DNA of 64,000 nucleotides from Thermus thermophilus (GTDB lineage: Bacteria > Deinococcota > Deinococci > Deinococcales > Thermaceae): contig NZ_AP025158.1 of the NCBI RefSeq assembly GCF_019974155.1, forward strand, positions 992,001 through 1,056,000. The letters run 5' to 3'. Shown here in pieces: positions 1 to 64,000 of this stretch. Within the stretch, counting starts at the first letter, position 1; every line of letters begins with the position of its first letter. A program made the position numbers and the translations under genes. The notes below the pieces were generated by a model. The model was not told the DNA's origin and did not search any database. It worked only from the letters and a program-made list of their open reading frames with translations.

Positions 1-1
1 G

Positions 2-271
2 GTCTACATCAGCCTGGACTTTGACGCCCTGGACCCCTCGGTGATGCCCAGCGTGGGGACGCCCTTGCCGGGAGGGCTTTCCTACCGCCAGGTGGTGGAC
101 CTCCTCGAGGCCGTCTTCCAGGAGAAAGAGGTGGTGGGCATGGACTTCGTGGAGCTCTCCCCCAACGGCCAGTTCCACGCCGAGATGACCGCGGCCCAGC
201 TCGTCTACCACGCCATCGGCCTGAAAGGGCTTCAGGCGGGCTGGCTTTCCCGGGAAGTGGACCACATTTAG
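2..271 (+). CDS. Arginase/ureohydrolase family, C-terminal fragment
   Basis: The window opens inside this gene, and only the last 89 residues are visible. The fragment begins with the ureohydrolase metal-binding signature SLDFDALDPSVMPSVGTP, whose two Asp residues bind the binuclear Mn centre in arginase and agmatinase. It continues with the conserved VVGMDFVELSP segment. Arginase hydrolyses arginine to ornithine and urea; agmatinase and formiminoglutamase share the signature, so the substrate cannot be settled from the tail. The style GGLSYRQVVDLLEAVF fits arginase best. A small inverted repeat (AGGGG-TTT-CCCCT) lies just past the stop but has no T-run. Confidence 0.85.
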   Translation, partial: VYISLDFDALDPSVMPSVGTPLPGGLSYRQVVDLLEAVFQEKEVVGMDFVELSPNGQFHAEMTAAQLVYHAIGLKGLQAGWLSREVDHI

Positions 272-288
272 CCCGAGGGGTTTCCCCT

Positions 289-294
289 TAGCCT
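289..294 (+). promoter_or_regulatory. Possible leaderless -10 box (TAGCCT)
   Basis: TAGCCT is followed by 6 nt and then the ATG at 301. The spacing matches other leaderless starts in this window. No good -35 is visible. Confidence 0.35.
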
Positions 295-300
295 GGGGGC

Positions 301-1185
301 ATGCGCTTCGGGCTTTGGCTTTCCTGCTTCCTCCTCCCGGCCCTGGCCCAGGTCCTCACCCTCCCTGACCTCCGGGCGCGGACCTACGGGGAGGGAGGGT
401 TTCGCGTGGAGCGGGTCCTGGAGGAGAGGCCCGCCTTCACCCGGGTCCAGTTCTCCCACCTCTCCGACGGCCTCCGGGTCCACGGGTTCGCCAACCTGCC
501 CAAAGGCCGAGGCCCCTTCCCCGTGGTGGTGGTCCTCCACGGCTACGTGGAGCCGAGCCGCTACCGCCTCCTCGCCTACACCACCCCCTACGCCGACTTC
601 CTGGCGGAAAGGGGCTACCTCGTCCTCCACCCGAACTTTCGGGGCCACCCCCCTTCCGAGGGCGCCCCGGCCCAAGGCCTCCGCCACGTCTACGCCGTGG
701 ACGTGCTGAACCTCCTCGCCGAGGTGCGCCGGGGGGCCTTCCCCCAGGCGGACCCCGCCCGCATCGCCCTCTTCGGCCACTCCATGGGGGGCGGCGTCGC
801 CCAGATCGTGAGCCTGGTGGACCCTGCTTTAAGAGGCGTGGTCCTCTACGGGAGCATGAGCGGGGACGAGCGGAGGAACCTGGAGCGGATCCGCTACTGG
901 TCGGGGGGAGCTCGGGGAGGGGAGCTGTTCGCCCTTTCGCCCGAGCTCCTCCGGCGGGCCTCCGCCTGGACCTACCTGGCGGAGCTTTCCGTGCCCTTGA
1001 GCGTCCACCACGGGCTTCAAGACGCCCAGGTGCCCCCGGAGTGGTCCTGGGAGCTCTGCCGCAGGCTCAAGGCCCTGAAAAAGCCCGTGGAGTGCTTCAG
1101 CTACCCCGGGGGGCACCTCTTCCGGGGGGAGGTGGACCGGGTCTTCCGGGAGCGGGTGTTGGCCTTCCTGGGCCGGGTGCTTTAG
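301..1185 (+). CDS. Secreted alpha/beta hydrolase (acylaminoacyl-peptidase/dienelactone hydrolase-like)
   Basis: This 294-aa protein has an N-terminal signal peptide (about residues 1-16, ending ALA-Q), so it should act outside the cytoplasm. The alpha/beta hydrolase core shows an oxyanion region VVLHGY (77-82), a nucleophile elbow GHSMGGG with Ser161, a candidate acid Asp241 (HGLQDAQVPPE) and His272 in PGGHLF. The triad order is that of serine esterases and prolyl-oligopeptidase-type peptidases. The substrate is unknown. It stands alone between the arginase tail and a small membrane ORF, and the ATG lies 6 nt after a -10-like box. Confidence 0.8.
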   Translation: MRFGLWLSCFLLPALAQVLTLPDLRARTYGEGGFRVERVLEERPAFTRVQFSHLSDGLRVHGFANLPKGRGPFPVVVVLHGYVEPSRYRLLAYTTPYADFLAERGYLVLHPNFRGHPPSEGAPAQGLRHVYAVDVLNLLAEVRRGAFPQADPARIALFGHSMGGGVAQIVSLVDPALRGVVLYGSMSGDERRNLERIRYWSGGARGGELFALSPELLRRASAWTYLAELSVPLSVHHGLQDAQVPPEWSWELCRRLKALKKPVECFSYPGGHLFRGEVDRVFRERVLAFLGRVL

Positions 1186-1194
1186 GCTTGGGCC

Positions 1195-1359
1195 GTGCGG
1201 GCGTTTTTGGAGCACCTTTCTGCCCTCTTCTTCGCCCTGGCCTTCGGCGCCCTGGTCTTCGGGGTTCTCGCCCGGCTTCTCGGCGCCGGGCGCCCCTGGC
1301 TTTTCTTCCTCCTCGCCCTCCTGCTCTTTCTCCTCGGGCTCTTTTGGGGTGTAAAATAG
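1195..1359 (+). CDS. Small membrane protein, 54 aa, hypothetical
   Basis: A GTG-started ORF of 54 codons fits between two genes (9 nt after the upstream stop, stop 6 nt before the next start). The product has two hydrophobic helices: about residues 6-24 (HLSALFFALAFGALVFGVL) and 31-50 (WLFFLLALLLFLLGLFW), joined by a short LLGAGRP turn, which predicts a two-pass inner membrane hairpin. No family is recognised. Its stop codon overlaps the -10 box of the next gene. It could be a spurious ORF, but the hydrophobic pattern and the fit are good. Confidence 0.55.
   Translation: MRAFLEHLSALFFALAFGALVFGVLARLLGAGRPWLFFLLALLLFLLGLFWGVK
1352..1357 (+). promoter_or_regulatory. -10 box TAAAAT for the gene at 1366
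   Basis: TAAAAT is followed by an 8-nt stretch (AGCCCCCC) and then the GTG at 1366, which is leaderless spacing. The upstream -35 region is only T/C-rich with no clear hexamer. Confidence 0.55.
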
Positions 1360-1365
1360 CCCCCC

Positions 1366-2268
1366 GTGGCCAAGCGCGTGGTTTCCGTCTCCTTGGGCAG
1401 CAGCCGCCGGGACGCCGCGGCCGAGGTGGAGCTTTTGGGGGAGCGGGTCCTCTTGGAGCGGCGGGGGACGGACGGGGATTTCCAGAGGGCCCTCTGCCTC
1501 ATCCAGGAGCTGGACGGCAAGGTGGACGCCATCGGCCTAGGCGGGATTGACCTTTACCTCTTCGCCGGAGGGCGGCGGTACGCCCTCCGGGACGCCCTGA
1601 GGCTCAAGGAGGCGGCCAAGAAGACCCCCGTGGTGGACGGCTCCGGCCTCAAGCACACCTTGGAGAGGCGGGCGGTGCGGGAGCTCGCCTCCCTTATAGA
1701 CTGGAGGAAGACCAAGGTCCTCCTGCCCTCGGCCGTGGACCGGTTCGGCCTCGCCGAGGCCTTGGACGAGGCGGGGGCGAAGGTGCTCTACGGGGACTTC
1801 ATCTTCGCCCTGGGTCTGCCCATTCCCCTCTACAGCCTCTCCTTCCTGCAGAAGCTCGCCTTCCTCCTCCTTCCCCTCTTCACCCGCCTGCCCTTTTCCG
1901 TTCTCTACCCCACGGGGAAGAAGCAGGAGGAGGTGCGGGAGGACTGGCGCGCCCGCTACTACGCCTGGGCCGACGTGGTGGCCGGGGACTGGCACTACAT
2001 CCGGCGCCACATGCCCAAGGACATGCGGGGCAAGACGGTCCTCACCAACACCACCACGGAGGAGGACGTGGCCTTCCTCCGGGAGCGGGGGGTGAGGCGC
2101 CTCGTCACCACCACCCCGAGGCTTGGCGGCCGGAGCTTCGGGACCAACGTGATGGAGGCCATGCTGGTCGCCCTCGCGGGGCGGGAGCTCGGGGAGGCGG
2201 ACTACCTCCGCTATATTGACCAAATAGGGCTGAAGCCCCAGGTGTTGGAACTGGAGGGACAGGCATGA
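1366..2268 (+). CDS. Conserved protein, 'quinate 5-dehydrogenase'-labelled family in Thermus relatives
   Basis: This 300-aa soluble protein begins MAKRVVSVSLGSSRRDA. I recall homologues in Thermus and other bacteria carrying the label quinate 5-dehydrogenase, but I see no convincing NAD-binding GxGxxG motif, so that function is doubtful. Visible features are a Gly-rich turn IGLGGIDLYLF (about 58-68), and a later region DMRGKTVLTNTTTEEDVAFL followed by RRLVTTTPRLGGRSFGTN that could bind a phosphate-containing ligand. It overlaps efp by 4 bp (ATGA), so the two are probably translationally coupled. The start is set by the TAAAAT box 8 nt upstream. Confidence 0.6.
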   Translation: MAKRVVSVSLGSSRRDAAAEVELLGERVLLERRGTDGDFQRALCLIQELDGKVDAIGLGGIDLYLFAGGRRYALRDALRLKEAAKKTPVVDGSGLKHTLERRAVRELASLIDWRKTKVLLPSAVDRFGLAEALDEAGAKVLYGDFIFALGLPIPLYSLSFLQKLAFLLLPLFTRLPFSVLYPTGKKQEEVREDWRARYYAWADVVAGDWHYIRRHMPKDMRGKTVLTNTTTEEDVAFLRERGVRRLVTTTPRLGGRSFGTNVMEAMLVALAGRELGEADYLRYIDQIGLKPQVLELEGQA

Positions 2269-2819
2269 TCAGCGTGACGGATCTGCGACCCGGAACCAAG
2301 GTGAAGATGGACGGCGGCCTTTGGGAGTGCGTGGAGTACCAGCACCAGAAGCTGGGCCGCGGCGGCGCCAAGGTGGTGGCCAAGTTCAAGAACCTGGAGA
2401 CGGGGGCCACGGTGGAGCGCACCTTCAACTCCGGGGAGAAGCTGGAGGACGTCTACGTGGAAACCCGGGAGCTCCAGTACCTCTACCCGGAGGGGGAGGA
2501 GATGGTCTTCATGGACCTGGAGACCTACGAGCAGTTCGCCGTGCCCCGCTCCCGGGTGGTGGGGGCGGAGTTCTTCAAGGAGGGCATGACCGCCCTCGGG
2601 GACATGTATGAGGGGCAGCCCATCAAGGTGACCCCGCCCACCGTGGTGGAGCTCAAGGTGGTGGACACGCCCCCGGGCGTGCGGGGGGACACGGTCTCCG
2701 GGGGGTCCAAGCCCGCCACCTTGGAGACGGGGGCCGTGGTCCAGGTGCCCCTTTTCGTGGAACCCGGAGAGGTCATCAAGGTGGACACCCGGACCGGCGA
2801 GTACGTGGGCCGGGCCTAG
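2265..2819 (+). CDS. efp: Translation elongation factor P
   Basis: EF-P enters the ribosomal E site and promotes peptide bond formation at polyproline stretches. The 184-aa length and three-domain beta architecture fit: a KOW-like N-domain (1-64), an OB domain, and a C-terminal OB domain ending [11 protein letters not shown]. The tip of the N-domain loop is LGRGGAK with Arg32, not the Lys34 equivalent modified by EpmA/EpmB. The ATG overlaps the upstream stop (ATGA). The next gene, accB, lies 94 bp away. No EarP, EpmA or EpmB gene is seen in the window. Confidence 0.97.
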
Positions 2820-2913
2820 GCCGCCTGGGGAGCCGCCCCCTCTACGGGATTTTGACGCGGTGCAGAAATCCGTAAGGGGTGTATGGGGTAAGCTTTTCCC
2901 GCGAGGTGCACCG

Positions 2914-3411
2914 ATGACGCCGAAGGAGCTGAAGCAGATCCTGCAGGCCTTGGTGGAGCACGGGGTGAACGAGCTCACCCTAGAGACCCCGGACTACAAG
3001 CTCACCGTGCGGCGGGGCGGGGAGGTGCAGGTGGTGAGCGTTCCCCAGGTCCAGGCCCCCATTCTGGCGGCCCCCCCGGAGGTACCGGCCCCGACCCCGC
3101 CCGCGCCGGCGGTCCCGGCGGCGGAGCCCCAGCCCCAGGCCAAGGCGGAGCCCCAGGACGACTGCCCGGGGTGCGTGGAGGTCCGGGCCCCCATCGTGGG
3201 CACCTTCTACCGGGCCCCGGCCCCGGACGCTCCTCCCTACGTGAAGGAGGGGGACCGGGTGGAGAAGGGGCAGGTCCTCTGCATCATTGAGGCCATGAAG
3301 CTCATGAACGAGATCGAGTCCGAGGTCTCGGGGATCGTCAAGAAGATCCTGGTGGAGAACGGGGAGCCCGTGGAGTACGGCCAGCCCCTCTTCCTTATCC
3401 AGCCGGTATGA
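2914..3411 (+). CDS. accB: Biotin carboxyl carrier protein of acetyl-CoA carboxylase
   Basis: This protein carries the covalently bound biotin that shuttles CO2 from biotin carboxylase to the carboxyltransferase in fatty acid synthesis. From the ATG at 2914 it is 165 aa: an N-terminal helix (1-35), a Pro/Ala-rich swinging linker (about 50-82), and a biotinyl domain (about 88-165) with EAMKLMNE, biotinyl Lys129. The ORF can be read upstream to 2860, but the internal ATG has the Shine-Dalgarno GCGAGGTG 5-10 nt before it and gives the normal family N-terminus. It overlaps accC by 4 bp. TTGACG at 2852 may be a -35 box; its -10 is unclear. Confidence 0.96.
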
Positions 3412-4745
3412 AGAAGGTCCTGATCGCCAACCGGGGCGAGATCGCTTTGAGGATCATCCGGGCGGCCCGGGAGCTCGGGATCAAGACGGTGGTGGCCCAC
3501 TCCACCGCCGACGAGAAGAGCTTGCCCGTTCTCCTCGCCGACGAGGCCATCTGCATCGGGCCGCCTCCCTCGGGGCAGAGCTACCTCAACATCCCCAACC
3601 TCCTCTCCGCGGCCATCGTCACCGGGGCGGACGCCATCCACCCGGGCTACGGCTTCCTGGCGGAGAACGCCACCTTCGCCGAGATGTGCCGGGAGCACGG
3701 GATCACCTTCATCGGCCCCACCCCGGAGAACATGAGGGCCCTGGGGGACAAGGCCACCGCGAGGAAGGTGGCCCGGGAGGCGGGGGTGCCCACGGTGCCG
3801 GGCACGGACGAGCTGGGTAGCGTGGAGGAGGCCAAGCGGGCGGCCCAGGAGATCGGCTACCCCGTGATCCTCAAGGCGAGCGCGGGAGGCGGGGGCCGGG
3901 GCATGCGCGTGGTCCACACGGAGGAGGAACTGGAGCGGGCGGTGCTCCAGGCCCAGGAGGAGGCCCGGGCCGCCTTCGGGAACCCCGCCATCTACCTGGA
4001 GAAGTACATAGAGGAGCCCAAGCACATTGAGATCCAGGTCCTGGGGGACGGGGAGCGGGTGGTGCACCTTTGGGAGCGGGACTGCTCCATCCAGCGCCGC
4101 CACCAGAAGCTTTTGGAGGAGGCCCCGAGCCTCCTTCCCGAGGAGACCCGCCGGGCCATCGCCGAGGCGGCGCGGCGCCTCGCCGAGCACGTGGGGTACG
4201 TCTCCGCGGGCACCCTGGAGTTTTTGGTGGACAAGGAGGGGAACTTCTACTTCATTGAGATGAACACCCGCATCCAGGTGGAGCACCCCGTCACCGAGAT
4301 GATCACGGGGATTGACCTGGTCCAGGCCCAGTTCCGCATCGCCCAGGGGGAGAAGCTCTGGCTCAAGCAGGAGGAGATCCAGGTCCGGGGGCACGCCATA
4401 GAGGTGCGCGTCAACGCCGAGGACCCAGAGAAGGGCTTCAGGCCCTCCATCGGCAAGGTGGAAACCCTCCTCTTCCCCGGGGGGCCTGGGGTGCGGGTGG
4501 ACAGCCACCTCTACACCGGCTACCAGATCCCGCCCCACTACGACAGCCTCATCGCCAAGATCATCGTCTGGGCCCCCACCCGGGAGGAGGCCATAAGGCG
4601 CATGGAGCGAGCCCTCTCCGAGACGGTGATTGAGGGCCCGGGCCTCAAGACCACCATCCCCTTCCACCAGAAGGTCCTCCAGAACGCCTTCTTCCGCAGG
4701 GGGGCCGTATACACCAACTTCGTGGCCCGGCGGATGGAGATGTAG
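3408..4745 (+). CDS. accC: Biotin carboxylase subunit of acetyl-CoA carboxylase
   Basis: AccC uses ATP and bicarbonate to carboxylate the biotin on AccB. At 445 aa it is full length for the family: N-terminal pre-ATP-grasp domain ([19 protein letters not shown]), ATP-grasp domain with the glycine-rich loop [12 protein letters not shown] (about 160-171), catalytic segment [14 protein letters not shown] (about 284-297), and a C-terminal biotin carboxylase domain. The ATGA overlap with accB fits an accBC operon. The carboxyltransferase genes accA and accD are not in this window. Confidence 0.97.
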
Positions 4746-4755
4746 ACTGAGGCCT

Positions 4756-5094
4756 GTGCGGGTGGACTACGAGATCAGCGAGCAGGCCCTCGAGGCCGTG
4801 GTCCTTTGCGCCCTAAAGGGGATAGAGGGGGTAAGGGCCCTCGAGGCCGTCCCCCGTTCCTTGGCGGATGTCTTCCGCCGGGGGCGGCCCGTGCGGCTGG
4901 AGTCTACCCCGGAGGGGCTTGTGGTGGACCTGCTGCTGGCCGTGCCCTACGGGGTGGTCATTCCGGAGCTTGCCGCCCGGGTGCAGCAGGAGGTGGACGA
5001 GGCCCTCTTCCTGGCCACGGGGAGGCGGGCGCGGGCGGTGAACGTCACCGTGGGCCAGGTGGTGCCGGAGGAGGACCATGCGCAGGCGGGCTAG
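4756..5094 (+). CDS. Asp23/Gls24 family protein
   Basis: This 112-aa protein has the Asp23/Gls24 fold signature: an N-terminal YEISEQALEAVVLCALKGIEGV, then a beta-alpha region LVVDLLLAVPYGVVIPELAARVQQEVDEAL, ending in VNVTVGQVV. In Firmicutes such proteins sit at the membrane and affect envelope stress; small relatives are commonly found between acc genes and nusB. The GTG at 4756 follows the accC stop by 10 nt. It overlaps nusB by 17 bp, implying co-transcription and coupling. The precise function is unknown. Confidence 0.88.
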   Translation: MRVDYEISEQALEAVVLCALKGIEGVRALEAVPRSLADVFRRGRPVRLESTPEGLVVDLLLAVPYGVVIPELAARVQQEVDEALFLATGRRARAVNVTVGQVVPEEDHAQAG

Positions 5095-5533
5095 GGAGCT
5101 GGCCATGCGGGCCCTCTTCGCCCACACCGTGGGGGGGATGGGGCTGGAGGAGGCTTTCCAGCACGCCCTGGAGGAGATGGGCGGGGAGGAGGAGGGGTAC
5201 GCCGAGCCCCTGGACCAGGAGGGGGTGGCCTTTGCCCGGCGCCTCCTCTCGGGGTACAAGGCCCACCAGGAGGAGGTGGACCGGGTGCTCGAGGAGACGG
5301 TGGAGGGCTGGGACTTCCGCCAGATGGCCAAGACGGACCTGGCCGTGCTGCGCCTGGCCGTCTACGAGATGCTCTACGAACCCACGCCCTTTGAGCCCTT
5401 GATTGAGGTGGCGGTGAAGATCGCCAACCGCTACGGCGGCGAGCACTCGGGGAGCTTCGTCAACGGGGTGCTCGCCCGGGTCTACCGCCGGGTAGTGGCC
5501 GGGGAGCTGAAGACGGTGGCCAAGGAGGCTTAG
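5078..5533 (+). CDS. nusB: Transcription antitermination factor NusB
   Basis: NusB binds BoxA RNA with ribosomal protein S10 to prevent premature termination in rRNA operons. The 151-aa all-helical protein starts with the Arg-rich MRRRARELAMRALFAH and has the conserved C-terminal signature DLAVLRLAVYEMLYEPTPFEPLIEVAVKIANRYGGEHSGSFVNGVLARV. It is a few residues longer than typical. It overlaps the Asp23-type gene and is followed directly by folD (adjacent codons). Confidence 0.95.
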   Translation: MRRRARELAMRALFAHTVGGMGLEEAFQHALEEMGGEEEGYAEPLDQEGVAFARRLLSGYKAHQEEVDRVLEETVEGWDFRQMAKTDLAVLRLAVYEMLYEPTPFEPLIEVAVKIANRYGGEHSGSFVNGVLARVYRRVVAGELKTVAKEA

Positions 5534-6382
5534 GTGGCGGCCCAGGTGCTTTCGGGACACGAGGCGGCGGAGGCGGTCTACGAGGAGATCCGCGCCCGGC
5601 TACGCGGCCTTTCCTTCACCCCTTCCCTGCGGGTGATCCGGCTCGGGGAGGACCCGGCCTCGGTGGCCTACGTGCGGCTTAAGGACAAGCGGGCGCGGGC
5701 TTTGGGGTACCGAAGCCAGGTGGAGGTCTATCCGGAGGACCTCCCCGAGGAGGCCCTTCTGGAAAGGATCGCCGCCCTCAACGCCGACGAGGAGGTGGAC
5801 GGGATCCTGGTCCAGCTTCCCCTCCCCCCGCACATCCGCACCCAGCGGGTCCTCGAGGCCATCCACCCCTTGAAGGACGTGGACGGCTTCCACCCCCTGA
5901 ACGTGGGGCGGCTTTGGAGCGGGGGAAAGGGGCTTTTCCCCTGCACCCCCCTAGGGGTGGTCCGTCTCCTCAAGCACTATGGGGTGGACCTTAGGGGCAA
6001 GGAGGTGGTGGTGGTGGGGCGGTCCAACATCGTGGGAAAGCCCCTGGCGGGGCTTCTTCTGCGGGAGGACGCCACCGTGACCCTGGCCCACTCCAAGACC
6101 CAGGACCTGCCCGAGGTCACCCGAAGGGCCCAGGTCCTGGTGGTGGCCGTGGGCCGGCCCCACCTGGTGCGGAAGGAGTGGGTGCGGGAAGGGGCCATCG
6201 TGGTGGACGTGGGCGTGAACCGCGTGGAGGGGAGGCTTCTCGGCGACGTGCACCCCGAGGTGGCCGAGGTGGCCTCCGCCCTCACCCCCGTGCCGGGCGG
6301 GGTGGGGCCCATGACCGTGGCCATGCTCATGGGGAACACCCTCGAGGCCGCCCTCTTGAGGCGCCATGGAGCTTCTGGCTAA
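5534..6382 (+). CDS. folD: Methylenetetrahydrofolate dehydrogenase/cyclohydrolase FolD
   Basis: FolD interconverts 5,10-methylene-, 5,10-methenyl- and 10-formyl-tetrahydrofolate with NADP. The 282-aa protein carries the catalytic SVAYVRLKDKRARALG region, DGILVQLPLPPHI, the signature FHPLNVGRLW, the Rossmann segment VVVVGRSNIVGKPLAGLL and the C-terminal PVPGGVGPMTVAMLMGNTL. It starts with GTG immediately after the nusB stop and overlaps the next gene by 17 bp. Confidence 0.97.
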   Translation: MAAQVLSGHEAAEAVYEEIRARLRGLSFTPSLRVIRLGEDPASVAYVRLKDKRARALGYRSQVEVYPEDLPEEALLERIAALNADEEVDGILVQLPLPPHIRTQRVLEAIHPLKDVDGFHPLNVGRLWSGGKGLFPCTPLGVVRLLKHYGVDLRGKEVVVVGRSNIVGKPLAGLLLREDATVTLAHSKTQDLPEVTRRAQVLVVAVGRPHLVRKEWVREGAIVVDVGVNRVEGRLLGDVHPEVAEVASALTPVPGGVGPMTVAMLMGNTLEAALLRRHGASG

Positions 6383-6821
6383 CGCCGTTTTTTGGACGGC
6401 GGTCCTCGCCAACCTCACCGCCCAGACCCTCAAGCTCCTCCTCTACTACCTCCTGGAGGGGCGCTTCCAGTGGCACCGCTTCCTGGACACCGGAGGGATG
6501 CCCTCCACCCACTCCGCCACGGTGAGCGCCCTCGCGGTGAGCGTGGGCCTCAGGGAAGGGTTTGACACCAGCCTCTTCGCCGTGGCCGCCGTCTTCGCCC
6601 TCATCGTCATGTACGACGCCGCCGGGATCCGCCGGGCGGCGGGGCTTCACGCCCAGCTCCTCAACCAGCTCATGGAGGAGCTCGGCCAGGTGATCCGCCT
6701 GGGTCCCCAGCGGGGCCCCCTGAAGGAGCTTTTGGGGCACACCTACTTGGAGGTGGCGGTGGGGGCCCTGATCGGAGGGCTCGTGGCCCTTGGGGCCTAC
6801 CGGCTTTTCCCTGCGGCGTAA
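6366..6821 (+). CDS. DUF212/YuiD-type divergent PAP2 family membrane protein
   Basis: The 151-aa membrane protein has the short form of an acid phosphatase/vanadium haloperoxidase-like signature, LDTGGMPSTHSATVSALAVSVGL (about 38-60), and the conserved MYDAAGIRRAAGLHAQLLNQL segment. Hydrophobic segments lie near residues 7-30, 45-60, 72-90 and 125-145. It may act on a lipid phosphate, but the substrate is not established for this family. The start overlaps folD. The 3' end overlaps a leftward small membrane ORF by 25 bp. Confidence 0.85.
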   Translation: MELLANAVFWTAVLANLTAQTLKLLLYYLLEGRFQWHRFLDTGGMPSTHSATVSALAVSVGLREGFDTSLFAVAAVFALIVMYDAAGIRRAAGLHAQLLNQLMEELGQVIRLGPQRGPLKELLGHTYLEVAVGALIGGLVALGAYRLFPAA

Positions 6822-7000
6822 AAGGCCAGGGTTTGGCCCACCAGGAAGGCGACAAGGCCGAGTAGGGGGGAGAGGAAGAAGGCGAAGAAGCTCGCGAAGA
6901 GGGCCGCCACCAGGGGCAGGAGGGGCCTGCGGAAGCGATGGAACACCCAGAGGTTCAGAAGCCCGAAGAAGGCCATGAGGAGAAAGGCCGCCGTCTCCAC
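6797..7000 (-). CDS. Small membrane protein, 67 aa, hypothetical
   Basis: Leftward ORF starting from a GTG at 7000. The product has three closely spaced hydrophobic segments (about residues 3-20, 26-42, 45-62) separated by HRFRRP and a short SP turn, and ends YAAGKSR. No family is recognised. A longer reading to 7075 has no support, whereas a TACAAT -10 box lies 8 nt before this GTG with TTTACC 18 nt further upstream, so a leaderless GTG start is preferred. The end is convergent with, and overlaps, the DUF212 gene. Confidence 0.6.
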   Translation of the reverse strand: METAAFLLMAFFGLLNLWVFHRFRRPLLPLVAALFASFFAFFLSPLLGLVAFLVGQTLAFYAAGKSR

Positions 7001-7008
7001 GGCAGGCC

Positions 7009-7038
7009 ATTGTACGCCCTTGCCAAGTTTGGGGTAAA
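7009..7038 (-). promoter_or_regulatory. Promoter for the 67-aa ORF (TTTACC-N18-TACAAT)
   Basis: On the minus strand TTTACC (7038-7033) is followed by an 18-nt spacer and TACAAT (7014-7009). The GTG at 7000 begins 8 nt after the -10 box, so the transcript is probably leaderless. The -35 box overlaps TAAACT (7035-7040), a possible -10 of the divergent oxidoreductase gene. Confidence 0.6.
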
Positions 7039-7067
7039 CTTTTACCGAGTATAAGGAGGTGGCACCC

Positions 7068-9042
<1,975 letters not shown>

Positions 9043-9053
<11 letters not shown>

Positions 9054-9571
9054 GGTAGACGGCGTAGGCCCGGTACCCTCCCATCCACCCCTCCCCAAAG
9101 GCCCTTAAGGCCAGGCCCGGGGGAGGGGTGAGGAGTTCTTCCCCTTCCCAGTAGAAGGGGCTATGGGGCCTTCCCCGCCTTTGGGCCTCCTTGCGGGTGA
9201 AGCCCTCCACGAGGAGAAGCCCCCCGGGGAGGAGGAGGGGGGCGAGGCCTTGGAGGAGGGGCCGGTTCACGTAGTAGGCCATCACGATCCCGGCGAAGGG
9301 GCCTTGGGGCAGGCGGGCCAGGGCCCCGGGGGCCTCGAGGTCCAGCTCCAGGAGAGAAAGCCCCGGGGTCCCCCGGAGCCTCTTCAGGGCCTCCCGGCTC
9401 TTCTCCACCAGGACCACGGGGTGGCCCCGCCCTAGGAAGTAACGGGCGTTCCGCCCCAACCCCCCCGCCAGGTCCAGCACCGGCCCTTCGGGGACGAAGG
9501 GGCCGTAGGCCCGCACCACAAAGGCGGGCTTCCTTTCCTCTTGGGCTTCCCGATAGAAGGCGTCCCAGTCC

Positions 9572-9579
<8 letters not shown>
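9043..9579 (-). CDS. Class I SAM-dependent methyltransferase (TehB-like)
   Basis: The 178-aa protein has motif I VLDLAGGLGRNARYFLGRGHPVVLVEKS (about 34-61) and a motif IV region FAGIVMAYYVNRPLLQGLAPLLLPGGLLLVEGF typical of small TehB-like methyltransferases. The opening WDAFYREAQEE ... PAFVV is also typical. The substrate is unknown. It is the last gene of a leftward operon esterase-terC-methyltransferase: its start overlaps the terC stop by 8 bp, and its end overlaps the convergent Fe-S oxidoreductase gene by 11 bp. Confidence 0.85.
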
Positions 9580-12968
<3,389 letters not shown>

Positions 12969-12975
12969 GCCCCTT

Positions 12976-12981
12976 AGCATA
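12976..12981 (-). promoter_or_regulatory. -10 box TATGCT for the DUF1517 gene
   Basis: On the minus strand TATGCT is followed by 7 nt (AAGGGGC) and the in-frame GTG at 12968. The box itself contains the alternative ATG. Confidence 0.5.
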
Positions 12982-13031
12982 AAGGGCTTTCCGTCCGGGC
13001 CCTTTGCGTAAAACGAGGATTTGCAGTAAAC

Positions 13032-13058
13032 TTGACATAGGTAGGCTTAGGCTATGGA
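13032..13058 (+). promoter_or_regulatory. Probable lon promoter (TTGACA)
   Basis: A perfect -35 hexamer TTGACA at 13032-13037 precedes TATGGA (13053-13058) with a short 15-nt spacer. The -10 assignment is weak. Transcription from here would give a leader carrying AAAGGAGGG at 13078-13086, just before the ATG at 13093. Confidence 0.45.
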
Positions 13059-13092
13059 CGAACGCAGAACCGCTGAAGAAAGGAGGGAACGC

Positions 13093-15507
13093 ATGCTACC
13101 GGAAACCCTGCCCGTCTGCCCGGTGCGGGGCTCGGTCATCTACCCCACCATGGTGATGCCCATAGACGCCGGGAGGCCCATCTCCATCCGGGCCATTGAC
13201 GAGGCCCTGGCCCGCGACCGGGTTCTCCTCATCGTGAGCCAGAGGGACAAGGAGGTGGAGACCCCCAAGCCCTCGGACCTCTTTGAGGTGGGCACGGCCT
13301 GCAACATCCTCAAGATGCGCAAGAACCCGGACGGCTCCGTCCAGGTGCTGGTGCAGGCCTTCGCCCGGGTCCGGGTGAAGGAGTGGCTGGACCTGGGGGA
13401 CCACCTCGAGGCCCGCGGCGAGGTCCTCGCCGACGAGCCCGGGGAGCCCATTCTGGTCAAGGCCCTGGTCCGGGAGGTCAAGGACAAGTTCCAGGCCCTC
13501 CTCAAGGAGGGGAAGTACCTGGCCCCGGAGGTGGCCCAGTTCATCCTGAACCTGGAGGACCCCTCGCAGCTCGCCGACTACGTCGCCTTCCACATGGACT
13601 TCCGCCTCGAGGACAAGCAGAAGGTCCTGGAGACGGCGAACGTGGCCGAGCGCCTGCGGGCGGTTTTGGTGCTCCTGGAGGGGGAGCTCGCCCTCATTGA
13701 GACCCAGCGGCGCATCCAGCAGCAGGTCAAAGAGGAGATTGACCGCAACCAGCGGGAGTACTTCCTCCGGGAGCAGATGAAGGCCATCCAGCGGGAGCTC
13801 CACGGGGAGGAGGGGGAGCAGGAGGTGGAGGAGTTCCGCAGGAAGCTTGAGGCCCTGGACCTTCCCCCTGTGGTGCGCCAGGAAGCGGAGCGGGAGCTCA
13901 ACCGCTTCGCCCGCATGCACCCCGACTCCGCCGAGGCCAGCGTCATCCGCACCTACCTGGACTGGATCGTCCACCTCCCCTGGAACACCCGCACCGAGGA
14001 CAACCTGGACCTGGAGCGGGCCAAGGAGATCCTGGAACGGGACCACTACGGCCTGGAGAAGGTGAAGGACCGGGTCCTGGAGTACCTGGCGGTGCGCAAG
14101 CTCAAGGCGGAAAGGGCCAGGCGGGGGGAGATCCCGGCCGAAGAAGTAAACAAGGGCCCCATCCTCCTCTTCGTGGGGCCGCCGGGGGTGGGGAAGACCT
14201 CCATCGCCAAGAGCATCGCCGAGGCCCTGGGCCGCAAGTACGTGCGCATCTCCTTGGGCGGGGTGCGGGACGAATCGGATATCCGGGGGCACCGCCGCAC
14301 CTACATCGGGGCCATGCCGGGCCGGATCATCCAGGGCCTGAGGCAAGCCGGGACCAAGAACCCCGTCTTCCTCCTGGACGAGGTGGACAAGCTGGGCATC
14401 TCCTACCAGGGGGACCCGGCGGCGGCCCTCCTGGAGGTCTTGGACCCCGCCCAGAACAAGGAGTTCGTGGACCACTACCTGGGGGTGCCCTTTGACCTCA
14501 GCGAGGTGATGTTCATCTGCACCGCCAACTTCCCCCAGAACATCCCCGCCCCCCTCTACGACCGGATGGAGCCCATTGAGTTCACCAGCTACACCGAGCA
14601 GGAGAAGCTGGAGATCGCCAAGCGCTACCTCCTGCCCAGGCAGCTAAAGGAAAACGGCCTCGAGCCCGAGCAGGTGGTGGTGACCGAGGCCGCCCTCATG
14701 CGCCTCATCACCCACTACACCCGGGAGGCGGGGGTGCGGCAGCTGGAGCGGGAGATCGGGGCCCTCCTCCGCAAGGCCGCCCGCAGGATCCTGGAGGAGG
14801 GCAAGAAGCGGGTGCGGATCACGGAGAAGGACCTGGAGGCCTACCTCGGCCCGCCCCGCTTCCTCCCCGAGACCGAGGCCCGCCATCCCCAGGTGGGGGT
14901 GGCCACGGGGATGTACTACACCCCCGTGGGCGGGGACATCATGTTCGTGGAGGTCTCGGTGATGCCCGGAAAGGGCAACCTCATCCTCACCGGGCAGCTC
15001 GGCGACGTGATGAAGGAGTCGGCCAGGGCCGCCCTCTCCTACGCCAAGAAGAACGCCCACCGCTTCGGCATCCCTCTGGAGAAGTTTGACAAGTCCGACA
15101 TCCACATCCACGTGCCCGCGGGGGCCATCCCCAAGGAGGGGCCGAGCGCGGGGGTGGCCCTCGTGAGCGCCCTGGTCTCCGCCCTCACCGAGGTGCCGGT
15201 GCGGCACGACATCGCCATGACCGGGGAGATCACCCTCACGGGCAGGGTCCTCCCCATCGGCGGGGTGAAGGAGAAGGTGCTGGGGGCGAGGCGGGCCGGG
15301 ATCCGGGAGGTGATCCTGCCCAAGCTCAACGAGCCCGACCTCTCCGACATCCCCAAGCCCCTCCGGCAGAACATGACCTTCCACTTCGTGGAGCACCTGG
15401 ACCAGGTTCTGGACCTGGCCCTGGTGGGCGGCCTCAAGGCCTTGGAGGAGGGGGGCAGGCGCTCTAGGAGCGTCCGGAGGAAGAAGGAGCTCGTGGCCCA
15501 CGCCTAG
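13093..15507 (+). CDS. lon: ATP-dependent protease Lon
   Basis: Lon degrades misfolded and regulatory proteins in the cytoplasm. From the ATG at 13093 it has 804 aa: N-terminal substrate-binding domain ([22 protein letters not shown]), coiled-coil linker, AAA+ domain with Walker [16 protein letters not shown] and Walker [12 protein letters not shown], and a C-terminal peptidase domain with the Ser in [15 protein letters not shown] and the Lys partner in [19 protein letters not shown]. The ORF can be read from 13054, but the strong Shine-Dalgarno AAAGGAGGG 6 nt before 13093 and the family N-terminus favour the inner start. It overlaps convergent bshA by 4 bp. Confidence 0.96.
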
Positions 15508-16604
15508 CCCAGGGCCTTGGCGTAGACCTCCAGGTAGGCCCGGGTGATCCTTTCCGGGTGGAAGCGCAGGAGGGCCCACTCCCGGGCCCTCCTCCTTATC
15601 TCGGGGAGGCGGGGGCTTCCCAGGAGGTCCAAGGCGGCCTCCGCCAGGGCCTCCAGGTTGCCGAGCTCCACGAGCCGGCCCACCTCGGGGGTGACCACCT
15701 CGGCCACCCCGCCCACCGCCGTGGCCACCACGGGGACGCCGGAGGCCAGGGCCTCGAGGGCTGCCTGGCCGAAGGACTCCTCCTCCGAGGCCAGGAGGAA
15801 AAGGTCCGCCGCCCCCAGGACCTCTTCCGGGTGGGGGGTGGGGGGGTGGAAGGTGACCCAGGGGGCGACGCCGAGCTCCGCCGCCACCCGCCGGGCCTCC
15901 TCCTCCTCGGGGCCGGTGCCCAGAAGGAGGAGCCTGGCGGGAAGGCGCTTCCTGATTTTGGCGAAGGCCCGGACGATGTCGGGCACCCGCTTGATGGGGC
16001 GGAAGTTGGAGGCGTGCACGAGGAGCCACTCCCCCTCCTCGGCGTAGAGCCTCTTGCGCTCAGGTCTAGGGCGGAAGCGCTCCGGGTCCACGGCGTTGGG
16101 GACCACCACCGCCTCCACCCCGAAGGCCCGCTTGGCCTCCTGGGCCAGGGCCCGGCTTACCGCCGTGACCGCCCGGGCGGCCTCGAGGGCGCGGCGGGTG
16201 GGGCCGTGGAAGGCGGGGTCCATCCCTACCACGGAGACGTCGGTGCCGTGGAGGGTGTGGACCAGGGGGAGGCCTTCCCCGAAGGCGAGGTAGGCCGCGG
16301 CGGCGTGAGGGACGGCGTAGTGGGTGTGGACGAGGTCCAGGCCAAGCCGCTTGGCCTCCCGCTCCAGGGTGCCCGCCAGGGAGAGGGTGTAGAGGGGTCC
16401 GGGGAAGACGGGGTAGTAGGGGAGGTCCACGGGGACGTGGACCACGGGGCTCGCCTCGGGGAGGCGGAAGGGGCGGGACGTGGCGAAGAGGTAGACCCGG
16501 TGCCCCATCCGGGCCAGGCGGTCGGCGAGCTCGGCGGCCACCGTCCCGCTTCCCCCAAGGCCCGGGTAGGCCACGAGGCCCAGGCGAAGCTCCTCCCGGC
16601 GCAT
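15504..16604 (-). CDS. bshA: N-acetyl-alpha-D-glucosaminyl L-malate synthase BshA (bacillithiol pathway)
   Basis: The 366-aa GT4/GT-B glycosyltransferase transfers GlcNAc from UDP-GlcNAc to L-malate, the first step of bacillithiol synthesis. BshA-type marks are the opening [52 protein letters not shown], the very typical [11 protein letters not shown] (about 208-218) and the donor-site [23 protein letters not shown]. It starts 9 nt after the Lpt permease gene on the same strand; a TAGGCT -10-like box plus 6 nt precedes the ATG, so it may also have its own leaderless promoter. bshB and bshC are not in the window. Confidence 0.88.
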
Positions 16605-16613
16605 GCCCTAAGC

Positions 16614-17720
16614 CTAGCGAAGGGCCCTGAGGCCCAGAAGGAGGAAGAGCAGGTTGGCCCCCCAGGCCCCAAGCTCAGGGGGGAGGGCCCCGATCCCGGC
16701 CAGGGCCCGGCCCAGGAAGAAGGCGCCGTAGTAGGCCAGGGCAAGGACCACGCTCATCCCCAGGGCAAGTCCCGGGCTTTTCCCGTAGCGGAGGGCCATG
16801 GCCGCCGCGAGGAGGACGAGGACCAGGTTGGCGAGGGGAAGGGCGAGCTTGGAGTGGAGCTCAAGCCGCGCCCGCCACTTCTCCAAGGGGGGCAGGAAGG
16901 GGTCCTTGAGCTTCCGCCAGGCCTCCGAAAGGCTGTCCTGGCCGAAGCTGAAGGTGTCGGCGTAGTCGGCGATGGCCCGGGCCCGGGAGAGGTCCGAGGT
17001 TACCTCCAGGGCCTTTCCCTGGCTCACCACCCGGAAGACCCGGCGCACCTGGGCGAGGAGGTCGGGGGCGGTTTCCAGCCCCGGCACCTGGCCGAAGTCC
17101 ACCTGGTAGTAGCGGTAGTCCTTGAGGGTGAGGGTCTTGTCCTCCCAGGTGCCCCGCTCGGCGAAGAGGAAGGTGCCCACCTCCCCCTGGAAGGCGGTGA
17201 TCCGCACCCCCACCATCTCCTTGGCCGCCATGTCAAAGTCCTGGAAGTAAAGGCTCTTGCCCTGGCCTATGGGGATCTGCATCCCCTTGAGCCGGAAGAG
17301 GCCCGCCCCTTGGGTGTGGATCTCGTCCCACCAGGCCACCCGCACCCGGTTGTTGGCCTCCGGGACCACGTACTCCTGGAGGTAGAGGGCGAGGCCGCTT
17401 AGGACCGCCCCCACGGCCACGAGGGGGAGCGCCGCCCGCCCCAAGGGGATCCCGGCGGAAAGAAGGGCGAAGTGGGCCCCCTCGGCGGCGAGCCTGCCGA
17501 AGACCAGGACCGTGGTGGTCACCAAGGCGATGGGGAAGACCTGGACCCAGATCCCGGGGACGTGGTAGGAGAGCCAGCGGAGGATCTTGGGGAGGGGCAC
17601 CCCCTCAAGCCACCTCGCCCCGGCGTAGAAGAAGCCGAAGAGGTAGACGGCGGTGAGGAAGAGGAGGGCGAGGAGGAGGACGGGGAGGCTCTCCCTGAGG
17701 AGGTAGCGGTGGAGGATCAT
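16614..17720 (-). CDS. LptF/LptG (YjgP/YjgQ) family permease
   Basis: 368 aa with the LptF/G layout: three N-terminal transmembrane helices (about 10-30, 52-75, 95-118), a roughly 150-residue periplasmic beta-rich domain (FRLKGMQIPIGQGKSLYFQDFDMAAKEMVGVRI ...), and three C-terminal helices (about 275-365). The N-terminus LHRYLLRESLPVLLLALLFLTAV is typical. In LPS bacteria LptF and LptG with LptB extract LPS from the inner membrane; Thermus is not known to make classical LPS, so the cargo is an inference. Coupled by a 4-bp overlap to the LptA-like gene upstream. Only one such permease is visible here, and no lptB. Confidence 0.86.
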   Translation of the reverse strand: MILHRYLLRESLPVLLLALLFLTAVYLFGFFYAGARWLEGVPLPKILRWLSYHVPGIWVQVFPIALVTTTVLVFGRLAAEGAHFALLSAGIPLGRAALPLVAVGAVLSGLALYLQEYVVPEANNRVRVAWWDEIHTQGAGLFRLKGMQIPIGQGKSLYFQDFDMAAKEMVGVRITAFQGEVGTFLFAERGTWEDKTLTLKDYRYYQVDFGQVPGLETAPDLLAQVRRVFRVVSQGKALEVTSDLSRARAIADYADTFSFGQDSLSEAWRKLKDPFLPPLEKWRARLELHSKLALPLANLVLVLLAAAMALRYGKSPGLALGMSVVLALAYYGAFFLGRALAGIGALPPELGAWGANLLFLLLGLRALR

Positions 17721-18346
17721 GGGAGGCGCTTTGCGTAGGCCTCGAGGCGGGCCGCCTGGGCCGGGAGCTTGGTCGTGGCCTGCACCTTCCCTCCCGCGAA
17801 GCGGAGGTAAAGGCGGGCGTCCTTCCCCTGGCCCCGCAGCGTGGCCTTCCCCTCCTGGTAGGTGAAGCTCCCCAGGGCCAGGGCCTCCCGGGCCTTGAGG
17901 TCCACCACCAGGGCCTCGGCCTGGAGCCTGGGCGACTTGGCCTGGACCCGCCCCTTCAGGACCACCACCTCCTCCTCAAAGAGGGCCAGGGCGCGGTCCG
18001 CCCTCAGGTCCTGGAAGTCGGGGTTGGCGAAGAGGAGGTCCTGGAAGAGGGCCTGTTGCTTGGGGATGTCGTGCTCCAGGGAGGCAGCCGCAAACCGCTC
18101 CTTCTCGGAGAGGAGCTCCACCTCCCTGGCCCGGACGAAGCTTCCTTCCTTGTAGGCGATGTAGGCCGCCTTGAGGCGGAGGCCGTTCTCGTTGTCGGTG
18201 AGGATCCCTCCCTGGGGGAGGGTGGTGACGCCGGTGTCCAGGTCCAGGCGCTGGGCCCCGAAGGGCTCCACGCTGAAGGTGGCGAACCGGGCCCCCAGGG
18301 CGAGGCCCACGAGGCCCAAGAGGAGGGTCCAGGCCAGGCGCTTCAT
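17717..18346 (-). CDS. LptA/OstA-like periplasmic protein
   Basis: 209 aa with a signal peptide or anchor (1-19, MKRLAWTLLLGLVGLALGA) followed by repeating short beta units of the OstA/LptA type (GLRLKAAYIAYKEGSFVRAREVEL; LRADRALALFEEEVVVLKGRVQAKSPRLQAEALVVDLK). It probably forms a beta-jellyroll that receives lipid from the permease encoded next to it (ATGA overlap). The much longer upstream frame is ignored: the ATG at 18346 lies 7 nt after the -10 box TAGAGT. Not a close relative of enterobacterial LptA; the assignment rests on pattern and neighbourhood. Confidence 0.72.
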   Translation of the reverse strand: MKRLAWTLLLGLVGLALGARFATFSVEPFGAQRLDLDTGVTTLPQGGILTDNENGLRLKAAYIAYKEGSFVRAREVELLSEKERFAAASLEHDIPKQQALFQDLLFANPDFQDLRADRALALFEEEVVVLKGRVQAKSPRLQAEALVVDLKAREALALGSFTYQEGKATLRGQGKDARLYLRFAGGKVQATTKLPAQAARLEAYAKRLP

Positions 18347-18353
18347 GGGTTTT

Positions 18354-18359
18354 ACTCTA
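18354..18359 (-). promoter_or_regulatory. -10 box TAGAGT for the Lpt/bshA operon
   Basis: On the minus strand TAGAGT is followed by AAAACCC (7 nt) and the ATG at 18346. The surrounding GGGTAGAGT is the same string as at the esterase promoter at 11186-11194. Confidence 0.6.
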
Positions 18360-18363
18360 CCCG

Positions 18364-18378
18364 TCCTTTCTGAAAGGA
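18364..18378. promoter_or_regulatory. Inverted repeat between divergent promoters
   Basis: TCCTTTC and GAAAGGA arms around a single T, centred at 18371. The site lies 5 nt upstream of the leftward -10 and 22 nt upstream of the rightward -10, a position suited to an operator acting on both. Confidence 0.4.
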
Positions 18379-18400
18379 AGCTTAGGCGGGGCTTTCCCGG

Positions 18401-18406
18401 TATAGT
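18401..18406 (+). promoter_or_regulatory. -10 box TATAGT for the O-antigen-ligase-like gene
   Basis: TATAGT, 6 nt (GCCTCT), then the GTG at 18413: leaderless spacing. No obvious -35. Confidence 0.6.
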
Positions 18407-18412
18407 GCCTCT

Positions 18413-19846
18413 GTGCGCGGTCTGGCCTTCCTCCTCGCCTTGGCGCCCCTCCTTCCCCCGCTTGCGGGGCTTGCCCTTTTCTTCGTGCCCTGGGTCCGGC
18501 GGCTTCCCCTTTGGGGGCAGGCCCTGCTCGCCCTCTACGGGGCGAGCCTCCTCCTGCCCGCCCTCTTCGCCCCGGAGCCTTTGGCCTGGCCTTTGGCCCT
18601 CTTCCGCTTCCTCTACGTCCTCGGCCTGGTGGGGCTTGGGGTGGCCCTGGGCAGGCCGGAGCGGGCCCTTGGGGCTTGGGGCGTGGGCCTCTTCCTCCTC
18701 TACCTCACGGGCTTCGCCGCCACCTACTGGGTTTGGGGGGACGGGGCGGTGCGGGCCCGGCTCAGCCACCCCTTCCACAGCCCCGTGGGCTTCGGCTTCC
18801 TCGGGGGGCTCGGCCTCCTCCTCGCCCTCCACCTCCGCTACCCCTGGCCCTTCCGGGCCCTCCTGGGCCTTCTGGGGGGGGCGGTTCTCCTCCTTTCGGG
18901 GAGCCGTGGGGGGATGCTGGGCTTCCTCGTGGGCGGGGCGGCGGCCCTCCTCTTCCGCAGGCGGGGCCTTCTCGCCCTGGCCTTAGGGGGTGGGCTTCTC
19001 CTCGCCGCCTTCGCCCTGAACCTTCCCGCCACGGAGCGCTTCTTCCAGGCCCACCTTTCCGGGAGGGAGGGGGTGTGGCTCGCCGCCTACCGGGTCTTCC
19101 AGGAGCACCCCTGGACGGGGGTGGGGCCCTACCTCCTCGGGGAGCGGATCGGGGGGGTGCTCTTCGGGGACTGCTTCCTCTTTCCCCTCCTCGAGGCCCG
19201 GGGGCTTACCTGTCCCGACTGGCTCAGGCCCTGGGGCGGGCTTTGGACCTTCGCCCACAACCACCTCCTCCAGGCCCTGGGGGAAGGGGGGGTCTTCGGG
19301 GCGGTGGGGCTTCTCCTCCTCGCCGGGGGGTTCCTCGCGGGGGCCTGGGGGGACGGCCTCCTCTTCGGCCTTCTCGCCGCCTATTTGGGGATGGGGATGG
19401 TGGACAACCCCTTCAGCGTCCCGAGCCCCTTCCGGGGCGAGGTCTTCTTCCTCCTCGGGGGGATGGCCCTGGCCCGCCTCGAGGGGGGGCGGGCTCCCCT
19501 GGGGCTGGGGCTTGCCGGGGGGGTGGCCCTCCTTTGGTCCCTCCCCTTCCTTTACCTGGCGGCCCGCCCCGAGGGGCCTCCCCCGGCCCTCCGCTACCTC
19601 GTCGTCCCGGATCGGGGCGGCGAGGGGGCGGTGGCCCTGGAGAAAGGCGAGGGGTACCGCCTCCAGGTCTGGCTCTGCGCCGAGGGGTGCCGGAGGCTCG
19701 GCTGGGAGTGGTCGGCGGAGAAGCCCGTCCGCTTCCCCCTTCCCGAGACCCCCATAGAGGGGAAGAGACTCGTGCTCGTGCTCTTCCGGGAGGGGGGCTT
19801 GGCCTTGCGGCCCGCCTTCCTCCTGGAGGGGGAGGTGGGGCGGTGA
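18413..19846 (+). CDS. O-antigen ligase/polymerase-like (WaaL/Wzy fold) membrane protein
   Basis: 477 aa, with about ten to twelve hydrophobic helices and the WaaL-type layout: a large extracytoplasmic loop after about residue 200 (FFQAHLSGREGVWLAAYRVFQEHPWTGVGPYLLGERIG) containing the family hallmark of a variable loop with R/H residues, then WTFAHNHLLQALGEGGVFG with the conserved H-N-x-x-L. The C-terminal 110 residues form a soluble tail (LRYLVVPDRGGEGAVALEKGEGYRLQVW). The family ligates or polymerises surface glycans on lipid or protein acceptors. The GTG start is 6 nt after TATAGT. It overlaps the next gene by 4 bp. Confidence 0.8.
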   Translation: MRGLAFLLALAPLLPPLAGLALFFVPWVRRLPLWGQALLALYGASLLLPALFAPEPLAWPLALFRFLYVLGLVGLGVALGRPERALGAWGVGLFLLYLTGFAATYWVWGDGAVRARLSHPFHSPVGFGFLGGLGLLLALHLRYPWPFRALLGLLGGAVLLLSGSRGGMLGFLVGGAAALLFRRRGLLALALGGGLLLAAFALNLPATERFFQAHLSGREGVWLAAYRVFQEHPWTGVGPYLLGERIGGVLFGDCFLFPLLEARGLTCPDWLRPWGGLWTFAHNHLLQALGEGGVFGAVGLLLLAGGFLAGAWGDGLLFGLLAAYLGMGMVDNPFSVPSPFRGEVFFLLGGMALARLEGGRAPLGLGLAGGVALLWSLPFLYLAARPEGPPPALRYLVVPDRGGEGAVALEKGEGYRLQVWLCAEGCRRLGWEWSAEKPVRFPLPETPIEGKRLVLVLFREGGLALRPAFLLEGEVGR

Positions 19847-20244
19847 GGTGGGCCTTGGGGGTCCTGGCCCTCGCCCTGGGGCTTGGGGCGGGGCTTTGGG
19901 GGCTGGAAGGGGGGCTTGCGCCGAAGCCCCTCCCCTTTGGCGGGTGCCGCCCGGGGCCCCTCCCCGAGCGGGCGGACCTCTACGCCAACGGCGTGGTGGA
20001 GATCCCCCTCTGCCGGGAGGCGGAGGTGGTCCTCCGCCTCGAGGGCACCCCCGCGAAAGGGGAGGGTCCCTGGGCCGTGGTGGCCGAGGGGGACCGGGTG
20101 CTCTGGCAGGGGGAGGTCCTGGGCCTAAAGGAAGTGCGGGTCCGGACCACGGGGCGGGGCGTGCTCGTCCTCGCCTTCCTCAACGACCTCTACGCCCCTC
20201 CGGAGGATCGGAACCTCTTCCTGCGGGAGCTTAGGGTGCGCTAA
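19843..20244 (+). CDS. Membrane-anchored protein with CBM60-like carbohydrate-binding motif
   Basis: 133 aa starting from a GTG that overlaps the ligase stop (GTGA), so the two are translationally coupled. Residues 3-20 form a hydrophobic signal/anchor (WALGVLALALGLGAGLWG). The rest is a small beta sandwich: VVEIPLCREAEVVLRLEGTPAKGEGPWAVV, then LVLAFLNDLYAPPEDRNLFLRELRV. The FxND ... DRNLxx pattern resembles the calcium-dependent xylan-binding module (CBM60) signature. It may present or bind the glycan handled by the upstream ligase. The 3' end overlaps convergent pheA by 14 bp. Confidence 0.6.
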   Translation: MRWALGVLALALGLGAGLWGLEGGLAPKPLPFGGCRPGPLPERADLYANGVVEIPLCREAEVVLRLEGTPAKGEGPWAVVAEGDRVLWQGEVLGLKEVRVRTTGRGVLVLAFLNDLYAPPEDRNLFLRELRVR

Positions 20245-21064
20245 CGCCCCCGTTGGCGTGGGCGGGGTAGGAGCCCAGGACCTTGAGGAAGGCCACCCGC
20301 CTGAGGAGGCGGAGGAGGGCCTGGGCGGGCCCGGGGTCCTCCAGGTGCCCCTCCAGGTCCAGGTAGAAGAGGTAGCTGAAGGGCTTGTCCCTCCGGGGCC
20401 TGGACTCCAGCTTGGTGAGGTTCACCCCCGCCTCGGCGAAGACGGAAAGGGCCTCCAAAAGCCCTCCCGGGCGGTGGCGCACCGCGAAGACGATGCTGGT
20501 CTTGTGGGGCCCCTCCCCCTTTTTCGCCTCCTCGCGCCCGATGACGAAGAAGCGGGTGTAGTTGTGGGGGTAGTCCTCAATGTTCTCCGCCAGGACCTCC
20601 AGGCCGTAGAGCTCGGCGGCCCGCCTCGAGGCGATGGCCCCCACCCCGGGCTCCGGGTTCTCCGCCAGGGCCCGGGCGGCCCCCGCAGTGTCAAAGACGG
20701 GGATGGGGGAGAGGCGCATCCGGGCGAGGAAGCCGTCGCACTGGGCCAGGGCCTGGGGGTGGCTCTTCACCGCGTGCAGGTCCTTGAGCGTCGTGCCCTT
20801 GGGGGCGAGGAGGCAGTGCTCCACCCGGTGGACGATCTCCCCCACCACGTGGAGGTCGCTCTCCAGGAGGAGGTCGTAGGTCTGGTTGATGCTCCCCGCC
20901 GTGGTGTTCTCCACCGGCACCACCCCGAGCTCCGCCTCGCCCGCCTCCACCGCCTCAAAGACCTGGTGAAAGGTGGGAAAGCCCACGGGCTTCGCCTCGG
21001 GGAAGGCCTTGAGCAAGGCCTCCTCGCTGTAGGCCCCTTCCGTGCCTTGGAAGGCGATCCTCAT
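20231..21064 (-). CDS. pheA: Prephenate dehydratase
   Basis: Converts prephenate to phenylpyruvate in phenylalanine synthesis. The 277-aa monofunctional form has a periplasmic-binding-protein-like catalytic domain (MRIAFQGTEGAYSEEAL, VVPVENTTAGSINQTYDLLL, SHPQALAQCDGFL, a Thr-containing NYTRFFVIG motif at about 165-173) and a C-terminal ACT domain (KTSIVFAVRHRPGGLLEAL ... GVNLTKLESRPRR) for phenylalanine feedback. No chorismate mutase domain is fused. Start ATG 6 nt after TATCAT, leaderless. Confidence 0.96.
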   Translation of the reverse strand: MRIAFQGTEGAYSEEALLKAFPEAKPVGFPTFHQVFEAVEAGEAELGVVPVENTTAGSINQTYDLLLESDLHVVGEIVHRVEHCLLAPKGTTLKDLHAVKSHPQALAQCDGFLARMRLSPIPVFDTAGAARALAENPEPGVGAIASRRAAELYGLEVLAENIEDYPHNYTRFFVIGREEAKKGEGPHKTSIVFAVRHRPGGLLEALSVFAEAGVNLTKLESRPRRDKPFSYLFYLDLEGHLEDPGPAQALLRLLRRVAFLKVLGSYPAHANGGVSAP

Positions 21065-21070
21065 CGCCCC

Positions 21071-21104
21071 ATGATACCTTAGGCCTTGGCCCTTGCCGTA
21101 GCAT
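21071..21104. promoter_or_regulatory. Divergent leaderless -10 boxes for pheA and the response regulator
   Basis: Leftward TATCAT (21076-21071) is followed by 6 nt and the pheA ATG at 21064. Rightward TAGCAT (21099-21104) is followed by 7 nt and an in-frame GTG at 21112. Neither has a clear -35. Confidence 0.5.
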
Positions 21105-21111
21105 GGGTTTC

Positions 21112-21852
21112 GTGGCGCGCCTTTTGGTGGTGGACGACGACCCCCAAATCCGCTACCTCCTGGAGGTGCTCCTTTCCGGCTCGGGCCACGAGGTGACCGT
21201 GGCGGACTCGGCCAGGGCCGCCCTGGAGCACCTGCGCAAGGAGACCCCCGACCTCATCCTTTTGGACATCATGATGCCCGATATGGACGGCCTCTCCCTC
21301 CTGGGGCGCATCCGCGCCGTTCGCTGCCTGAGCAAGGTCCCCGTCATCCTCTTCACCGGGGGAGGACGGGAGCTGGAAGGGGTGGGGAAGGCCTTGGGGG
21401 CGGACCTCTTCCTGGAAAAACCCGTGTCCGGGCGGCGGTTGAAGCAGGCGGTGGAAAGCCTTTTGGGCCGGGAGGGGTACCTTCTGCCCGGGGGGGAGCG
21501 GGTGGCCACCCTTCAGGAGGTGTGCTCCCGCCTCGCCCAGGCCCTCCCCAAGGAGGAGCGCTTCCGGGAGCTTTGGCGGAAAACGGCAGGCCGTCGGGCC
21601 CTTCTGCAAAACCTGGTGGCCAAGGGCTGGACCGAGGCGCTTTTGCGCCGCATCCTCCCCGGGCCGTACGACCTCTACGACCTTTTGGGCCACCTGGCCT
21701 ACGGCTGGCCCCTGGTGCCCATCGCCGAGCGGGCGGCCCGGGCGAAGGACCCCCGCTTCGCCGGGCTCCTCGAGGCCTACCTGGAGCGCCAGGGCCTTCC
21801 CCTGGAGGGGGACGGCCTCCTGGAAGACCTCGCTCGGGCCCTGTACCCTTGA
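21112..21852 (+). CDS. Response regulator with uncharacterised C-terminal domain
   Basis: 246 aa from GTG 21112 (an ATG three codons upstream at 21103 is the alternative and is part of the TAGCAT box). Residues 1-118 are a CheY-like receiver: acidic pocket VVDDDP, phospho-acceptor Asp in LILLDIMMPDMDG, Thr in VILFTGGG and Lys in FLEKPVSG. The remaining 125 residues are helical (LQEVCSRLAQALPKEERFRELWRKTAGRRALLQNL ... GPYDLYDLLGHLAYGWPLVPIAERAARA) and match no DNA-binding output domain known to me. No histidine kinase is adjacent. It lies 3 nt from the FemX-like gene, suggesting one operon. Confidence 0.82.
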   Translation: MARLLVVDDDPQIRYLLEVLLSGSGHEVTVADSARAALEHLRKETPDLILLDIMMPDMDGLSLLGRIRAVRCLSKVPVILFTGGGRELEGVGKALGADLFLEKPVSGRRLKQAVESLLGREGYLLPGGERVATLQEVCSRLAQALPKEERFRELWRKTAGRRALLQNLVAKGWTEALLRRILPGPYDLYDLLGHLAYGWPLVPIAERAARAKDPRFAGLLEAYLERQGLPLEGDGLLEDLARALYP

Positions 21853-21855
21853 GGG

Positions 21856-22878
21856 GTGTGGGAGCTTCTGGAAGTCCACGAGCCCGAGGCCTGGAATACC
21901 CTCGTGGCGGCCTTTCCCATCGCCAGCCCCCTGCAGTCTTGGGGCTGGGGAGAGGTGAAGCGCCTTTCCGGCTGGGTGCCCAAGCGCCTGGCCGTCTACC
22001 GGGAGGGCGAGCTCTTGGGGGCGGCCCAGGTTCTTCTCCGCCCCCTCCCCGGGGGGCTTGCCCTGGCCTACGCCCCTAGGGGGCCCGCCCTCCACCGCCT
22101 CGAGGACCTGCCCCAGGTGGCCCGGACCTTGGGGCGGGCCCTTCGGGCCACCCACCTGGTCCTGGAGCCGGAGGCGGGGCTTCCCGCCCACCTTCCTGCC
22201 CCCCGCTTCCCCGGCCTCCTTTTGGAGGAGCCCATCCAGCCCGCCCACTCCCTCTGGCTGGACCTCACCCAGGGGGAGGAGGCCCTCCTCAAGGGGATGA
22301 AGGAGATGCACCGCCGGAACGCCCGGCTCGCCCTCAAGCGGGTGGCCCTTTCCGTGGAGGGGGAGGAGGCCTTCCCGGAGTTCTACCGCCTCTTCACGGA
22401 GACCAACCGGAGGGCCCGCCTCCTCCAGCACGACGAGGCCTACTACCGGGCGGTCCTCAAGGAGATGAACCAGCCCTTGGGGGAGGCCTTTCTCGCCCTG
22501 GCGCGGAAGGACGGGGAGGCCCTGGCGGCGGGCCTCTTCGTGGCCTTCGCCGGCAAGGTGGCCTACCTCTACGGCGGCAGCACCCGCAAGCACCCCGAGG
22601 CCAAGGCCCCCATGGGCATGCACCTCGCCGCCATCCGGCACGGGATGGCCCGGGGCTACCGCGTCTACGACCTTTGGGGCATCCCCAAAAACCCCCAGGG
22701 GAGCCACGCCGAGGGGATCCACCGCTTCAAGGAGGGGTTTGGGGGCCAGCGGGTCCAGTTCCCCGCCTATGTCCTGCCCCTCTCCCCCCTCTACCGCCCC
22801 CTAAGGCTCCTCCTCCGCCTGAGGAAGACCTGGGTCAACCTGCGGGTGCGGGGCAACCCTCGGGACGTCCTTGGCTGA
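21856..22878 (+). CDS. FemABX-type peptidyltransferase (peptidoglycan interpeptide bridge)
   Basis: 340 aa with the tandem GNAT-like fold of FemABX enzymes: PLQSWGWGEVKRLSGWVPKRLAVY near the N-terminus, the QGEEALLKGMKEMHRRNARLALKRVALSVE helical signature (about 138-165), and the C-terminal AYLYGGSTRKHPEAKAPMGMHLAAIRHGMARGYRVYDLWGIPKNP. FemX enzymes use aminoacyl-tRNA to add bridge residues to lipid II; Thermus murein is known to have glycine bridges, so glycine transfer is a reasonable inference. The GTG start is 3 nt after the response regulator. The next 44 nt lead into the insertion sequence. Confidence 0.87.
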   Translation: MWELLEVHEPEAWNTLVAAFPIASPLQSWGWGEVKRLSGWVPKRLAVYREGELLGAAQVLLRPLPGGLALAYAPRGPALHRLEDLPQVARTLGRALRATHLVLEPEAGLPAHLPAPRFPGLLLEEPIQPAHSLWLDLTQGEEALLKGMKEMHRRNARLALKRVALSVEGEEAFPEFYRLFTETNRRARLLQHDEAYYRAVLKEMNQPLGEAFLALARKDGEALAAGLFVAFAGKVAYLYGGSTRKHPEAKAPMGMHLAAIRHGMARGYRVYDLWGIPKNPQGSHAEGIHRFKEGFGGQRVQFPAYVLPLSPLYRPLRLLLRLRKTWVNLRVRGNPRDVLG

Positions 22879-22905
22879 GTGTCATCTTTCTCAAGCGCCT
22901 TTCGC

Positions 22906-22911
22906 TATCGT
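22906..22911 (+). promoter_or_regulatory. Possible -10 box (TATCGT) cut off from its gene by the IS
   Basis: With the element and one target copy removed, TATCGT would be 7 nt before a GTG-GTG start of the LptC-like gene now at 24185. In the present sequence about 1.27 kb separates them. Confidence 0.4.
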
Positions 22912-22914
22912 GGG

Positions 22915-22922
22915 GGGCGTGG
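22915..22922. repeat. Left 8-bp target site duplication (GGGCGTGG)
   Basis: GGGCGTGG directly abuts the left terminal inverted repeat and is repeated exactly at 24181-24188. Confidence 0.93.
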
Positions 22923-22956
22923 GGTCGTGTAAGGATTTATGTGTAAGGGCCCGTGT
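22923..22956 (+). repeat. Left terminal inverted repeat of the IS
   Basis: Begins GGTCGTGTAAGGATTTATG. It pairs with the right end, with about seven mismatches over 34 positions. Confidence 0.9.
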
Positions 22957-22994
22957 TTAATAGGGGGGCACACCTTAGCACGAGGAGGTGCCCC

Positions 22995-24173
22995 GTGGAC
23001 CAGGATACCTTGCGGATCTTGCTGAGGGAAGCGGTGCGGGAGACAGTAGCCGAGGTTCTGCAGACGGTTCTGGAGCTGGACCGGACAGCCTTCTTGCAGG
23101 TGCACGGGGGGCGCAGGAACGGCTACTACCCCCGCAAGCTGGAGACCACCTTCGGCCAGGTGGACCTGAAGGTCCCTAGGGATCGGGAATCTCGGTATTA
23201 CCCGGCTTTCCTTAAGCCCTACGCCCGCCGCCTGGTGGACGTGGGGGAAGTAGCTGTGGCCTTGTACGCCGCCGGGGTCAGTCAGCGCAAGGCGGCCGAG
23301 ATATTGAGCCTGCTCTTAGGCCACCGCTACTCCCACGAGACCCTAAGCGCTCTGACCGACCAAGTCCTGGAGGCGGCAGGAGCCTTCCGCACCCGGCCTT
23401 TGCCCGAGGAGATGGCCTTCGTCTACCTGGACGGGCTTTCCTTAAAGGTCTTCAGGGAAGGGGAAGGGATTGTGCGGGAAACGGTGTATGTGGCCCTGGG
23501 CATCGCCCCTGATGGGGAGAGGCGGGTCCTGGGGTTCTGGCTGTTGCCCACGGAGAGCGCCCTGGGATGGGAGGGGGTCCTGGGGGAGCTTTGGCAGCGG
23601 GGCCTGCGGCGGGTATTGCTCTTCATCACCGACGGGCTGCCCGGGCTTCCTGAAGCGATCCGCAGGGTCTACCCTCAGGCGGAGTGGCAGCGGTGCGTGG
23701 TGCACGGGGTGCGGTGGAGCCTGTCCCAGGTGCGGGCGCGGGACCGGGGCCTGCTGGCGGAGGACCTGAGGCGGGTGTACGGGGCGGAGAGCAGGGATGA
23801 AGCCCTTAGGGCCTTGGAGGAGGTGAAGGCCGCCTGGGGTTCGCGGTACCCGGGGGTGGTGGGGCTTTGGGTACAGGATTCGGGGGCCTTCCTGCGGTTC
23901 TACGGGTACCCCAAGGTGCTTTGGCCGTACCTGCGGAGCACCAACCTGATGGAGCGGTTTATCCGGGAGCTACGGCGGGGGACGAAGGTGCGGGACCACA
24001 AGTTTCCTAAGGAAGAGGCGGTGTACAAGCTCCTTTACCTGGAGTCAGAGAGGCAGGAAGGGAGGTGGGCAGAACGGAAACTAAAGGGGTTCTCGGAGGT
24101 GAAGGAGGTGCTGGAGAAGATGCTTCAGGAGCGGTATGCCCCCCGTACACAGACTCTTACACATAACTCTTGA
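22995..24173 (+). CDS. IS256 family (mutator-type) transposase
   Basis: 392-aa DDE transposase. The GTG at 22995 is preferred over an upstream ATG because GAGGAGGTG lies 5-13 nt before it. Catalytic residues fit the family: Asp146 in VYLDGLSLKV, Asp213 in LLFITDGLPG and Glu320 in STNLMERFIRELRR; the conserved C/H segment WQRCVVHGVRW lies between. The N-terminal helical region (1-30) resembles the IS256 DNA-binding start. Codon use is looser (more A/T at third positions) than in neighbouring genes, consistent with transfer. The stop codon lies inside the right inverted repeat. Confidence 0.96.
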   Translation: MDQDTLRILLREAVRETVAEVLQTVLELDRTAFLQVHGGRRNGYYPRKLETTFGQVDLKVPRDRESRYYPAFLKPYARRLVDVGEVAVALYAAGVSQRKAAEILSLLLGHRYSHETLSALTDQVLEAAGAFRTRPLPEEMAFVYLDGLSLKVFREGEGIVRETVYVALGIAPDGERRVLGFWLLPTESALGWEGVLGELWQRGLRRVLLFITDGLPGLPEAIRRVYPQAEWQRCVVHGVRWSLSQVRARDRGLLAEDLRRVYGAESRDEALRALEEVKAAWGSRYPGVVGLWVQDSGAFLRFYGYPKVLWPYLRSTNLMERFIRELRRGTKVRDHKFPKEEAVYKLLYLESERQEGRWAERKLKGFSEVKEVLEKMLQERYAPRTQTLTHNS

Positions 24174-24180
24174 CACGACC
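24147..24180 (-). repeat. Right terminal inverted repeat of the IS, with outward TTGACA
   Basis: Read leftward from 24180 it begins GGTCGTGTCAAGAGTTATG. On the plus strand it carries TTGACA at 24170-24175, a perfect outward -35 hexamer; no matching -10 is found 16-18 nt downstream. Confidence 0.88.
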
Positions 24181-24188
24181 GGGCGTGG
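24181..24188. repeat. Right 8-bp target site duplication (GGGCGTGG)
   Basis: Exact copy of 22915-22922. It includes the first GTG of the LptC-like gene, so insertion hit the start codon region and the duplication rebuilt it. Confidence 0.93.
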
Positions 24189-24733
24189 TGCGGCTTCTCC
24201 TCCTCCTTCTCGCCCTAGGCCTCGCCCTTGTCCTTTGGCCCCGTCCCGCCGAGGCGCCCAAGGAGGCGGGGGTGCGGCTTTACGGCGTGGCCTTTCACCT
24301 CTTTCCCGAGGAGGAAGGGGTGGAGTGGCGCTTTGCCGCGGAGGAGATGGTGGAGGAGGGGGGGCGCTTTAGGGTGCGGGGGGGGCTTTCCGGAGGGCGG
24401 TACGTGGAGGGCAGGCTGGACCTGCGCCTGTTCGCCCCCGAGGTGGTGGTGGAGCCCGGGGACAACCTCCGCCTCCCCTACGCCCGGGTGGAGATCCTGA
24501 AGGGGTGCTACCGCCTGGAGCTTTCCCGGCCCGGCCTCGGGGACGTCCTCATCCGGCAGAAGGAGGGGTTTTTGGCCCCATGGGTGCGGATTGAGGCGCC
24601 CAACCTCCGGGGCGAGGCGGAGCGCTTCCGCTCCGACTTCGCCCTGGAGCGGATTGAAGCGGAAAACCCTCGGTTTGAGTTCCCCGCCGGGGGGAGTTTC
24701 GGACCTTGCCAGGTGGAAGGAGGAAGCGGATGA
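24185..24733 (+). CDS. LptC-like membrane-anchored periplasmic protein (5' region hit by IS)
   Basis: 182 aa from the GTG at 24185 (a second GTG follows at 24188). Residues 1-20 are a single hydrophobic anchor (VVRLLLLLLALGLALVLWP). The rest is beta-rich: VRLYGVAFHLFPEEEGVEWRFAAEEM, LRLFAPEVVVEPGDNLRLPYARVEIL, reminiscent of LptC, plus two Cys residues (KGCYRL, GPCQVE) that could form a disulfide. It overlaps the next gene by 4 bp. The coding frame survived the insertion, but its own promoter is now displaced. A TTG at 24170 inside the IS could give a longer start. The LptC label is by pattern and context. Confidence 0.62.
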   Translation: MVRLLLLLLALGLALVLWPRPAEAPKEAGVRLYGVAFHLFPEEEGVEWRFAAEEMVEEGGRFRVRGGLSGGRYVEGRLDLRLFAPEVVVEPGDNLRLPYARVEILKGCYRLELSRPGLGDVLIRQKEGFLAPWVRIEAPNLRGEAERFRSDFALERIEAENPRFEFPAGGSFGPCQVEGGSG

Positions 24734-25590
24734 AGCGGACGGCATGGGTGCTCTTGGGCATGGCCTTGGTCTTCGCGGCCTCGGAGGTGCGGGTGATCCG
24801 GGTGGAGGGAGGGCGGCTTTCCGGGGACCTCCGCTACGGTCCCTGGGTCTTTGAGGGGGAGGTGCGGGGGCGGGTGAAGGACCTCGCCATCCTCGCCCCC
24901 AAGGCCACCCTCATCGCCCCGAAGGGCAAGACCATGCAGGAGGCGGAGGGGGAGCGGGAGGCCCGGTTTGAGGGGGGCGTGGTGGTGCGGAGGGGCCGGG
25001 TGGAGGCCCGGGGGCCCACCCTCGTCTACCGGGAAAGCACCGGGGAAGGGGTCTTGATGGGGCCTGCCCGCATGCGCCAGGAGCCCAAGCCCGGGGAGGA
25101 TCCCGTGGAGGTGGAGGGGAGCCGCATGACCTTCCAGGTGGACACGGACACCTCCACCACGGAAAACGCCCTCCTCAAGAGCGGCAACCAGGAGGGGCGG
25201 GCGGGGTTTGTGTACTACGAGGAGGAGCGGGGCCTCGCCGTCTTCACTGACCCCAAGGAGGTGGTCCTCGTCCGCAAGCGCAAGGACGGGGACCTGAGGA
25301 TCCGGGCCAAGGAGGTGCGGAGCCTCACCGGCCCCAAGAAGCTCATCGCCACCGGGGGAGTGGTCCTCGAGGACGGCGACCTCGTGACCCGGGGGGAGAG
25401 CCTCTACTACGACGACACCACCGGGGAGGCCATCGTCTTGGGGAGGCCCGCCGTGAGCGAGAACGCGAAGGAGGGCTTCCGCCTTTCCGGGGCCACCCTC
25501 CTCCACAACGTGAACCGCCACCAGGTCCGGGTCTACGGAAAGGCCTTCCGCCTCCCCGTGGAGGACTTTAAGAAGCTTGGGGAGAAGTAG
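24730..25590 (+). CDS. OstA/LptA-like periplasmic protein 1
   Basis: 286 aa with a signal peptide (1-18, KRTAWVLLGMALVFAAS) and repeating OstA/LptA beta units: GRVKDLAILAPKATLIAPKGKTMQEAEGEREARFEGGVVVRRGRVEARGPTLVYRE, and later LIATGGVVLEDGDLVTRGESLYYDDTTGEAIVLGRPAVSE, the latter very typical of the LptA/OstA domain. The ATG overlaps the LptC-like stop and has AAGGAGGAAGCGG upstream, confirming the start. Immediately followed by a second paralogue. It probably forms part of a periplasmic lipid bridge; the transported lipid is unknown. Confidence 0.8.
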   Translation: MKRTAWVLLGMALVFAASEVRVIRVEGGRLSGDLRYGPWVFEGEVRGRVKDLAILAPKATLIAPKGKTMQEAEGEREARFEGGVVVRRGRVEARGPTLVYRESTGEGVLMGPARMRQEPKPGEDPVEVEGSRMTFQVDTDTSTTENALLKSGNQEGRAGFVYYEEERGLAVFTDPKEVVLVRKRKDGDLRIRAKEVRSLTGPKKLIATGGVVLEDGDLVTRGESLYYDDTTGEAIVLGRPAVSENAKEGFRLSGATLLHNVNRHQVRVYGKAFRLPVEDFKKLGEK

Positions 25591-26520
25591 GTGCCCTGGC
25601 CTAGGCTCCCCCTCCTTTTCCTCCTCGGCCTGGCCCTCGCCCTGGCCCAGGAGGTCTACCGCCCGGAGGTGGAGCTCGTCCGCAAGGACAAGAAGGTGGT
25701 GGCCTGGGTCTCGGGGGAGGAGGGGAGCCTCTTCTACGCGGACTACGGGGACCTCCACGTGGGGGAGCTTGTGGCCCTCACCGGGGACCGCGCGGTGGTG
25801 GGGGAGCGGGCCTTTTTCCTGGACGCGGGGAGCGTCCTCGAGGAGGGCCTTTCCCCGGGGGACCGGGTGGAGGCCGCCTACAACAAGGACCTCCTCCGGG
25901 AGGGGCTTCCCTACCTGATGCGCCTTAGGCGGGCGGGGGAGGAAGGGGCGAAGACCTACCTCCGCCTCGTCCTCTACGACCCCAAGGGGGTGGAGGTGCG
26001 CCTGGGGGAGGAGGTGGAGGCCCGGGGGCCCCTGGCCCTGGTGGAGCGGGGGGGGAGGGAAGAGCTTCTTCTCTCCGGGGGCGAGGCCCGCTTTCTGGAG
26101 GAGGAGGGGCGCCTCGAGGTCCGGCCCGCCCCGGGGGCGGTGGCCCTCGCCCAGGGGGCGACCCGGGTGGAGGGGGTGAGGCTCCGCTACCGCAATGACA
26201 CCGGGGAGGCTCTCTTGGAAGGGCCCTTGGCCTTGAGCCGGGAAGGGGAGAAGCCCCTAAAGGGCAAGGCCCAGGCCCTCCGCTACTTCCTGGACGAGGA
26301 CGCCCTCTGGCTTCTTGGGGGCGTGGAGTTCGTCCAGGGGGGCCGCACCACCCGGGCGGAGCGGGCGCTTCTCCGGGAGAAGGAGGGGTACGCCTACCTC
26401 TACGGCGGCGTGGAGAGCCGGGACGAGAAGGGCTTCGTCCGGGGCGAGCGGGTGCGCTACGCCCTCAAGACGGGGGAGGTGGTGGTCCTCGGCCGGGTGG
26501 CCGGGGAGCTTCGCGAGTAA
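25591..26520 (+). CDS. OstA/LptA-like periplasmic protein 2
   Basis: 309 aa starting with GTG right after the previous stop. Signal peptide about 1-20 (PWPRLPLLFLLGLALALAQ). OstA-type units: VEARGPLALVERGGREELLLSGGEARFLEEEGRLEVRPAPGAVALAQGATRVEGVRLRYRNDTGEALLEGPLALSRE, then YFLDEDALWLLGGVEFVQGGRTTRAERALLREKEGYAYLYGGVESRDEKGFVRGERVRYALKTGEVVVLG. The first third (EVELVRKDKKVVAWVSG ... VGELVALTGDRAVVGERAFFLDAG) is different and unassigned. Last gene of the operon, ending at a hairpin of the repeated family. Confidence 0.78.
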   Translation: MPWPRLPLLFLLGLALALAQEVYRPEVELVRKDKKVVAWVSGEEGSLFYADYGDLHVGELVALTGDRAVVGERAFFLDAGSVLEEGLSPGDRVEAAYNKDLLREGLPYLMRLRRAGEEGAKTYLRLVLYDPKGVEVRLGEEVEARGPLALVERGGREELLLSGGEARFLEEEGRLEVRPAPGAVALAQGATRVEGVRLRYRNDTGEALLEGPLALSREGEKPLKGKAQALRYFLDEDALWLLGGVEFVQGGRTTRAERALLREKEGYAYLYGGVESRDEKGFVRGERVRYALKTGEVVVLGRVAGELRE

Positions 26521-26525
26521 GGCCA

Positions 26526-26554
26526 CCCCACGCCGGCTTGCGCCGGCGTGCGGG
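26526..26554. terminator. Palindromic hairpin, family copy A (variant)
   Basis: Arms CACGCCGGC (26529-26537) and GCCGGCGTG (26542-26550) around a TTGC loop, with CCC/GGG flanks. It sits between convergent genes and could end transcription from both sides; there is no U-tract. Confidence 0.65.
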
Positions 26555-26605
26555 CCCCGGCAAAAGGCCCTCAGAGGGCTTCCCCGGCCGGGAACGGGGA
26601 GGGCC

Positions 26606-28096
26606 TTAGGCGGTCACCCCGGCCATGAGGAGGCCGAGCCTTTCCTCCGTGGCCTCCTCCGGGGCGAGCTCCCCCACGATGCGCCCCCCGTGCATCACCA
26701 GGATGCGGTCGGAGAGGGCGAGGATCTCCGAGAGGTCGGCGGAGACGAGGAGGACGGCGAGCCCCTGGTCCCGGGCCTTGACGAGCTCCTTGTGGATGAA
26801 CTCAATGGCCCCCACGTCCACGCCCCGGGTGGGCTGGGCGGCCACGAGAAGCCTTGGGCTTCGTAGGACCTCTCTTCCCACCACGATCTTCTGCTGGTTC
26901 CCCCCGGAGAAGCGGCGGGCGGAGAGGGCGGTGGAGCGGGGGCGGACATCGTAAGCCTCCACGAGCCTTCTGGCGTGCTCCTCGGCCGCTTCGTCTTCCA
27001 GGAAGCCCAAAAACCCTCGGAAGGGAGGTCGGTGCTGGTCCCCGAGGACGGCGTTCTCCTTCACGGAGAAGTCCAGGACGAGGCCGCGGGCGAGCCGGTC
27101 CTCGGGCACGTGGCTTACCCCAAAGTCCCTGACCCCCCGGGCCGAGGGGGGAAGGGGCCGGCCCAGGAGGAGGGCCTTGCCCCTAAAGGGCCTGAGGCCG
27201 GTGAGAGCCTCCACGAGCTCGGTCTGGCCGTTCCCTTCCACCCCGGCGATGCCCACGATCTCCCCGGCCCGCACCTGGAAGCTCACCCCCTTGAGGCGGG
27301 GCGGGGCCTCGAGGCCCTCCACCTCCAAGACCACCTCCCCCGGCCTCGCCGGCCCCTTCTCCACCCGCAAGACCACCTCCCGGCCCACCATCATCCGGGC
27401 GAGGGCTTCCAGGGAGGTCTCCTCGGCCCGCACCGTGCCCACCACCTTCCCGTCCCGGATCACCGTGATGCGGTCCGCCACCTGGAGGACCTCCTTCAGC
27501 TTGTGGCTGATGAAGATGGCGGCGTTCCCCCTCGCCACGTAGCCCCTTAGGAAACGGAAGAGCTCCTCGGCCTCCTGGGGGGTGAGGACGGCGGTGGGCT
27601 CGTCCAGGATGAGGATTTTGGCCTCCCGGTAGAGGGCCTTGAGGATCTCCACCCGCTGCTGCAGGCCCACGGGGAGGTTCTCCACTTTCTCGTCCAGGGG
27701 CACTTCAAAGCCCAGCTCCTCCATGAGGCGGACCGCCCGCCTCCTGGCCGCCTCCAGGTCCAGGAAGAGGGGGCTTCCGGGCTCGAGGCCCAGGACCAGG
27801 TTCTCCAAGACGGTGAAGGGCTCCACCAGCATGAAGTGCTGGTGGACCATGCCGATGCCCGCCCTGATGGCGTCCTGGGGGCTTTTGGGCCGGTAGGGCT
27901 TCCCGTCCACCCACATCTCCCCGGCGTCCGGGGGCTGGAGGCCGTAGACGATCTTCATGAGGGTGGACTTGCCCGCGCCGTTTTCCCCCACCAGGGCCAG
28001 GACCTCGCCCCACTCCAGGTCCAGGCCGATGCGGTCGTTGGCCAGGACCAGGGGGAAGCGCTTGGTGATGTCCTTGAGGACCAGGGCCTTCGCCAC
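26606..28096 (-). CDS. Sugar/nucleoside-type ABC transporter ATPase (two ABC domains)
   Basis: 496 aa with two ATP-binding cassettes, the layout of RbsA/YufO-type ATPases that work with BMP lipoproteins. The first has Walker [14 protein letters not shown] signature [15 protein letters not shown] and Walker [12 protein letters not shown]. The second has a degenerate Walker A ([10 protein letters not shown], no GKS) but a good signature [14 protein letters not shown]. The GTG start at 28096 is 6 nt after a TATACT -10 box, so an upstream ATG at 28126 is not used. It follows the BMP gene on the same strand beyond a terminator. No permease genes follow; the next locus is convergent. Confidence 0.92.
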
Positions 28097-28102
28097 GGGA
28101 GG

Positions 28103-28108
28103 AGTATA
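28103..28108 (-). promoter_or_regulatory. -10 box TATACT for the ABC ATPase gene
   Basis: Minus-strand TATACT followed by CCTCCC and the GTG at 28096. The box lies only 4-5 nt after the T-run of the terminator of the upstream gene. Confidence 0.65.
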
Positions 28109-28112
28109 CGGG

Positions 28113-28136
28113 AAAACCGGGGCCAAAAGGCCCCGG
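28113..28136 (-). terminator. Intrinsic terminator after the BMP lipoprotein gene
   Basis: On the minus strand CCGGGGCC-TTTT-GGCCCCGG (28136-28117) forms a perfect 8-bp stem followed by TTTT (28116-28113). It lies 18 nt past the BMP stop codon. Confidence 0.88.
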
Positions 28137-28154
28137 CCTTTGGGCCCCTGCCCC

Positions 28155-29342
28155 TTAGCGGGTTTCGGGCACCTGGATCTCCCCGTTGATGATGGCCTGC
28201 TTCAGCTCCTCGAGGCGGGCCTTCACCTCCTCCGGGATCAGGGCCTGGTTGTACTCGTCCAGGGCGTAGCCCACGCCCTCCTCGGCGAGGCCTAGGTCCT
28301 TGACCCCGCCCTGGAAGGTGCCGTCCACGACGCTCTTGATGGCGTCGTACACGGCCACGTCCACCCGCTTGACCATGGAGGTCAGGCCGTGGTTGAGGGT
28401 GGTGGGGTCGTTGTCGGTGTCGCCGAGGTAGTTCTGGTTGGAGTCCACGCCGATGAAGAAGAGGGGCGTGGCGCCCTCGCCGCACTTCTCCTCGTAGGCG
28501 GGGTACTTGGGCACGTCGGCGAAGCGGTCCTCGCGGACGAAGCGTACGGCCCTGCCTTCCCTGAGGCACATCTCCTCCTTCACGAAGTCAATGAGGCCAA
28601 GGCCGGAGCCCCCGGCGGCGGCGTAGATGATGTCCGCCCCCTGGCGGGCCTGGCTGGAGGCGATCTCCTTGGCCTTGGCGGGGTCGTTCCAGGCGGCGGG
28701 GGTGTTGCCCACGTAGCCCACCAGGACCCGGCCCTGGATCCCGTCCTCCTGGAAGGCGTACTCCGCCCCGGCGCGGAAGCCCGCCTCAAACTTGTGGATG
28801 AGGGGGATGTCCATGCCGCCGATGAACCCCACCACGCCGGTGCGGGAGAGCTTGCCCGCCACGTAGCCCACGAGGAAGCTCCCCTCGTGCTCCCGGAAGA
28901 CCACGCCCAGGGCGTTGGCCAGCTGCCCTTCCCCGGGCACGGCGTCAATCACGGCGAACTTCACCTTGGGGAACTCCTCGGCCGTGGCGGTGATGGCGGG
29001 CTCGTTGGCGAAGCCCACCCCGATCACCAGGTCAAACCCTTCCTCGGCGAAGGTGCGGATGCCCTGGCCCACCTGGGAGGGGTCGGCGGGTTCAAAGTCA
29101 AAGATCTGGACGCCGAGCTCCTGGGCCGCCCGCTGCGCCCCTTCCCAGGCGGACTGGTTGAAGGAGCGGTCAAACTTGCCGCCGGCGTCAAAAGCAAGCC
29201 CCACCCGGATGTCGGCCCCGGGAAGGGTCGTCCCTTCGGCCGGAGCCGTCTCCGTGGCGGCCTGCTCCTCCGCTTTCCTGGGGCAGGCCGTGAGGGCCAC
29301 GGCGAGCGCGCCTAAGGTGAGCAACCATAAAAGCCTCCTCAT
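28155..29342 (-). CDS. BMP family basic membrane lipoprotein (nucleoside-binding type)
   Basis: 395-aa substrate-binding lipoprotein of an ABC importer. From the ATG at 29342 the signal peptide ends in a lipobox LTAC with Cys20; AAAGGAGG sits 5 nt upstream of the ATG, which rules out the longer frame. BMP motifs are [93 protein letters not shown] and [16 protein letters not shown] proteins typically bind purine nucleosides. The ABC ATPase is next on the same strand, separated by a terminator and its own promoter. Confidence 0.93.
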
Positions 29343-29377
29343 AACGCCTCCTTTCGGGATAGGGGGCGCACCCCTAG

Positions 29378-32253
<2,876 letters not shown>

Positions 32254-32260
32254 CCCCCCG

Positions 32261-32291
32261 AGTTTACCGGGAGGCCCCTCCGGGGTAGGAT
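32261..32291. promoter_or_regulatory. Overlapping divergent promoters of thyX and trpB
   Basis: Rightward TTTACC (32263-32268), 17-nt spacer, TAGGAT (32286-32291) for trpB. Leftward TAAACT (32266-32261) is the thyX -10. The trpB -35 and thyX -10 share four bases, so the polymerases should exclude each other. Confidence 0.65.
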
Positions 32292-32303
32292 GGGAGTTGT
32301 CTT

Positions 32304-32316
32304 GGCGCGAGGCGCC
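32304..32316 (+). promoter_or_regulatory. Short hairpin in the trpB leader
   Basis: GGCGC-GAG-GCGCC just before TTTAGGGAGCG and the trpB ATG. It is too short and lacks a Trp leader peptide, so its function is unclear. Confidence 0.3.
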
Positions 32317-32331
32317 TTTAGGGAGCGAAGC

Positions 32332-34343
<2,012 letters not shown>

Positions 34344-34361
34344 TCCTGAGAAAAACCGGGG

Positions 34362-34391
34362 CCCCCATGCTGGCTTGGGCCAGCATGGGGG
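34362..34391. terminator. Palindromic hairpin, family copy B
   Basis: A perfect 13-bp stem: arms CCCCCATGCTGGC (34362-34374) and GCCAGCATGGGGG (34379-34391), loop TTGG. It lies between convergent trpA and mqnC and has no U-tract. Confidence 0.75.
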
Positions 34392-34399
34392 AACCGCCC

Positions 34400-35542
34400 T
34401 TAGGCGAGGGGGAGTTCCAGGGGCTCGGGCTCCTTCAGGATGGCCTCGGGGTCTGGGTAGCGGAGGATGCGGTAGAGGGGGTCCCGCTCCGCCGGTTTAA
34501 ACCCCGCGTCCACGATGTGGCGGACGATCTGGCGCACCGTGGCGTGGGTGCGCCCGTGCCCCCCCGCCGCCGAGACCACGTTCTCCTCCAGCATGGTGCT
34601 CCCGAAGTCGTCGGCCCCGTAGTAGAGGGCCGCCTGGGCCACCTTGAAGCCCAGGGTGGGCCAGGAGGCCTGGAAGTGGGCGAAGTTGTCCAGGGCGAGG
34701 CGGGCGATGGCCAGGGTCTTCAGGTACTCGTGGGCCGTGGCCCCGGGGGCCTTGCCCTTGAGGCGTGTGTGCTCCACCTGAAGGGTCCACAGGGCGAAGG
34801 CGGCGAAGCCGTTCCCGTAGCGCTCCAGGGCCCTGTCCTGCTGGGCGCGGAGGCCGAGGAGGTGGAGGGCGCGCTCCTTGGGGCCCTCTCCGAAGCCAAT
34901 GACCATGGTGGCGAGGGTGTAAAGCCCCAGGGCCTGGGCCGCGTCCACGATGCGGTACCAGTCCGCCGTCCGGATCCGGGCGGGGGCCGCCTTTAGGCGG
35001 ACCTCGTCCACCAAAATCTCCGCCCCGGCCCCGGGCAGGCCGTCCAGGCCCGCTTCCTTTAGCTTTTCCAGGATCGCCTCCGCCCTAAGGCCCGTGAGGC
35101 GTTCCAGGCCTAGGATCTCCTCGGGGCTGAAGGCGTCTATGCGGAGGTCGGGGAAGCGGCCCTTGAGGTAGCGGAGGAGGTCCAGGTACCAATCCAGGGG
35201 AAGCTCGGGGTTCACCCCGCCCTGCATGAGGATCCGCCTGCCCCCCACCTGGTAGAGCTCCTCCACTTTCCTCGCGATCTCCTCGTAGCTCAGGGTGTAG
35301 GCGTCCTTCTGCCTCTTGGTGCGGTAAAAAGCGCAGAAGGCGCAGGCCACGGTGCAGACGTTGGTGTAGTTGATGTTGCGGTCTATGAGGAAGGTCACCA
35401 CCTCGGGGTCGGTCTTCTTAAGCCGCACCTCGTGGGCGGCGGCGGCGAGCTCGGGCAAGGGGAGGCTGAAGAGGCTTAGGACCTCCCCTTCGGAAAGCCT
35501 CTCCCCGGCCACGGCCTTCTCCAGGACGTCCATGCCCTTCAT
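34400..35542 (-). CDS. mqnC: Cyclic dehypoxanthinyl futalosine synthase (radical SAM)
   Basis: Futalosine-pathway menaquinone enzyme, forming the cyclic intermediate by radical SAM chemistry. About 380 aa, with the 4Fe-4S/SAM motif CTVACAFC (CxxxCxxC, about 60-67) followed by FYRTKRQKDAYTLS, the MqnC-typical GGRRILMQGGVNPELPLDWYLDLLRYLK, and AGAEILVDEVRLKAAPARIRTADWYRIVDAAQ. The start is ATG 35542; an ATG three codons in (35533, with AAGGGC before it) is also possible. It stands alone; other mqn genes are not in the window. Confidence 0.92.
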   Translation of the reverse strand: MKGMDVLEKAVAGERLSEGEVLSLFSLPLPELAAAAHEVRLKKTDPEVVTFLIDRNINYTNVCTVACAFCAFYRTKRQKDAYTLSYEEIARKVEELYQVGGRRILMQGGVNPELPLDWYLDLLRYLKGRFPDLRIDAFSPEEILGLERLTGLRAEAILEKLKEAGLDGLPGAGAEILVDEVRLKAAPARIRTADWYRIVDAAQALGLYTLATMVIGFGEGPKERALHLLGLRAQQDRALERYGNGFAAFALWTLQVEHTRLKGKAPGATAHEYLKTLAIARLALDNFAHFQASWPTLGFKVAQAALYYGADDFGSTMLEENVVSAAGGHGRTHATVRQIVRHIVDAGFKPAERDPLYRILRYPDPEAILKEPEPLELPLA

Positions 35543-35578
35543 CCTACACCCCTTTTCCCGGGGCAAGGTGGCCTTCGG

Positions 35579-35584
35579 TAAAAT
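35579..35584 (+). promoter_or_regulatory. -10 box TAAAAT for the adenosine-kinase-like gene
   Basis: TAAAAT, 6 nt (CGGGGC), then the ATG at 35591: leaderless spacing. Confidence 0.6.
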
Positions 35585-35590
35585 CGGGGC

Positions 35591-36076
35591 ATGGAGCTCA
35601 AGGTGATTCCCATTGAAAAGCCCGAGAACCTCAACGTCATCCTGGGCCAGGCCCACTTCATCAAGACGGTGGAGGACCTCCACGAGGCCCTGGTGACCGC
35701 AGTCCCCGGGATCAAGTTCGGCCTCGCCTTCTCCGAGGCGAGCGGCAAGCGCCTCATCCGCCGCTCGGGGACGGACGAGGCCCTGGTGGAGCTCGCCGTG
35801 AAAAACCTCTTCAACCTCGCCTGCGGCCACGCCTTCCTCATCGTCTTGGGGGAGGGCTTTTACCCCATCAACGTCCTCCACGCGGTGAAGGCCTGCCCCG
35901 AGGTGGTGCGGATCTACGCCGCCACCGCCAACCCCCTCAAGGTGGTGGTGGCCGAGGAGGGGGAGCAAAGGGCCATCCTCGGGGTCATGGACGGCTTCAC
36001 GCCCCTGGGCGTGGAGGACGAGGCCGAGGTGGCCTGGCGAAAGGACCTCCTCCGGCGCCTGGGGTACAAGCTTTAG
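35591..36076 (+). CDS. Adenosine-specific kinase family protein (DUF355)
   Basis: 161-aa single-domain protein of the family typified by the archaeal adenosine-specific kinase: MELKVIPIEKPENLNVILGQAHFIKTVEDLHEAL, GIKFGLAFSEASGKRLIRRSGTDEALVELA, HAFLIVLGEGFYPINVLHAVKACPEVVRIYAATANPLKVVV. The biochemical role in bacteria is not settled. Monocistronic with its own -10 box; ends 73 bp before hairpin copy C, convergent with ruvC. Confidence 0.85.
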   Translation: MELKVIPIEKPENLNVILGQAHFIKTVEDLHEALVTAVPGIKFGLAFSEASGKRLIRRSGTDEALVELAVKNLFNLACGHAFLIVLGEGFYPINVLHAVKACPEVVRIYAATANPLKVVVAEEGEQRAILGVMDGFTPLGVEDEAEVAWRKDLLRRLGYKL

Positions 36077-36149
36077 GGCCTCTATACCCTTTCCGGTTTC
36101 CCTTCGTCCAACTGGCTTGGGGAAGCTCCCTAGGACCTTTTGCCGGGGC

Positions 36150-36177
36150 CCCCATGCTGGCGCAAGCCGGCATGGGG
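36150..36177. terminator. Palindromic hairpin, family copy C (inverted orientation)
   Basis: Arms CCCCATGCTGGC (36150-36161) and GCCGGCATGGGG (36166-36177) with one G-T pair and loop GCAA; on the minus strand the loop reads TTGC, as in copies A and D. It lies between the convergent gene at 36076 and ruvC. Confidence 0.72.
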
Positions 36178-36183
36178 TGGGAT

Positions 36184-36684
36184 CTAGAGAGGCTTCGCCG
36201 CGCCCATGCGGGCGTAGAAGGCGTGGGTTAGGGCGATGGCCAAGGCGTCCGCCAGGTGGCTTGGCCTCGGGGCCTCCTTCAGGCCCAGGATGCCCCGGAC
36301 CATGAGGGCCACCTCCTCCTTGGCGGCGTGGCCGTGCCCCGCCAGGGCCTGCTTCACCTGCATGGGGCCGTAGGCGTAGACGGGCACCCCCGCTTCAAAG
36401 GCCGCCACCAAGACGGCCCCCAGGGCCCAGCCCACCTTGTAGGCGAGCTCGTTTTGGCGGTAGAAGAACTGCTCCTCCACCGCCACCGCCTCGGGCCGGA
36501 AGCGGTGGAGGGCCTCTAGGACCCGGGCGTGGATCCGTCCCACCCTCTCCCTTGCGGGCTCCTGCGGCGAGGTCTTCACCACCTCCCCGTGGAGGAGGCG
36601 GGCCTTGAGGGCCCCCTTCCCCTCCACCGCCACCACCCCGAGGCCCAGGTGGGTGATCCCGGGGTCTATGCCGGCCACGACCAC
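36184..36684 (-). CDS. ruvC: Holliday junction resolvase RuvC
   Basis: Cuts Holliday junctions symmetrically in recombination. 166 aa, RNase H-like fold: catalytic Asp7 in VAGIDPGITHLGLGV, the acidic AVEEQFFYRQNELAYKVGWALGAVL, and C-terminal PSHLADALAIALTHA. It is the last gene of the leftward division cluster, 13 nt after ftsZ, so resolvase expression may depend on cell wall/division transcription. ruvA and ruvB are not seen. Confidence 0.95.
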   Translation of the reverse strand: MVVAGIDPGITHLGLGVVAVEGKGALKARLLHGEVVKTSPQEPARERVGRIHARVLEALHRFRPEAVAVEEQFFYRQNELAYKVGWALGAVLVAAFEAGVPVYAYGPMQVKQALAGHGHAAKEEVALMVRGILGLKEAPRPSHLADALAIALTHAFYARMGAAKPL

Positions 36685-36697
36685 GGGAAGGGGAAGC

Positions 36698-37756
36698 TCA
36701 GTTGCCCCGCCTGGGCGGGTAGTCCCCGTCCCCGTAGCGGATGAAGGCGGGGATGTCGTAGTTCGTCAGGTCCACGTGGCCCGTGGGGAAGTCCACGGGG
36801 CGGGCGGGGCGGGGCACCACGGTGCTCTCCGCGAAGCCCGCGGCGATGAGGATGACCCGGAGCTCGTCCTGGGCCCGCTCGTCGTAGGTGACCCCGTAGA
36901 GGATGTCCACGTCCTCGTGGCCCGTGGCCTCCCGGATCCTCTCCACCACCTCGGCGGCCTCCATGAGGGAGAGTTCCTCGGAGCCCACCACGTTGAGGAG
37001 GAGCCTTCTGGCCCCTTCAATGGAGCGCTCCAGGAGGGGGCTGTGGATGGCGCTTTTGGCCGCCTCCTCCACCCGGTTTTCCCCGCGCCCCGCCCCGATG
37101 CCCATGAGCACCTGGCCCGCGCCCTCCAAGAGGGCCTTGACGTCGGCGAAGTCCACGTTGATGAGGCCGGGGAGGTTGATGACGTCGGTGATCCCCTTGA
37201 CCCCGTGGTACAGCACCCGGTCGGCGATGAGGAAGGCGTCTTTTAAGGTCATCTTCTTGTCCACGGCGGAGAGGAGGCGGTCGTTCTGGACCACCACCAT
37301 GGCGTCCACCCGCTCCTTGAGCTTTTTGATGCCTTCCTCGGCGGTGCGCATGCGCTTGGGGCCCTCAAAGCTGAAGGGGCGCGTCACCACCGCCACGGTG
37401 AGGGCGCCGAGCCGCTTGGCGATGTCGGCGACCACGGGGGCGCTTCCCGTCCCCGTGCCGCCCCCCATGCCCGCGGTGATGAAGACGAGGTCCGCCCCCT
37501 CCAGGGCCTCGGCGATGAGGTCCTCGGCCTCGAGGGCCGCCTTCTCCCCAATCTCGGGGTTGGCCCCGGCCCCGAGGCCCCGGGTGAGCTTCTCCCCGAG
37601 CTGGATCCGGTGGTCGGCGAGGCTTTTGGCCAACACCTGGGCGTCCGTGTTGGCGGCGATGAACTCCACGCCGGAAAGCCCCGCCTCAATCATGCGGTTC
37701 ACCGCGTTGTTCCCCGCACCCCCGAGCCCGATGACCTTGATGACCGCTCCTTCCAT
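36698..37756 (-). CDS. ftsZ: Cell division GTPase FtsZ
   Basis: Tubulin homologue that polymerises into the Z-ring. 352 aa: N-terminal [18 protein letters not shown], tubulin signature GGGTGTG (98-104), T7-loop region [16 protein letters not shown], and a very short C-terminal linker ending in the conserved tail peptide DIPAFIRYG that binds FtsA. The linker is shorter than in E. coli. 12 nt after ftsA. Confidence 0.98.
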
Positions 37757-37768
37757 ACCCCCCTCCCT

Positions 37769-39004
37769 CTAGAACAGGTTGCTCAGAAACTCCTTGATCC
37801 TGGCCCAAAGCCCCTCGCCCTTGGGCTTGTCCTCCGGTTTTTCCCTGATCCGCTTGGCCTCCTGGGGCTTTAGGGGGAGGCTTGCCCCGTAGCGGACGAG
37901 CCCCACCGCCGCCGCGTGGGCGGGGGAGGCGACCACGTCCGTAAGCCCCGAAACCCCCTGGGGTTTGCCCACCCGCACGGGGAGGCCGTACTGCTGCCGG
38001 GCGAGGAGGTCGGTGCCCCGGAGGAGGGCCCCGCCCCCCGTGAGGACCACGCGGTTGACCTGGATCTCCAAAGGCCCCAGGGTTTCGTCCACGCTCTGGC
38101 GCGCCAGATGGAGGATCTCCCGCATCCGCGGCCGGATGATGCGGGCGAGCTCCGGGGCCGGAACCTCGCCCAGGGCGCCGCCCTCCTGGTTGATCTCCAG
38201 GACGAGCTCCGGGTCGGCGAGCTCCGGCAGGGCGGCCCCGTACTTGCGCTTGACCCGTTCCGCCTCCTCAAAGGGGATCTTGAGGAGCTGGGCGATGTCG
38301 TGGGTCACGTGGTCCCCGCCCAGGGGCACCACGGCCGAGTGGGCGAGCCTTCCGCCCCGGAAGACGGCCACGTCGGTGGTGCCGCCGCCGATGTCCAGGA
38401 GGAGGACGGTCATCTCCTCCTCCTCGGGGGTGAGGACGGCGAGCCCGCTGGCCAGGGCCTGGACGCAGACGGCGTCCAGGGCGAGGCCCGCTTCCTCCAC
38501 GGCCCGGCGCAGGTTGGCGAGGGGGCCCCGGCCCGCAGCGATGAGGTGGACGTCCACCTCGAGGCGCACCCCCGCCATCCCCACGGGGTCCCGGATCCCC
38601 TCCTGGCCGTCCACCTTGAACTCCAGGGGCAGGGCGTGCAAAAGCTCCAGCTCCCCTTCAAAGGGGTAGGCCTTGGCCTGCTCTATGGCCCGCTCCACGT
38701 CCGCCTCGGCGATGGTGTGGCCGCGGCGGATGGCGGCGAGGCCGTGGCTGGTGACGCTTTTGAGGTGGGGGCCACCCACGCCCACCACCACCCGCTCCAC
38801 CTTGACCCCGGCCACCCTTTCCGCCTGGAAGAGGCTTTGGCGGATGGCCTCCGTGGTCCTTTCCAGGTTGACCACCACCCCGCGCCGCAGCCCCTGGGAG
38901 GGGACGGTGCCCTCGCCGATGATGTCCAAAACGCCGTCAGGGGCGAGCTCCCCGATGACGGTGGTGACCTTGGTGGTGCCTACGTCCAAACCGGCGATGA
39001 TCAT
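37769..39004 (-). CDS. ftsA: Cell division protein FtsA
   Basis: Actin-like membrane tether of FtsZ. From ATG 39004 (overlapping the ftsQ stop, ATGA) it has 411 aa: phosphate-1 loop IIAGLDVGTTKVTTVIG, phosphate-2 VLLLDIGGGTTDVAVF, adenosine motif VVLTGGGALLRGTDLLA, and a C-terminal amphipathic helix LWARIKEFLSNLF for membrane binding. The longer frame from 39025 is less likely. Confidence 0.96.
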   Translation of the reverse strand: MIIAGLDVGTTKVTTVIGELAPDGVLDIIGEGTVPSQGLRRGVVVNLERTTEAIRQSLFQAERVAGVKVERVVVGVGGPHLKSVTSHGLAAIRRGHTIAEADVERAIEQAKAYPFEGELELLHALPLEFKVDGQEGIRDPVGMAGVRLEVDVHLIAAGRGPLANLRRAVEEAGLALDAVCVQALASGLAVLTPEEEEMTVLLLDIGGGTTDVAVFRGGRLAHSAVVPLGGDHVTHDIAQLLKIPFEEAERVKRKYGAALPELADPELVLEINQEGGALGEVPAPELARIIRPRMREILHLARQSVDETLGPLEIQVNRVVLTGGGALLRGTDLLARQQYGLPVRVGKPQGVSGLTDVVASPAHAAAVGLVRYGASLPLKPQEAKRIREKPEDKPKGEGLWARIKEFLSNLF

Positions 39005-39585
39005 GGGCGCTGACTCACCCCCCAAGAATACACGAAAACCCGCCCCTTAGGGCGCGCGGTTTGGGCGTACTTTAGCAGATACGCGGCCTCGGGGGCAAAG
39101 AGGGTGGCCCCTTCCAGCTCCACCCAGAAGCCCGCCGGGGTGTAGCGGATCTCCCGGGCCTGGGGGAAGGCCCGGCCCAGGGAGAGGAGGGCTTCCCGGG
39201 GGAGGGGCCCTACCCCCCGCACCCGGGGCCCGGGGGCGAGGGGGGCTCCTTGGGGGAGGAGGACGCCGTCCTCGGCCAGGGCGTCCCCGGTTTCCAGGGG
39301 GAGGAAGGGCCGGCGTTCCCGCACCCGGACGACCACCTGTCCCAAGGCGGGCTTTTCCAGGTGGGCTTCGGCCACCCAGGGGTTTTCCAGGAGGGGCCGG
39401 AGCCTGTTCCCTGAGACCCAAAGCCACGGGTCGCCCGGAGCGAGGCGGAGGGTTTGCAGGACGGCCTCCCTGGAGAGGTGGCGTAGCCCTTCCACCCGCA
39501 CCTCCTCCACGGGGACGGCCACGAGGCTCGCCACGTAGAGGCTCGCCCCGAGGATGAGGAGGAGAACGCCTTTCACCACGCCCAT
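39001..39585 (-). CDS. ftsQ: Cell division protein FtsQ/DivIB
   Basis: 194-aa bitopic protein: a short cytoplasmic N-terminus, a transmembrane helix (about 5-24, KGVLLLILGASLYVASLVAV), a POTRA domain (VEEVRVEGLRHLSREAVLQTLRLAPGDPWLWV, with WVAEAHLEKPALGQVVVRVRERRPFL) and a beta domain. It links the FtsL/FtsB complex to the early divisome. Short for FtsQ but complete. 12 nt after murB and overlapping ftsA. Confidence 0.9.
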   Translation of the reverse strand: MGVVKGVLLLILGASLYVASLVAVPVEEVRVEGLRHLSREAVLQTLRLAPGDPWLWVSGNRLRPLLENPWVAEAHLEKPALGQVVVRVRERRPFLPLETGDALAEDGVLLPQGAPLAPGPRVRGVGPLPREALLSLGRAFPQAREIRYTPAGFWVELEGATLFAPEAAYLLKYAQTARPKGRVFVYSWGVSQRP

Positions 39586-39597
39586 CTTACCCCTCCT

Positions 39598-40395
39598 TTA
39601 CGGCCACACCTCCCACTCCAGCTCCAAGGGAAGCTCCTCCTGGACCCGGCGGACGAGCTCCAGGACGTCCTTTGCCCGGGCCTGGCCCAGGTTGACGATG
39701 AAGTTGCCGTGCTCTAAGGAGATCATGGCGTCCCCCACCCGAAGCCCCTTGAGGCCGCGCTCGTCAATGAGCCGCCCCGCCGACTGGCCCGGGGGGTTCT
39801 TGAAGGCGCAGCCGGCGCTTTTCCGCTTGGGCTGGCCCTTGCGGGCCCGGTCCACCTCGGCCATGCGCCTCAGGATCTCCTCCTTGGGGCGCTCCTTCAG
39901 CTTGAGGCGCACCCGGGTGACGATGCCCCCGGGGGGGAGGCGGCTTTTCCGGTAGCCGAAGCCGAGTTCCTCCGGGCGGTAGACGTGGAAGGCGCCGTCG
40001 TGGAAGACCTCCACCGCCTCCAGGGCGTCGGCCATCTCCCCGAAGCGGGTGCCCGCGTTCATCTTCACCGCCCCGCCCACCTGGGCGGGGATGCCGAGGA
40101 GGCCCTCGAGGCCGGAAAGCCCCGCCCGGGCCGCCTCCTGGACGAGGAGGGGAAGGAGGGTCCCCGCCCCCACCCAGCCCTTCAGGTCGTAGGCCTGGAA
40201 CTCGCCCGCAAGCCGGATGACCCGCTCCGGCACCCCCTCGTCCAGGACGAGGAGGTTGGAGCCGTTGCCCAGGACGCGGTAAGGGGCCTCGGTGGCCCGC
40301 TTAAGCTCCTCCCGGGTCTCCACGGTCCAAAGCTCCGCCGGCCCCCCTACCCCCAAGGTGGTGTAGTCCTTGAGCAGCACCCGTTCAACCTTCAT
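39598..40395 (-). CDS. murB: UDP-N-acetylenolpyruvoylglucosamine reductase
   Basis: FAD/NADPH enzyme that makes UDP-MurNAc. 265 aa: PCMH-type FAD-binding part (YTTLGVGGPAELWTVET, YRVLGNGSNLLVLDEG, GLEGLLGIPAQVGGAVKMNAGTRFGEMADAL) and C-terminal domain with the catalytic Ser/Cys-region SAGCAFKNPPGQSAGRLIDE and Glu in SLEHGNFIVN. It looks like the shorter type II MurB lacking one loop. Overlaps murC by 11 bp. Confidence 0.95.
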   Translation of the reverse strand: MKVERVLLKDYTTLGVGGPAELWTVETREELKRATEAPYRVLGNGSNLLVLDEGVPERVIRLAGEFQAYDLKGWVGAGTLLPLLVQEAARAGLSGLEGLLGIPAQVGGAVKMNAGTRFGEMADALEAVEVFHDGAFHVYRPEELGFGYRKSRLPPGGIVTRVRLKLKERPKEEILRRMAEVDRARKGQPKRKSAGCAFKNPPGQSAGRLIDERGLKGLRVGDAMISLEHGNFIVNLGQARAKDVLELVRRVQEELPLELEWEVWP

Positions 40396-41725
40396 GGACG
40401 AGCCTCCGCGCGAGAAGGGTCACGTCCCCGGCCCCCATGAAGAGGAGGAGGTCCTCGGGCCTTGCCGTGGCGCGGGCGTAGGCCAGGGCCTCTTCCTTGT
40501 CCATCCGGCGCGCGGACCGGCCCAGGTCCTCAAGCCTCTTTGCGATGCGGTCGGAAAGGGCCTCGGGGCTTTCCCGGCCCCGCTCCCCCGCGGTGTAGAC
40601 GGGCAGGACCACCACCTCGTGGGCCCCCTTGAGGGCCTGGGCGAAGGCCTCCCAGAGCTCTTGGGTACGGAGGAGGCGGTGGGGCTGGAAGAAGACGCGG
40701 ACCCGCCGCCCGGAGAGGAGGGCCGCTTCCAGGGTGGCCTGGACCTCGGTGGGGTGGTGGGCGTAGTCGTCCACCACCCAGGCCCCGCCCACCTCCCCCA
40801 CCCGCTCAAACCGCCGCCCCACGCCGGGGAAGCGGGAAAGCCCCCGGGAGATGGCCTCCGGGGACGCCCCCAGGGCCAGGGCGGCGAGGGCGGCGGCGAG
40901 GGCGTTGTGGACGTTGTGCTTCCCCGGCACCCGCAGCTGAACCTCCCCCAGGGGGCCTTCCCGGTGGACGAGGCGGAAGGAGGTACAGGAGGGGCTTAGG
41001 TCCACCGCCTCCGCCCAAACCTCCCCTCCGGGGCCGAAGAGCCTCCGGGGAAGCCCCTCGGTGAGGGCGAGGAGGCCCGGGTCCGCCGCGGGGACCACCA
41101 CGGTTTCTGCGCCCGCGAGGAAGCCCCGCATGGCCTCTCTTAGGGCCTCGAGGCTTTCGTGGTAGTTGGGGGCCCGCTCCCCCGGGGGGGCCACGTGGTC
41201 CGCCTCCAGGTTGGTGGCCACGGCGACGCTCACCCGGACCTCCCGGAAGAGGGGGTCCGACTCGTCCACCTCGGCCACCCGGGGCCCCCGGCCGGGGCGG
41301 GCGTTCCCGGGGAGGAGGGCGAGCTCCCCCCCCAGGAAGACCCAGGGGTCCAGGCCCGCCTCCAGGAGGATGGCCGCGAGCATCCCCGTGGTGGTGGTCT
41401 TGCCGTGGGTGCCGGTCACGCCCGCGGAGGGCCTTTGCGCGAGGAAGTGGGCGAGGAGCTCCATCCTGCGGAGGACCCTAAGGCCCCTCTTCCGGGCCGC
41501 CACCACCTCGGGGTGGTCCAGGGGCACGGGGGTGGGGACCACCAGGGTGTCCTCGTCGGCGAGGTGGCCGGGGTCGTGCCCGTGGTGCACGGGAACCCCG
41601 AGCCGCCTTGCCCTGGGCCCTGGGGCGAGGTCGCACCCCGTCACCGCCACCCCTTCCGCCATGAGGAGCCGGGCGAGGGCGCTCATGCCCACGCCTTCAA
41701 TGCCCATGATGTGCGCCTTTCTCAT
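40385..41725 (-). CDS. murC: UDP-N-acetylmuramate-L-alanine ligase
   Basis: Adds L-Ala to UDP-MurNAc with ATP. 446 aa from ATG 41725 (ATGA overlap with murG). Motifs: HIMGIEGVGMSALARLLMAEG, P-loop GVTGTHGKTTTTGMLA, VAEVDESDPLFREV, NLEADHV, and DYAHHPTEVQATLEAAL. An upstream frame to 41851 is murG antisense-phase and is ignored. Confidence 0.96.
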   Translation of the reverse strand: MRKAHIMGIEGVGMSALARLLMAEGVAVTGCDLAPGPRARRLGVPVHHGHDPGHLADEDTLVVPTPVPLDHPEVVAARKRGLRVLRRMELLAHFLAQRPSAGVTGTHGKTTTTGMLAAILLEAGLDPWVFLGGELALLPGNARPGRGPRVAEVDESDPLFREVRVSVAVATNLEADHVAPPGERAPNYHESLEALREAMRGFLAGAETVVVPAADPGLLALTEGLPRRLFGPGGEVWAEAVDLSPSCTSFRLVHREGPLGEVQLRVPGKHNVHNALAAALAALALGASPEAISRGLSRFPGVGRRFERVGEVGGAWVVDDYAHHPTEVQATLEAALLSGRRVRVFFQPHRLLRTQELWEAFAQALKGAHEVVVLPVYTAGERGRESPEALSDRIAKRLEDLGRSARRMDKEEALAYARATARPEDLLLFMGAGDVTLLARRLVHEG

Positions 41726-42741
41726 AGGAACGCCTCCAGAAGGTCGGCGAGGCGCGCCGCCGCCCCCTCGGGGGAGAGGCGGGCCATGGCCCTTCGGCGC
41801 GCCTCCAGGTCTTCCAGCGCCTCGAGGATCTGGGAGGCAAGGCGGTCCCACGCCCCCAAAACCGCCCCCCCCGCTTGGGCGTAGGCCCGGGCGTTGGCGA
41901 GCTGGGCCCCGCCGTCCAGCTTAGGGGAGAGGGGGAAGAGGATGGCCGGGAGGCCGTGGAAGGCCGCCTCCGCCAACGTCCCTGCCCCGGCCCGGGAGAG
42001 GAGGAGGTCGGCGGCGCTCATGGCCAGGGGGGTGTCCACGAAGCCCTCCACCCGGTAGCCTTCCCCCTCGAGGGGCCGGAAGCGCTCCACCCACCTTTCC
42101 CCCACCTGGTGGAGCACCTGGACGGGGAGGCCCTTGAGGACCGGGGGGAGGCGCTCGTTGAGCTCCAGGCTGCCTTGGCTCCCCCCGAGGACGAGGAGGA
42201 GGGGCCTTTGGGGGTCAAAGCCGAGCCTGCGCTTGGCCTCGTCCTTGGGGTGGCGCACCTCCCGCACGGGGTAGCCCACCACCCGGGCTTTCCGCGCCAG
42301 GGGTGCGGGGAGGGCCAGAGGGACGGAGAGGGCCAGGCCTTTGGCCAGGGGGGCCAGGGCCCGGTTGGCGAGGCCCAGGCGGGCGTTCTGCTCGTGGAGG
42401 AGGAGGGGGATGCCGAGGAGGCTCGCCGCCATCCCCCCGGGGAAGCCGGCGTACCCCCCGGTGCTGAGCACCGCCTTGGGCCTGAGGCGCCGGAGGAGGG
42501 CCTGGGCCCGGAGGACCCCTTGGAGCACCTTGGGGGCCTCCTGGGGCCTTAGGGCGCTCCGGTCCAGCTTCCCCGCGGGGATGAGGGCGTGGGGGATGGG
42601 GGTCTTGGGGAGGAGGCGGGCCTCGAGGCCCCCCTCTGCCCCCAGGTAGAAGACGGGGTGGCCCCGCCGCCCAAGCTCCTCCGCCACGGCCAGGGCGGGG
42701 AAGAGGTGCCCCCCCGTGCCCCCGCCGGTCAGGAGGATCAC
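41722..42741 (-). CDS. murG: Lipid II synthase MurG (GlcNAc transferase)
   Basis: GT-B glycosyltransferase that converts lipid I to lipid II on the inner membrane face. 339 aa from GTG 42741, which overlaps the ftsW stop (GTGA). Motifs: ILLTGGGTGGHLFPALAVAEEL, GGYAGFPGGMAASLLGIPLLLHEQNA, LLLVLGGSQGSLELN and LLSRAGAGTLAEAAFHGLPAILFPL. The family usually ends a little later; the length is slightly short but complete. Confidence 0.96.
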   Translation of the reverse strand: MILLTGGGTGGHLFPALAVAEELGRRGHPVFYLGAEGGLEARLLPKTPIPHALIPAGKLDRSALRPQEAPKVLQGVLRAQALLRRLRPKAVLSTGGYAGFPGGMAASLLGIPLLLHEQNARLGLANRALAPLAKGLALSVPLALPAPLARKARVVGYPVREVRHPKDEAKRRLGFDPQRPLLLVLGGSQGSLELNERLPPVLKGLPVQVLHQVGERWVERFRPLEGEGYRVEGFVDTPLAMSAADLLLSRAGAGTLAEAAFHGLPAILFPLSPKLDGGAQLANARAYAQAGGAVLGAWDRLASQILEALEDLEARRRAMARLSPEGAAARLADLLEAFL

Positions 42742-43799
42742 CGGGCCACCTCCTTCCCCCTGGGCCTCTCCGCCGCCTCCCGGGCGAGCCGGGAGAGGAG
42801 GCCCACCGCGAAGCCGGAGACCAAGAGGCTGCTGCCCCCGTAGGACACCAGGGGCAGGGGCACCCCCGTCACCGGGAGGACCCCCAGGGTGACCCCGATG
42901 TTGAGCGCCGCCTGGAGGGTGAGGTAGAGGCCGAGGCCGAGGGCGAGGAGGCGCTCCCCGCCCTTCAGGCCCAGGGCCACCGCCAGGCTCCTCAATAGGA
43001 TCAGGGTGTAGAGGAGGAAGACCACGGCCCCGCCGAGCCACCCGGTGGCGAAGACGACGCTGGCGAAGACCATGTCGTTGTGGGCCTCAGGCAGGTGGGG
43101 CAGGGTGGCCCCCGGTCCCTGGCCGAAGGGGCCCCCTAAGAGGAGGGCCTTCTTGGCCTGGACCACCTGGTAGGCCCCGCCCCCCGGCTCCGACTCGCCC
43201 TGGAGGTAGTCCACGAAGTTGGCAAAGCGCTCGGAGACGTAGCGGAACTGGGCGAGGTAGAGCCCCGAGAAGGGGAGGACGACCAGGGCCACCGCCAGGC
43301 CCATCCCCAGGAGTCGGGGCCAGGGGACACCGGCGAGGACGAAGAGGAGGGCGGCCAGCCCGGCGAGGAAGGCGGCCGTGGCGAAGTCGGGTTCCACCAG
43401 GACGAGGCCCACCAGGGAGCCCACCGCCAGGACCGGCCCCAGGATGGGGTAGTCCTCCCCCCGCCGCCCCACGAAGGAGGAGAGGTAGAGGATCAGGGCC
43501 AGCTTGGCGAGCTCCGAGGGCTGGAGGGCCACGGGGCCCAGGTAGAACCAGCGGCGCACCCCCCCGGGCCCGTCCCCCACGAGGAGGACCAGGACGAGGA
43601 GGAAGAGGACGCCCACCAGGGCGTGGAGGGCGTAGCGGAGGAGGAGGCGGGGCGGGAGGAGGTGGCCGAGGGCCAGGGCCAGGAGGGCGGCCGCCACCCG
43701 GAGGAGGTGGTCCTGGAGGAGGCCGGGCTCCGCCGTGCCCACGCCGATGAGGCCGAAGGCGAGGAGGAGGAGGGCGCTTAGAAGGAGGACGGGGTCCAC
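42738..43799 (-). CDS. ftsW: SEDS glycosyltransferase FtsW
   Basis: Septal peptidoglycan polymerase/lipid II handling protein. 353 aa with about ten transmembrane helices. SEDS hallmarks are WFYLGPVALQPSELAKLALILYLS (about 85-108), VEPDFATAAFLAGLAALLFVL with the catalytic Asp region, and the C-terminal TLGVLPVTGVPLPLVSYGGSSLL. It overlaps murD by 22 bp, a rather long overlap, which suggests coupling. It pairs functionally with the PBP encoded at 47850. Confidence 0.95.
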   Translation of the reverse strand: MDPVLLLSALLLLAFGLIGVGTAEPGLLQDHLLRVAAALLALALGHLLPPRLLLRYALHALVGVLFLLVLVLLVGDGPGGVRRWFYLGPVALQPSELAKLALILYLSSFVGRRGEDYPILGPVLAVGSLVGLVLVEPDFATAAFLAGLAALLFVLAGVPWPRLLGMGLAVALVVLPFSGLYLAQFRYVSERFANFVDYLQGESEPGGGAYQVVQAKKALLLGGPFGQGPGATLPHLPEAHNDMVFASVVFATGWLGGAVVFLLYTLILLRSLAVALGLKGGERLLALGLGLYLTLQAALNIGVTLGVLPVTGVPLPLVSYGGSSLLVSGFAVGLLSRLAREAAERPRGKEVAR

Positions 43800-45031
43800 G
43801 GCTCACCTCCCAAGGCGAAGACCGCTTCCCGGAAGGCCTGGGCGCGGTCCTTGTAGTCGCGGAACTGGTCAAAGCTCGCCGCCAGGGGCGCGAGGAGGAC
43901 GCTCCCCTGCTCCAGCCGGGAGAGGGCCTCCTCCACCGCCTTGCGCATGGCGGTGCGGCCGTCCTTCTCCGCGATGACCACCACCTCGGTCCTCCCCTCC
44001 AGGGCCCGGGCGAAGCGGGGGCCGTCCCGGCCGAGGGCCAGGGCCACCCGGACCCGGCCGAGGAGGGGGAGGAGGGGGGCGAGGTCGGCCCCTTTGTCCT
44101 TCCCGCCCAGGATCCAGGCGATGGGGGCGGGGGCGGCCTCGAGGGCGGCCCGCACCGCCTCGGTCCTCGTGGCGATGGAGTCGTCAATGAAGACCACCCC
44201 CCCCTTGCGGGCGAAGGCCTGGAAGCGGTGGGGGGCCTCGGGGAGGGTCCTTAGGGCCTCGGCCACGGCCCCGGGGTCCAGAGGCCTCCCCAGGAGGTCC
44301 AGGTAGGCCCGCGTGGCCTCCAAGGCGGCCTGGAGGTTGGTCTCCCTGGGGGTGGACCCCGGGGTGAAGGGGTAAAGGCGGGCGGGGCTTGCCTCCGCCG
44401 CCCGGCGCACCTTGGGGTCCAGGCGGTTGTAGACGAGGGCGTCCTCGGGGGTGAGGTTTTTGAGGAGGTTGAGCTTGGCGGCGTGGTAGGCCTCCACGGT
44501 GCCGTGCCGGTCCAGGTGGTCCACCCCGAGGTTCAGGAGGACGGCCACCCTGGGGCGGAAGGCGTGGACCCTTTCCAGCTGGAAGCTGGAGAGCTCCGCC
44601 ACAGCCACCTCCGCCTCGTCCACCACGCTCACGAGCGGGGGGTCCACGTTCCCCCCCTCCCGGGCCCTAAGCCCGTGGGCGCGGAGGAGGTGGGCGGTGA
44701 AGAGGGTGGTGCTGGTCTTGCCCGCGGTTCCCGTGATCCCCACGATGGGGGTGGGGGAGAGGCGGTAGGCGAGCTCCGCCTCCCCGAGGACCTTGGCGCC
44801 CCGGGCGGTGAGCCTTCTCAGGTGGGGGTGGTCCAGGGGCACCCCGGGGGCGGCCACCACCTCCTCGTAGGCCTCCTCCAGGTCCCAGTCCGGCCGGAAG
44901 CCCAGGGCCAAAGCCTCCCTCACCTCCTCTTCCCGGGGGCGGTCGTCGTAGAAGCGGGCGGGAAGCCCCCGTTTCCTCAGGAAGCGGAGGACGCCGAGGC
45001 CGCTTCGTCCTAAGCCGTAGACGAGCCTCAT
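43778..45031 (-). CDS. murD: UDP-N-acetylmuramoyl-L-alanine-D-glutamate ligase
   Basis: Adds D-Glu to UDP-MurNAc-Ala. 417 aa: LVYGLGRSGLGVLRFL, P-loop VGITGTAGKTSTTLFTAHLL, VAELSSFQLERVHAFRPRVAVLLNLGVDHLDRHGT, FIDDSIATRTEAVRAAL and WILGGKDKGADLAPL, all typical MurD. The start overlaps the mraY stop (ATGA). Confidence 0.96.
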   Translation of the reverse strand: MRLVYGLGRSGLGVLRFLRKRGLPARFYDDRPREEEVREALALGFRPDWDLEEAYEEVVAAPGVPLDHPHLRRLTARGAKVLGEAELAYRLSPTPIVGITGTAGKTSTTLFTAHLLRAHGLRAREGGNVDPPLVSVVDEAEVAVAELSSFQLERVHAFRPRVAVLLNLGVDHLDRHGTVEAYHAAKLNLLKNLTPEDALVYNRLDPKVRRAAEASPARLYPFTPGSTPRETNLQAALEATRAYLDLLGRPLDPGAVAEALRTLPEAPHRFQAFARKGGVVFIDDSIATRTEAVRAALEAAPAPIAWILGGKDKGADLAPLLPLLGRVRVALALGRDGPRFARALEGRTEVVVIAEKDGRTAMRKAVEEALSRLEQGSVLLAPLAASFDQFRDYKDRAQAFREAVFALGGEPWTPSSF

Positions 45032-45885
45032 CCTCCACCTCCGAAGGCCAGGGCCACGGCCAAGGCGGTGACCACGGCGAAGCGGAAGACGATCTTGGCC
45101 TCGTCCCAGCCGAGGAGCTCAAAGTGGTGGTGGAGGGGGCTCATGCGGAGGAGGCGGCGCCCCGTGCGCCGGAAGTAGGCCACCTGGGCCACCACCGAGA
45201 GCACCTCCGCCACGGGGACGATGGCGGCGAGGGGCAGGAGCCAGAGCTTCCCCGTGAGGACGAAGAGCCCCGCCACCATGGCCCCCAAGGCCTGGCTCCC
45301 CGTGTCCCCCATGAAGACCTTGGCCCGGGGGGCGTTGTGCCAGAGGAAGCCCAGCACCCCGCCCAGCAGGGCCTGGGCCAGGGGGTAGGGGTAGAAGGGC
45401 AGGAGGATCACGGCGGTCACCGAGGCGAGGAGGCCGTCCAGGCCGTCGGTGAAGTTGAAGGCGTTGGCCGCCCCCACCACGGCGAGGAGGATGAGGAGGA
45501 CGTCCAGCCAGGGCCAGGGGGTGTAGTCCACGAGCCTCGAGGCCCAGAGGGCGAAGACGAGGCCCATGACCCCCTGGGCGAGGAGCTTCTCCCGGGCCCT
45601 GAGGGGCCTTAGGCGGCTTCCCGAAAGATCGTCCACCGCCCCGAGGAGGGCGAAGCCGAGGCCGAGGAGCCAAAGCCCCTTAAAGGCGTCCCCCCCGTGA
45701 AGCCCGTAGGCCAGGGCGGCGGCCAGGAGGAAGGCCACCCCGCCCATGCTGGGGGTGCCTGCTTTGGCGAGGTGGGCCTTGGGGCCTTCGGCGCGGACCC
45801 GCTTTCCCAGGCCCAGGCCGGGGGCCAAGGCGATCCAGAAGGCCGTGAGGACCCAGGCGAGAAGGAGGGCGGTGGCTAGGACCAT
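45028..45885 (-). CDS. mraY: Phospho-N-acetylmuramoyl-pentapeptide transferase MraY
   Basis: Membrane enzyme forming lipid I from UDP-MurNAc-pentapeptide and undecaprenyl phosphate. 285 aa from ATG 45885 (GGGGAGGTG just upstream); about 8-10 helices. Motifs: KAGTPSMGGVAFLLA, GAVDDLSG, ANAFNFTDGLDGLLAS, FMGDTGSQALGAM and SPLHHHFELLGWDEAKIVFRF. Shorter than the 320-360 aa common elsewhere, mainly at the N-terminus. It overlaps the lipoprotein gene by 10 bp. Confidence 0.95.
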   Translation of the reverse strand: MVLATALLLAWVLTAFWIALAPGLGLGKRVRAEGPKAHLAKAGTPSMGGVAFLLAAALAYGLHGGDAFKGLWLLGLGFALLGAVDDLSGSRLRPLRAREKLLAQGVMGLVFALWASRLVDYTPWPWLDVLLILLAVVGAANAFNFTDGLDGLLASVTAVILLPFYPYPLAQALLGGVLGFLWHNAPRAKVFMGDTGSQALGAMVAGLFVLTGKLWLLPLAAIVPVAEVLSVVAQVAYFRRTGRRLLRMSPLHHHFELLGWDEAKIVFRFAVVTALAVALAFGGGG

Positions 45886-46574
45886 GGCACCTCCCCGCAG
45901 CGGAGCTTCCGTTCCCCGGGGCTGAGGTAGAGGGTGTCCTCCCAGGCGGCGAGGTCCTCCGCCGGGCCCAGGGGGATGAGGCCGGTGGGGGTGAGGAGGT
46001 GGGCGAGCCCGCCCTCCGCGAGGAAGGCCACCCCGCACCGGGCGGCCTGGGCCTTGAGGGCGGGGGCGGGCAGGGCGAGGCGCCGCCCCGAGGGGAAGAA
46101 GTGGGCCTCCGTCCCCAGGGCCACCACCTCCCCTTCCCAGGCCACCACCTGGCGGAAGCTCCCGGGGAGGAGGCGGCGGCCTTCCAGGTGGAGCCCCTCG
46201 GCGTCCACCCAGTAGAGGCCCTCGGGGGTCTCCAGGGCGTCTCGGGCGGGGTAGGGGAGGAGGCCTCTTGGGGTAAGGACGCCGCCCTCGAGGCCCACGG
46301 CGAGGCCGGGCCGGGCCCTGAGGAACCGGGGCACCCCGGGAAGGGGGAGGCTTTGGACCTTCCCCGCCCGCACCTCGAGGAGCTGGTAGGGGTAGGCGGC
46401 GTAGAGGGCCTCGGCGTCCGCGTCCACGAGGAGGGGCGCCCCGGGGAGGATGGCCTGGAAGCGGCCCTCCACCACGCTTCCCCGGACGAACCCTCCGGGG
46501 TAGGGCAGGCCTGGCCCCTCGGGAAAGGGGGCACAGGCCGCAAGGAGGACTAGGAGGAGAAGGGCGCGTCCCAT
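45876..46574 (-). CDS. Predicted lipoprotein inserted in the division cluster, function unknown
   Basis: 232 aa starting MGRALLLLVLLAACAPF, with a lipobox LAAC and Cys14, so it is probably anchored in a membrane facing the periplasm. The rest is a run of short beta repeats: ALYAAYPYQLLEVRAGKVQSLPLPG, AVGLEGGVLTPRGLLPYP, LYWVDAEGLHLEGRRLLPG, VVALGTEAHFFPSGRRLALP, HLLTPTGLIPLGPAEDLA, as in a small beta propeller. It overlaps both neighbours (murF by 25 bp, mraY by 10 bp), so it is a true operon member. The long upstream frame of the same phase is murF out of frame. Confidence 0.72.
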   Translation of the reverse strand: MGRALLLLVLLAACAPFPEGPGLPYPGGFVRGSVVEGRFQAILPGAPLLVDADAEALYAAYPYQLLEVRAGKVQSLPLPGVPRFLRARPGLAVGLEGGVLTPRGLLPYPARDALETPEGLYWVDAEGLHLEGRRLLPGSFRQVVAWEGEVVALGTEAHFFPSGRRLALPAPALKAQAARCGVAFLAEGGLAHLLTPTGLIPLGPAEDLAAWEDTLYLSPGERKLRCGEVPWS

Positions 46575-47842
46575 AGCTCCACGATCCGTTCCAGGCCCAC
46601 GGCCCTGGAGGCCTTGAGGTAGACGAGGTCCCCCGGGGCCACCCGGGCCTTGAGCCAGGCCAGGGCTTCCTCCAGGCGCTCCACCGCCTCGCCGGAGAAG
46701 GCGGCCTGGTGCCGGGCGTGGGGCCCCAGGTAGAGGGGGGAGAGGCCCAGCCTCGCCGCCTCCTCCGCCACCTCGAGGTGGAGGCGGAGGCTTTCCCTGC
46801 CGAGCTCCCGCATCTCCCCGAGCACGGCCCACTTCCGCCCCGGCTGGGCGGCGAGCCAGCGGAGGCCGGCCTTCACCGAAAGGGGGTTGGCGTTGTAGGC
46901 GTCGTTGACGAAGACCACGCCGCCCACCTCCCGCGTCTCCATGCGCCCTGGAGGGAGGGTGAGGCGGGAGAGCCTTTCCGCCACCTCTTCCAGGGGAAGG
47001 CCCAGAACCTCGGCCGCCGCCAGGGCCGCGAGCGCCCCGTAGGCGGGGCCCAGCCCGGGGTAGGGAACGCGCACGAGGAGCCCTCCGTAGCGGAAGCGGC
47101 TTTCCCGGAGGCCGAGCTCCAACTCCCGTCCCCGGAAGGTGCCCTCGGCGAACCCGTAGACGAGGAGGTCTTCCCTGAGGCTCAAGACGAAGGGGGCGGC
47201 CTGCTCGCCCACCAAGGCGGTGGGGGCCCGGAGGAGGTGGGCCTCCTCCTCCACCGCCTTCTCCAGGGTGCCGAAGGCCTCCAGGTGCTCCTCCCCGAGG
47301 GCGGTGAGGACGGCGAGGTGGGGCTTCGCCAGGGCGAAGAGCTCCGCCATCTCCCCCTGGCGGTCCACGCCGAGCTCCACCACGGCCCCGGGGCTTTGGG
47401 GGTCCAGGTGCCAGAAGAAGCGGACGAGGGGCGGGGCGGTGTTGAGGTTCCCCGGAGGGGCGGGAAGGCCCAGGCCCTGGGCCAGGGCCTCCTTGGTGGT
47501 GGTCTTGCCCGAGCTTCCCCCCACGGCCAGGACCGGGCCCGGGAAGAGGCGGCGGAGGGCCTCGCCCAGGCGCAGGAGGGCCTGCCAAGGGTCCTCCACC
47601 TCCAAGGTGGCGGGGCCCGCCTGATCGGCCAAGACCAGGCTTGCCCCCCGGGCCAGGGCCTCCGGGATGTAGCGCCGCCCGTGGGTGGTGCGCCCGGGGA
47701 GGGCGGCGAAGAGGCTTCCCGGCGTGGCGGCGCCGCTGTGCCAGACCAGGTCCCGCACCGGTCCTCCGCCCGGATGGAGCCGTCCTCCCACGGCCCGGGC
47801 CACCCACTCCGGCGTTAGTTCCCTAACATGCGTCCCTTGCAT
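46550..47842 (-). CDS. murF: UDP-N-acetylmuramoyl-tripeptide-D-Ala-D-Ala ligase
   Basis: Adds D-Ala-D-Ala to complete the UDP-MurNAc pentapeptide. 430 aa from ATG 47842, which has GGTGAGG just upstream; an ATG at 47866 would add eight residues. Motifs: VWHSGAATPGSLFAALPGRTTHGRRYIPEALARGA, P-loop VGGSSGKTTTKEALAQGLG, VVELGVDRQGEMAELFALAKPHLAVLTALGEEHLE and VVFVNDAYNANPLSVKAGLRWL. It follows the PBP gene; murE, usually between them, is missing. Confidence 0.95.
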   Translation of the reverse strand: MQGTHVRELTPEWVARAVGGRLHPGGGPVRDLVWHSGAATPGSLFAALPGRTTHGRRYIPEALARGASLVLADQAGPATLEVEDPWQALLRLGEALRRLFPGPVLAVGGSSGKTTTKEALAQGLGLPAPPGNLNTAPPLVRFFWHLDPQSPGAVVELGVDRQGEMAELFALAKPHLAVLTALGEEHLEAFGTLEKAVEEEAHLLRAPTALVGEQAAPFVLSLREDLLVYGFAEGTFRGRELELGLRESRFRYGGLLVRVPYPGLGPAYGALAALAAAEVLGLPLEEVAERLSRLTLPPGRMETREVGGVVFVNDAYNANPLSVKAGLRWLAAQPGRKWAVLGEMRELGRESLRLHLEVAEEAARLGLSPLYLGPHARHQAAFSGEAVERLEEALAWLKARVAPGDLVYLKASRAVGLERIVELWDAPFSS

Positions 47843-47849
47843 AACATCC

Positions 47850-49165
47850 TCACCGCCCTTCAGCATAGGGGGGCAGGCCCGCCCAGGCCAAGAGCCCGGC
47901 GGCGATCTCCCGGAAGATGGGGGCGGCCACCTGGCTCCCGTGGATCCGGGTTTTGGGGTGGTGGACGGCGACCACCACGGTGAACCGGGGGCGGTCGGCG
48001 GGGACGAACCCGGCGAACCAGGCGGTGAACACCTCCTGGGAGTAGCGCCCGTTCACCACCACCTGGGCGGTGCCCGTCTTGCCCCCGAGGCGGTAGCCCG
48101 GAAGGTGGGCTGTGGGCACGGCCACCCGGGCCAGGGCCTCCCGCAGGGCCTGGGCCGTGGTCGGGGAGAAGACGCGCCAGGAACGGCCCTCCGTTCCCTT
48201 GAGGAGGACGGGGGTCCGGTAGACCCCGTCCACCAGGGCCCCGTAGGCGGCGGCCAGGTGCAGGGGGGTGATGAGGAAGCCTTGGCCGAAGGTGTGGTTG
48301 GCGTAGGCCACCCGGCTCCACTTCTCTGGGGGTTGGAAGAGGGGGGGTGCCACCCGGACGCCCGGCAGGAGGTCGGTGCGGGTGAGGCCCAGGGCTTCCA
48401 TGTAGGCGAAGAAGGTTTCCTTGGGAAGGCGTTCGGCGAGGAGGCTGATGCCCACGTTAGAGGAGTAGCGGAGCACCTCTTCCAGGGTCAGGACGGGGGG
48501 GTGGGGGACGATGTCCCGTATGGTCCAGCCCTCAAGCTCCCTCCGCATGGGGGCCTCCACCCGGGTGGCCAGGGTGGCGGCGCCCTCCTCCAGGAGCATG
48601 GCGGCGGTCAGGGTCTTGGCCGTGGACCCCGGTTCCAAGGGGACGAGGAAGGCGTGGTTGCGCCAGGAGATGTCCTCCTCGGGGCTTTTCCTCGGGGCAT
48701 CGGGGTCAAAGGGGGGGCCGTTGGCCACGGCGAGGAGGCGCCCCTCTGCGTCCATGACCACGGCGCTCCCGTAGTCCGCGCGGGTTTCCCCTAGCCCGCG
48801 CCAAAGGGCCCTTTCCGCCAGGGCTTGGACGAAGGGTTCCAGGGTCAGGGTGTAAGACCGCCCCGCGCTCAGGGAGGCGTTGAGGTCCCGCTCCAGCCCC
48901 TCCAGGCCCCGGCCCGAGGCCCGCTCCCCGAAGCCCAGGAGCTGGCTTGCGCTCCGCCCCAAGGGGTGGAGCCGCTTCCCCTCCAGGGTGAGGGCGAGGG
49001 GGGTGCCGTCGGCAGCGTAAAGCCCCCCTCGAGGCGGCGGGGGCGGGGGGGGCGCGGGCTGGATCCTCGGGGGGTGGAGGGCCAGGGTGTAGACCCCGAG
49101 GGCGAGGAGGGCCACGTAGGCGAGGAAGCCGAGGACCACGAGGTGGACCCGCTCCCGGCCTGCGG

Positions 49166-49169
<4 letters not shown>
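47850..49169 (-). CDS. ftsI: Penicillin-binding protein, FtsI-type transpeptidase
   Basis: Septal peptidoglycan transpeptidase partner of FtsW. From GTG 49169 (overlapping the FtsL-like stop, GTGA) it has 439 aa: one transmembrane helix (about 8-30), a Pro-rich linker ([16 protein letters not shown]), a reduced N-terminal pedestal, and a transpeptidase domain with SxxK as STAK in VPLEPGSTAKTLTAAML, SxN as YSSNVGISLL and KTGT in RLGGKTGTAQVVV. Short for class B PBPs (usually over 550 aa), because the pedestal is small. Confidence 0.92.
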
Positions 49170-50696
<1,527 letters not shown>

Positions 50697-50783
50697 CTTC
50701 CACCTGGTCCCACCTTCCGGCCGCGGGTCCGGAGCAGAGGAGGGCCTCCGGGGACCGTGAGGCTGGAAGGTTTTCTGACGCGA

Positions 50784-50789
50784 AGTATA
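50784..50789 (-). promoter_or_regulatory. -10 box TATACT of the dcw operon
   Basis: Minus-strand TATACT about 88 nt upstream of the mraZ ATG. There is no good -35; the first MraZ box occupies part of that region. Confidence 0.7.
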
Positions 50790-50799
50790 GCATGGACGT

Positions 50800-50846
50800 C
50801 CCACAGTTTTCCACTCTCTCCCACTTTCCTCCCACTTCTGTCCCAC
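50800..50846 (-). promoter_or_regulatory. MraZ operator: five phased GTGGG/GTGGA boxes
   Basis: Minus-strand 5-mers at 50846-50842, 50835-50831, 50824-50820, 50814-50810 (GTGGA) and 50804-50800, at steps of 11, 11, 10 and 10 bp, all on the same DNA face. Direct repeats of TGGG with about 10-bp spacing are the established MraZ site in other bacteria (usually three or four). Confidence 0.85.
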
Positions 50847-50855
50847 CCCAGGGCG

Positions 50856-50886
50856 AAAAAACAGGCGCCCGAACGTTCGGGCGCCT
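50856..50886 (-). terminator. Intrinsic terminator of rnpB
   Basis: A 24-bp perfect palindrome (50863-50886; on the minus strand an AGGCGCCCGAA arm, CG turn, TTCGGGCGCCT arm) is followed on the minus strand by G and six T. It lies directly after the RNase P RNA. Confidence 0.9.
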
Positions 50887-51256
50887 CCGGGACGAGGCGT
50901 AAGCCGGGTTCTGTTTTCCGCGGTCATCTCTCTGGGACCGGTGTCGCCACCGGCCTCAAGCGGCCCATCCCAGGGGTTCTGGCGGGCCGGGCAAGCCCTT
51001 CCCCTCTACCGGACCTTGCACCGGGTGGGGTTTGCCGTGCCCCGGCCTGTTGCCAGGCCAGGCGGTGGGCTCTTACCCCACCGTTTCACCCTTGCCCGCA
51101 CCGGGGGAAGCCCCGGCCGCTGGCGGTCTCTTCTCTGTGGCACTTTCCGTCGGGTTACCCCGCCCAGGCGTTACCTGGCACCCTGCCCTATGGTGCCCGG
51201 ACTTTCCTCACCCAAGGGGGTTGGCCCTTGGGCGCGACCGCGCCCTCGTCCCGGGC
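50887..51256 (-). ncRNA. rnpB: RNase P RNA, bacterial type A
   Basis: Catalytic RNA that matures tRNA 5' ends. On the minus strand the conserved cores are present: GAGGAAAGTCCGGGC near the 5' end, AGGGTGAAACGGTGGGGTAA in the middle, and AGAGAGATGACCG followed by ACAGAACCCGGCTTA near the 3' end. The two ends pair (GGGACGAGG with CCTCGTCCC) to make helix P1. The 5' end is estimated from a TTTACC-N17-TAAAAT promoter, the 3' end from the terminator. Reading frames across this span are spurious. Confidence 0.95.
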
Positions 51257-51259
51257 GAC

Positions 51260-51291
51260 TTTATTTTAGCCAGCGTGTGGGTTAGGGTAAA
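51260..51291. promoter_or_regulatory. Head-to-head promoters of rnpB and the 59-aa ORF
   Basis: Leftward TTTACC (51291-51286), 17 nt, TAAAAT (51268-51263) for rnpB. Rightward TTTATT (51260-51265), 17 nt, TAGGGT (51283-51288) for the small ORF. Each -35 overlaps the other's -10. Confidence 0.72.
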
Positions 51292-51294
51292 GGG

Positions 51295-51474
51295 GTGCGA
51301 AGGCTTCCCGCTTGGTCGTGGCCATTGCTCTTGGCGTTTTTCGCCCTGGTGGGCCTGGGGCTTCTGGCGGTGCTTTGGGCGGTGGGGGTGTTGGCCCTTC
51401 TGGGCTTCGGAGCGCTCTCCCTTCTTAGGAGCGTCTGGCCCAGGCGGCGCTGGCGGAGGCTTCCCCCGGGGTGA
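51295..51474 (+). CDS. Small membrane protein, 59 aa, hypothetical
   Basis: A GTG start 6 nt after the -10-like TAGGGT gives a 59-aa product with a long hydrophobic stretch (about 7-44, [38 protein letters not shown]) that could form two helices, and a strongly basic tail ([15 protein letters not shown]). The charge pattern predicts the tail is cytoplasmic. No family is recognised. Its promoter is interlocked with that of rnpB; rpmE follows after 85 nt. Confidence 0.55.
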
Positions 51475-51481
51475 GGAGGCC

Positions 51482-51511
51482 TTGCCCTTAGGGGTTCACC
51501 CCCTGTACACT
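51482..51511 (+). promoter_or_regulatory. rpmE promoter (TTGCCC-N18-TACACT)
   Basis: TTGCCC 51482-51487, 18-nt spacer, TACACT 51506-51511; transcription should begin near 51518, giving a leader of about 42 nt. Confidence 0.65.
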
Positions 51512-51520
51512 GAAAGGTGG

Positions 51521-51547
51521 CTTGCGCACGGCCAAGACCGTGCGAAG
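51521..51547 (+). promoter_or_regulatory. Hairpin in the rpmE leader
   Basis: Arms CGCACGG (51525-51531) and CCGTGCG (51538-51544) around CCAAGA; with one bulged G the stem extends by CTT/AAG. It ends 3 nt before AAGGAGG, so it could regulate L31 translation. Confidence 0.55.
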
Positions 51548-51559
51548 AAGGAGGCGAAC

Positions 51560-51775
51560 GTGAAGGAAGGCATCCATCCCAAGCTGGTTCCCGCCCGCAT
51601 CATCTGCGGTTGCGGCAACGTCATTGAGACCTACTCCACCAAGCCCGAGATCTACGTGGAGGTCTGCTCCAAGTGCCACCCCTTCTACACGGGGCAACAG
51701 CGCTTCGTGGACACCGAGGGGCGGGTGGAGCGGTTCCAGCGGCGCTACGGCGACTCTTACCGCAAGGGGCGCTAG
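51560..51775 (+). CDS. rpmE: 50S ribosomal protein L31
   Basis: 71-aa L31 of the zinc-binding (Cys-plus) type: CGCGN (C17, C19) and CSKCH (C36, C39) make the four-Cys zinc site; the end [13 protein letters not shown] is typical. GTG start with AAGGAGG 6 nt upstream. No second, Cys-less L31 paralogue is seen in the window. Confidence 0.97.
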
Positions 51776-51829
51776 GCCCTCGGGTCTAGGGCGGGGGACG
51801 GCCCCGCCCGCTTTCCTTTAGGAGGCGGC

Positions 51830-52822
51830 GTGGATCGGGTGCTTCCCTTTCGCTTTGCGGAGGAGGAGGGGGTCTTCTGGCTTCTGGACCAGAGGCGCCT
51901 GCCCCAGGAGGAGGTTTACGTCCCGGTGCGCACCGCCCGGGAGATGGCCCAGGCCATCCGGGACATGGTGGTCCGGGGGGCGCCGGCCATCGGCGTCTCC
52001 GCCGCCTTCGGCATGGTCCTGGCCCACCTGGCGGGGGAGGACCTCGAGGAGGCGGACCGGAGGCTCAGGGCGAGCCGCCCCACGGCGGTGAACCTCTTCC
52101 ACGCCCTGGACCGGATGCGCCCCTTTTGGGGGGACCTGGCGGGAAGCCTCCTCGAGGCGCGGCGCATCTGGCGGGAGGTGGAGGAAACGGAGGCGGCCAT
52201 CAGCCGCCACGGCGCCCAGGTCCTCTGGGGCCAGGTCCTCACCCACTGCAACACGGGTCCCCTGGCCACGGGCGGCTACGGCACTGCCCTTGGGGCCATC
52301 GTGGAGGCCTACAGGCTTGGGCGGGTGCGGCACGTCTGGGTGGACGAGACCAGGCCCTACCTCCAAGGGGCCCGCCTTACCGCCTACGAGCTCCAGAAGG
52401 CGGGGGTACCCGCCACCCTGATCACCGACAGCATGGCGGGCTGGCTCATGGCCCGGGGGGCCGTGGACGCGGTGGTGGTGGGGGTGGACCGCATGGCCCT
52501 GAACGGGGACTTCGCCAACAAGGTGGGGACCTACGCCCTCGCCGTGCTGGCCCACCACCACGGGATCCCCTTCTACGCCGCCTTGCCCCTTTCCTCCGTG
52601 GACCCCCGGTTGGCGAGCGGGGAGGGGATCCCCATAGAGGAACGCTCCCCGGAGGAGGTGGTGGCCTTCCGCGGCGTACGGATCGCCCCCGAGGGGTTTC
52701 CCGCCTACCACCCCGCCTTTGACGTGACGCCCCACCGGTACCTCACGGGGATCATCACGGAGAAGGGGGTCCTCTACCCCCCCTTCGCCGAGGGGTTGCG
52801 GCGTGCCTTGGGGCTGGATTGA
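51830..52822 (+). CDS. mtnA: Methylthioribose-1-phosphate isomerase
   Basis: Methionine salvage enzyme converting 5-methylthioribose-1-phosphate to the ribulose form. 330 aa, eIF2B-alpha-like fold: VVRGAPAIGVSAAFGM, RPTAVNLFHALDRM, the catalytic Cys in LTHCNTGPLATGGYGTALG, TLITDSMAGWLM and Asp in VGVDRMALNGDFANKVGTYALAV. GTG start with GGAGG upstream. comF overlaps its end by 20 bp. Archaeal-type ribose-1,5-bisphosphate isomerases are related, but the sequence details fit MtnA. Confidence 0.94.
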   Translation: MDRVLPFRFAEEEGVFWLLDQRRLPQEEVYVPVRTAREMAQAIRDMVVRGAPAIGVSAAFGMVLAHLAGEDLEEADRRLRASRPTAVNLFHALDRMRPFWGDLAGSLLEARRIWREVEETEAAISRHGAQVLWGQVLTHCNTGPLATGGYGTALGAIVEAYRLGRVRHVWVDETRPYLQGARLTAYELQKAGVPATLITDSMAGWLMARGAVDAVVVGVDRMALNGDFANKVGTYALAVLAHHHGIPFYAALPLSSVDPRLASGEGIPIEERSPEEVVAFRGVRIAPEGFPAYHPAFDVTPHRYLTGIITEKGVLYPPFAEGLRRALGLD

Positions 52823-53420
52823 GGCCCTGCTGGGCCACGCCTGCCCGGGGTGCGGGGGGCCCTTGGACCTTCCCGCCCTCTGCGGGCGTTGCCGGGCGGG
52901 CCTCGAGGCCTTTTCCACGGGGGAGATGGTCTACCTGGGCCACTACGCCCGGGTGGGCCCCTTGGTGCGGGCGCTGAAGTACGGGAGGCGGGAGGCCTTG
53001 GCCCGGGCGCTGGCCGAGCCCCTGGCCCGGGCCGTGGCCGCGAGGGGGTGGCGGCTCCAGGGCGTCACGGCGGTGCCCACCCTGCCCCACCGGCTCGCCC
53101 TCAGGGGCTACAACCCGCCCGAGGTTTTGGCCCGGGCCCTCGCCGGGGCCCTAGGGGTGCCCTACCGCCCGGTGCTCTTCCGGAGGCGGTACACCCCGGG
53201 CCAGCCCACCCGGGGCTTCAAGGAGCGCCGCCTCCTCCCGGGCGACCTCTTCGGGGCCCGGGTGCGGGTGGAGGGGGCCTGGCTTTTGGTGGACGACGTC
53301 CTCACCAGCGGGGCCACCTTTCTCCGGGCCCGGGGAGCCCTCCTCGAGGCGGGGGCCGCCTACGTCTACGGGGCCTTCCTGGCGGTGCGGGACCCTGGGG
53401 CCTTGGGGCCTTACCGATAA
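52803..53420 (+). CDS. comF: ComF family phosphoribosyltransferase-like protein
   Basis: 205 aa: an N-terminal zinc-finger-like part (CPGC ... CGRC, about 14-30), VYLGHYARVGPLVRALKYGRREALA, AVPTLPHRLALRGYNPPEVLARALA, and the PRPP-binding loop LLVDDVLTSGATFLRARGALL. ComF supports DNA uptake in competent bacteria, and Thermus is highly transformable, so a competence role is plausible. GTG start within the mtnA end. Confidence 0.9.
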   Translation: MPWGWIEALLGHACPGCGGPLDLPALCGRCRAGLEAFSTGEMVYLGHYARVGPLVRALKYGRREALARALAEPLARAVAARGWRLQGVTAVPTLPHRLALRGYNPPEVLARALAGALGVPYRPVLFRRRYTPGQPTRGFKERRLLPGDLFGARVRVEGAWLLVDDVLTSGATFLRARGALLEAGAAYVYGAFLAVRDPGALGPYR

Positions 53421-53437
53421 GCCCCTGCGCTCCGGCC

Positions 53438-54673
53438 TCAGTAGTAGGCGCTCGGGTCCACGAAGCGGGTGGCGTCCCCCGTGCGGAGGGCCACGCGGAA
53501 CTCCAGCTCGTTGGGCTGGATGAGGAGGCCCCCGCCCAGGTAGCCGATCACCTGGCCCCGGCGCACCCGGTCCCCCTCCTGCACCAAAGGGGCCTGCAGG
53601 TTGGTGTAGACGGTCGCCAGCTCTTCCGTATGGACCAGCATCACCGTGTAGCCCAGGTTGGGCAGGTACAAGACCCCGGCCACGTACCCGTCGGCGGCCG
53701 CCTGGACCGGGCTTCCCGGGGCGGGGGCGGCGATGACCTGGAAGGGGCCTTCCTTCCCGTAGGGGACGGCGATCCGTCCCCCGGGGACGGGGAAGGCGAG
53801 GCGGCCCACCGTGGCCGGAAGAGGGGGCGGCGGGACCACCACGCTGGCCTGGGCGGCCCGGCGGGCCTCCTCCTCCCGGCGCCGCCGTTCGGCCTCCTCC
53901 TGGAGGGCCTTTAGGCGTTGACGTTCCTCCAGGAGCCGCTTTTGCAGCTCGGCCAGGCGGCTTTGGAGCTGGGCCCGCTCCTCGAGGGCGTCCCGCAGCA
54001 GGGCCTTCTTGCCCGCCTCCTCCTGCCTGAGCTCGGCGAGGACCGCTTCAAGCCCCCGCCGCTTCGCTTCCAGCGCCCGCTGCGTCTCGGCAAGCTCCGC
54101 CTCCTTGGCCGTGAGGGACTGGACCAGAAGCTCCAGCCTCGCCTTCTCCTCCCTAAGGGCCTTCAGGGTGGCCTGGAGGGTCTTCACCAAGGCGGTGTCC
54201 TGGCGGGAGATGTACCCCACCCAGCGGGCCCGGACGGCGAGGTCGGTGAAGGACTCGGCCCTAAGCAAGGGAAGGTAGCGGCCTGCCCGCTCCCGGTGCA
54301 GGCTCACCATGAGGGCCTGGAGCCTTTCCCGCAGGGCCTCGAGGTCCTTCTCCAGCTTGGCGATCCGGGCCTCCGTTTGCCGCACCTCCTCCTCGAGGCG
54401 GTCCGCCTCTTGCTTGAGCCGCCGCCTTTCGGCCTCGAGGCGGGCGATCTCCTTTTCCAAGGCCGCCTTTTCCCCGAGGAGGTTCTTGAGCCTTTGGGAG
54501 ATCTGGGCGAGCTCCCGGTTCAGCGCCTGGATGCGCTTCGCCGCCTCCTCCTCCAGGGCCCGGGCCCGGGCGGCCTGGGCCTCCAGGGCCTGGACGCGCC
54601 TTTCCTGGGCCACGAGGTCCTGGCCCCAGGCGGGGGCGAGGAGGAGGAGGACAAGGAGGAGGAGGCGGCCCAC
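53438..54673 (-). CDS. EnvC-like murein hydrolase activator (coiled coil plus degenerate LytM)
   Basis: 411 aa: signal peptide (1-17), about 230 residues of coiled coil (RRVQALEAQAARARALEEEAAKRIQALNRELAQISQRL ...), a Pro linker VVVPPPPLPAT, and a LytM/M23 fold (GRIAVPYGKEGPFQVIAAPAPGSPVQAAADGYVAGVLYLPNLGYTVMLVHTEELATVYTNL ... VIGYLGGG ... ELEFRVALRTGDATRFVDP). The zinc ligands are lost: the usual YAHL and HLHFE motifs read YTNL and ELEFR, so it is probably an activator like EnvC, not an enzyme. One base separates it from ftsX. Confidence 0.85.
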   Translation of the reverse strand: MGRLLLLVLLLLAPAWGQDLVAQERRVQALEAQAARARALEEEAAKRIQALNRELAQISQRLKNLLGEKAALEKEIARLEAERRRLKQEADRLEEEVRQTEARIAKLEKDLEALRERLQALMVSLHRERAGRYLPLLRAESFTDLAVRARWVGYISRQDTALVKTLQATLKALREEKARLELLVQSLTAKEAELAETQRALEAKRRGLEAVLAELRQEEAGKKALLRDALEERAQLQSRLAELQKRLLEERQRLKALQEEAERRRREEEARRAAQASVVVPPPPLPATVGRLAFPVPGGRIAVPYGKEGPFQVIAAPAPGSPVQAAADGYVAGVLYLPNLGYTVMLVHTEELATVYTNLQAPLVQEGDRVRRGQVIGYLGGGLLIQPNELEFRVALRTGDATRFVDPSAYY

Positions 54674-54674
54674 C

Positions 54675-55529
54675 TCACACCTCCCGCAGGTGGGCCCGGC
54701 TTGCGGCGAAAGCCCCGCCTGCGCCCAGGACGAGGGCCAGGAGGAGGACGAGGCCCGCCGTCCGCCCCAGGTCCTCGGGGGAGAGGACGGGGACGAAGGG
54801 CAGGAGGGTCTGGACCGCCTGGGCCAGGGCCCGGTAGAGGAAGGCCCCCACGGCCACGGCGAGAAGCCCCGCGCCCAAGGTGAGGAACGCTCCCTCCACG
54901 ACGAAGGGGGCCTGGATGAACCGCCGGGTGGCGCCCACGAGGAGCATGATGCCCAGGGCCTCCCGCCGGCTCTCCACCGACAGGCGGATGGCGCCCATGA
55001 CGCTGAAGAAGGTGTTGAGGAGGAGAAGCCCCACGAGGACCAGCATGGCCACGCGGCTACCCTGGAGGAGCTGGACGAGCCTTTCCGTGATCTCTCCCCC
55101 GTACTCCACCCCTTCCACCCCGGGGAGGCGGGCGAGGCGCGCCGCCACCCGCCGCACCGCCTCGGGTTCCCTAAGCCGCAGGCGCAGGGTGTCGGGCAGG
55201 GGGTTTTCCACCAGGTCCTTGGCCTCCGCCAGATAGGGGTAGTCCAGGACCAGCTGGGCCAGGGCCTCCTCCCTGGTCTGGAGCCGGGCAGAGGCCACCT
55301 CGGGCCACCCTTGGATCTCGGCGAGGAGGCCTTCCACGTCCGCCTTGGGGCCGAGGAAGGCGGCCACCTCCAGCTCCCGCTCCATGGTCTGGACCACCCG
55401 CTCCAGGTTCCAGAGGAGGAGCCCCAGGAAGTAGAGCAGGGTGAAGGAGACCAGGGCGGTGAAGAAGGTGGCGAGGCTTGCCGTGGGGTGGCGGAAGACC
55501 TGCTTTAGCCCCTCGCGGATGGCGTACAC
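54675..55529 (-). CDS. ftsX: Cell division ABC-type membrane protein FtsX
   Basis: 284 aa with the FtsX topology: TM1 (about 22-42, FFTALVSFTLLYFLGLLLW), a periplasmic domain of about 110 residues, then three helices (about 160-182, 210-235, 250-272). Typical strings: IREGLKQVFRHPTASLATF and LEVAAFLGPKADVEGLLAEIQGWPEVASARLQTREEALAQL. With FtsE it transmits ATP hydrolysis to EnvC-type activators across the membrane. The downstream gene is EnvC-like, but ftsE is not adjacent. Confidence 0.92.
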   Translation of the reverse strand: MYAIREGLKQVFRHPTASLATFFTALVSFTLLYFLGLLLWNLERVVQTMERELEVAAFLGPKADVEGLLAEIQGWPEVASARLQTREEALAQLVLDYPYLAEAKDLVENPLPDTLRLRLREPEAVRRVAARLARLPGVEGVEYGGEITERLVQLLQGSRVAMLVLVGLLLLNTFFSVMGAIRLSVESRREALGIMLLVGATRRFIQAPFVVEGAFLTLGAGLLAVAVGAFLYRALAQAVQTLLPFVPVLSPEDLGRTAGLVLLLALVLGAGGAFAASRAHLREV

Positions 55530-55552
55530 GCCCCCATCTTACGGGCTTTGCC

Positions 55553-56587
55553 TTAGAGCTCCTGAAAGTTCCGGGGAAAACGGGAGAGGAGCTCCACGCC
55601 GCTTTCGGTGAGGAGGACGAGCTCCTCAACCCGCACGCCGCCAAGCCCCGGCAGGTAGACCCCGGGTTCCACCGTCACCACCATGCCGGGCTCCAGGACG
55701 TCCTCGCCGTAGGGGGAGAGGCTCGGCCCCTCGTGGACGGCGAGGCCCACCCCGTGGCCCAAGGAGTGGACGAAGTAGCGGTCCAGCCCGTGGGCCTCCA
55801 GCACTTTTCGGGCCACCGCGTCCACCTCCTTGCCCGGCTTCCCGGGGGCTAAGGCGGCGAGGGCCGCCTCCAGGGCTTCCGCCACCGCCTCGTAGGCCCG
55901 GCGGAGTTCCTCCTTGGGCCTGCCGAGGGCGAAGGTGCGGGTCATGTCCGAGTGGTACCCCTCAAGCCGCGCCCCGAGGTCCAGGGTGACGAGCTCCCCT
56001 TCCTTAAGGCGCTTCTCCGAGGCCCGGGCGTGGGGCAGGGCCCCCCGCTCCCCGGAGGCCACGATGGGGGGGAAGGCCGCCCCTTCGGCCCCCCGCCTTT
56101 TGAGGAAGAACTCCACCTCCAGGGCGATCTCCCGCTCCTCCACCCCCGGCCTGAGGAGGGGGAGGACGTGGGCCAGGGCCTCCTCCGCCAGGGCCTGGGC
56201 CCTGCGGATCCTCTCCACCTCCTCCGGGGTCTTTCGGAGCCTGAGCCTTTCCACCACCCCCTTGGTGGGCACCCACTCGGCGGGGACGAGCTCCCTCAGG
56301 CGCTCTAGGGCGGCGTAGGGGAGGTGCTCGGCCTCAAAGCCCACCCGGCCCTTCAGGGTCTTGAGGAGGGCCTCCCGTTCCTCCCGCTTGAGGACCTTGG
56401 CGGGGATGCGGCTTTCCCTTTCGGCCTCCGGGTAGCGGGGGTCGGTGAGGAGGAAAGCCCCTTCCCCCGTGATCAGGACCTGGGCGTCCTCGGGGTGGGG
56501 GAAGCCCGAAAGGTAGCGGACGTTCTCCGGCCGGGTGACGAGGAGGGCGTCAAGCCCGAGGGGCTCTAGGAGGTCCTTCGGCAACAC
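55553..56587 (-). CDS. M24 family Xaa-Pro aminopeptidase
   Basis: 344 aa from GTG 56587. N-terminal creatinase-like domain (GLDALLVTRPENVRYLSGFPHPEDAQVLI) and a pita-bread domain whose metal ligands can be read: Asp in VTLDLGARLEGYHSDMTRTFAL (two), His in HSLGHGVGLAVHEGP, Glu in VTVEPGVYLPGLGGVRVEE (two). It should remove N-terminal residues next to proline. TATAGT lies 6 nt before the GTG, so the longer frame from 56605 is rejected. Confidence 0.92.
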   Translation of the reverse strand: MLPKDLLEPLGLDALLVTRPENVRYLSGFPHPEDAQVLITGEGAFLLTDPRYPEAERESRIPAKVLKREEREALLKTLKGRVGFEAEHLPYAALERLRELVPAEWVPTKGVVERLRLRKTPEEVERIRRAQALAEEALAHVLPLLRPGVEEREIALEVEFFLKRRGAEGAAFPPIVASGERGALPHARASEKRLKEGELVTLDLGARLEGYHSDMTRTFALGRPKEELRRAYEAVAEALEAALAALAPGKPGKEVDAVARKVLEAHGLDRYFVHSLGHGVGLAVHEGPSLSPYGEDVLEPGMVVTVEPGVYLPGLGGVRVEELVLLTESGVELLSRFPRNFQEL

Positions 56588-56593
56588 GGGGGC

Positions 56594-56624
56594 ACTATAC
56601 CCCAAGGCCCCTCCCCCCGGTAAA
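56594..56624 (-). promoter_or_regulatory. Promoter for the aminopeptidase gene (TTTACC-N19-TATAGT)
   Basis: Minus-strand TTTACC (56624-56619), 19-nt spacer, TATAGT (56599-56594), 6 nt, GTG 56587. Confidence 0.6.
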
Positions 56625-56647
56625 GCTTAGGGAGGCCTTTGCGGGGT

Positions 56648-56676
56648 CCCCATGCTGGCTTGCGCCAGCATCGGGG
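56648..56676. terminator. Palindromic hairpin, family copy D
   Basis: Arms CCCCATGCTGGC (56648-56659) and GCCAGCAT plus GGGG (56664-56676, one extra C), loop TTGC. It lies 3 nt past the ileS stop and before the next gene on the same strand. Confidence 0.7.
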
Positions 56677-56679
56677 GGT

Positions 56680-59600
56680 TCACTCCGCCCGGGCCAGGTG
56701 GAAGACCGCCTTGCCCTCCTCGTCCTCCACCCGGGCCTCAAACCCGCCGAAGAGGCCCTCCCCGAAGGCGGTGGCCAACACCTCCTCGGCGATCCAGGAC
56801 CCGTGCCGCTTCAGGGCCTCGAGGTAGGGGCCCTCCGCCTCGTAGCCCACCCGGATCCGGTCCGAGACCCTGAGGCCCATGTCTTTGCGGGCTTGCTGCA
56901 GGAGGCGGATGAGGTCGCGGGCGAGGCCCTCCATGCGGAGGGCTTCCGTGACCTCCACCTTGAGGGCGGCCACGTACCCGTCCTTCTCCAGGGCCTGGTA
57001 GCCCTTGGGGGCCTCGGCCTCGAGGAGGACCTCCTCCGGGAGGAGGGTGAGGGCCTCGCCCTCCACCTCCAGGGGGATGGCCTCGCCCTTAAGCGCCAAG
57101 GCGGCGGCGCGCTCCCTTTCCCTCTGCAGGGCCTCCCGGATCTTGGGGACGAGCTTGCCGTACTTCCTCCCCAGGAGCTTGAGGTTGGGCAGGACCCTGT
57201 AGGAGAGGATCTCCTCCCCGGGTTCCAGGACCCGGACCTCCTTGACGTTGAGCTCCTCGGCGATCTCGTGGGCGAAGCGCTTCAACCCCTCCCGCTCTAA
57301 GGGGGTGGGGGCGGTGACGAGGAGGAGGGGAAGGGGGGTGCGGGTCTTGACCCCGCTTTTCGCCCGGGCCGCCCGGGCCAGGTCCACCACCTTGAGCACC
57401 GCCCGCATCTGGGCCACCAGGGCCTCGTCGGCCAGGGCCGGGTCGGCCTCGGGCCAGTCGGCGAGGTGGACGCTCTCCTTGGCCTCGGGCCGGACGCTCC
57501 GCACCAGGTTCTGCCACAGGACCTCGGCGAGAAAGGGGGTGAAGGGGGCGGCGAGGGTGGCCACCAGGACGAGGGCCTCGTAGAGGGTGGCGTAGGCCGC
57601 CTCCCGGTCTAAGGCGTCCTCGTTCTTCCAGAAGCGGCGCCGGTTCCTGCGGACGTACCACTGGGAGAGGTCCTCCACCACGAAGTCCCTCAGGGCGCGG
57701 GCGCTCGTGGTGGGGTCGTAGGCCTCGAGGGCCTCCGTCACCCTCTGGATGAGGTCCTGCATGCGGGCGAGGAGCCAGCGGTCCATCTCGGGCCGCTTCT
57801 CGGGGGGAGGGGGGTTCTTGAGGTCGGGCCGGTCCAGGTTGGCGTAGGTCACGAAGAAGCTGTAGACGTTCCAGAGGGTGAGGAAGTAGTCCCGCACCGT
57901 TTCCCGAACCAGGTTGGGCCCGAAGCGCCGGTCGGCCTCGGGAGGCGCGGAGACGTAGATGTACCACCTGAGGGCATCCGCCCCGAACTCCCGGATGATG
58001 TCCCAGGGGTCCACCACGTTCCCCTTGGACTTGGACATCTTCTGCCCCTTTTCGTCCAGGATGAGGCCGTGGCAGATCACGTTCTTGAAGGCGATGGAGC
58101 CGAAGAGCATCACCCCGAGCTGGTGGAGGGAGTTGAACCAGCCCCGGGTCTGGTCAATCCCCTCGGCGATGAAGTCCGCGGGGAAGCTCTCCCGGAACGC
58201 CTCTTGGTGCTCAAAGGGGTAGTGCAAGGCGGCGAAGGGCATGGCCCCGGAGTCGTACCAGACGTCAATGACGTAGGGGACGCGGCGCATGGTCCCGCCG
58301 CATTCACAGGCGAGCTCCACCTGGTCCACGTAGGGGCGGTGGGGGTCAAAGGGCTCGGGGAGGGGCTTCGTGGCCCTTTCCCTTAGCTCCTGGAAGCTCC
58401 CGATGGCCTCCTCCTTGCCGCACGCCTGGCAGACCCAGATGGGGAGGGGTGTCCCCCAGTAGCGGTTGCGGCTTAAGGCCCAGTCCACGAGGTTCTTGAG
58501 CCACTCCCCGTAGCGGCCCTCCTTGATGTGGGGGGGCACCCAGTGGATCTCCTGGTTCTTGCGGATGAGCTCGTCCTTGAAGAGGGTGTTTTTGATGAAC
58601 CAGCTCTCCGTGGCGTAGTACATGAGGGGGGTGGAGCACCGCCAGCAGTGGGGGTAGCTGTGGAGGTAGCTTTCCTCCTTGAAGAGGAGGCCCCGCCCCC
58701 TCAGGTCCCTTAGGATCGCCCGGTTGGCCTCGCGGAAGAAGAGGCCCTTAAACGGCTCCACGAGGAGCTTCCCCTCCTCGTCCACGGTCTTCAGAAGGGG
58801 AAGCCCGTAGACCCTCGCCGTCTCCAGGTCCTCGGCGCCGAAGGCGGGGGCCTGGTGGACGATGCCCGTCCCGTCCTCTTGGCTCACGTAGTCGGCAAGG
58901 ACCACGAAGTAGCCCTTCTCCAGGGCCTGGGGGTAGGGGGGGGTGTAGGGAAGGCCTTCCAGGGCCTTGCCCGGGAAGGTGTTGAGGACCGGGGTTTCCT
59001 CGCCCAAAAGCTTCCTCCCCAGCCCCTCCTCCAGGATCAGGGCCTCGTCTCCCACCTGGAAGGCGGCGTAGGTGTATTCCGGGTGGACCGCCGCGGCCAC
59101 GTTCCCGGGCAGGGTCCAGGGGGTGGTGGTCCAGATGAGGAGGCTCGCCTCCTTAAGGCCCAGCCGTTCGGGGGTCTTCAAGGGGAAGCGGACGTAGACC
59201 GAGGGGTCTTGGATCTCCTTGTAGCCCAGGGCGACCTCGTGGGAGGAGAGGGGGGTGCCGCAGCGGGGGCAGTAGGGCACCACCTTGTGGTCCCGGTAGA
59301 GGAGGCCCCGGTCAAAGAGGTTCTTCAGGCTCCACCAGATGCTCTCAATGTAGGTGGGTTCCAAGGTGGCGTAGGCGTTCTCCAGGTCCACCCAGTAGGC
59401 GATGCGCTCGGTAAAGGCCTCCCACTCCTTCTCGTAGGTGAAGACGGACTCGCGGCAGGCCTGGTTGAAGCGCCCGATGCCGTAGGCCTCAATCTCCCGC
59501 TTGCTCTTGAGGCCGAGCTTCTTCTCCACCTCCAGCTCCACGGGAAGCCCGTGGGTGTCCCAGCCCGCCCTCCGGGGCGCGTAGTAGCCCCGCATGGTCT

Positions 59601-59811
59601 TGTAGCGGGGGAAGAGGTCCTTGTAGCTCCGGGCCTGGGCGTGGCCCACGTGGGGGAGGCCGTTGGCGGTGGGAGGGCCCTCGTAGACGGTGTAGCGGGG
59701 ACCGCCTTTGCGGTTTTCCACGCTCTTTTGGAAGATCTTTTCCCGCTTCCAGAAGGCCAAGACCTCCTCTTCCAGCTTGGGAAAGTTGGGCTCGCCGACC
59801 TCCTTGAACAT
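56680..59811 (-). CDS. ileS: Isoleucyl-tRNA synthetase
   Basis: Class I synthetase charging tRNA-Ile, with CP1 editing of Val. 1043 aa from ATG 59811 (AGGAGGTGGGAG just upstream), matching the known T. thermophilus enzyme. HIGH-type motif PHVGHAQA (about 53-60), editing region [23 protein letters not shown] and [19 protein letters not shown] in [20 protein letters not shown], zinc-binding CQACGKEE and CACGG-like CECGGTM, anticodon-binding domain and a long C-terminal extension (eukaryote-like subtype). Controlled by an isoleucine T-box. Confidence 0.98.
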
Positions 59812-60123
59812 CTCCCACCTCCTAGCAAAACGCCCGCGCCCGAAGGCGCGGACGAAAGCCACGAAAGGCTTCCGCGGTACCACCGCGCTTCCTGGGGAAG
59901 CCCCCAGGCCCTCGTTGGGGCGCGATCACGGGCGCCACCCGGCGGGCATTACTCGGGGCCTTGGGCCCCTTTCCTCCCGCGGCTCCGGGGCGATCTTCCC
60001 GCCTGCCCTCACCGCCGGGCTCCCACCCTCCCCGGCTCGCTTGGGGCTCTTGGGCAGGGGTACTCTCCCCATCCTCGCCTTTACACCGCCTGCTTTCTGG
60101 GGTAAAATCCCCCGTCGGCGGCT
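59812..60123 (-). promoter_or_regulatory. T-box riboswitch, isoleucine specifier
   Basis: Leader RNA that senses uncharged tRNA-Ile. On the minus strand: Stem I opens with GATGGGGAGAGTA (60073-60061); the specifier loop reads GGAAG-AUC-GCCCC with the Ile codon AUC at 59995-59993, the following CCCC pairing with the opening GGGG; the T-box AAGCGCGGTGGTACCGCGG lies at 59890-59872 (match to the conserved UGGUACCGCG that binds the tRNA NCCA end). It ends with an intrinsic terminator and then the ileS ribosome site. Outer boundaries are estimates. Confidence 0.92.
59827..59854 (-). terminator. Attenuator terminator of the ileS T-box
   Basis: Minus-strand arms CGTCCGCGCC (59854-59845) and GGCGCGGGCG (59840-59831), UUCG loop, then TTTT. 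Positioned between the T-box sequence and the ileS start, so control is probably by transcription termination. Confidence 0.85.
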
Positions 60124-60129
60124 AAGCCC

Positions 60130-60183
60130 ATGCTAGCAGCCCATGCCCTGGCTTGACAACGCCCGCCCGGGGCCTGCTAGACT
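60130..60183. promoter_or_regulatory. Divergent promoters of ileS leader and transaldolase sharing -35
   Basis: Leftward TTGTCA (60159-60154), 18 nt, TAGCAT (60135-60130). Rightward TTGACA (60153-60158), 19 nt, TAGACT (60178-60183). The two -35 hexamers are the two strands of the same TTGACAA. Confidence 0.72.
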
Positions 60184-60224
60184 GAGGCCAAGCCGAAACC
60201 TTCCCACGCCACAAGGAGCCGGTC

Positions 60225-60896
60225 ATGGAGCTTTACTTGGACACCGCGAGCTTGGAGGAGATACGGGAGATCGCCGCTTGGGGGGTGCTCTCCGGGGTGA
60301 CCACCAACCCCACCTTGGTGGCCAAGGCCTTCGCCGCCAAGGGGGAGGCCCTGACCGAGGAGGCCTTCGCCGCCCACCTACGGGCGATCTGCGAAACGGT
60401 GGGCGGCCCGGTTTCGGCGGAGGTGACGGCCCTCGAGGCCCCCGCCATGGCGGCGGAGGGCAGGCGGCTTGCCGCCATCCACCCCAATATCGTGGTCAAG
60501 CTCCCCACCACCGAGGAAGGCCTCAAGGCCTGCAAACGGCTTGCCGCCGAGGGGATCAAGGTCAACATGACCCTGATCTTCTCCGCCAACCAGGCCCTCC
60601 TCGCCGCCCGGGCTGGGGCCAGCTACGTGAGCCCCTTCCTGGGGCGGGTGGACGACATCTCCTGGGACGGGGGGGGGCTTCTTCGGGAGATCGTGGAGAT
60701 GATCCAGGTCCAGGACCTTCCCGTCAAGGTCATCGCCGCCTCCATCCGCCACCCCCGGCACGTCACCGAGGCCGCCCTTCTGGGGGCGGACATCGCCACC
60801 ATGCCCTACGCTGTTTTCAAGCAGCTCTTGAAGCACCCCCTCACGGACATCGGCCTTAAGCGTTTCTTGGAAGACTGGGAGAAGGTGAAGCCATGA
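60225..60896 (+). CDS. tal: Transaldolase (small, TalC/fructose-6-phosphate aldolase type)
   Basis: 223-aa TIM-barrel of the short transaldolase subfamily in the non-oxidative pentose phosphate pathway. [34 protein letters not shown], catalytic Lys in [48 protein letters not shown], and the C-terminal [45 protein letters not shown]. Short members may be fructose-6-phosphate aldolases, so the exact activity is not certain. AAGGAG precedes the ATG. It overlaps rho by 4 bp. Confidence 0.93.
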
Positions 60897-62173
60897 GGAG
60901 GAAGGAAACCCTTCAGGAAACCCCCCTCACCTACCAGGAGCTCGCCAGCAAGATCCTGCCCGAGCTCCACCTCCTGGCCCAGGAGGCGGGCATTGAAGGC
61001 TACAAGCGCATGAAGAAGGACCAGCTCATCATGGCCCTCCTGGAGCGGCAGACCCAGGGAGAGGGGCTGAGGCTGGTCAAGGGCTACCTGGAGATCAGCC
61101 AGGACGGGTACGGCTTCCTCACCGAGAACCTCCACAACCTGGAGTCCCGGGTGGCCATCGTCTCGGCGGGGCTCATCAAGCAGTACGCCCTGAGGGCCGG
61201 GGACTACGTGGTGGGCCAGGCCAGGCCGCCCCGGGAGAACGAGCGCTACGCCACCCTCCTCAAGGTGGAGGCGGTGAACAACCTGGACCCCGAGGCCGCC
61301 AAGAGCCGCCCCCGCTTTGACGAGCTCATCCCCCAGTTCCCCGACCGGCAGATCCGGCTGGAAACCACCCCGGACGAGCTCTCCACCCGGGTCATTGACC
61401 TCCTCGCCCCCATCGGCCGGGGCCAGCGCGGCCTCATCGTGGCCCCCCCCAAGGCGGGGAAGACCACCCTCCTCAAGAAGATCGCCAACGCCGTCCTCAA
61501 GAACGAGCCCGACATCAAGGTCATCGTCCTCCTCATTGACGAGCGCCCCGAGGAGGTCACGGACTTCCGGGAAAGCGTCCAGGGGGCCGAGGTCATCGCC
61601 AGCACCTTTGACGAGCCGCCCCAGAACCACATCCGGGTGGCCGAGTTCGTCCACGAGCGGGCCAAGCGCATCGTGGAGGAGGGGGGGCACGTGATGATCC
61701 TCCTGGACTCCATCACCCGCCTGGCCCGGGCGAACAACCTGGTGACCCCGCCCACGGGGCGCACCCTCTCGGGCGGCCTGGACTCCGCCGCCCTCTACTT
61801 CCCCAAGCGCTTCCTGGGGGCGGCCCGGAACATCCGTGGGGGCGGGAGCCTCACCATCCTCGCCACCGCCCTCGTGGAGACGGGTAGCCGCATGGACGAC
61901 GTGATCTTTGAGGAGTTCAAGGGGACGGGCAACATGGAGCTCCACCTCTCCCGCCGCCTGGAGGAGCGGCGCATCTTCCCCGCCATTGACATCCTCAAGT
62001 CCGGCACGAGGCGGGAGGAGTTGCTTCTCGGCGAGGAGGTTACCCACAAGATGTGGCTCCTGCGCAAGGTCCTGGCAGACATGGACCCCGCGGAGGCCAT
62101 GGAGATGCTCCTCGCCCGGCTCGCCCGCACCAAGAACAACAAGGAGTTCCTGGCCTCCCTGGCTGCCCGCTGA
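60893..62173 (+). CDS. rho: Transcription termination factor Rho
   Basis: Hexameric RNA helicase. 426 aa: N-terminal Rho domain ([40 protein letters not shown]), cold-shock-like RNA-binding part ([13 protein letters not shown]), P-loop [16 protein letters not shown], Walker [19 protein letters not shown]-loop and R-loop region [42 protein letters not shown] overlaps the transaldolase stop. No rho-leader with a leader peptide is visible; it depends on the upstream promoter. Confidence 0.98.
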
Positions 62174-62180
62174 CCCCTTT

Positions 62181-62198
62181 GGGTTTCCGCGGAAACCC
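62181..62198. terminator. Hairpin after rho
   Basis: The 18-bp perfect palindrome GGGTTTCCGCGGAAACCC begins 7 nt after the rho stop. No T-run follows, so it may be a pause or processing site. Confidence 0.5.
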
Positions 62199-62240
62199 TC
62201 TGCCGGGGCCTCCCTGGGGGCTTGGGCTCCCGGCGGGTGG

Positions 62241-62246
62241 TATGCT
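62241..62246 (+). promoter_or_regulatory. Probable -10 (TATGCT) of the rib operon
   Basis: TATGCT about 20 nt upstream of the riboswitch, followed by a small hairpin AGGTGC-TTCG-GCACCT (62253-62268). -35 unclear. Confidence 0.45.
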
Positions 62247-62265
62247 AAGGCCAGGTGCTTCGGCA

Positions 62266-62383
62266 CCTCCTTCGGGGCGGGGTGGAAGTCCCCACCGGCG
62301 GTGAAAGCCCGCGAAGCCCCTAAAGGGGCCCGACCCGGTGGAATTCCGGGGCCGACGGTGAAAGTCCGGATGGGAGAAGGAGG
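62266..62383 (+). promoter_or_regulatory. FMN riboswitch (RFN element)
   Basis: Contains the conserved RFN blocks: TTCGGGGCGGGGTGGAAGTC, CCCCACCGGCGGTGAAAGCC, then GACCCGGTGGAATTCCGGGG, CCGACGGTGAAAGTCCGGAT and GGGAGAAGG. It binds FMN. The 3' end runs straight into AGGAGGG before the ribD start with no terminator hairpin, so repression is probably by hiding the ribosome site. Confidence 0.96.
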
Positions 62384-62388
62384 GCCAC

Positions 62389-63522
62389 TTGCGCGACCTG
62401 GACGAGCGCTTTCTGCGAAGAGCCTTGCAGCTGGCCGAGCGCGCCCGGGGCCACACGAGCCCGAACCCCCTGGTGGGGGCGGTGCTGGTAAAGGAGGGGC
62501 GGATCGTGGGGGAGGGGTTCCACCCCCGGGCGGGGGAGCCCCACGCCGAGGTCTTCGCCCTCCGGCAGGCGGGGGAGGAGGCCCGGGGGGCCACGGCCTA
62601 CGTGACCCTCGAGCCCTGCGACCACCATGGCCGCACCCCGCCCTGCTCCTTAGCCCTCCTCCAGGCGGGGGTTTCCCGGGTGGTGGTGGCGGCCCGGGAG
62701 GAAAACCCCGTGGCCAAGGGGGGGCTTGAGCGCCTGCGGGCGGGGGGGGTCCAGGTGGAGGCGGGCCTTTTGGAGGCCGAGGCCCGGGCCCAGAACGAGG
62801 TCTTCTTCGCCGTGCAGAGAAAGGGCCTTCCCTTCGTCCTCCTCAAGGCGGCCCTCACCCTGGACGGGAAGGTGGCCGCCCCTTCGGGGGACGCCCGCTG
62901 GATCTCCTCGGAGGCGAGCCGCCGCGTGGCCCACGCCTACCGGCAGTGGCTTCCCGCCGTGATGGTGGGGGTGGGGACCGTCCTAAAGGACGACCCCGCC
63001 CTCACCGTGCGGGAGCCCGACTTCCGCCCCTTCCCCCTCATGGTGGAGCCCCCGCCCCTCCGCGACCCCCTCAAGGTGGTCCTGGACACCGAGGCCCGCA
63101 CCCCCCCCACGGCCCGCCTTTTCCGGAAGGGCCCCAGGGGCGAGCCCGCCCGGGTTCTGGTCTTCGTGGGGGAGGGGGCCCCGAGGGCGCGGGTTTCGGT
63201 CCTGGAGGAGGCGGGGGCCCGGGTGGTGGCCCTTCCCCGGGAGGGGGGGCGGGTGGACCTGCAAAAGGCCCTCGCCTTCCTCCTGGAGGAGGGGGTGGAC
63301 GGGGTGCTCCTGGAGGGAGGGCCGGGGCTTGCCGGGGCCTTTCTGGAAAGGGGCCTGGTGGACAAGCTCGCCCTCTTCCTCGCCCCCAAGCTCCTGGGGG
63401 AGGGGAGGGGGCTTGCCGAGGGCTTTAGGGTGGAGCGGATGGCGGAGGCCCTCCGCCTGCGCCTTGCCCGCAGGGAGTGGTTGGGGGAGGACCTCTGGCT
63501 CGAGGCCTACCCGGAGGGATAG
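62389..63522 (+). CDS. ribD: Bifunctional riboflavin deaminase/reductase RibD
   Basis: Deaminates and reduces the pyrimidine intermediate of riboflavin synthesis. 377 aa: deaminase domain with zinc motif PHAEVFAL and PCDHHGRTPPC (about 50-85), substrate segment TSPNPLVGAVLVKEGRIVGEGFH, and reductase domain from about residue 145 (LPFVLLKAALTLDGKVAAPSGDARWISSEASRR ... VDGVLLEGGPGLAGAFLERGLVDKLALFLAPKLLGEG). It starts with a rare TTG 6 nt after AAGGAGGG, which itself lies at the end of the FMN riboswitch. Confidence 0.97.
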   Translation: MRDLDERFLRRALQLAERARGHTSPNPLVGAVLVKEGRIVGEGFHPRAGEPHAEVFALRQAGEEARGATAYVTLEPCDHHGRTPPCSLALLQAGVSRVVVAAREENPVAKGGLERLRAGGVQVEAGLLEAEARAQNEVFFAVQRKGLPFVLLKAALTLDGKVAAPSGDARWISSEASRRVAHAYRQWLPAVMVGVGTVLKDDPALTVREPDFRPFPLMVEPPPLRDPLKVVLDTEARTPPTARLFRKGPRGEPARVLVFVGEGAPRARVSVLEEAGARVVALPREGGRVDLQKALAFLLEEGVDGVLLEGGPGLAGAFLERGLVDKLALFLAPKLLGEGRGLAEGFRVERMAEALRLRLARREWLGEDLWLEAYPEG

Positions 63523-64000
63523 ATGTTCACGGGACTCGTGGAGGAAACGGGGGAGATCCTGAAGGTGGAGGAAGGGCCCTTCCTCCGGGTTCATATCGCC
63601 GCCCGGAGGGTGCTGGAGGACCTCAAGGTGGGGGACTCCGTGGCCGTGGACGGGGCCTGCCTCACCGCGGTGGCGGTGGAGGAGGGGGGGTTTTGGGTGG
63701 AGCTCGCCCAGGAGACCCTGCGCCGCACCGCCCCCACCTGGCGGGTGGGGCACAGGCCCAACTTGGAGCGGGCCCTGAAGGTGGGGGACAGGCTTGGGGG
63801 GCACTTCGTCACCGGGCACGTGGACGGGGTGGCGAGGCTTTTGGAGGTGCGGGAGGCCCCGGGGGCCAAGGACTTCTACTTCCTCCCCCCCAAGGGGCTC
63901 GCCCCCTACATCGCCGAGAAGGGGAGCGTGGCCCTGAACGGGGTCTCCCTCACGGTGGCGGGGCTTGCGGGGGAGGCCTTCTGGGTCACCCTCATTCCCC
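63523..64000 (+). CDS. ribE: Riboflavin synthase alpha chain, truncated by window end
   Basis: Dismutates two lumazines to riboflavin. ATG overlaps the ribD stop region (TAGATG, one base apart). The visible 159 residues start MFTGLVEETGEILKVEEGPFLRVHI and contain the first barrel with LKVGDSVAVDGACLTAV and most of the second, with FVTGHVDGVARLLEV and GSVALNGVSLTVAG. The rest lies outside. It should be under the same FMN riboswitch. Confidence 0.96.
   Translation, partial: MFTGLVEETGEILKVEEGPFLRVHIAARRVLEDLKVGDSVAVDGACLTAVAVEEGGFWVELAQETLRRTAPTWRVGHRPNLERALKVGDRLGGHFVTGHVDGVARLLEVREAPGAKDFYFLPPKGLAPYIAEKGSVALNGVSLTVAGLAGEAFWVTLIP

Follow-up and report, generated by a model that had tools for sequence, protein, structure and literature searches.

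We analysed a 64,000-nucleotide stretch of Thermus thermophilus DNA (the window; bases 992001-1056000 of the main contig of a 2.17-Mb genome, labelled G000 in the comparisons). Two forward-strand genes with GTG starts lie side by side in it. The first (18413..19846, 477 aa) encodes a Wzy_C/O-antigen-ligase-like membrane protein, as identified by Pfam. The second (19843..20244, 133 aa) encodes a membrane-anchored protein that we call CBM60-like, on the basis of its anchor, a modeled sandwich domain and profile homology. The 4-bp overlap claimed for the two frames is confirmed, with the letters GTGA (19843..19846) common to the ligase stop and the start of the smaller gene. Upstream, a 66-bp intergenic region (18347..18412), probably a shared control region, separates the pair from two divergent reverse-strand genes, which themselves overlap by 4 bp: one for a 209-aa protein in the LptC position (17717..18346) and one for an LptF/LptG-type export permease (16614..17720; Pfam LptF_LptG, E 9.6e-60). 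The comparison set comprised 111 genomes of the order, 27 of them of the genus; the carriers are 22 Thermaceae, made up of 21 genus members and G071.

The overlap is conserved in 21 of 22 copies, the exception being the second copy in G069 (L062/L135), where the ligase is broken. The ligase frame is also interrupted in G052, G061 and G063, none of which has another copy, and in G061 the small gene is interrupted too; these are assembly errors or recent decay, and intact copies exist elsewhere. The small frame is not a chance ORF, since its homologues are full length at 51-70% identity (22 copies) and third codon positions are the most variable in seven of seven pairs compared. Among the 111 genomes, the small protein is matched in 26 at E 1e-3 and in 25 by profile search. 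These 25 are 21 of the 27 genus members, G071, and three genomes of a second family whose named member is of the Trueperaceae. A match in G022 (L025) was rejected: it was poor, lacked the conserved motif and was not recovered by the profile search. All 22 Thermaceae carriers have both the ligase and the CBM60-like gene, six genus members have neither, and the two are paired again in the three Trueperaceae genomes, so that the claimed pairing is upheld by the co-occurrence check proposed with it. A plasmid search gave no match to the small protein and one weak match to the ligase, in Deinococcus gobiensis; a PHROGs search gave none.

The divergent neighbours are as constant as the pair itself. 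By comparison of coordinates, all 22 carriers have the 209-aa gene next to the ligase gene and divergent from it, and the permease gene comes next after it in the 21 genus carriers and in G071. The 209-aa protein has no Pfam match but is conserved across the order (98/111 genomes), and the permease scores against NCBIfam LptG with E 2.8e-31, under the cut-off of that model. A further protein of about 540 aa, conserved in Thermus (L119-L136, cluster 3), has a signal-like start, paired Cys residues and, by eye, a barrel-like C-terminus. Its gene is at most ~1.3 kb from the CBM60-like gene in 19 of 22 carriers and elsewhere in the genome in G000, G061 and G066. Pfam, NCBIfam and PDB sequence searches gave no support for LptD, and an hhalign comparison with an LptA-like protein was weak (E 0.0021, probability 13%); as a guess by eye, this protein may be an LptD equivalent or other outer-membrane barrel. 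LpxC was found in none of the 27 genus genomes and in 4 of 14 named control genomes, which argues that the acceptor of any ligation here is not lipid A. The Lpt system of these phyla has been described as reduced, with the transport question left open (PMC8871954).

Other genes of the window touch on the same subject. LptA/LptD_N-like proteins are encoded at 24706-26520 (+), one match being over the cut-off (E 5.9e-9) and one below it (E 0.004). Homologues of these proteins lie near pheA in two genomes that lack the pair and its divergent neighbours (L126, L127), so part of the Lpt-type set survives loss of the module. A Mutator-family transposase (22953-24173, +; Pfam E 2.1e-90) is flanked by a FemAB gene on one side and the LptA-like genes on the other, and a response regulator (21103-21852, +) has a receiver domain followed by an odd output domain, an EcoEI_R_C match (E 9e-8). 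On the other side, a reverse-strand glycosyltransferase gene adjoins the module (15504-16604); its product is over the NCBIfam BshA cut-off (TIGR03999, 334.1 against 273.7 bits), a match that denotes bacillithiol synthesis.

The larger protein of the pair matches Pfam Wzy_C with E 1.9e-10 (41.1 bits against a cut-off of 31.7); NCBIfam gave no match for it or for the small protein. Among 28 aligned ligase homologues from three families, S164, R165, R218 and H282 are invariant (28/28). The Ser-Arg pair S164-R165 is encoded at 18902..18907, and His282 (19256..19258), in the large periplasmic loop, is a candidate catalytic histidine; in a distant ligase homologue, a conserved loop His mediates ligase activity (PMC9938171). 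The core was modeled as helical, but poorly (mean pLDDT 53). The model is better for a C-terminal, predicted periplasmic tail (approximately residues 389-477; 19577..19843), a seven-strand Ig/FN3-like sandwich (pLDDT ~80) with two conserved Cys residues. This tail resembles FN3 and GH2 sandwich domains with Z up to 8.0, in the range that the tool calls common. We considered whether the tail is a second, degenerate CBM copy and rejected this reading, because the profile scores are weak (E 0.34 against the CBM60-like family; 0.035, probability 1.5%, against related modules of hydrolases) and the tail looks Ig/FN3-like instead. Ligase homologues occur in 38 genomes: the 22 carriers and 16 from two other families. 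Those of the family-f4 loci L053, L055 and L059 stop short of the tail, and a motif scan of eight f4 loci found no hidden CBM neighbour. Since these related ligases do without it, the CBM60-like partner would be dispensable for the basic ligase reaction.

In the three Trueperaceae genomes, the gene order of the pair is reversed, again with overlapping frames. At L023 and L026 (L078 is the same locus as L026), the CBM60-like gene stands ahead of a Wzy_C gene with a 4-bp overlap; at L024 the overlap is 17 bp, and the downstream frame runs off the contig and has no Pfam match of its own. Upstream, each locus also encodes a third small protein, whose N-terminus is hydrophobic. Its profile aligns weakly with the Thermus ligase tail over 78 columns, and the Cys pair falls near register (hhalign E 1e-4, probability 58). 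If that match is right, the tail would be a separate subunit in Trueperaceae that is fused to the ligase in Thermus. Scanned neighbours include GT4, WecG, a TupA-like ATP-grasp protein and a polysaccharide flippase-type protein, and judged by these genes the setting is more like an exopolysaccharide locus.

The Trueperaceae setting bears on the nature of the enzyme, as the Wzy_C family also covers polymerases. The Wzy_C protein could be one of these, with the small protein as a co-polymerase that grips the chain as it grows and so sets its length, a reading consistent with the WecG, TupA-like and flippase genes beside the Trueperaceae pair and with the six carriers that have only one Wzy_C match (G046, G047, G048, G049, G053 and G067). 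We nevertheless think it unlikely. The module protein is a single orthologue at a constant site beside the genes for the LptC-position and LptG-like proteins in 22 of 22 carriers, whereas most carriers have other Wzy_C genes that vary in number from genome to genome. Moreover, the known co-polymerase Wzz has two TM helices and a helical periplasmic domain; the small protein has one TM helix and a beta sandwich, and there was no Pfam match to Wzz. The contrast between a single conserved orthologue in the module and variable Wzy_C genes elsewhere leads us to regard the former as a putative ligase.

The predicted membrane anchor of the small protein is borne out by a hydrophobic N-terminus, modeled as a helix over residues 2-24 (19846..19914). 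The anchor is variable among the 22 Thermus-type copies, and the domain that follows (residues 36-133; 19948..20241) is conserved. The FLND...DRNL pattern noted in the original prediction is present at residues 112-125 (20176..20217), within a conserved F-x-[ND]-D-x-Y-x-P-P-x-D-R-N-L-F-L. F112, D115, D122, R123, N124 and L125 are invariant in 22 of 22 copies, and all of these but L125 are also invariant in a 16-row alignment that includes modules of hydrolases. Two Cys residues, C35 and C57, are invariant in the 22 copies. By analogy with CBM36 and CBM60, the motif is a candidate Ca2+/sugar site, with N/D114, D115, D122 and N124 as the putative Ca2+ ligands.

The claimed resemblance to CBM60 holds at the level of homology and falls short at the level of family membership. 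Pfam CBM60 (PF16841) covers residues 102-132 with E 0.0021 and 18.9 bits, below the cut-off of 28.2; having missed this curated threshold, the protein is called CBM60-like and not a CBM60 member. A pattern scan of contigs found 18 loci: seven in named Thermus species, one in Trueperaceae (L078) and ten in other phyla (Planctomycetota, Armatimonadota, Verrucomicrobiota, Coatesbacteria and others). All ten matches in other phyla lie in large proteins (1469 aa at most; the shortest, of 888 aa, is truncated by a contig end), each with two modules near its C-terminal end. Against the 20 modules from these ten parent proteins, the Thermus family aligned with hhalign E 1.2e-17 and probability 98.9, and BLASTP of one small protein/module pair gave 38/120 identities (E 2e-11). 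Both of the two parents scanned with Pfam are GH2-type proteins in which CBM60 is over the cut-off (E 2.8e-23 and 3.8e-33). On these alignments, the small proteins and the CBM60-type modules found in GH2-type hydrolases are homologous. PDB sequence searches with A2 and A4 found no relatives; A5 reached the CBM60 chains 2xfd and 2xhh at only E 0.77 and 0.93, and A10 reached CBM36 1ux7 at only E 0.14, with the Ser-Asp of 1ux7 aligned to the Asn-Asp of the module. A circular permutation that links CBM36 and CBM60 has reportedly been described. Xylan is the ligand of the namesake CBM60 family, and we find nothing in support of xylan binding by the Thermus protein, which had been part of the comparison as first drawn.

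An AlphaFold model (16 rows) has, after the helix, eight strands spanning residues 44-132 (mean pLDDT 79.7). Structure prediction had been suggested as a check on the original prediction, with a fold other than a beta sandwich counting against it; the predicted fold is a beta sandwich. Which sandwich is nearest is ambiguous. Foldseek found nothing below 1e-3, its best matches being GOLD domains (2.6e-3), and GOLD also leads in VIA-align (Z 10.5, rmsd 2.3, 88 aligned). Many sandwiches follow near Z 8-9, including CBM36 chains at 8.1-8.4: XynJ, which we take to be a CBM36 protein, at 8.4, and 1ux7 at 8.1 (rmsd 3.3, 89 aligned, 15% identity). We know of no sugar binders among GOLD domains. There are no solved CBM60 structures among the best 50 VIA-align rows, which does not count against the CBM60 likeness. 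We regard the small protein, as modeled, as a CBM-type sandwich whose sequence points to CBM60-type modules and whose nearest fold may be GOLD or CBM36.

The GOLD matches raise a different possibility, a structural or allosteric role for the small protein, as a subunit that would contact protein or lipid and no sugar, in the manner of the single-TM partners of SEDS polymerases or of GOLD-domain adaptors. A single TM helix with a compact sandwich would suit such a role. It would have no need of the acidic D...DRN motif, which is invariant across Thermus, Trueperaceae and the hydrolase modules, and for that reason we hold a purely structural subunit to be doubtful and favor a subunit that would grip a glycan.

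The six genus members without the pair (G050, G057, G060, G064, G065 and G068) lack the 209-aa and full permease genes as well. Five of these genomes are 99% complete and G065 is 65% complete. C-terminal permease fragments with stops persist in G057 and G050, and most genomes, including these six, have another LptF/G-type gene that is only distantly related. Of the ~540-aa gene, G060 and G065 retain a fragment and the other four nothing. Since the 209-aa gene is present in 98 of the 111 genomes, its absence from the six is most simply loss. A LigA codon tree (29 genomes, 630 codons, one gene) placed five of the six: G050 is sister to the genome of the window (support 100), G068 falls among carriers (95-100), G064 is beside G070 (92), and G057 and G060 are basal. 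On this one-gene tree, the module was probably lost at least four times.

Joint loss of adjacent genes could come from physical linkage alone. In G000, however, the ~540-aa gene is ~250 kb from the pair, and the sister genome G050 has neither; the disappearance of this distant gene too argues for a link that is functional and not merely positional. LigA of G000 is 99% identical to that of G050, whereas its permease is 98% and its LptC-position protein 98-99% identical to those of G061, the nearest relative for the permease gene. On these figures the genomes look mosaic, a caveat on the account of joint loss, and lineages may have exchanged the region that holds the module. The joint loss, the divergent lptG-like genes, the periplasmic tail of the ligase and the reversed Trueperaceae pairing all go beyond the original prediction.

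That prediction, of a ligase-type enzyme beside an anchored CBM60-like module, is supported, and we propose that the pair carries out the periplasmic ligation step in a pathway to a surface glycolipid. The WaaL-like Wzy_C protein would move a polyprenyl-linked glycan onto a lipid acceptor at the outer face of the inner membrane. The CBM60-like protein, which we infer to be in physical complex with it, would be a dedicated non-catalytic subunit that grips the glycan through its putative Ca2+ site and keeps the donor chain or the product beside the ligase loop and the Ig-like tail. The product would then exit by the neighbouring Lpt-type route, that is, the LptG-like permease, the LptC-position protein and possibly the barrel-like protein. 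The small protein had been suggested as either a glycan acceptor or a holding factor; the latter fits best, and nothing points to the former. In our estimate, there is about an even chance that it does hold the glycan, in a Ca-dependent manner, as a subunit of a WaaL-like ligase that acts together with an Lpt-type export route. More broadly, and tentatively, lipid-A-less diderms might build an LPS-like glycolipid with a ligase that has a Ca2+ lectin subunit and deliver it over an Lpt-type bridge, the whole being a dispensable module that is lost as a block; we see this as possible but on balance improbable.

A ligase of this family need not act on lipid. Protein O-oligosaccharyltransferases of the Wzy_C type exist, and pilin glycosylation occurs in Thermus, so the enzyme could be of the PglL/TfpO type, glycosylating a pilin or an S-layer protein, with its specificity set by the small protein. 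The genes that adjoin the pair in the carriers inspected are lptG-like export genes and not pilin genes (beyond the module, part of the neighbours were scanned with Pfam), and we consider this reading improbable. That the two genes are unrelated neighbours kept together by chance is very improbable: 4-bp overlaps do occur at other pairs of this compact genome, the lptG-like pair for example, but co-occurrence is complete and the pairing recurs, independently and reversed, in a second family.

A ligation unit with a glycan-holding subunit would have partial parallels. In cellulose synthesis, BcsB is a membrane-anchored periplasmic partner of a glycan-making enzyme and has sandwich carbohydrate-binding domains; it is far larger and serves a processive synthase, and its likeness to the small protein is one of fold (Z 8.2). 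RodA-PBP2 and FtsW-FtsI likewise join a polytopic glycosyltransferase to a single-TM periplasmic partner, but there the partner is a transpeptidase. The Ca-dependent xylan-binding modules of CBM60 and CBM36 share with the small protein the sandwich, the ND...DRN(L) motif, homology by way of the hydrolase modules and the CBM36 fold matches. The Thermus protein differs in standing alone, in its membrane anchor, in its synthetic-enzyme partner, in scoring under the Pfam cut-off and in having its own Cys pair. With the O-antigen ligase WaaL, the Thermus enzyme shares the Wzy_C domain, the invariant Arg and the loop His, and it also adjoins an Lpt-type permease gene; it differs in its C-terminal Ig-like tail, in its dedicated CBM-like partner and in the lack of the lipid A marker LpxC in its genus, a lack that speaks against a lipid A-core acceptor, so that we file it only as WaaL-like. 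WadA of Brucella is a bifunctional O-antigen ligase with a ligase domain and an extra domain, the latter a cytoplasmic glycosyltransferase (PMC9938171), whereas the tail and partner in Thermus are predicted to be periplasmic. Passages of a review on how capsules are attached mention Wzi, a lectin of the outer membrane, and no ligase-bound lectin (PMC12220298). Within the portions of the open-licence literature that we covered, there is no account of a ligase paired with a CBM-like protein.

The position of the Thermus pair near genes like those of LPS export points to a subunit whose dedicated task would be to hold sugar in the making of a surface glycolipid, in bacteria without ordinary lipopolysaccharide. 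Apart from chain-length regulators, the usual picture of WaaL and Wzy enzymes is of glycan transferases that act alone. A conserved subunit that binds glycan would offer a way into the question of how these enzymes choose or hold their substrates, and the natural presence and absence of the module in near relatives (G000 with it, G050 without) makes the question testable. The module also hints at the cargo of the reduced Deinococcota Lpt route when lipid A is absent. If our reading is true, a lectin subunit of a Wzy/WaaL-superfamily enzyme, sharing common ancestry with the CBMs of hydrolases, would represent a new type of glycan-assembly complex.
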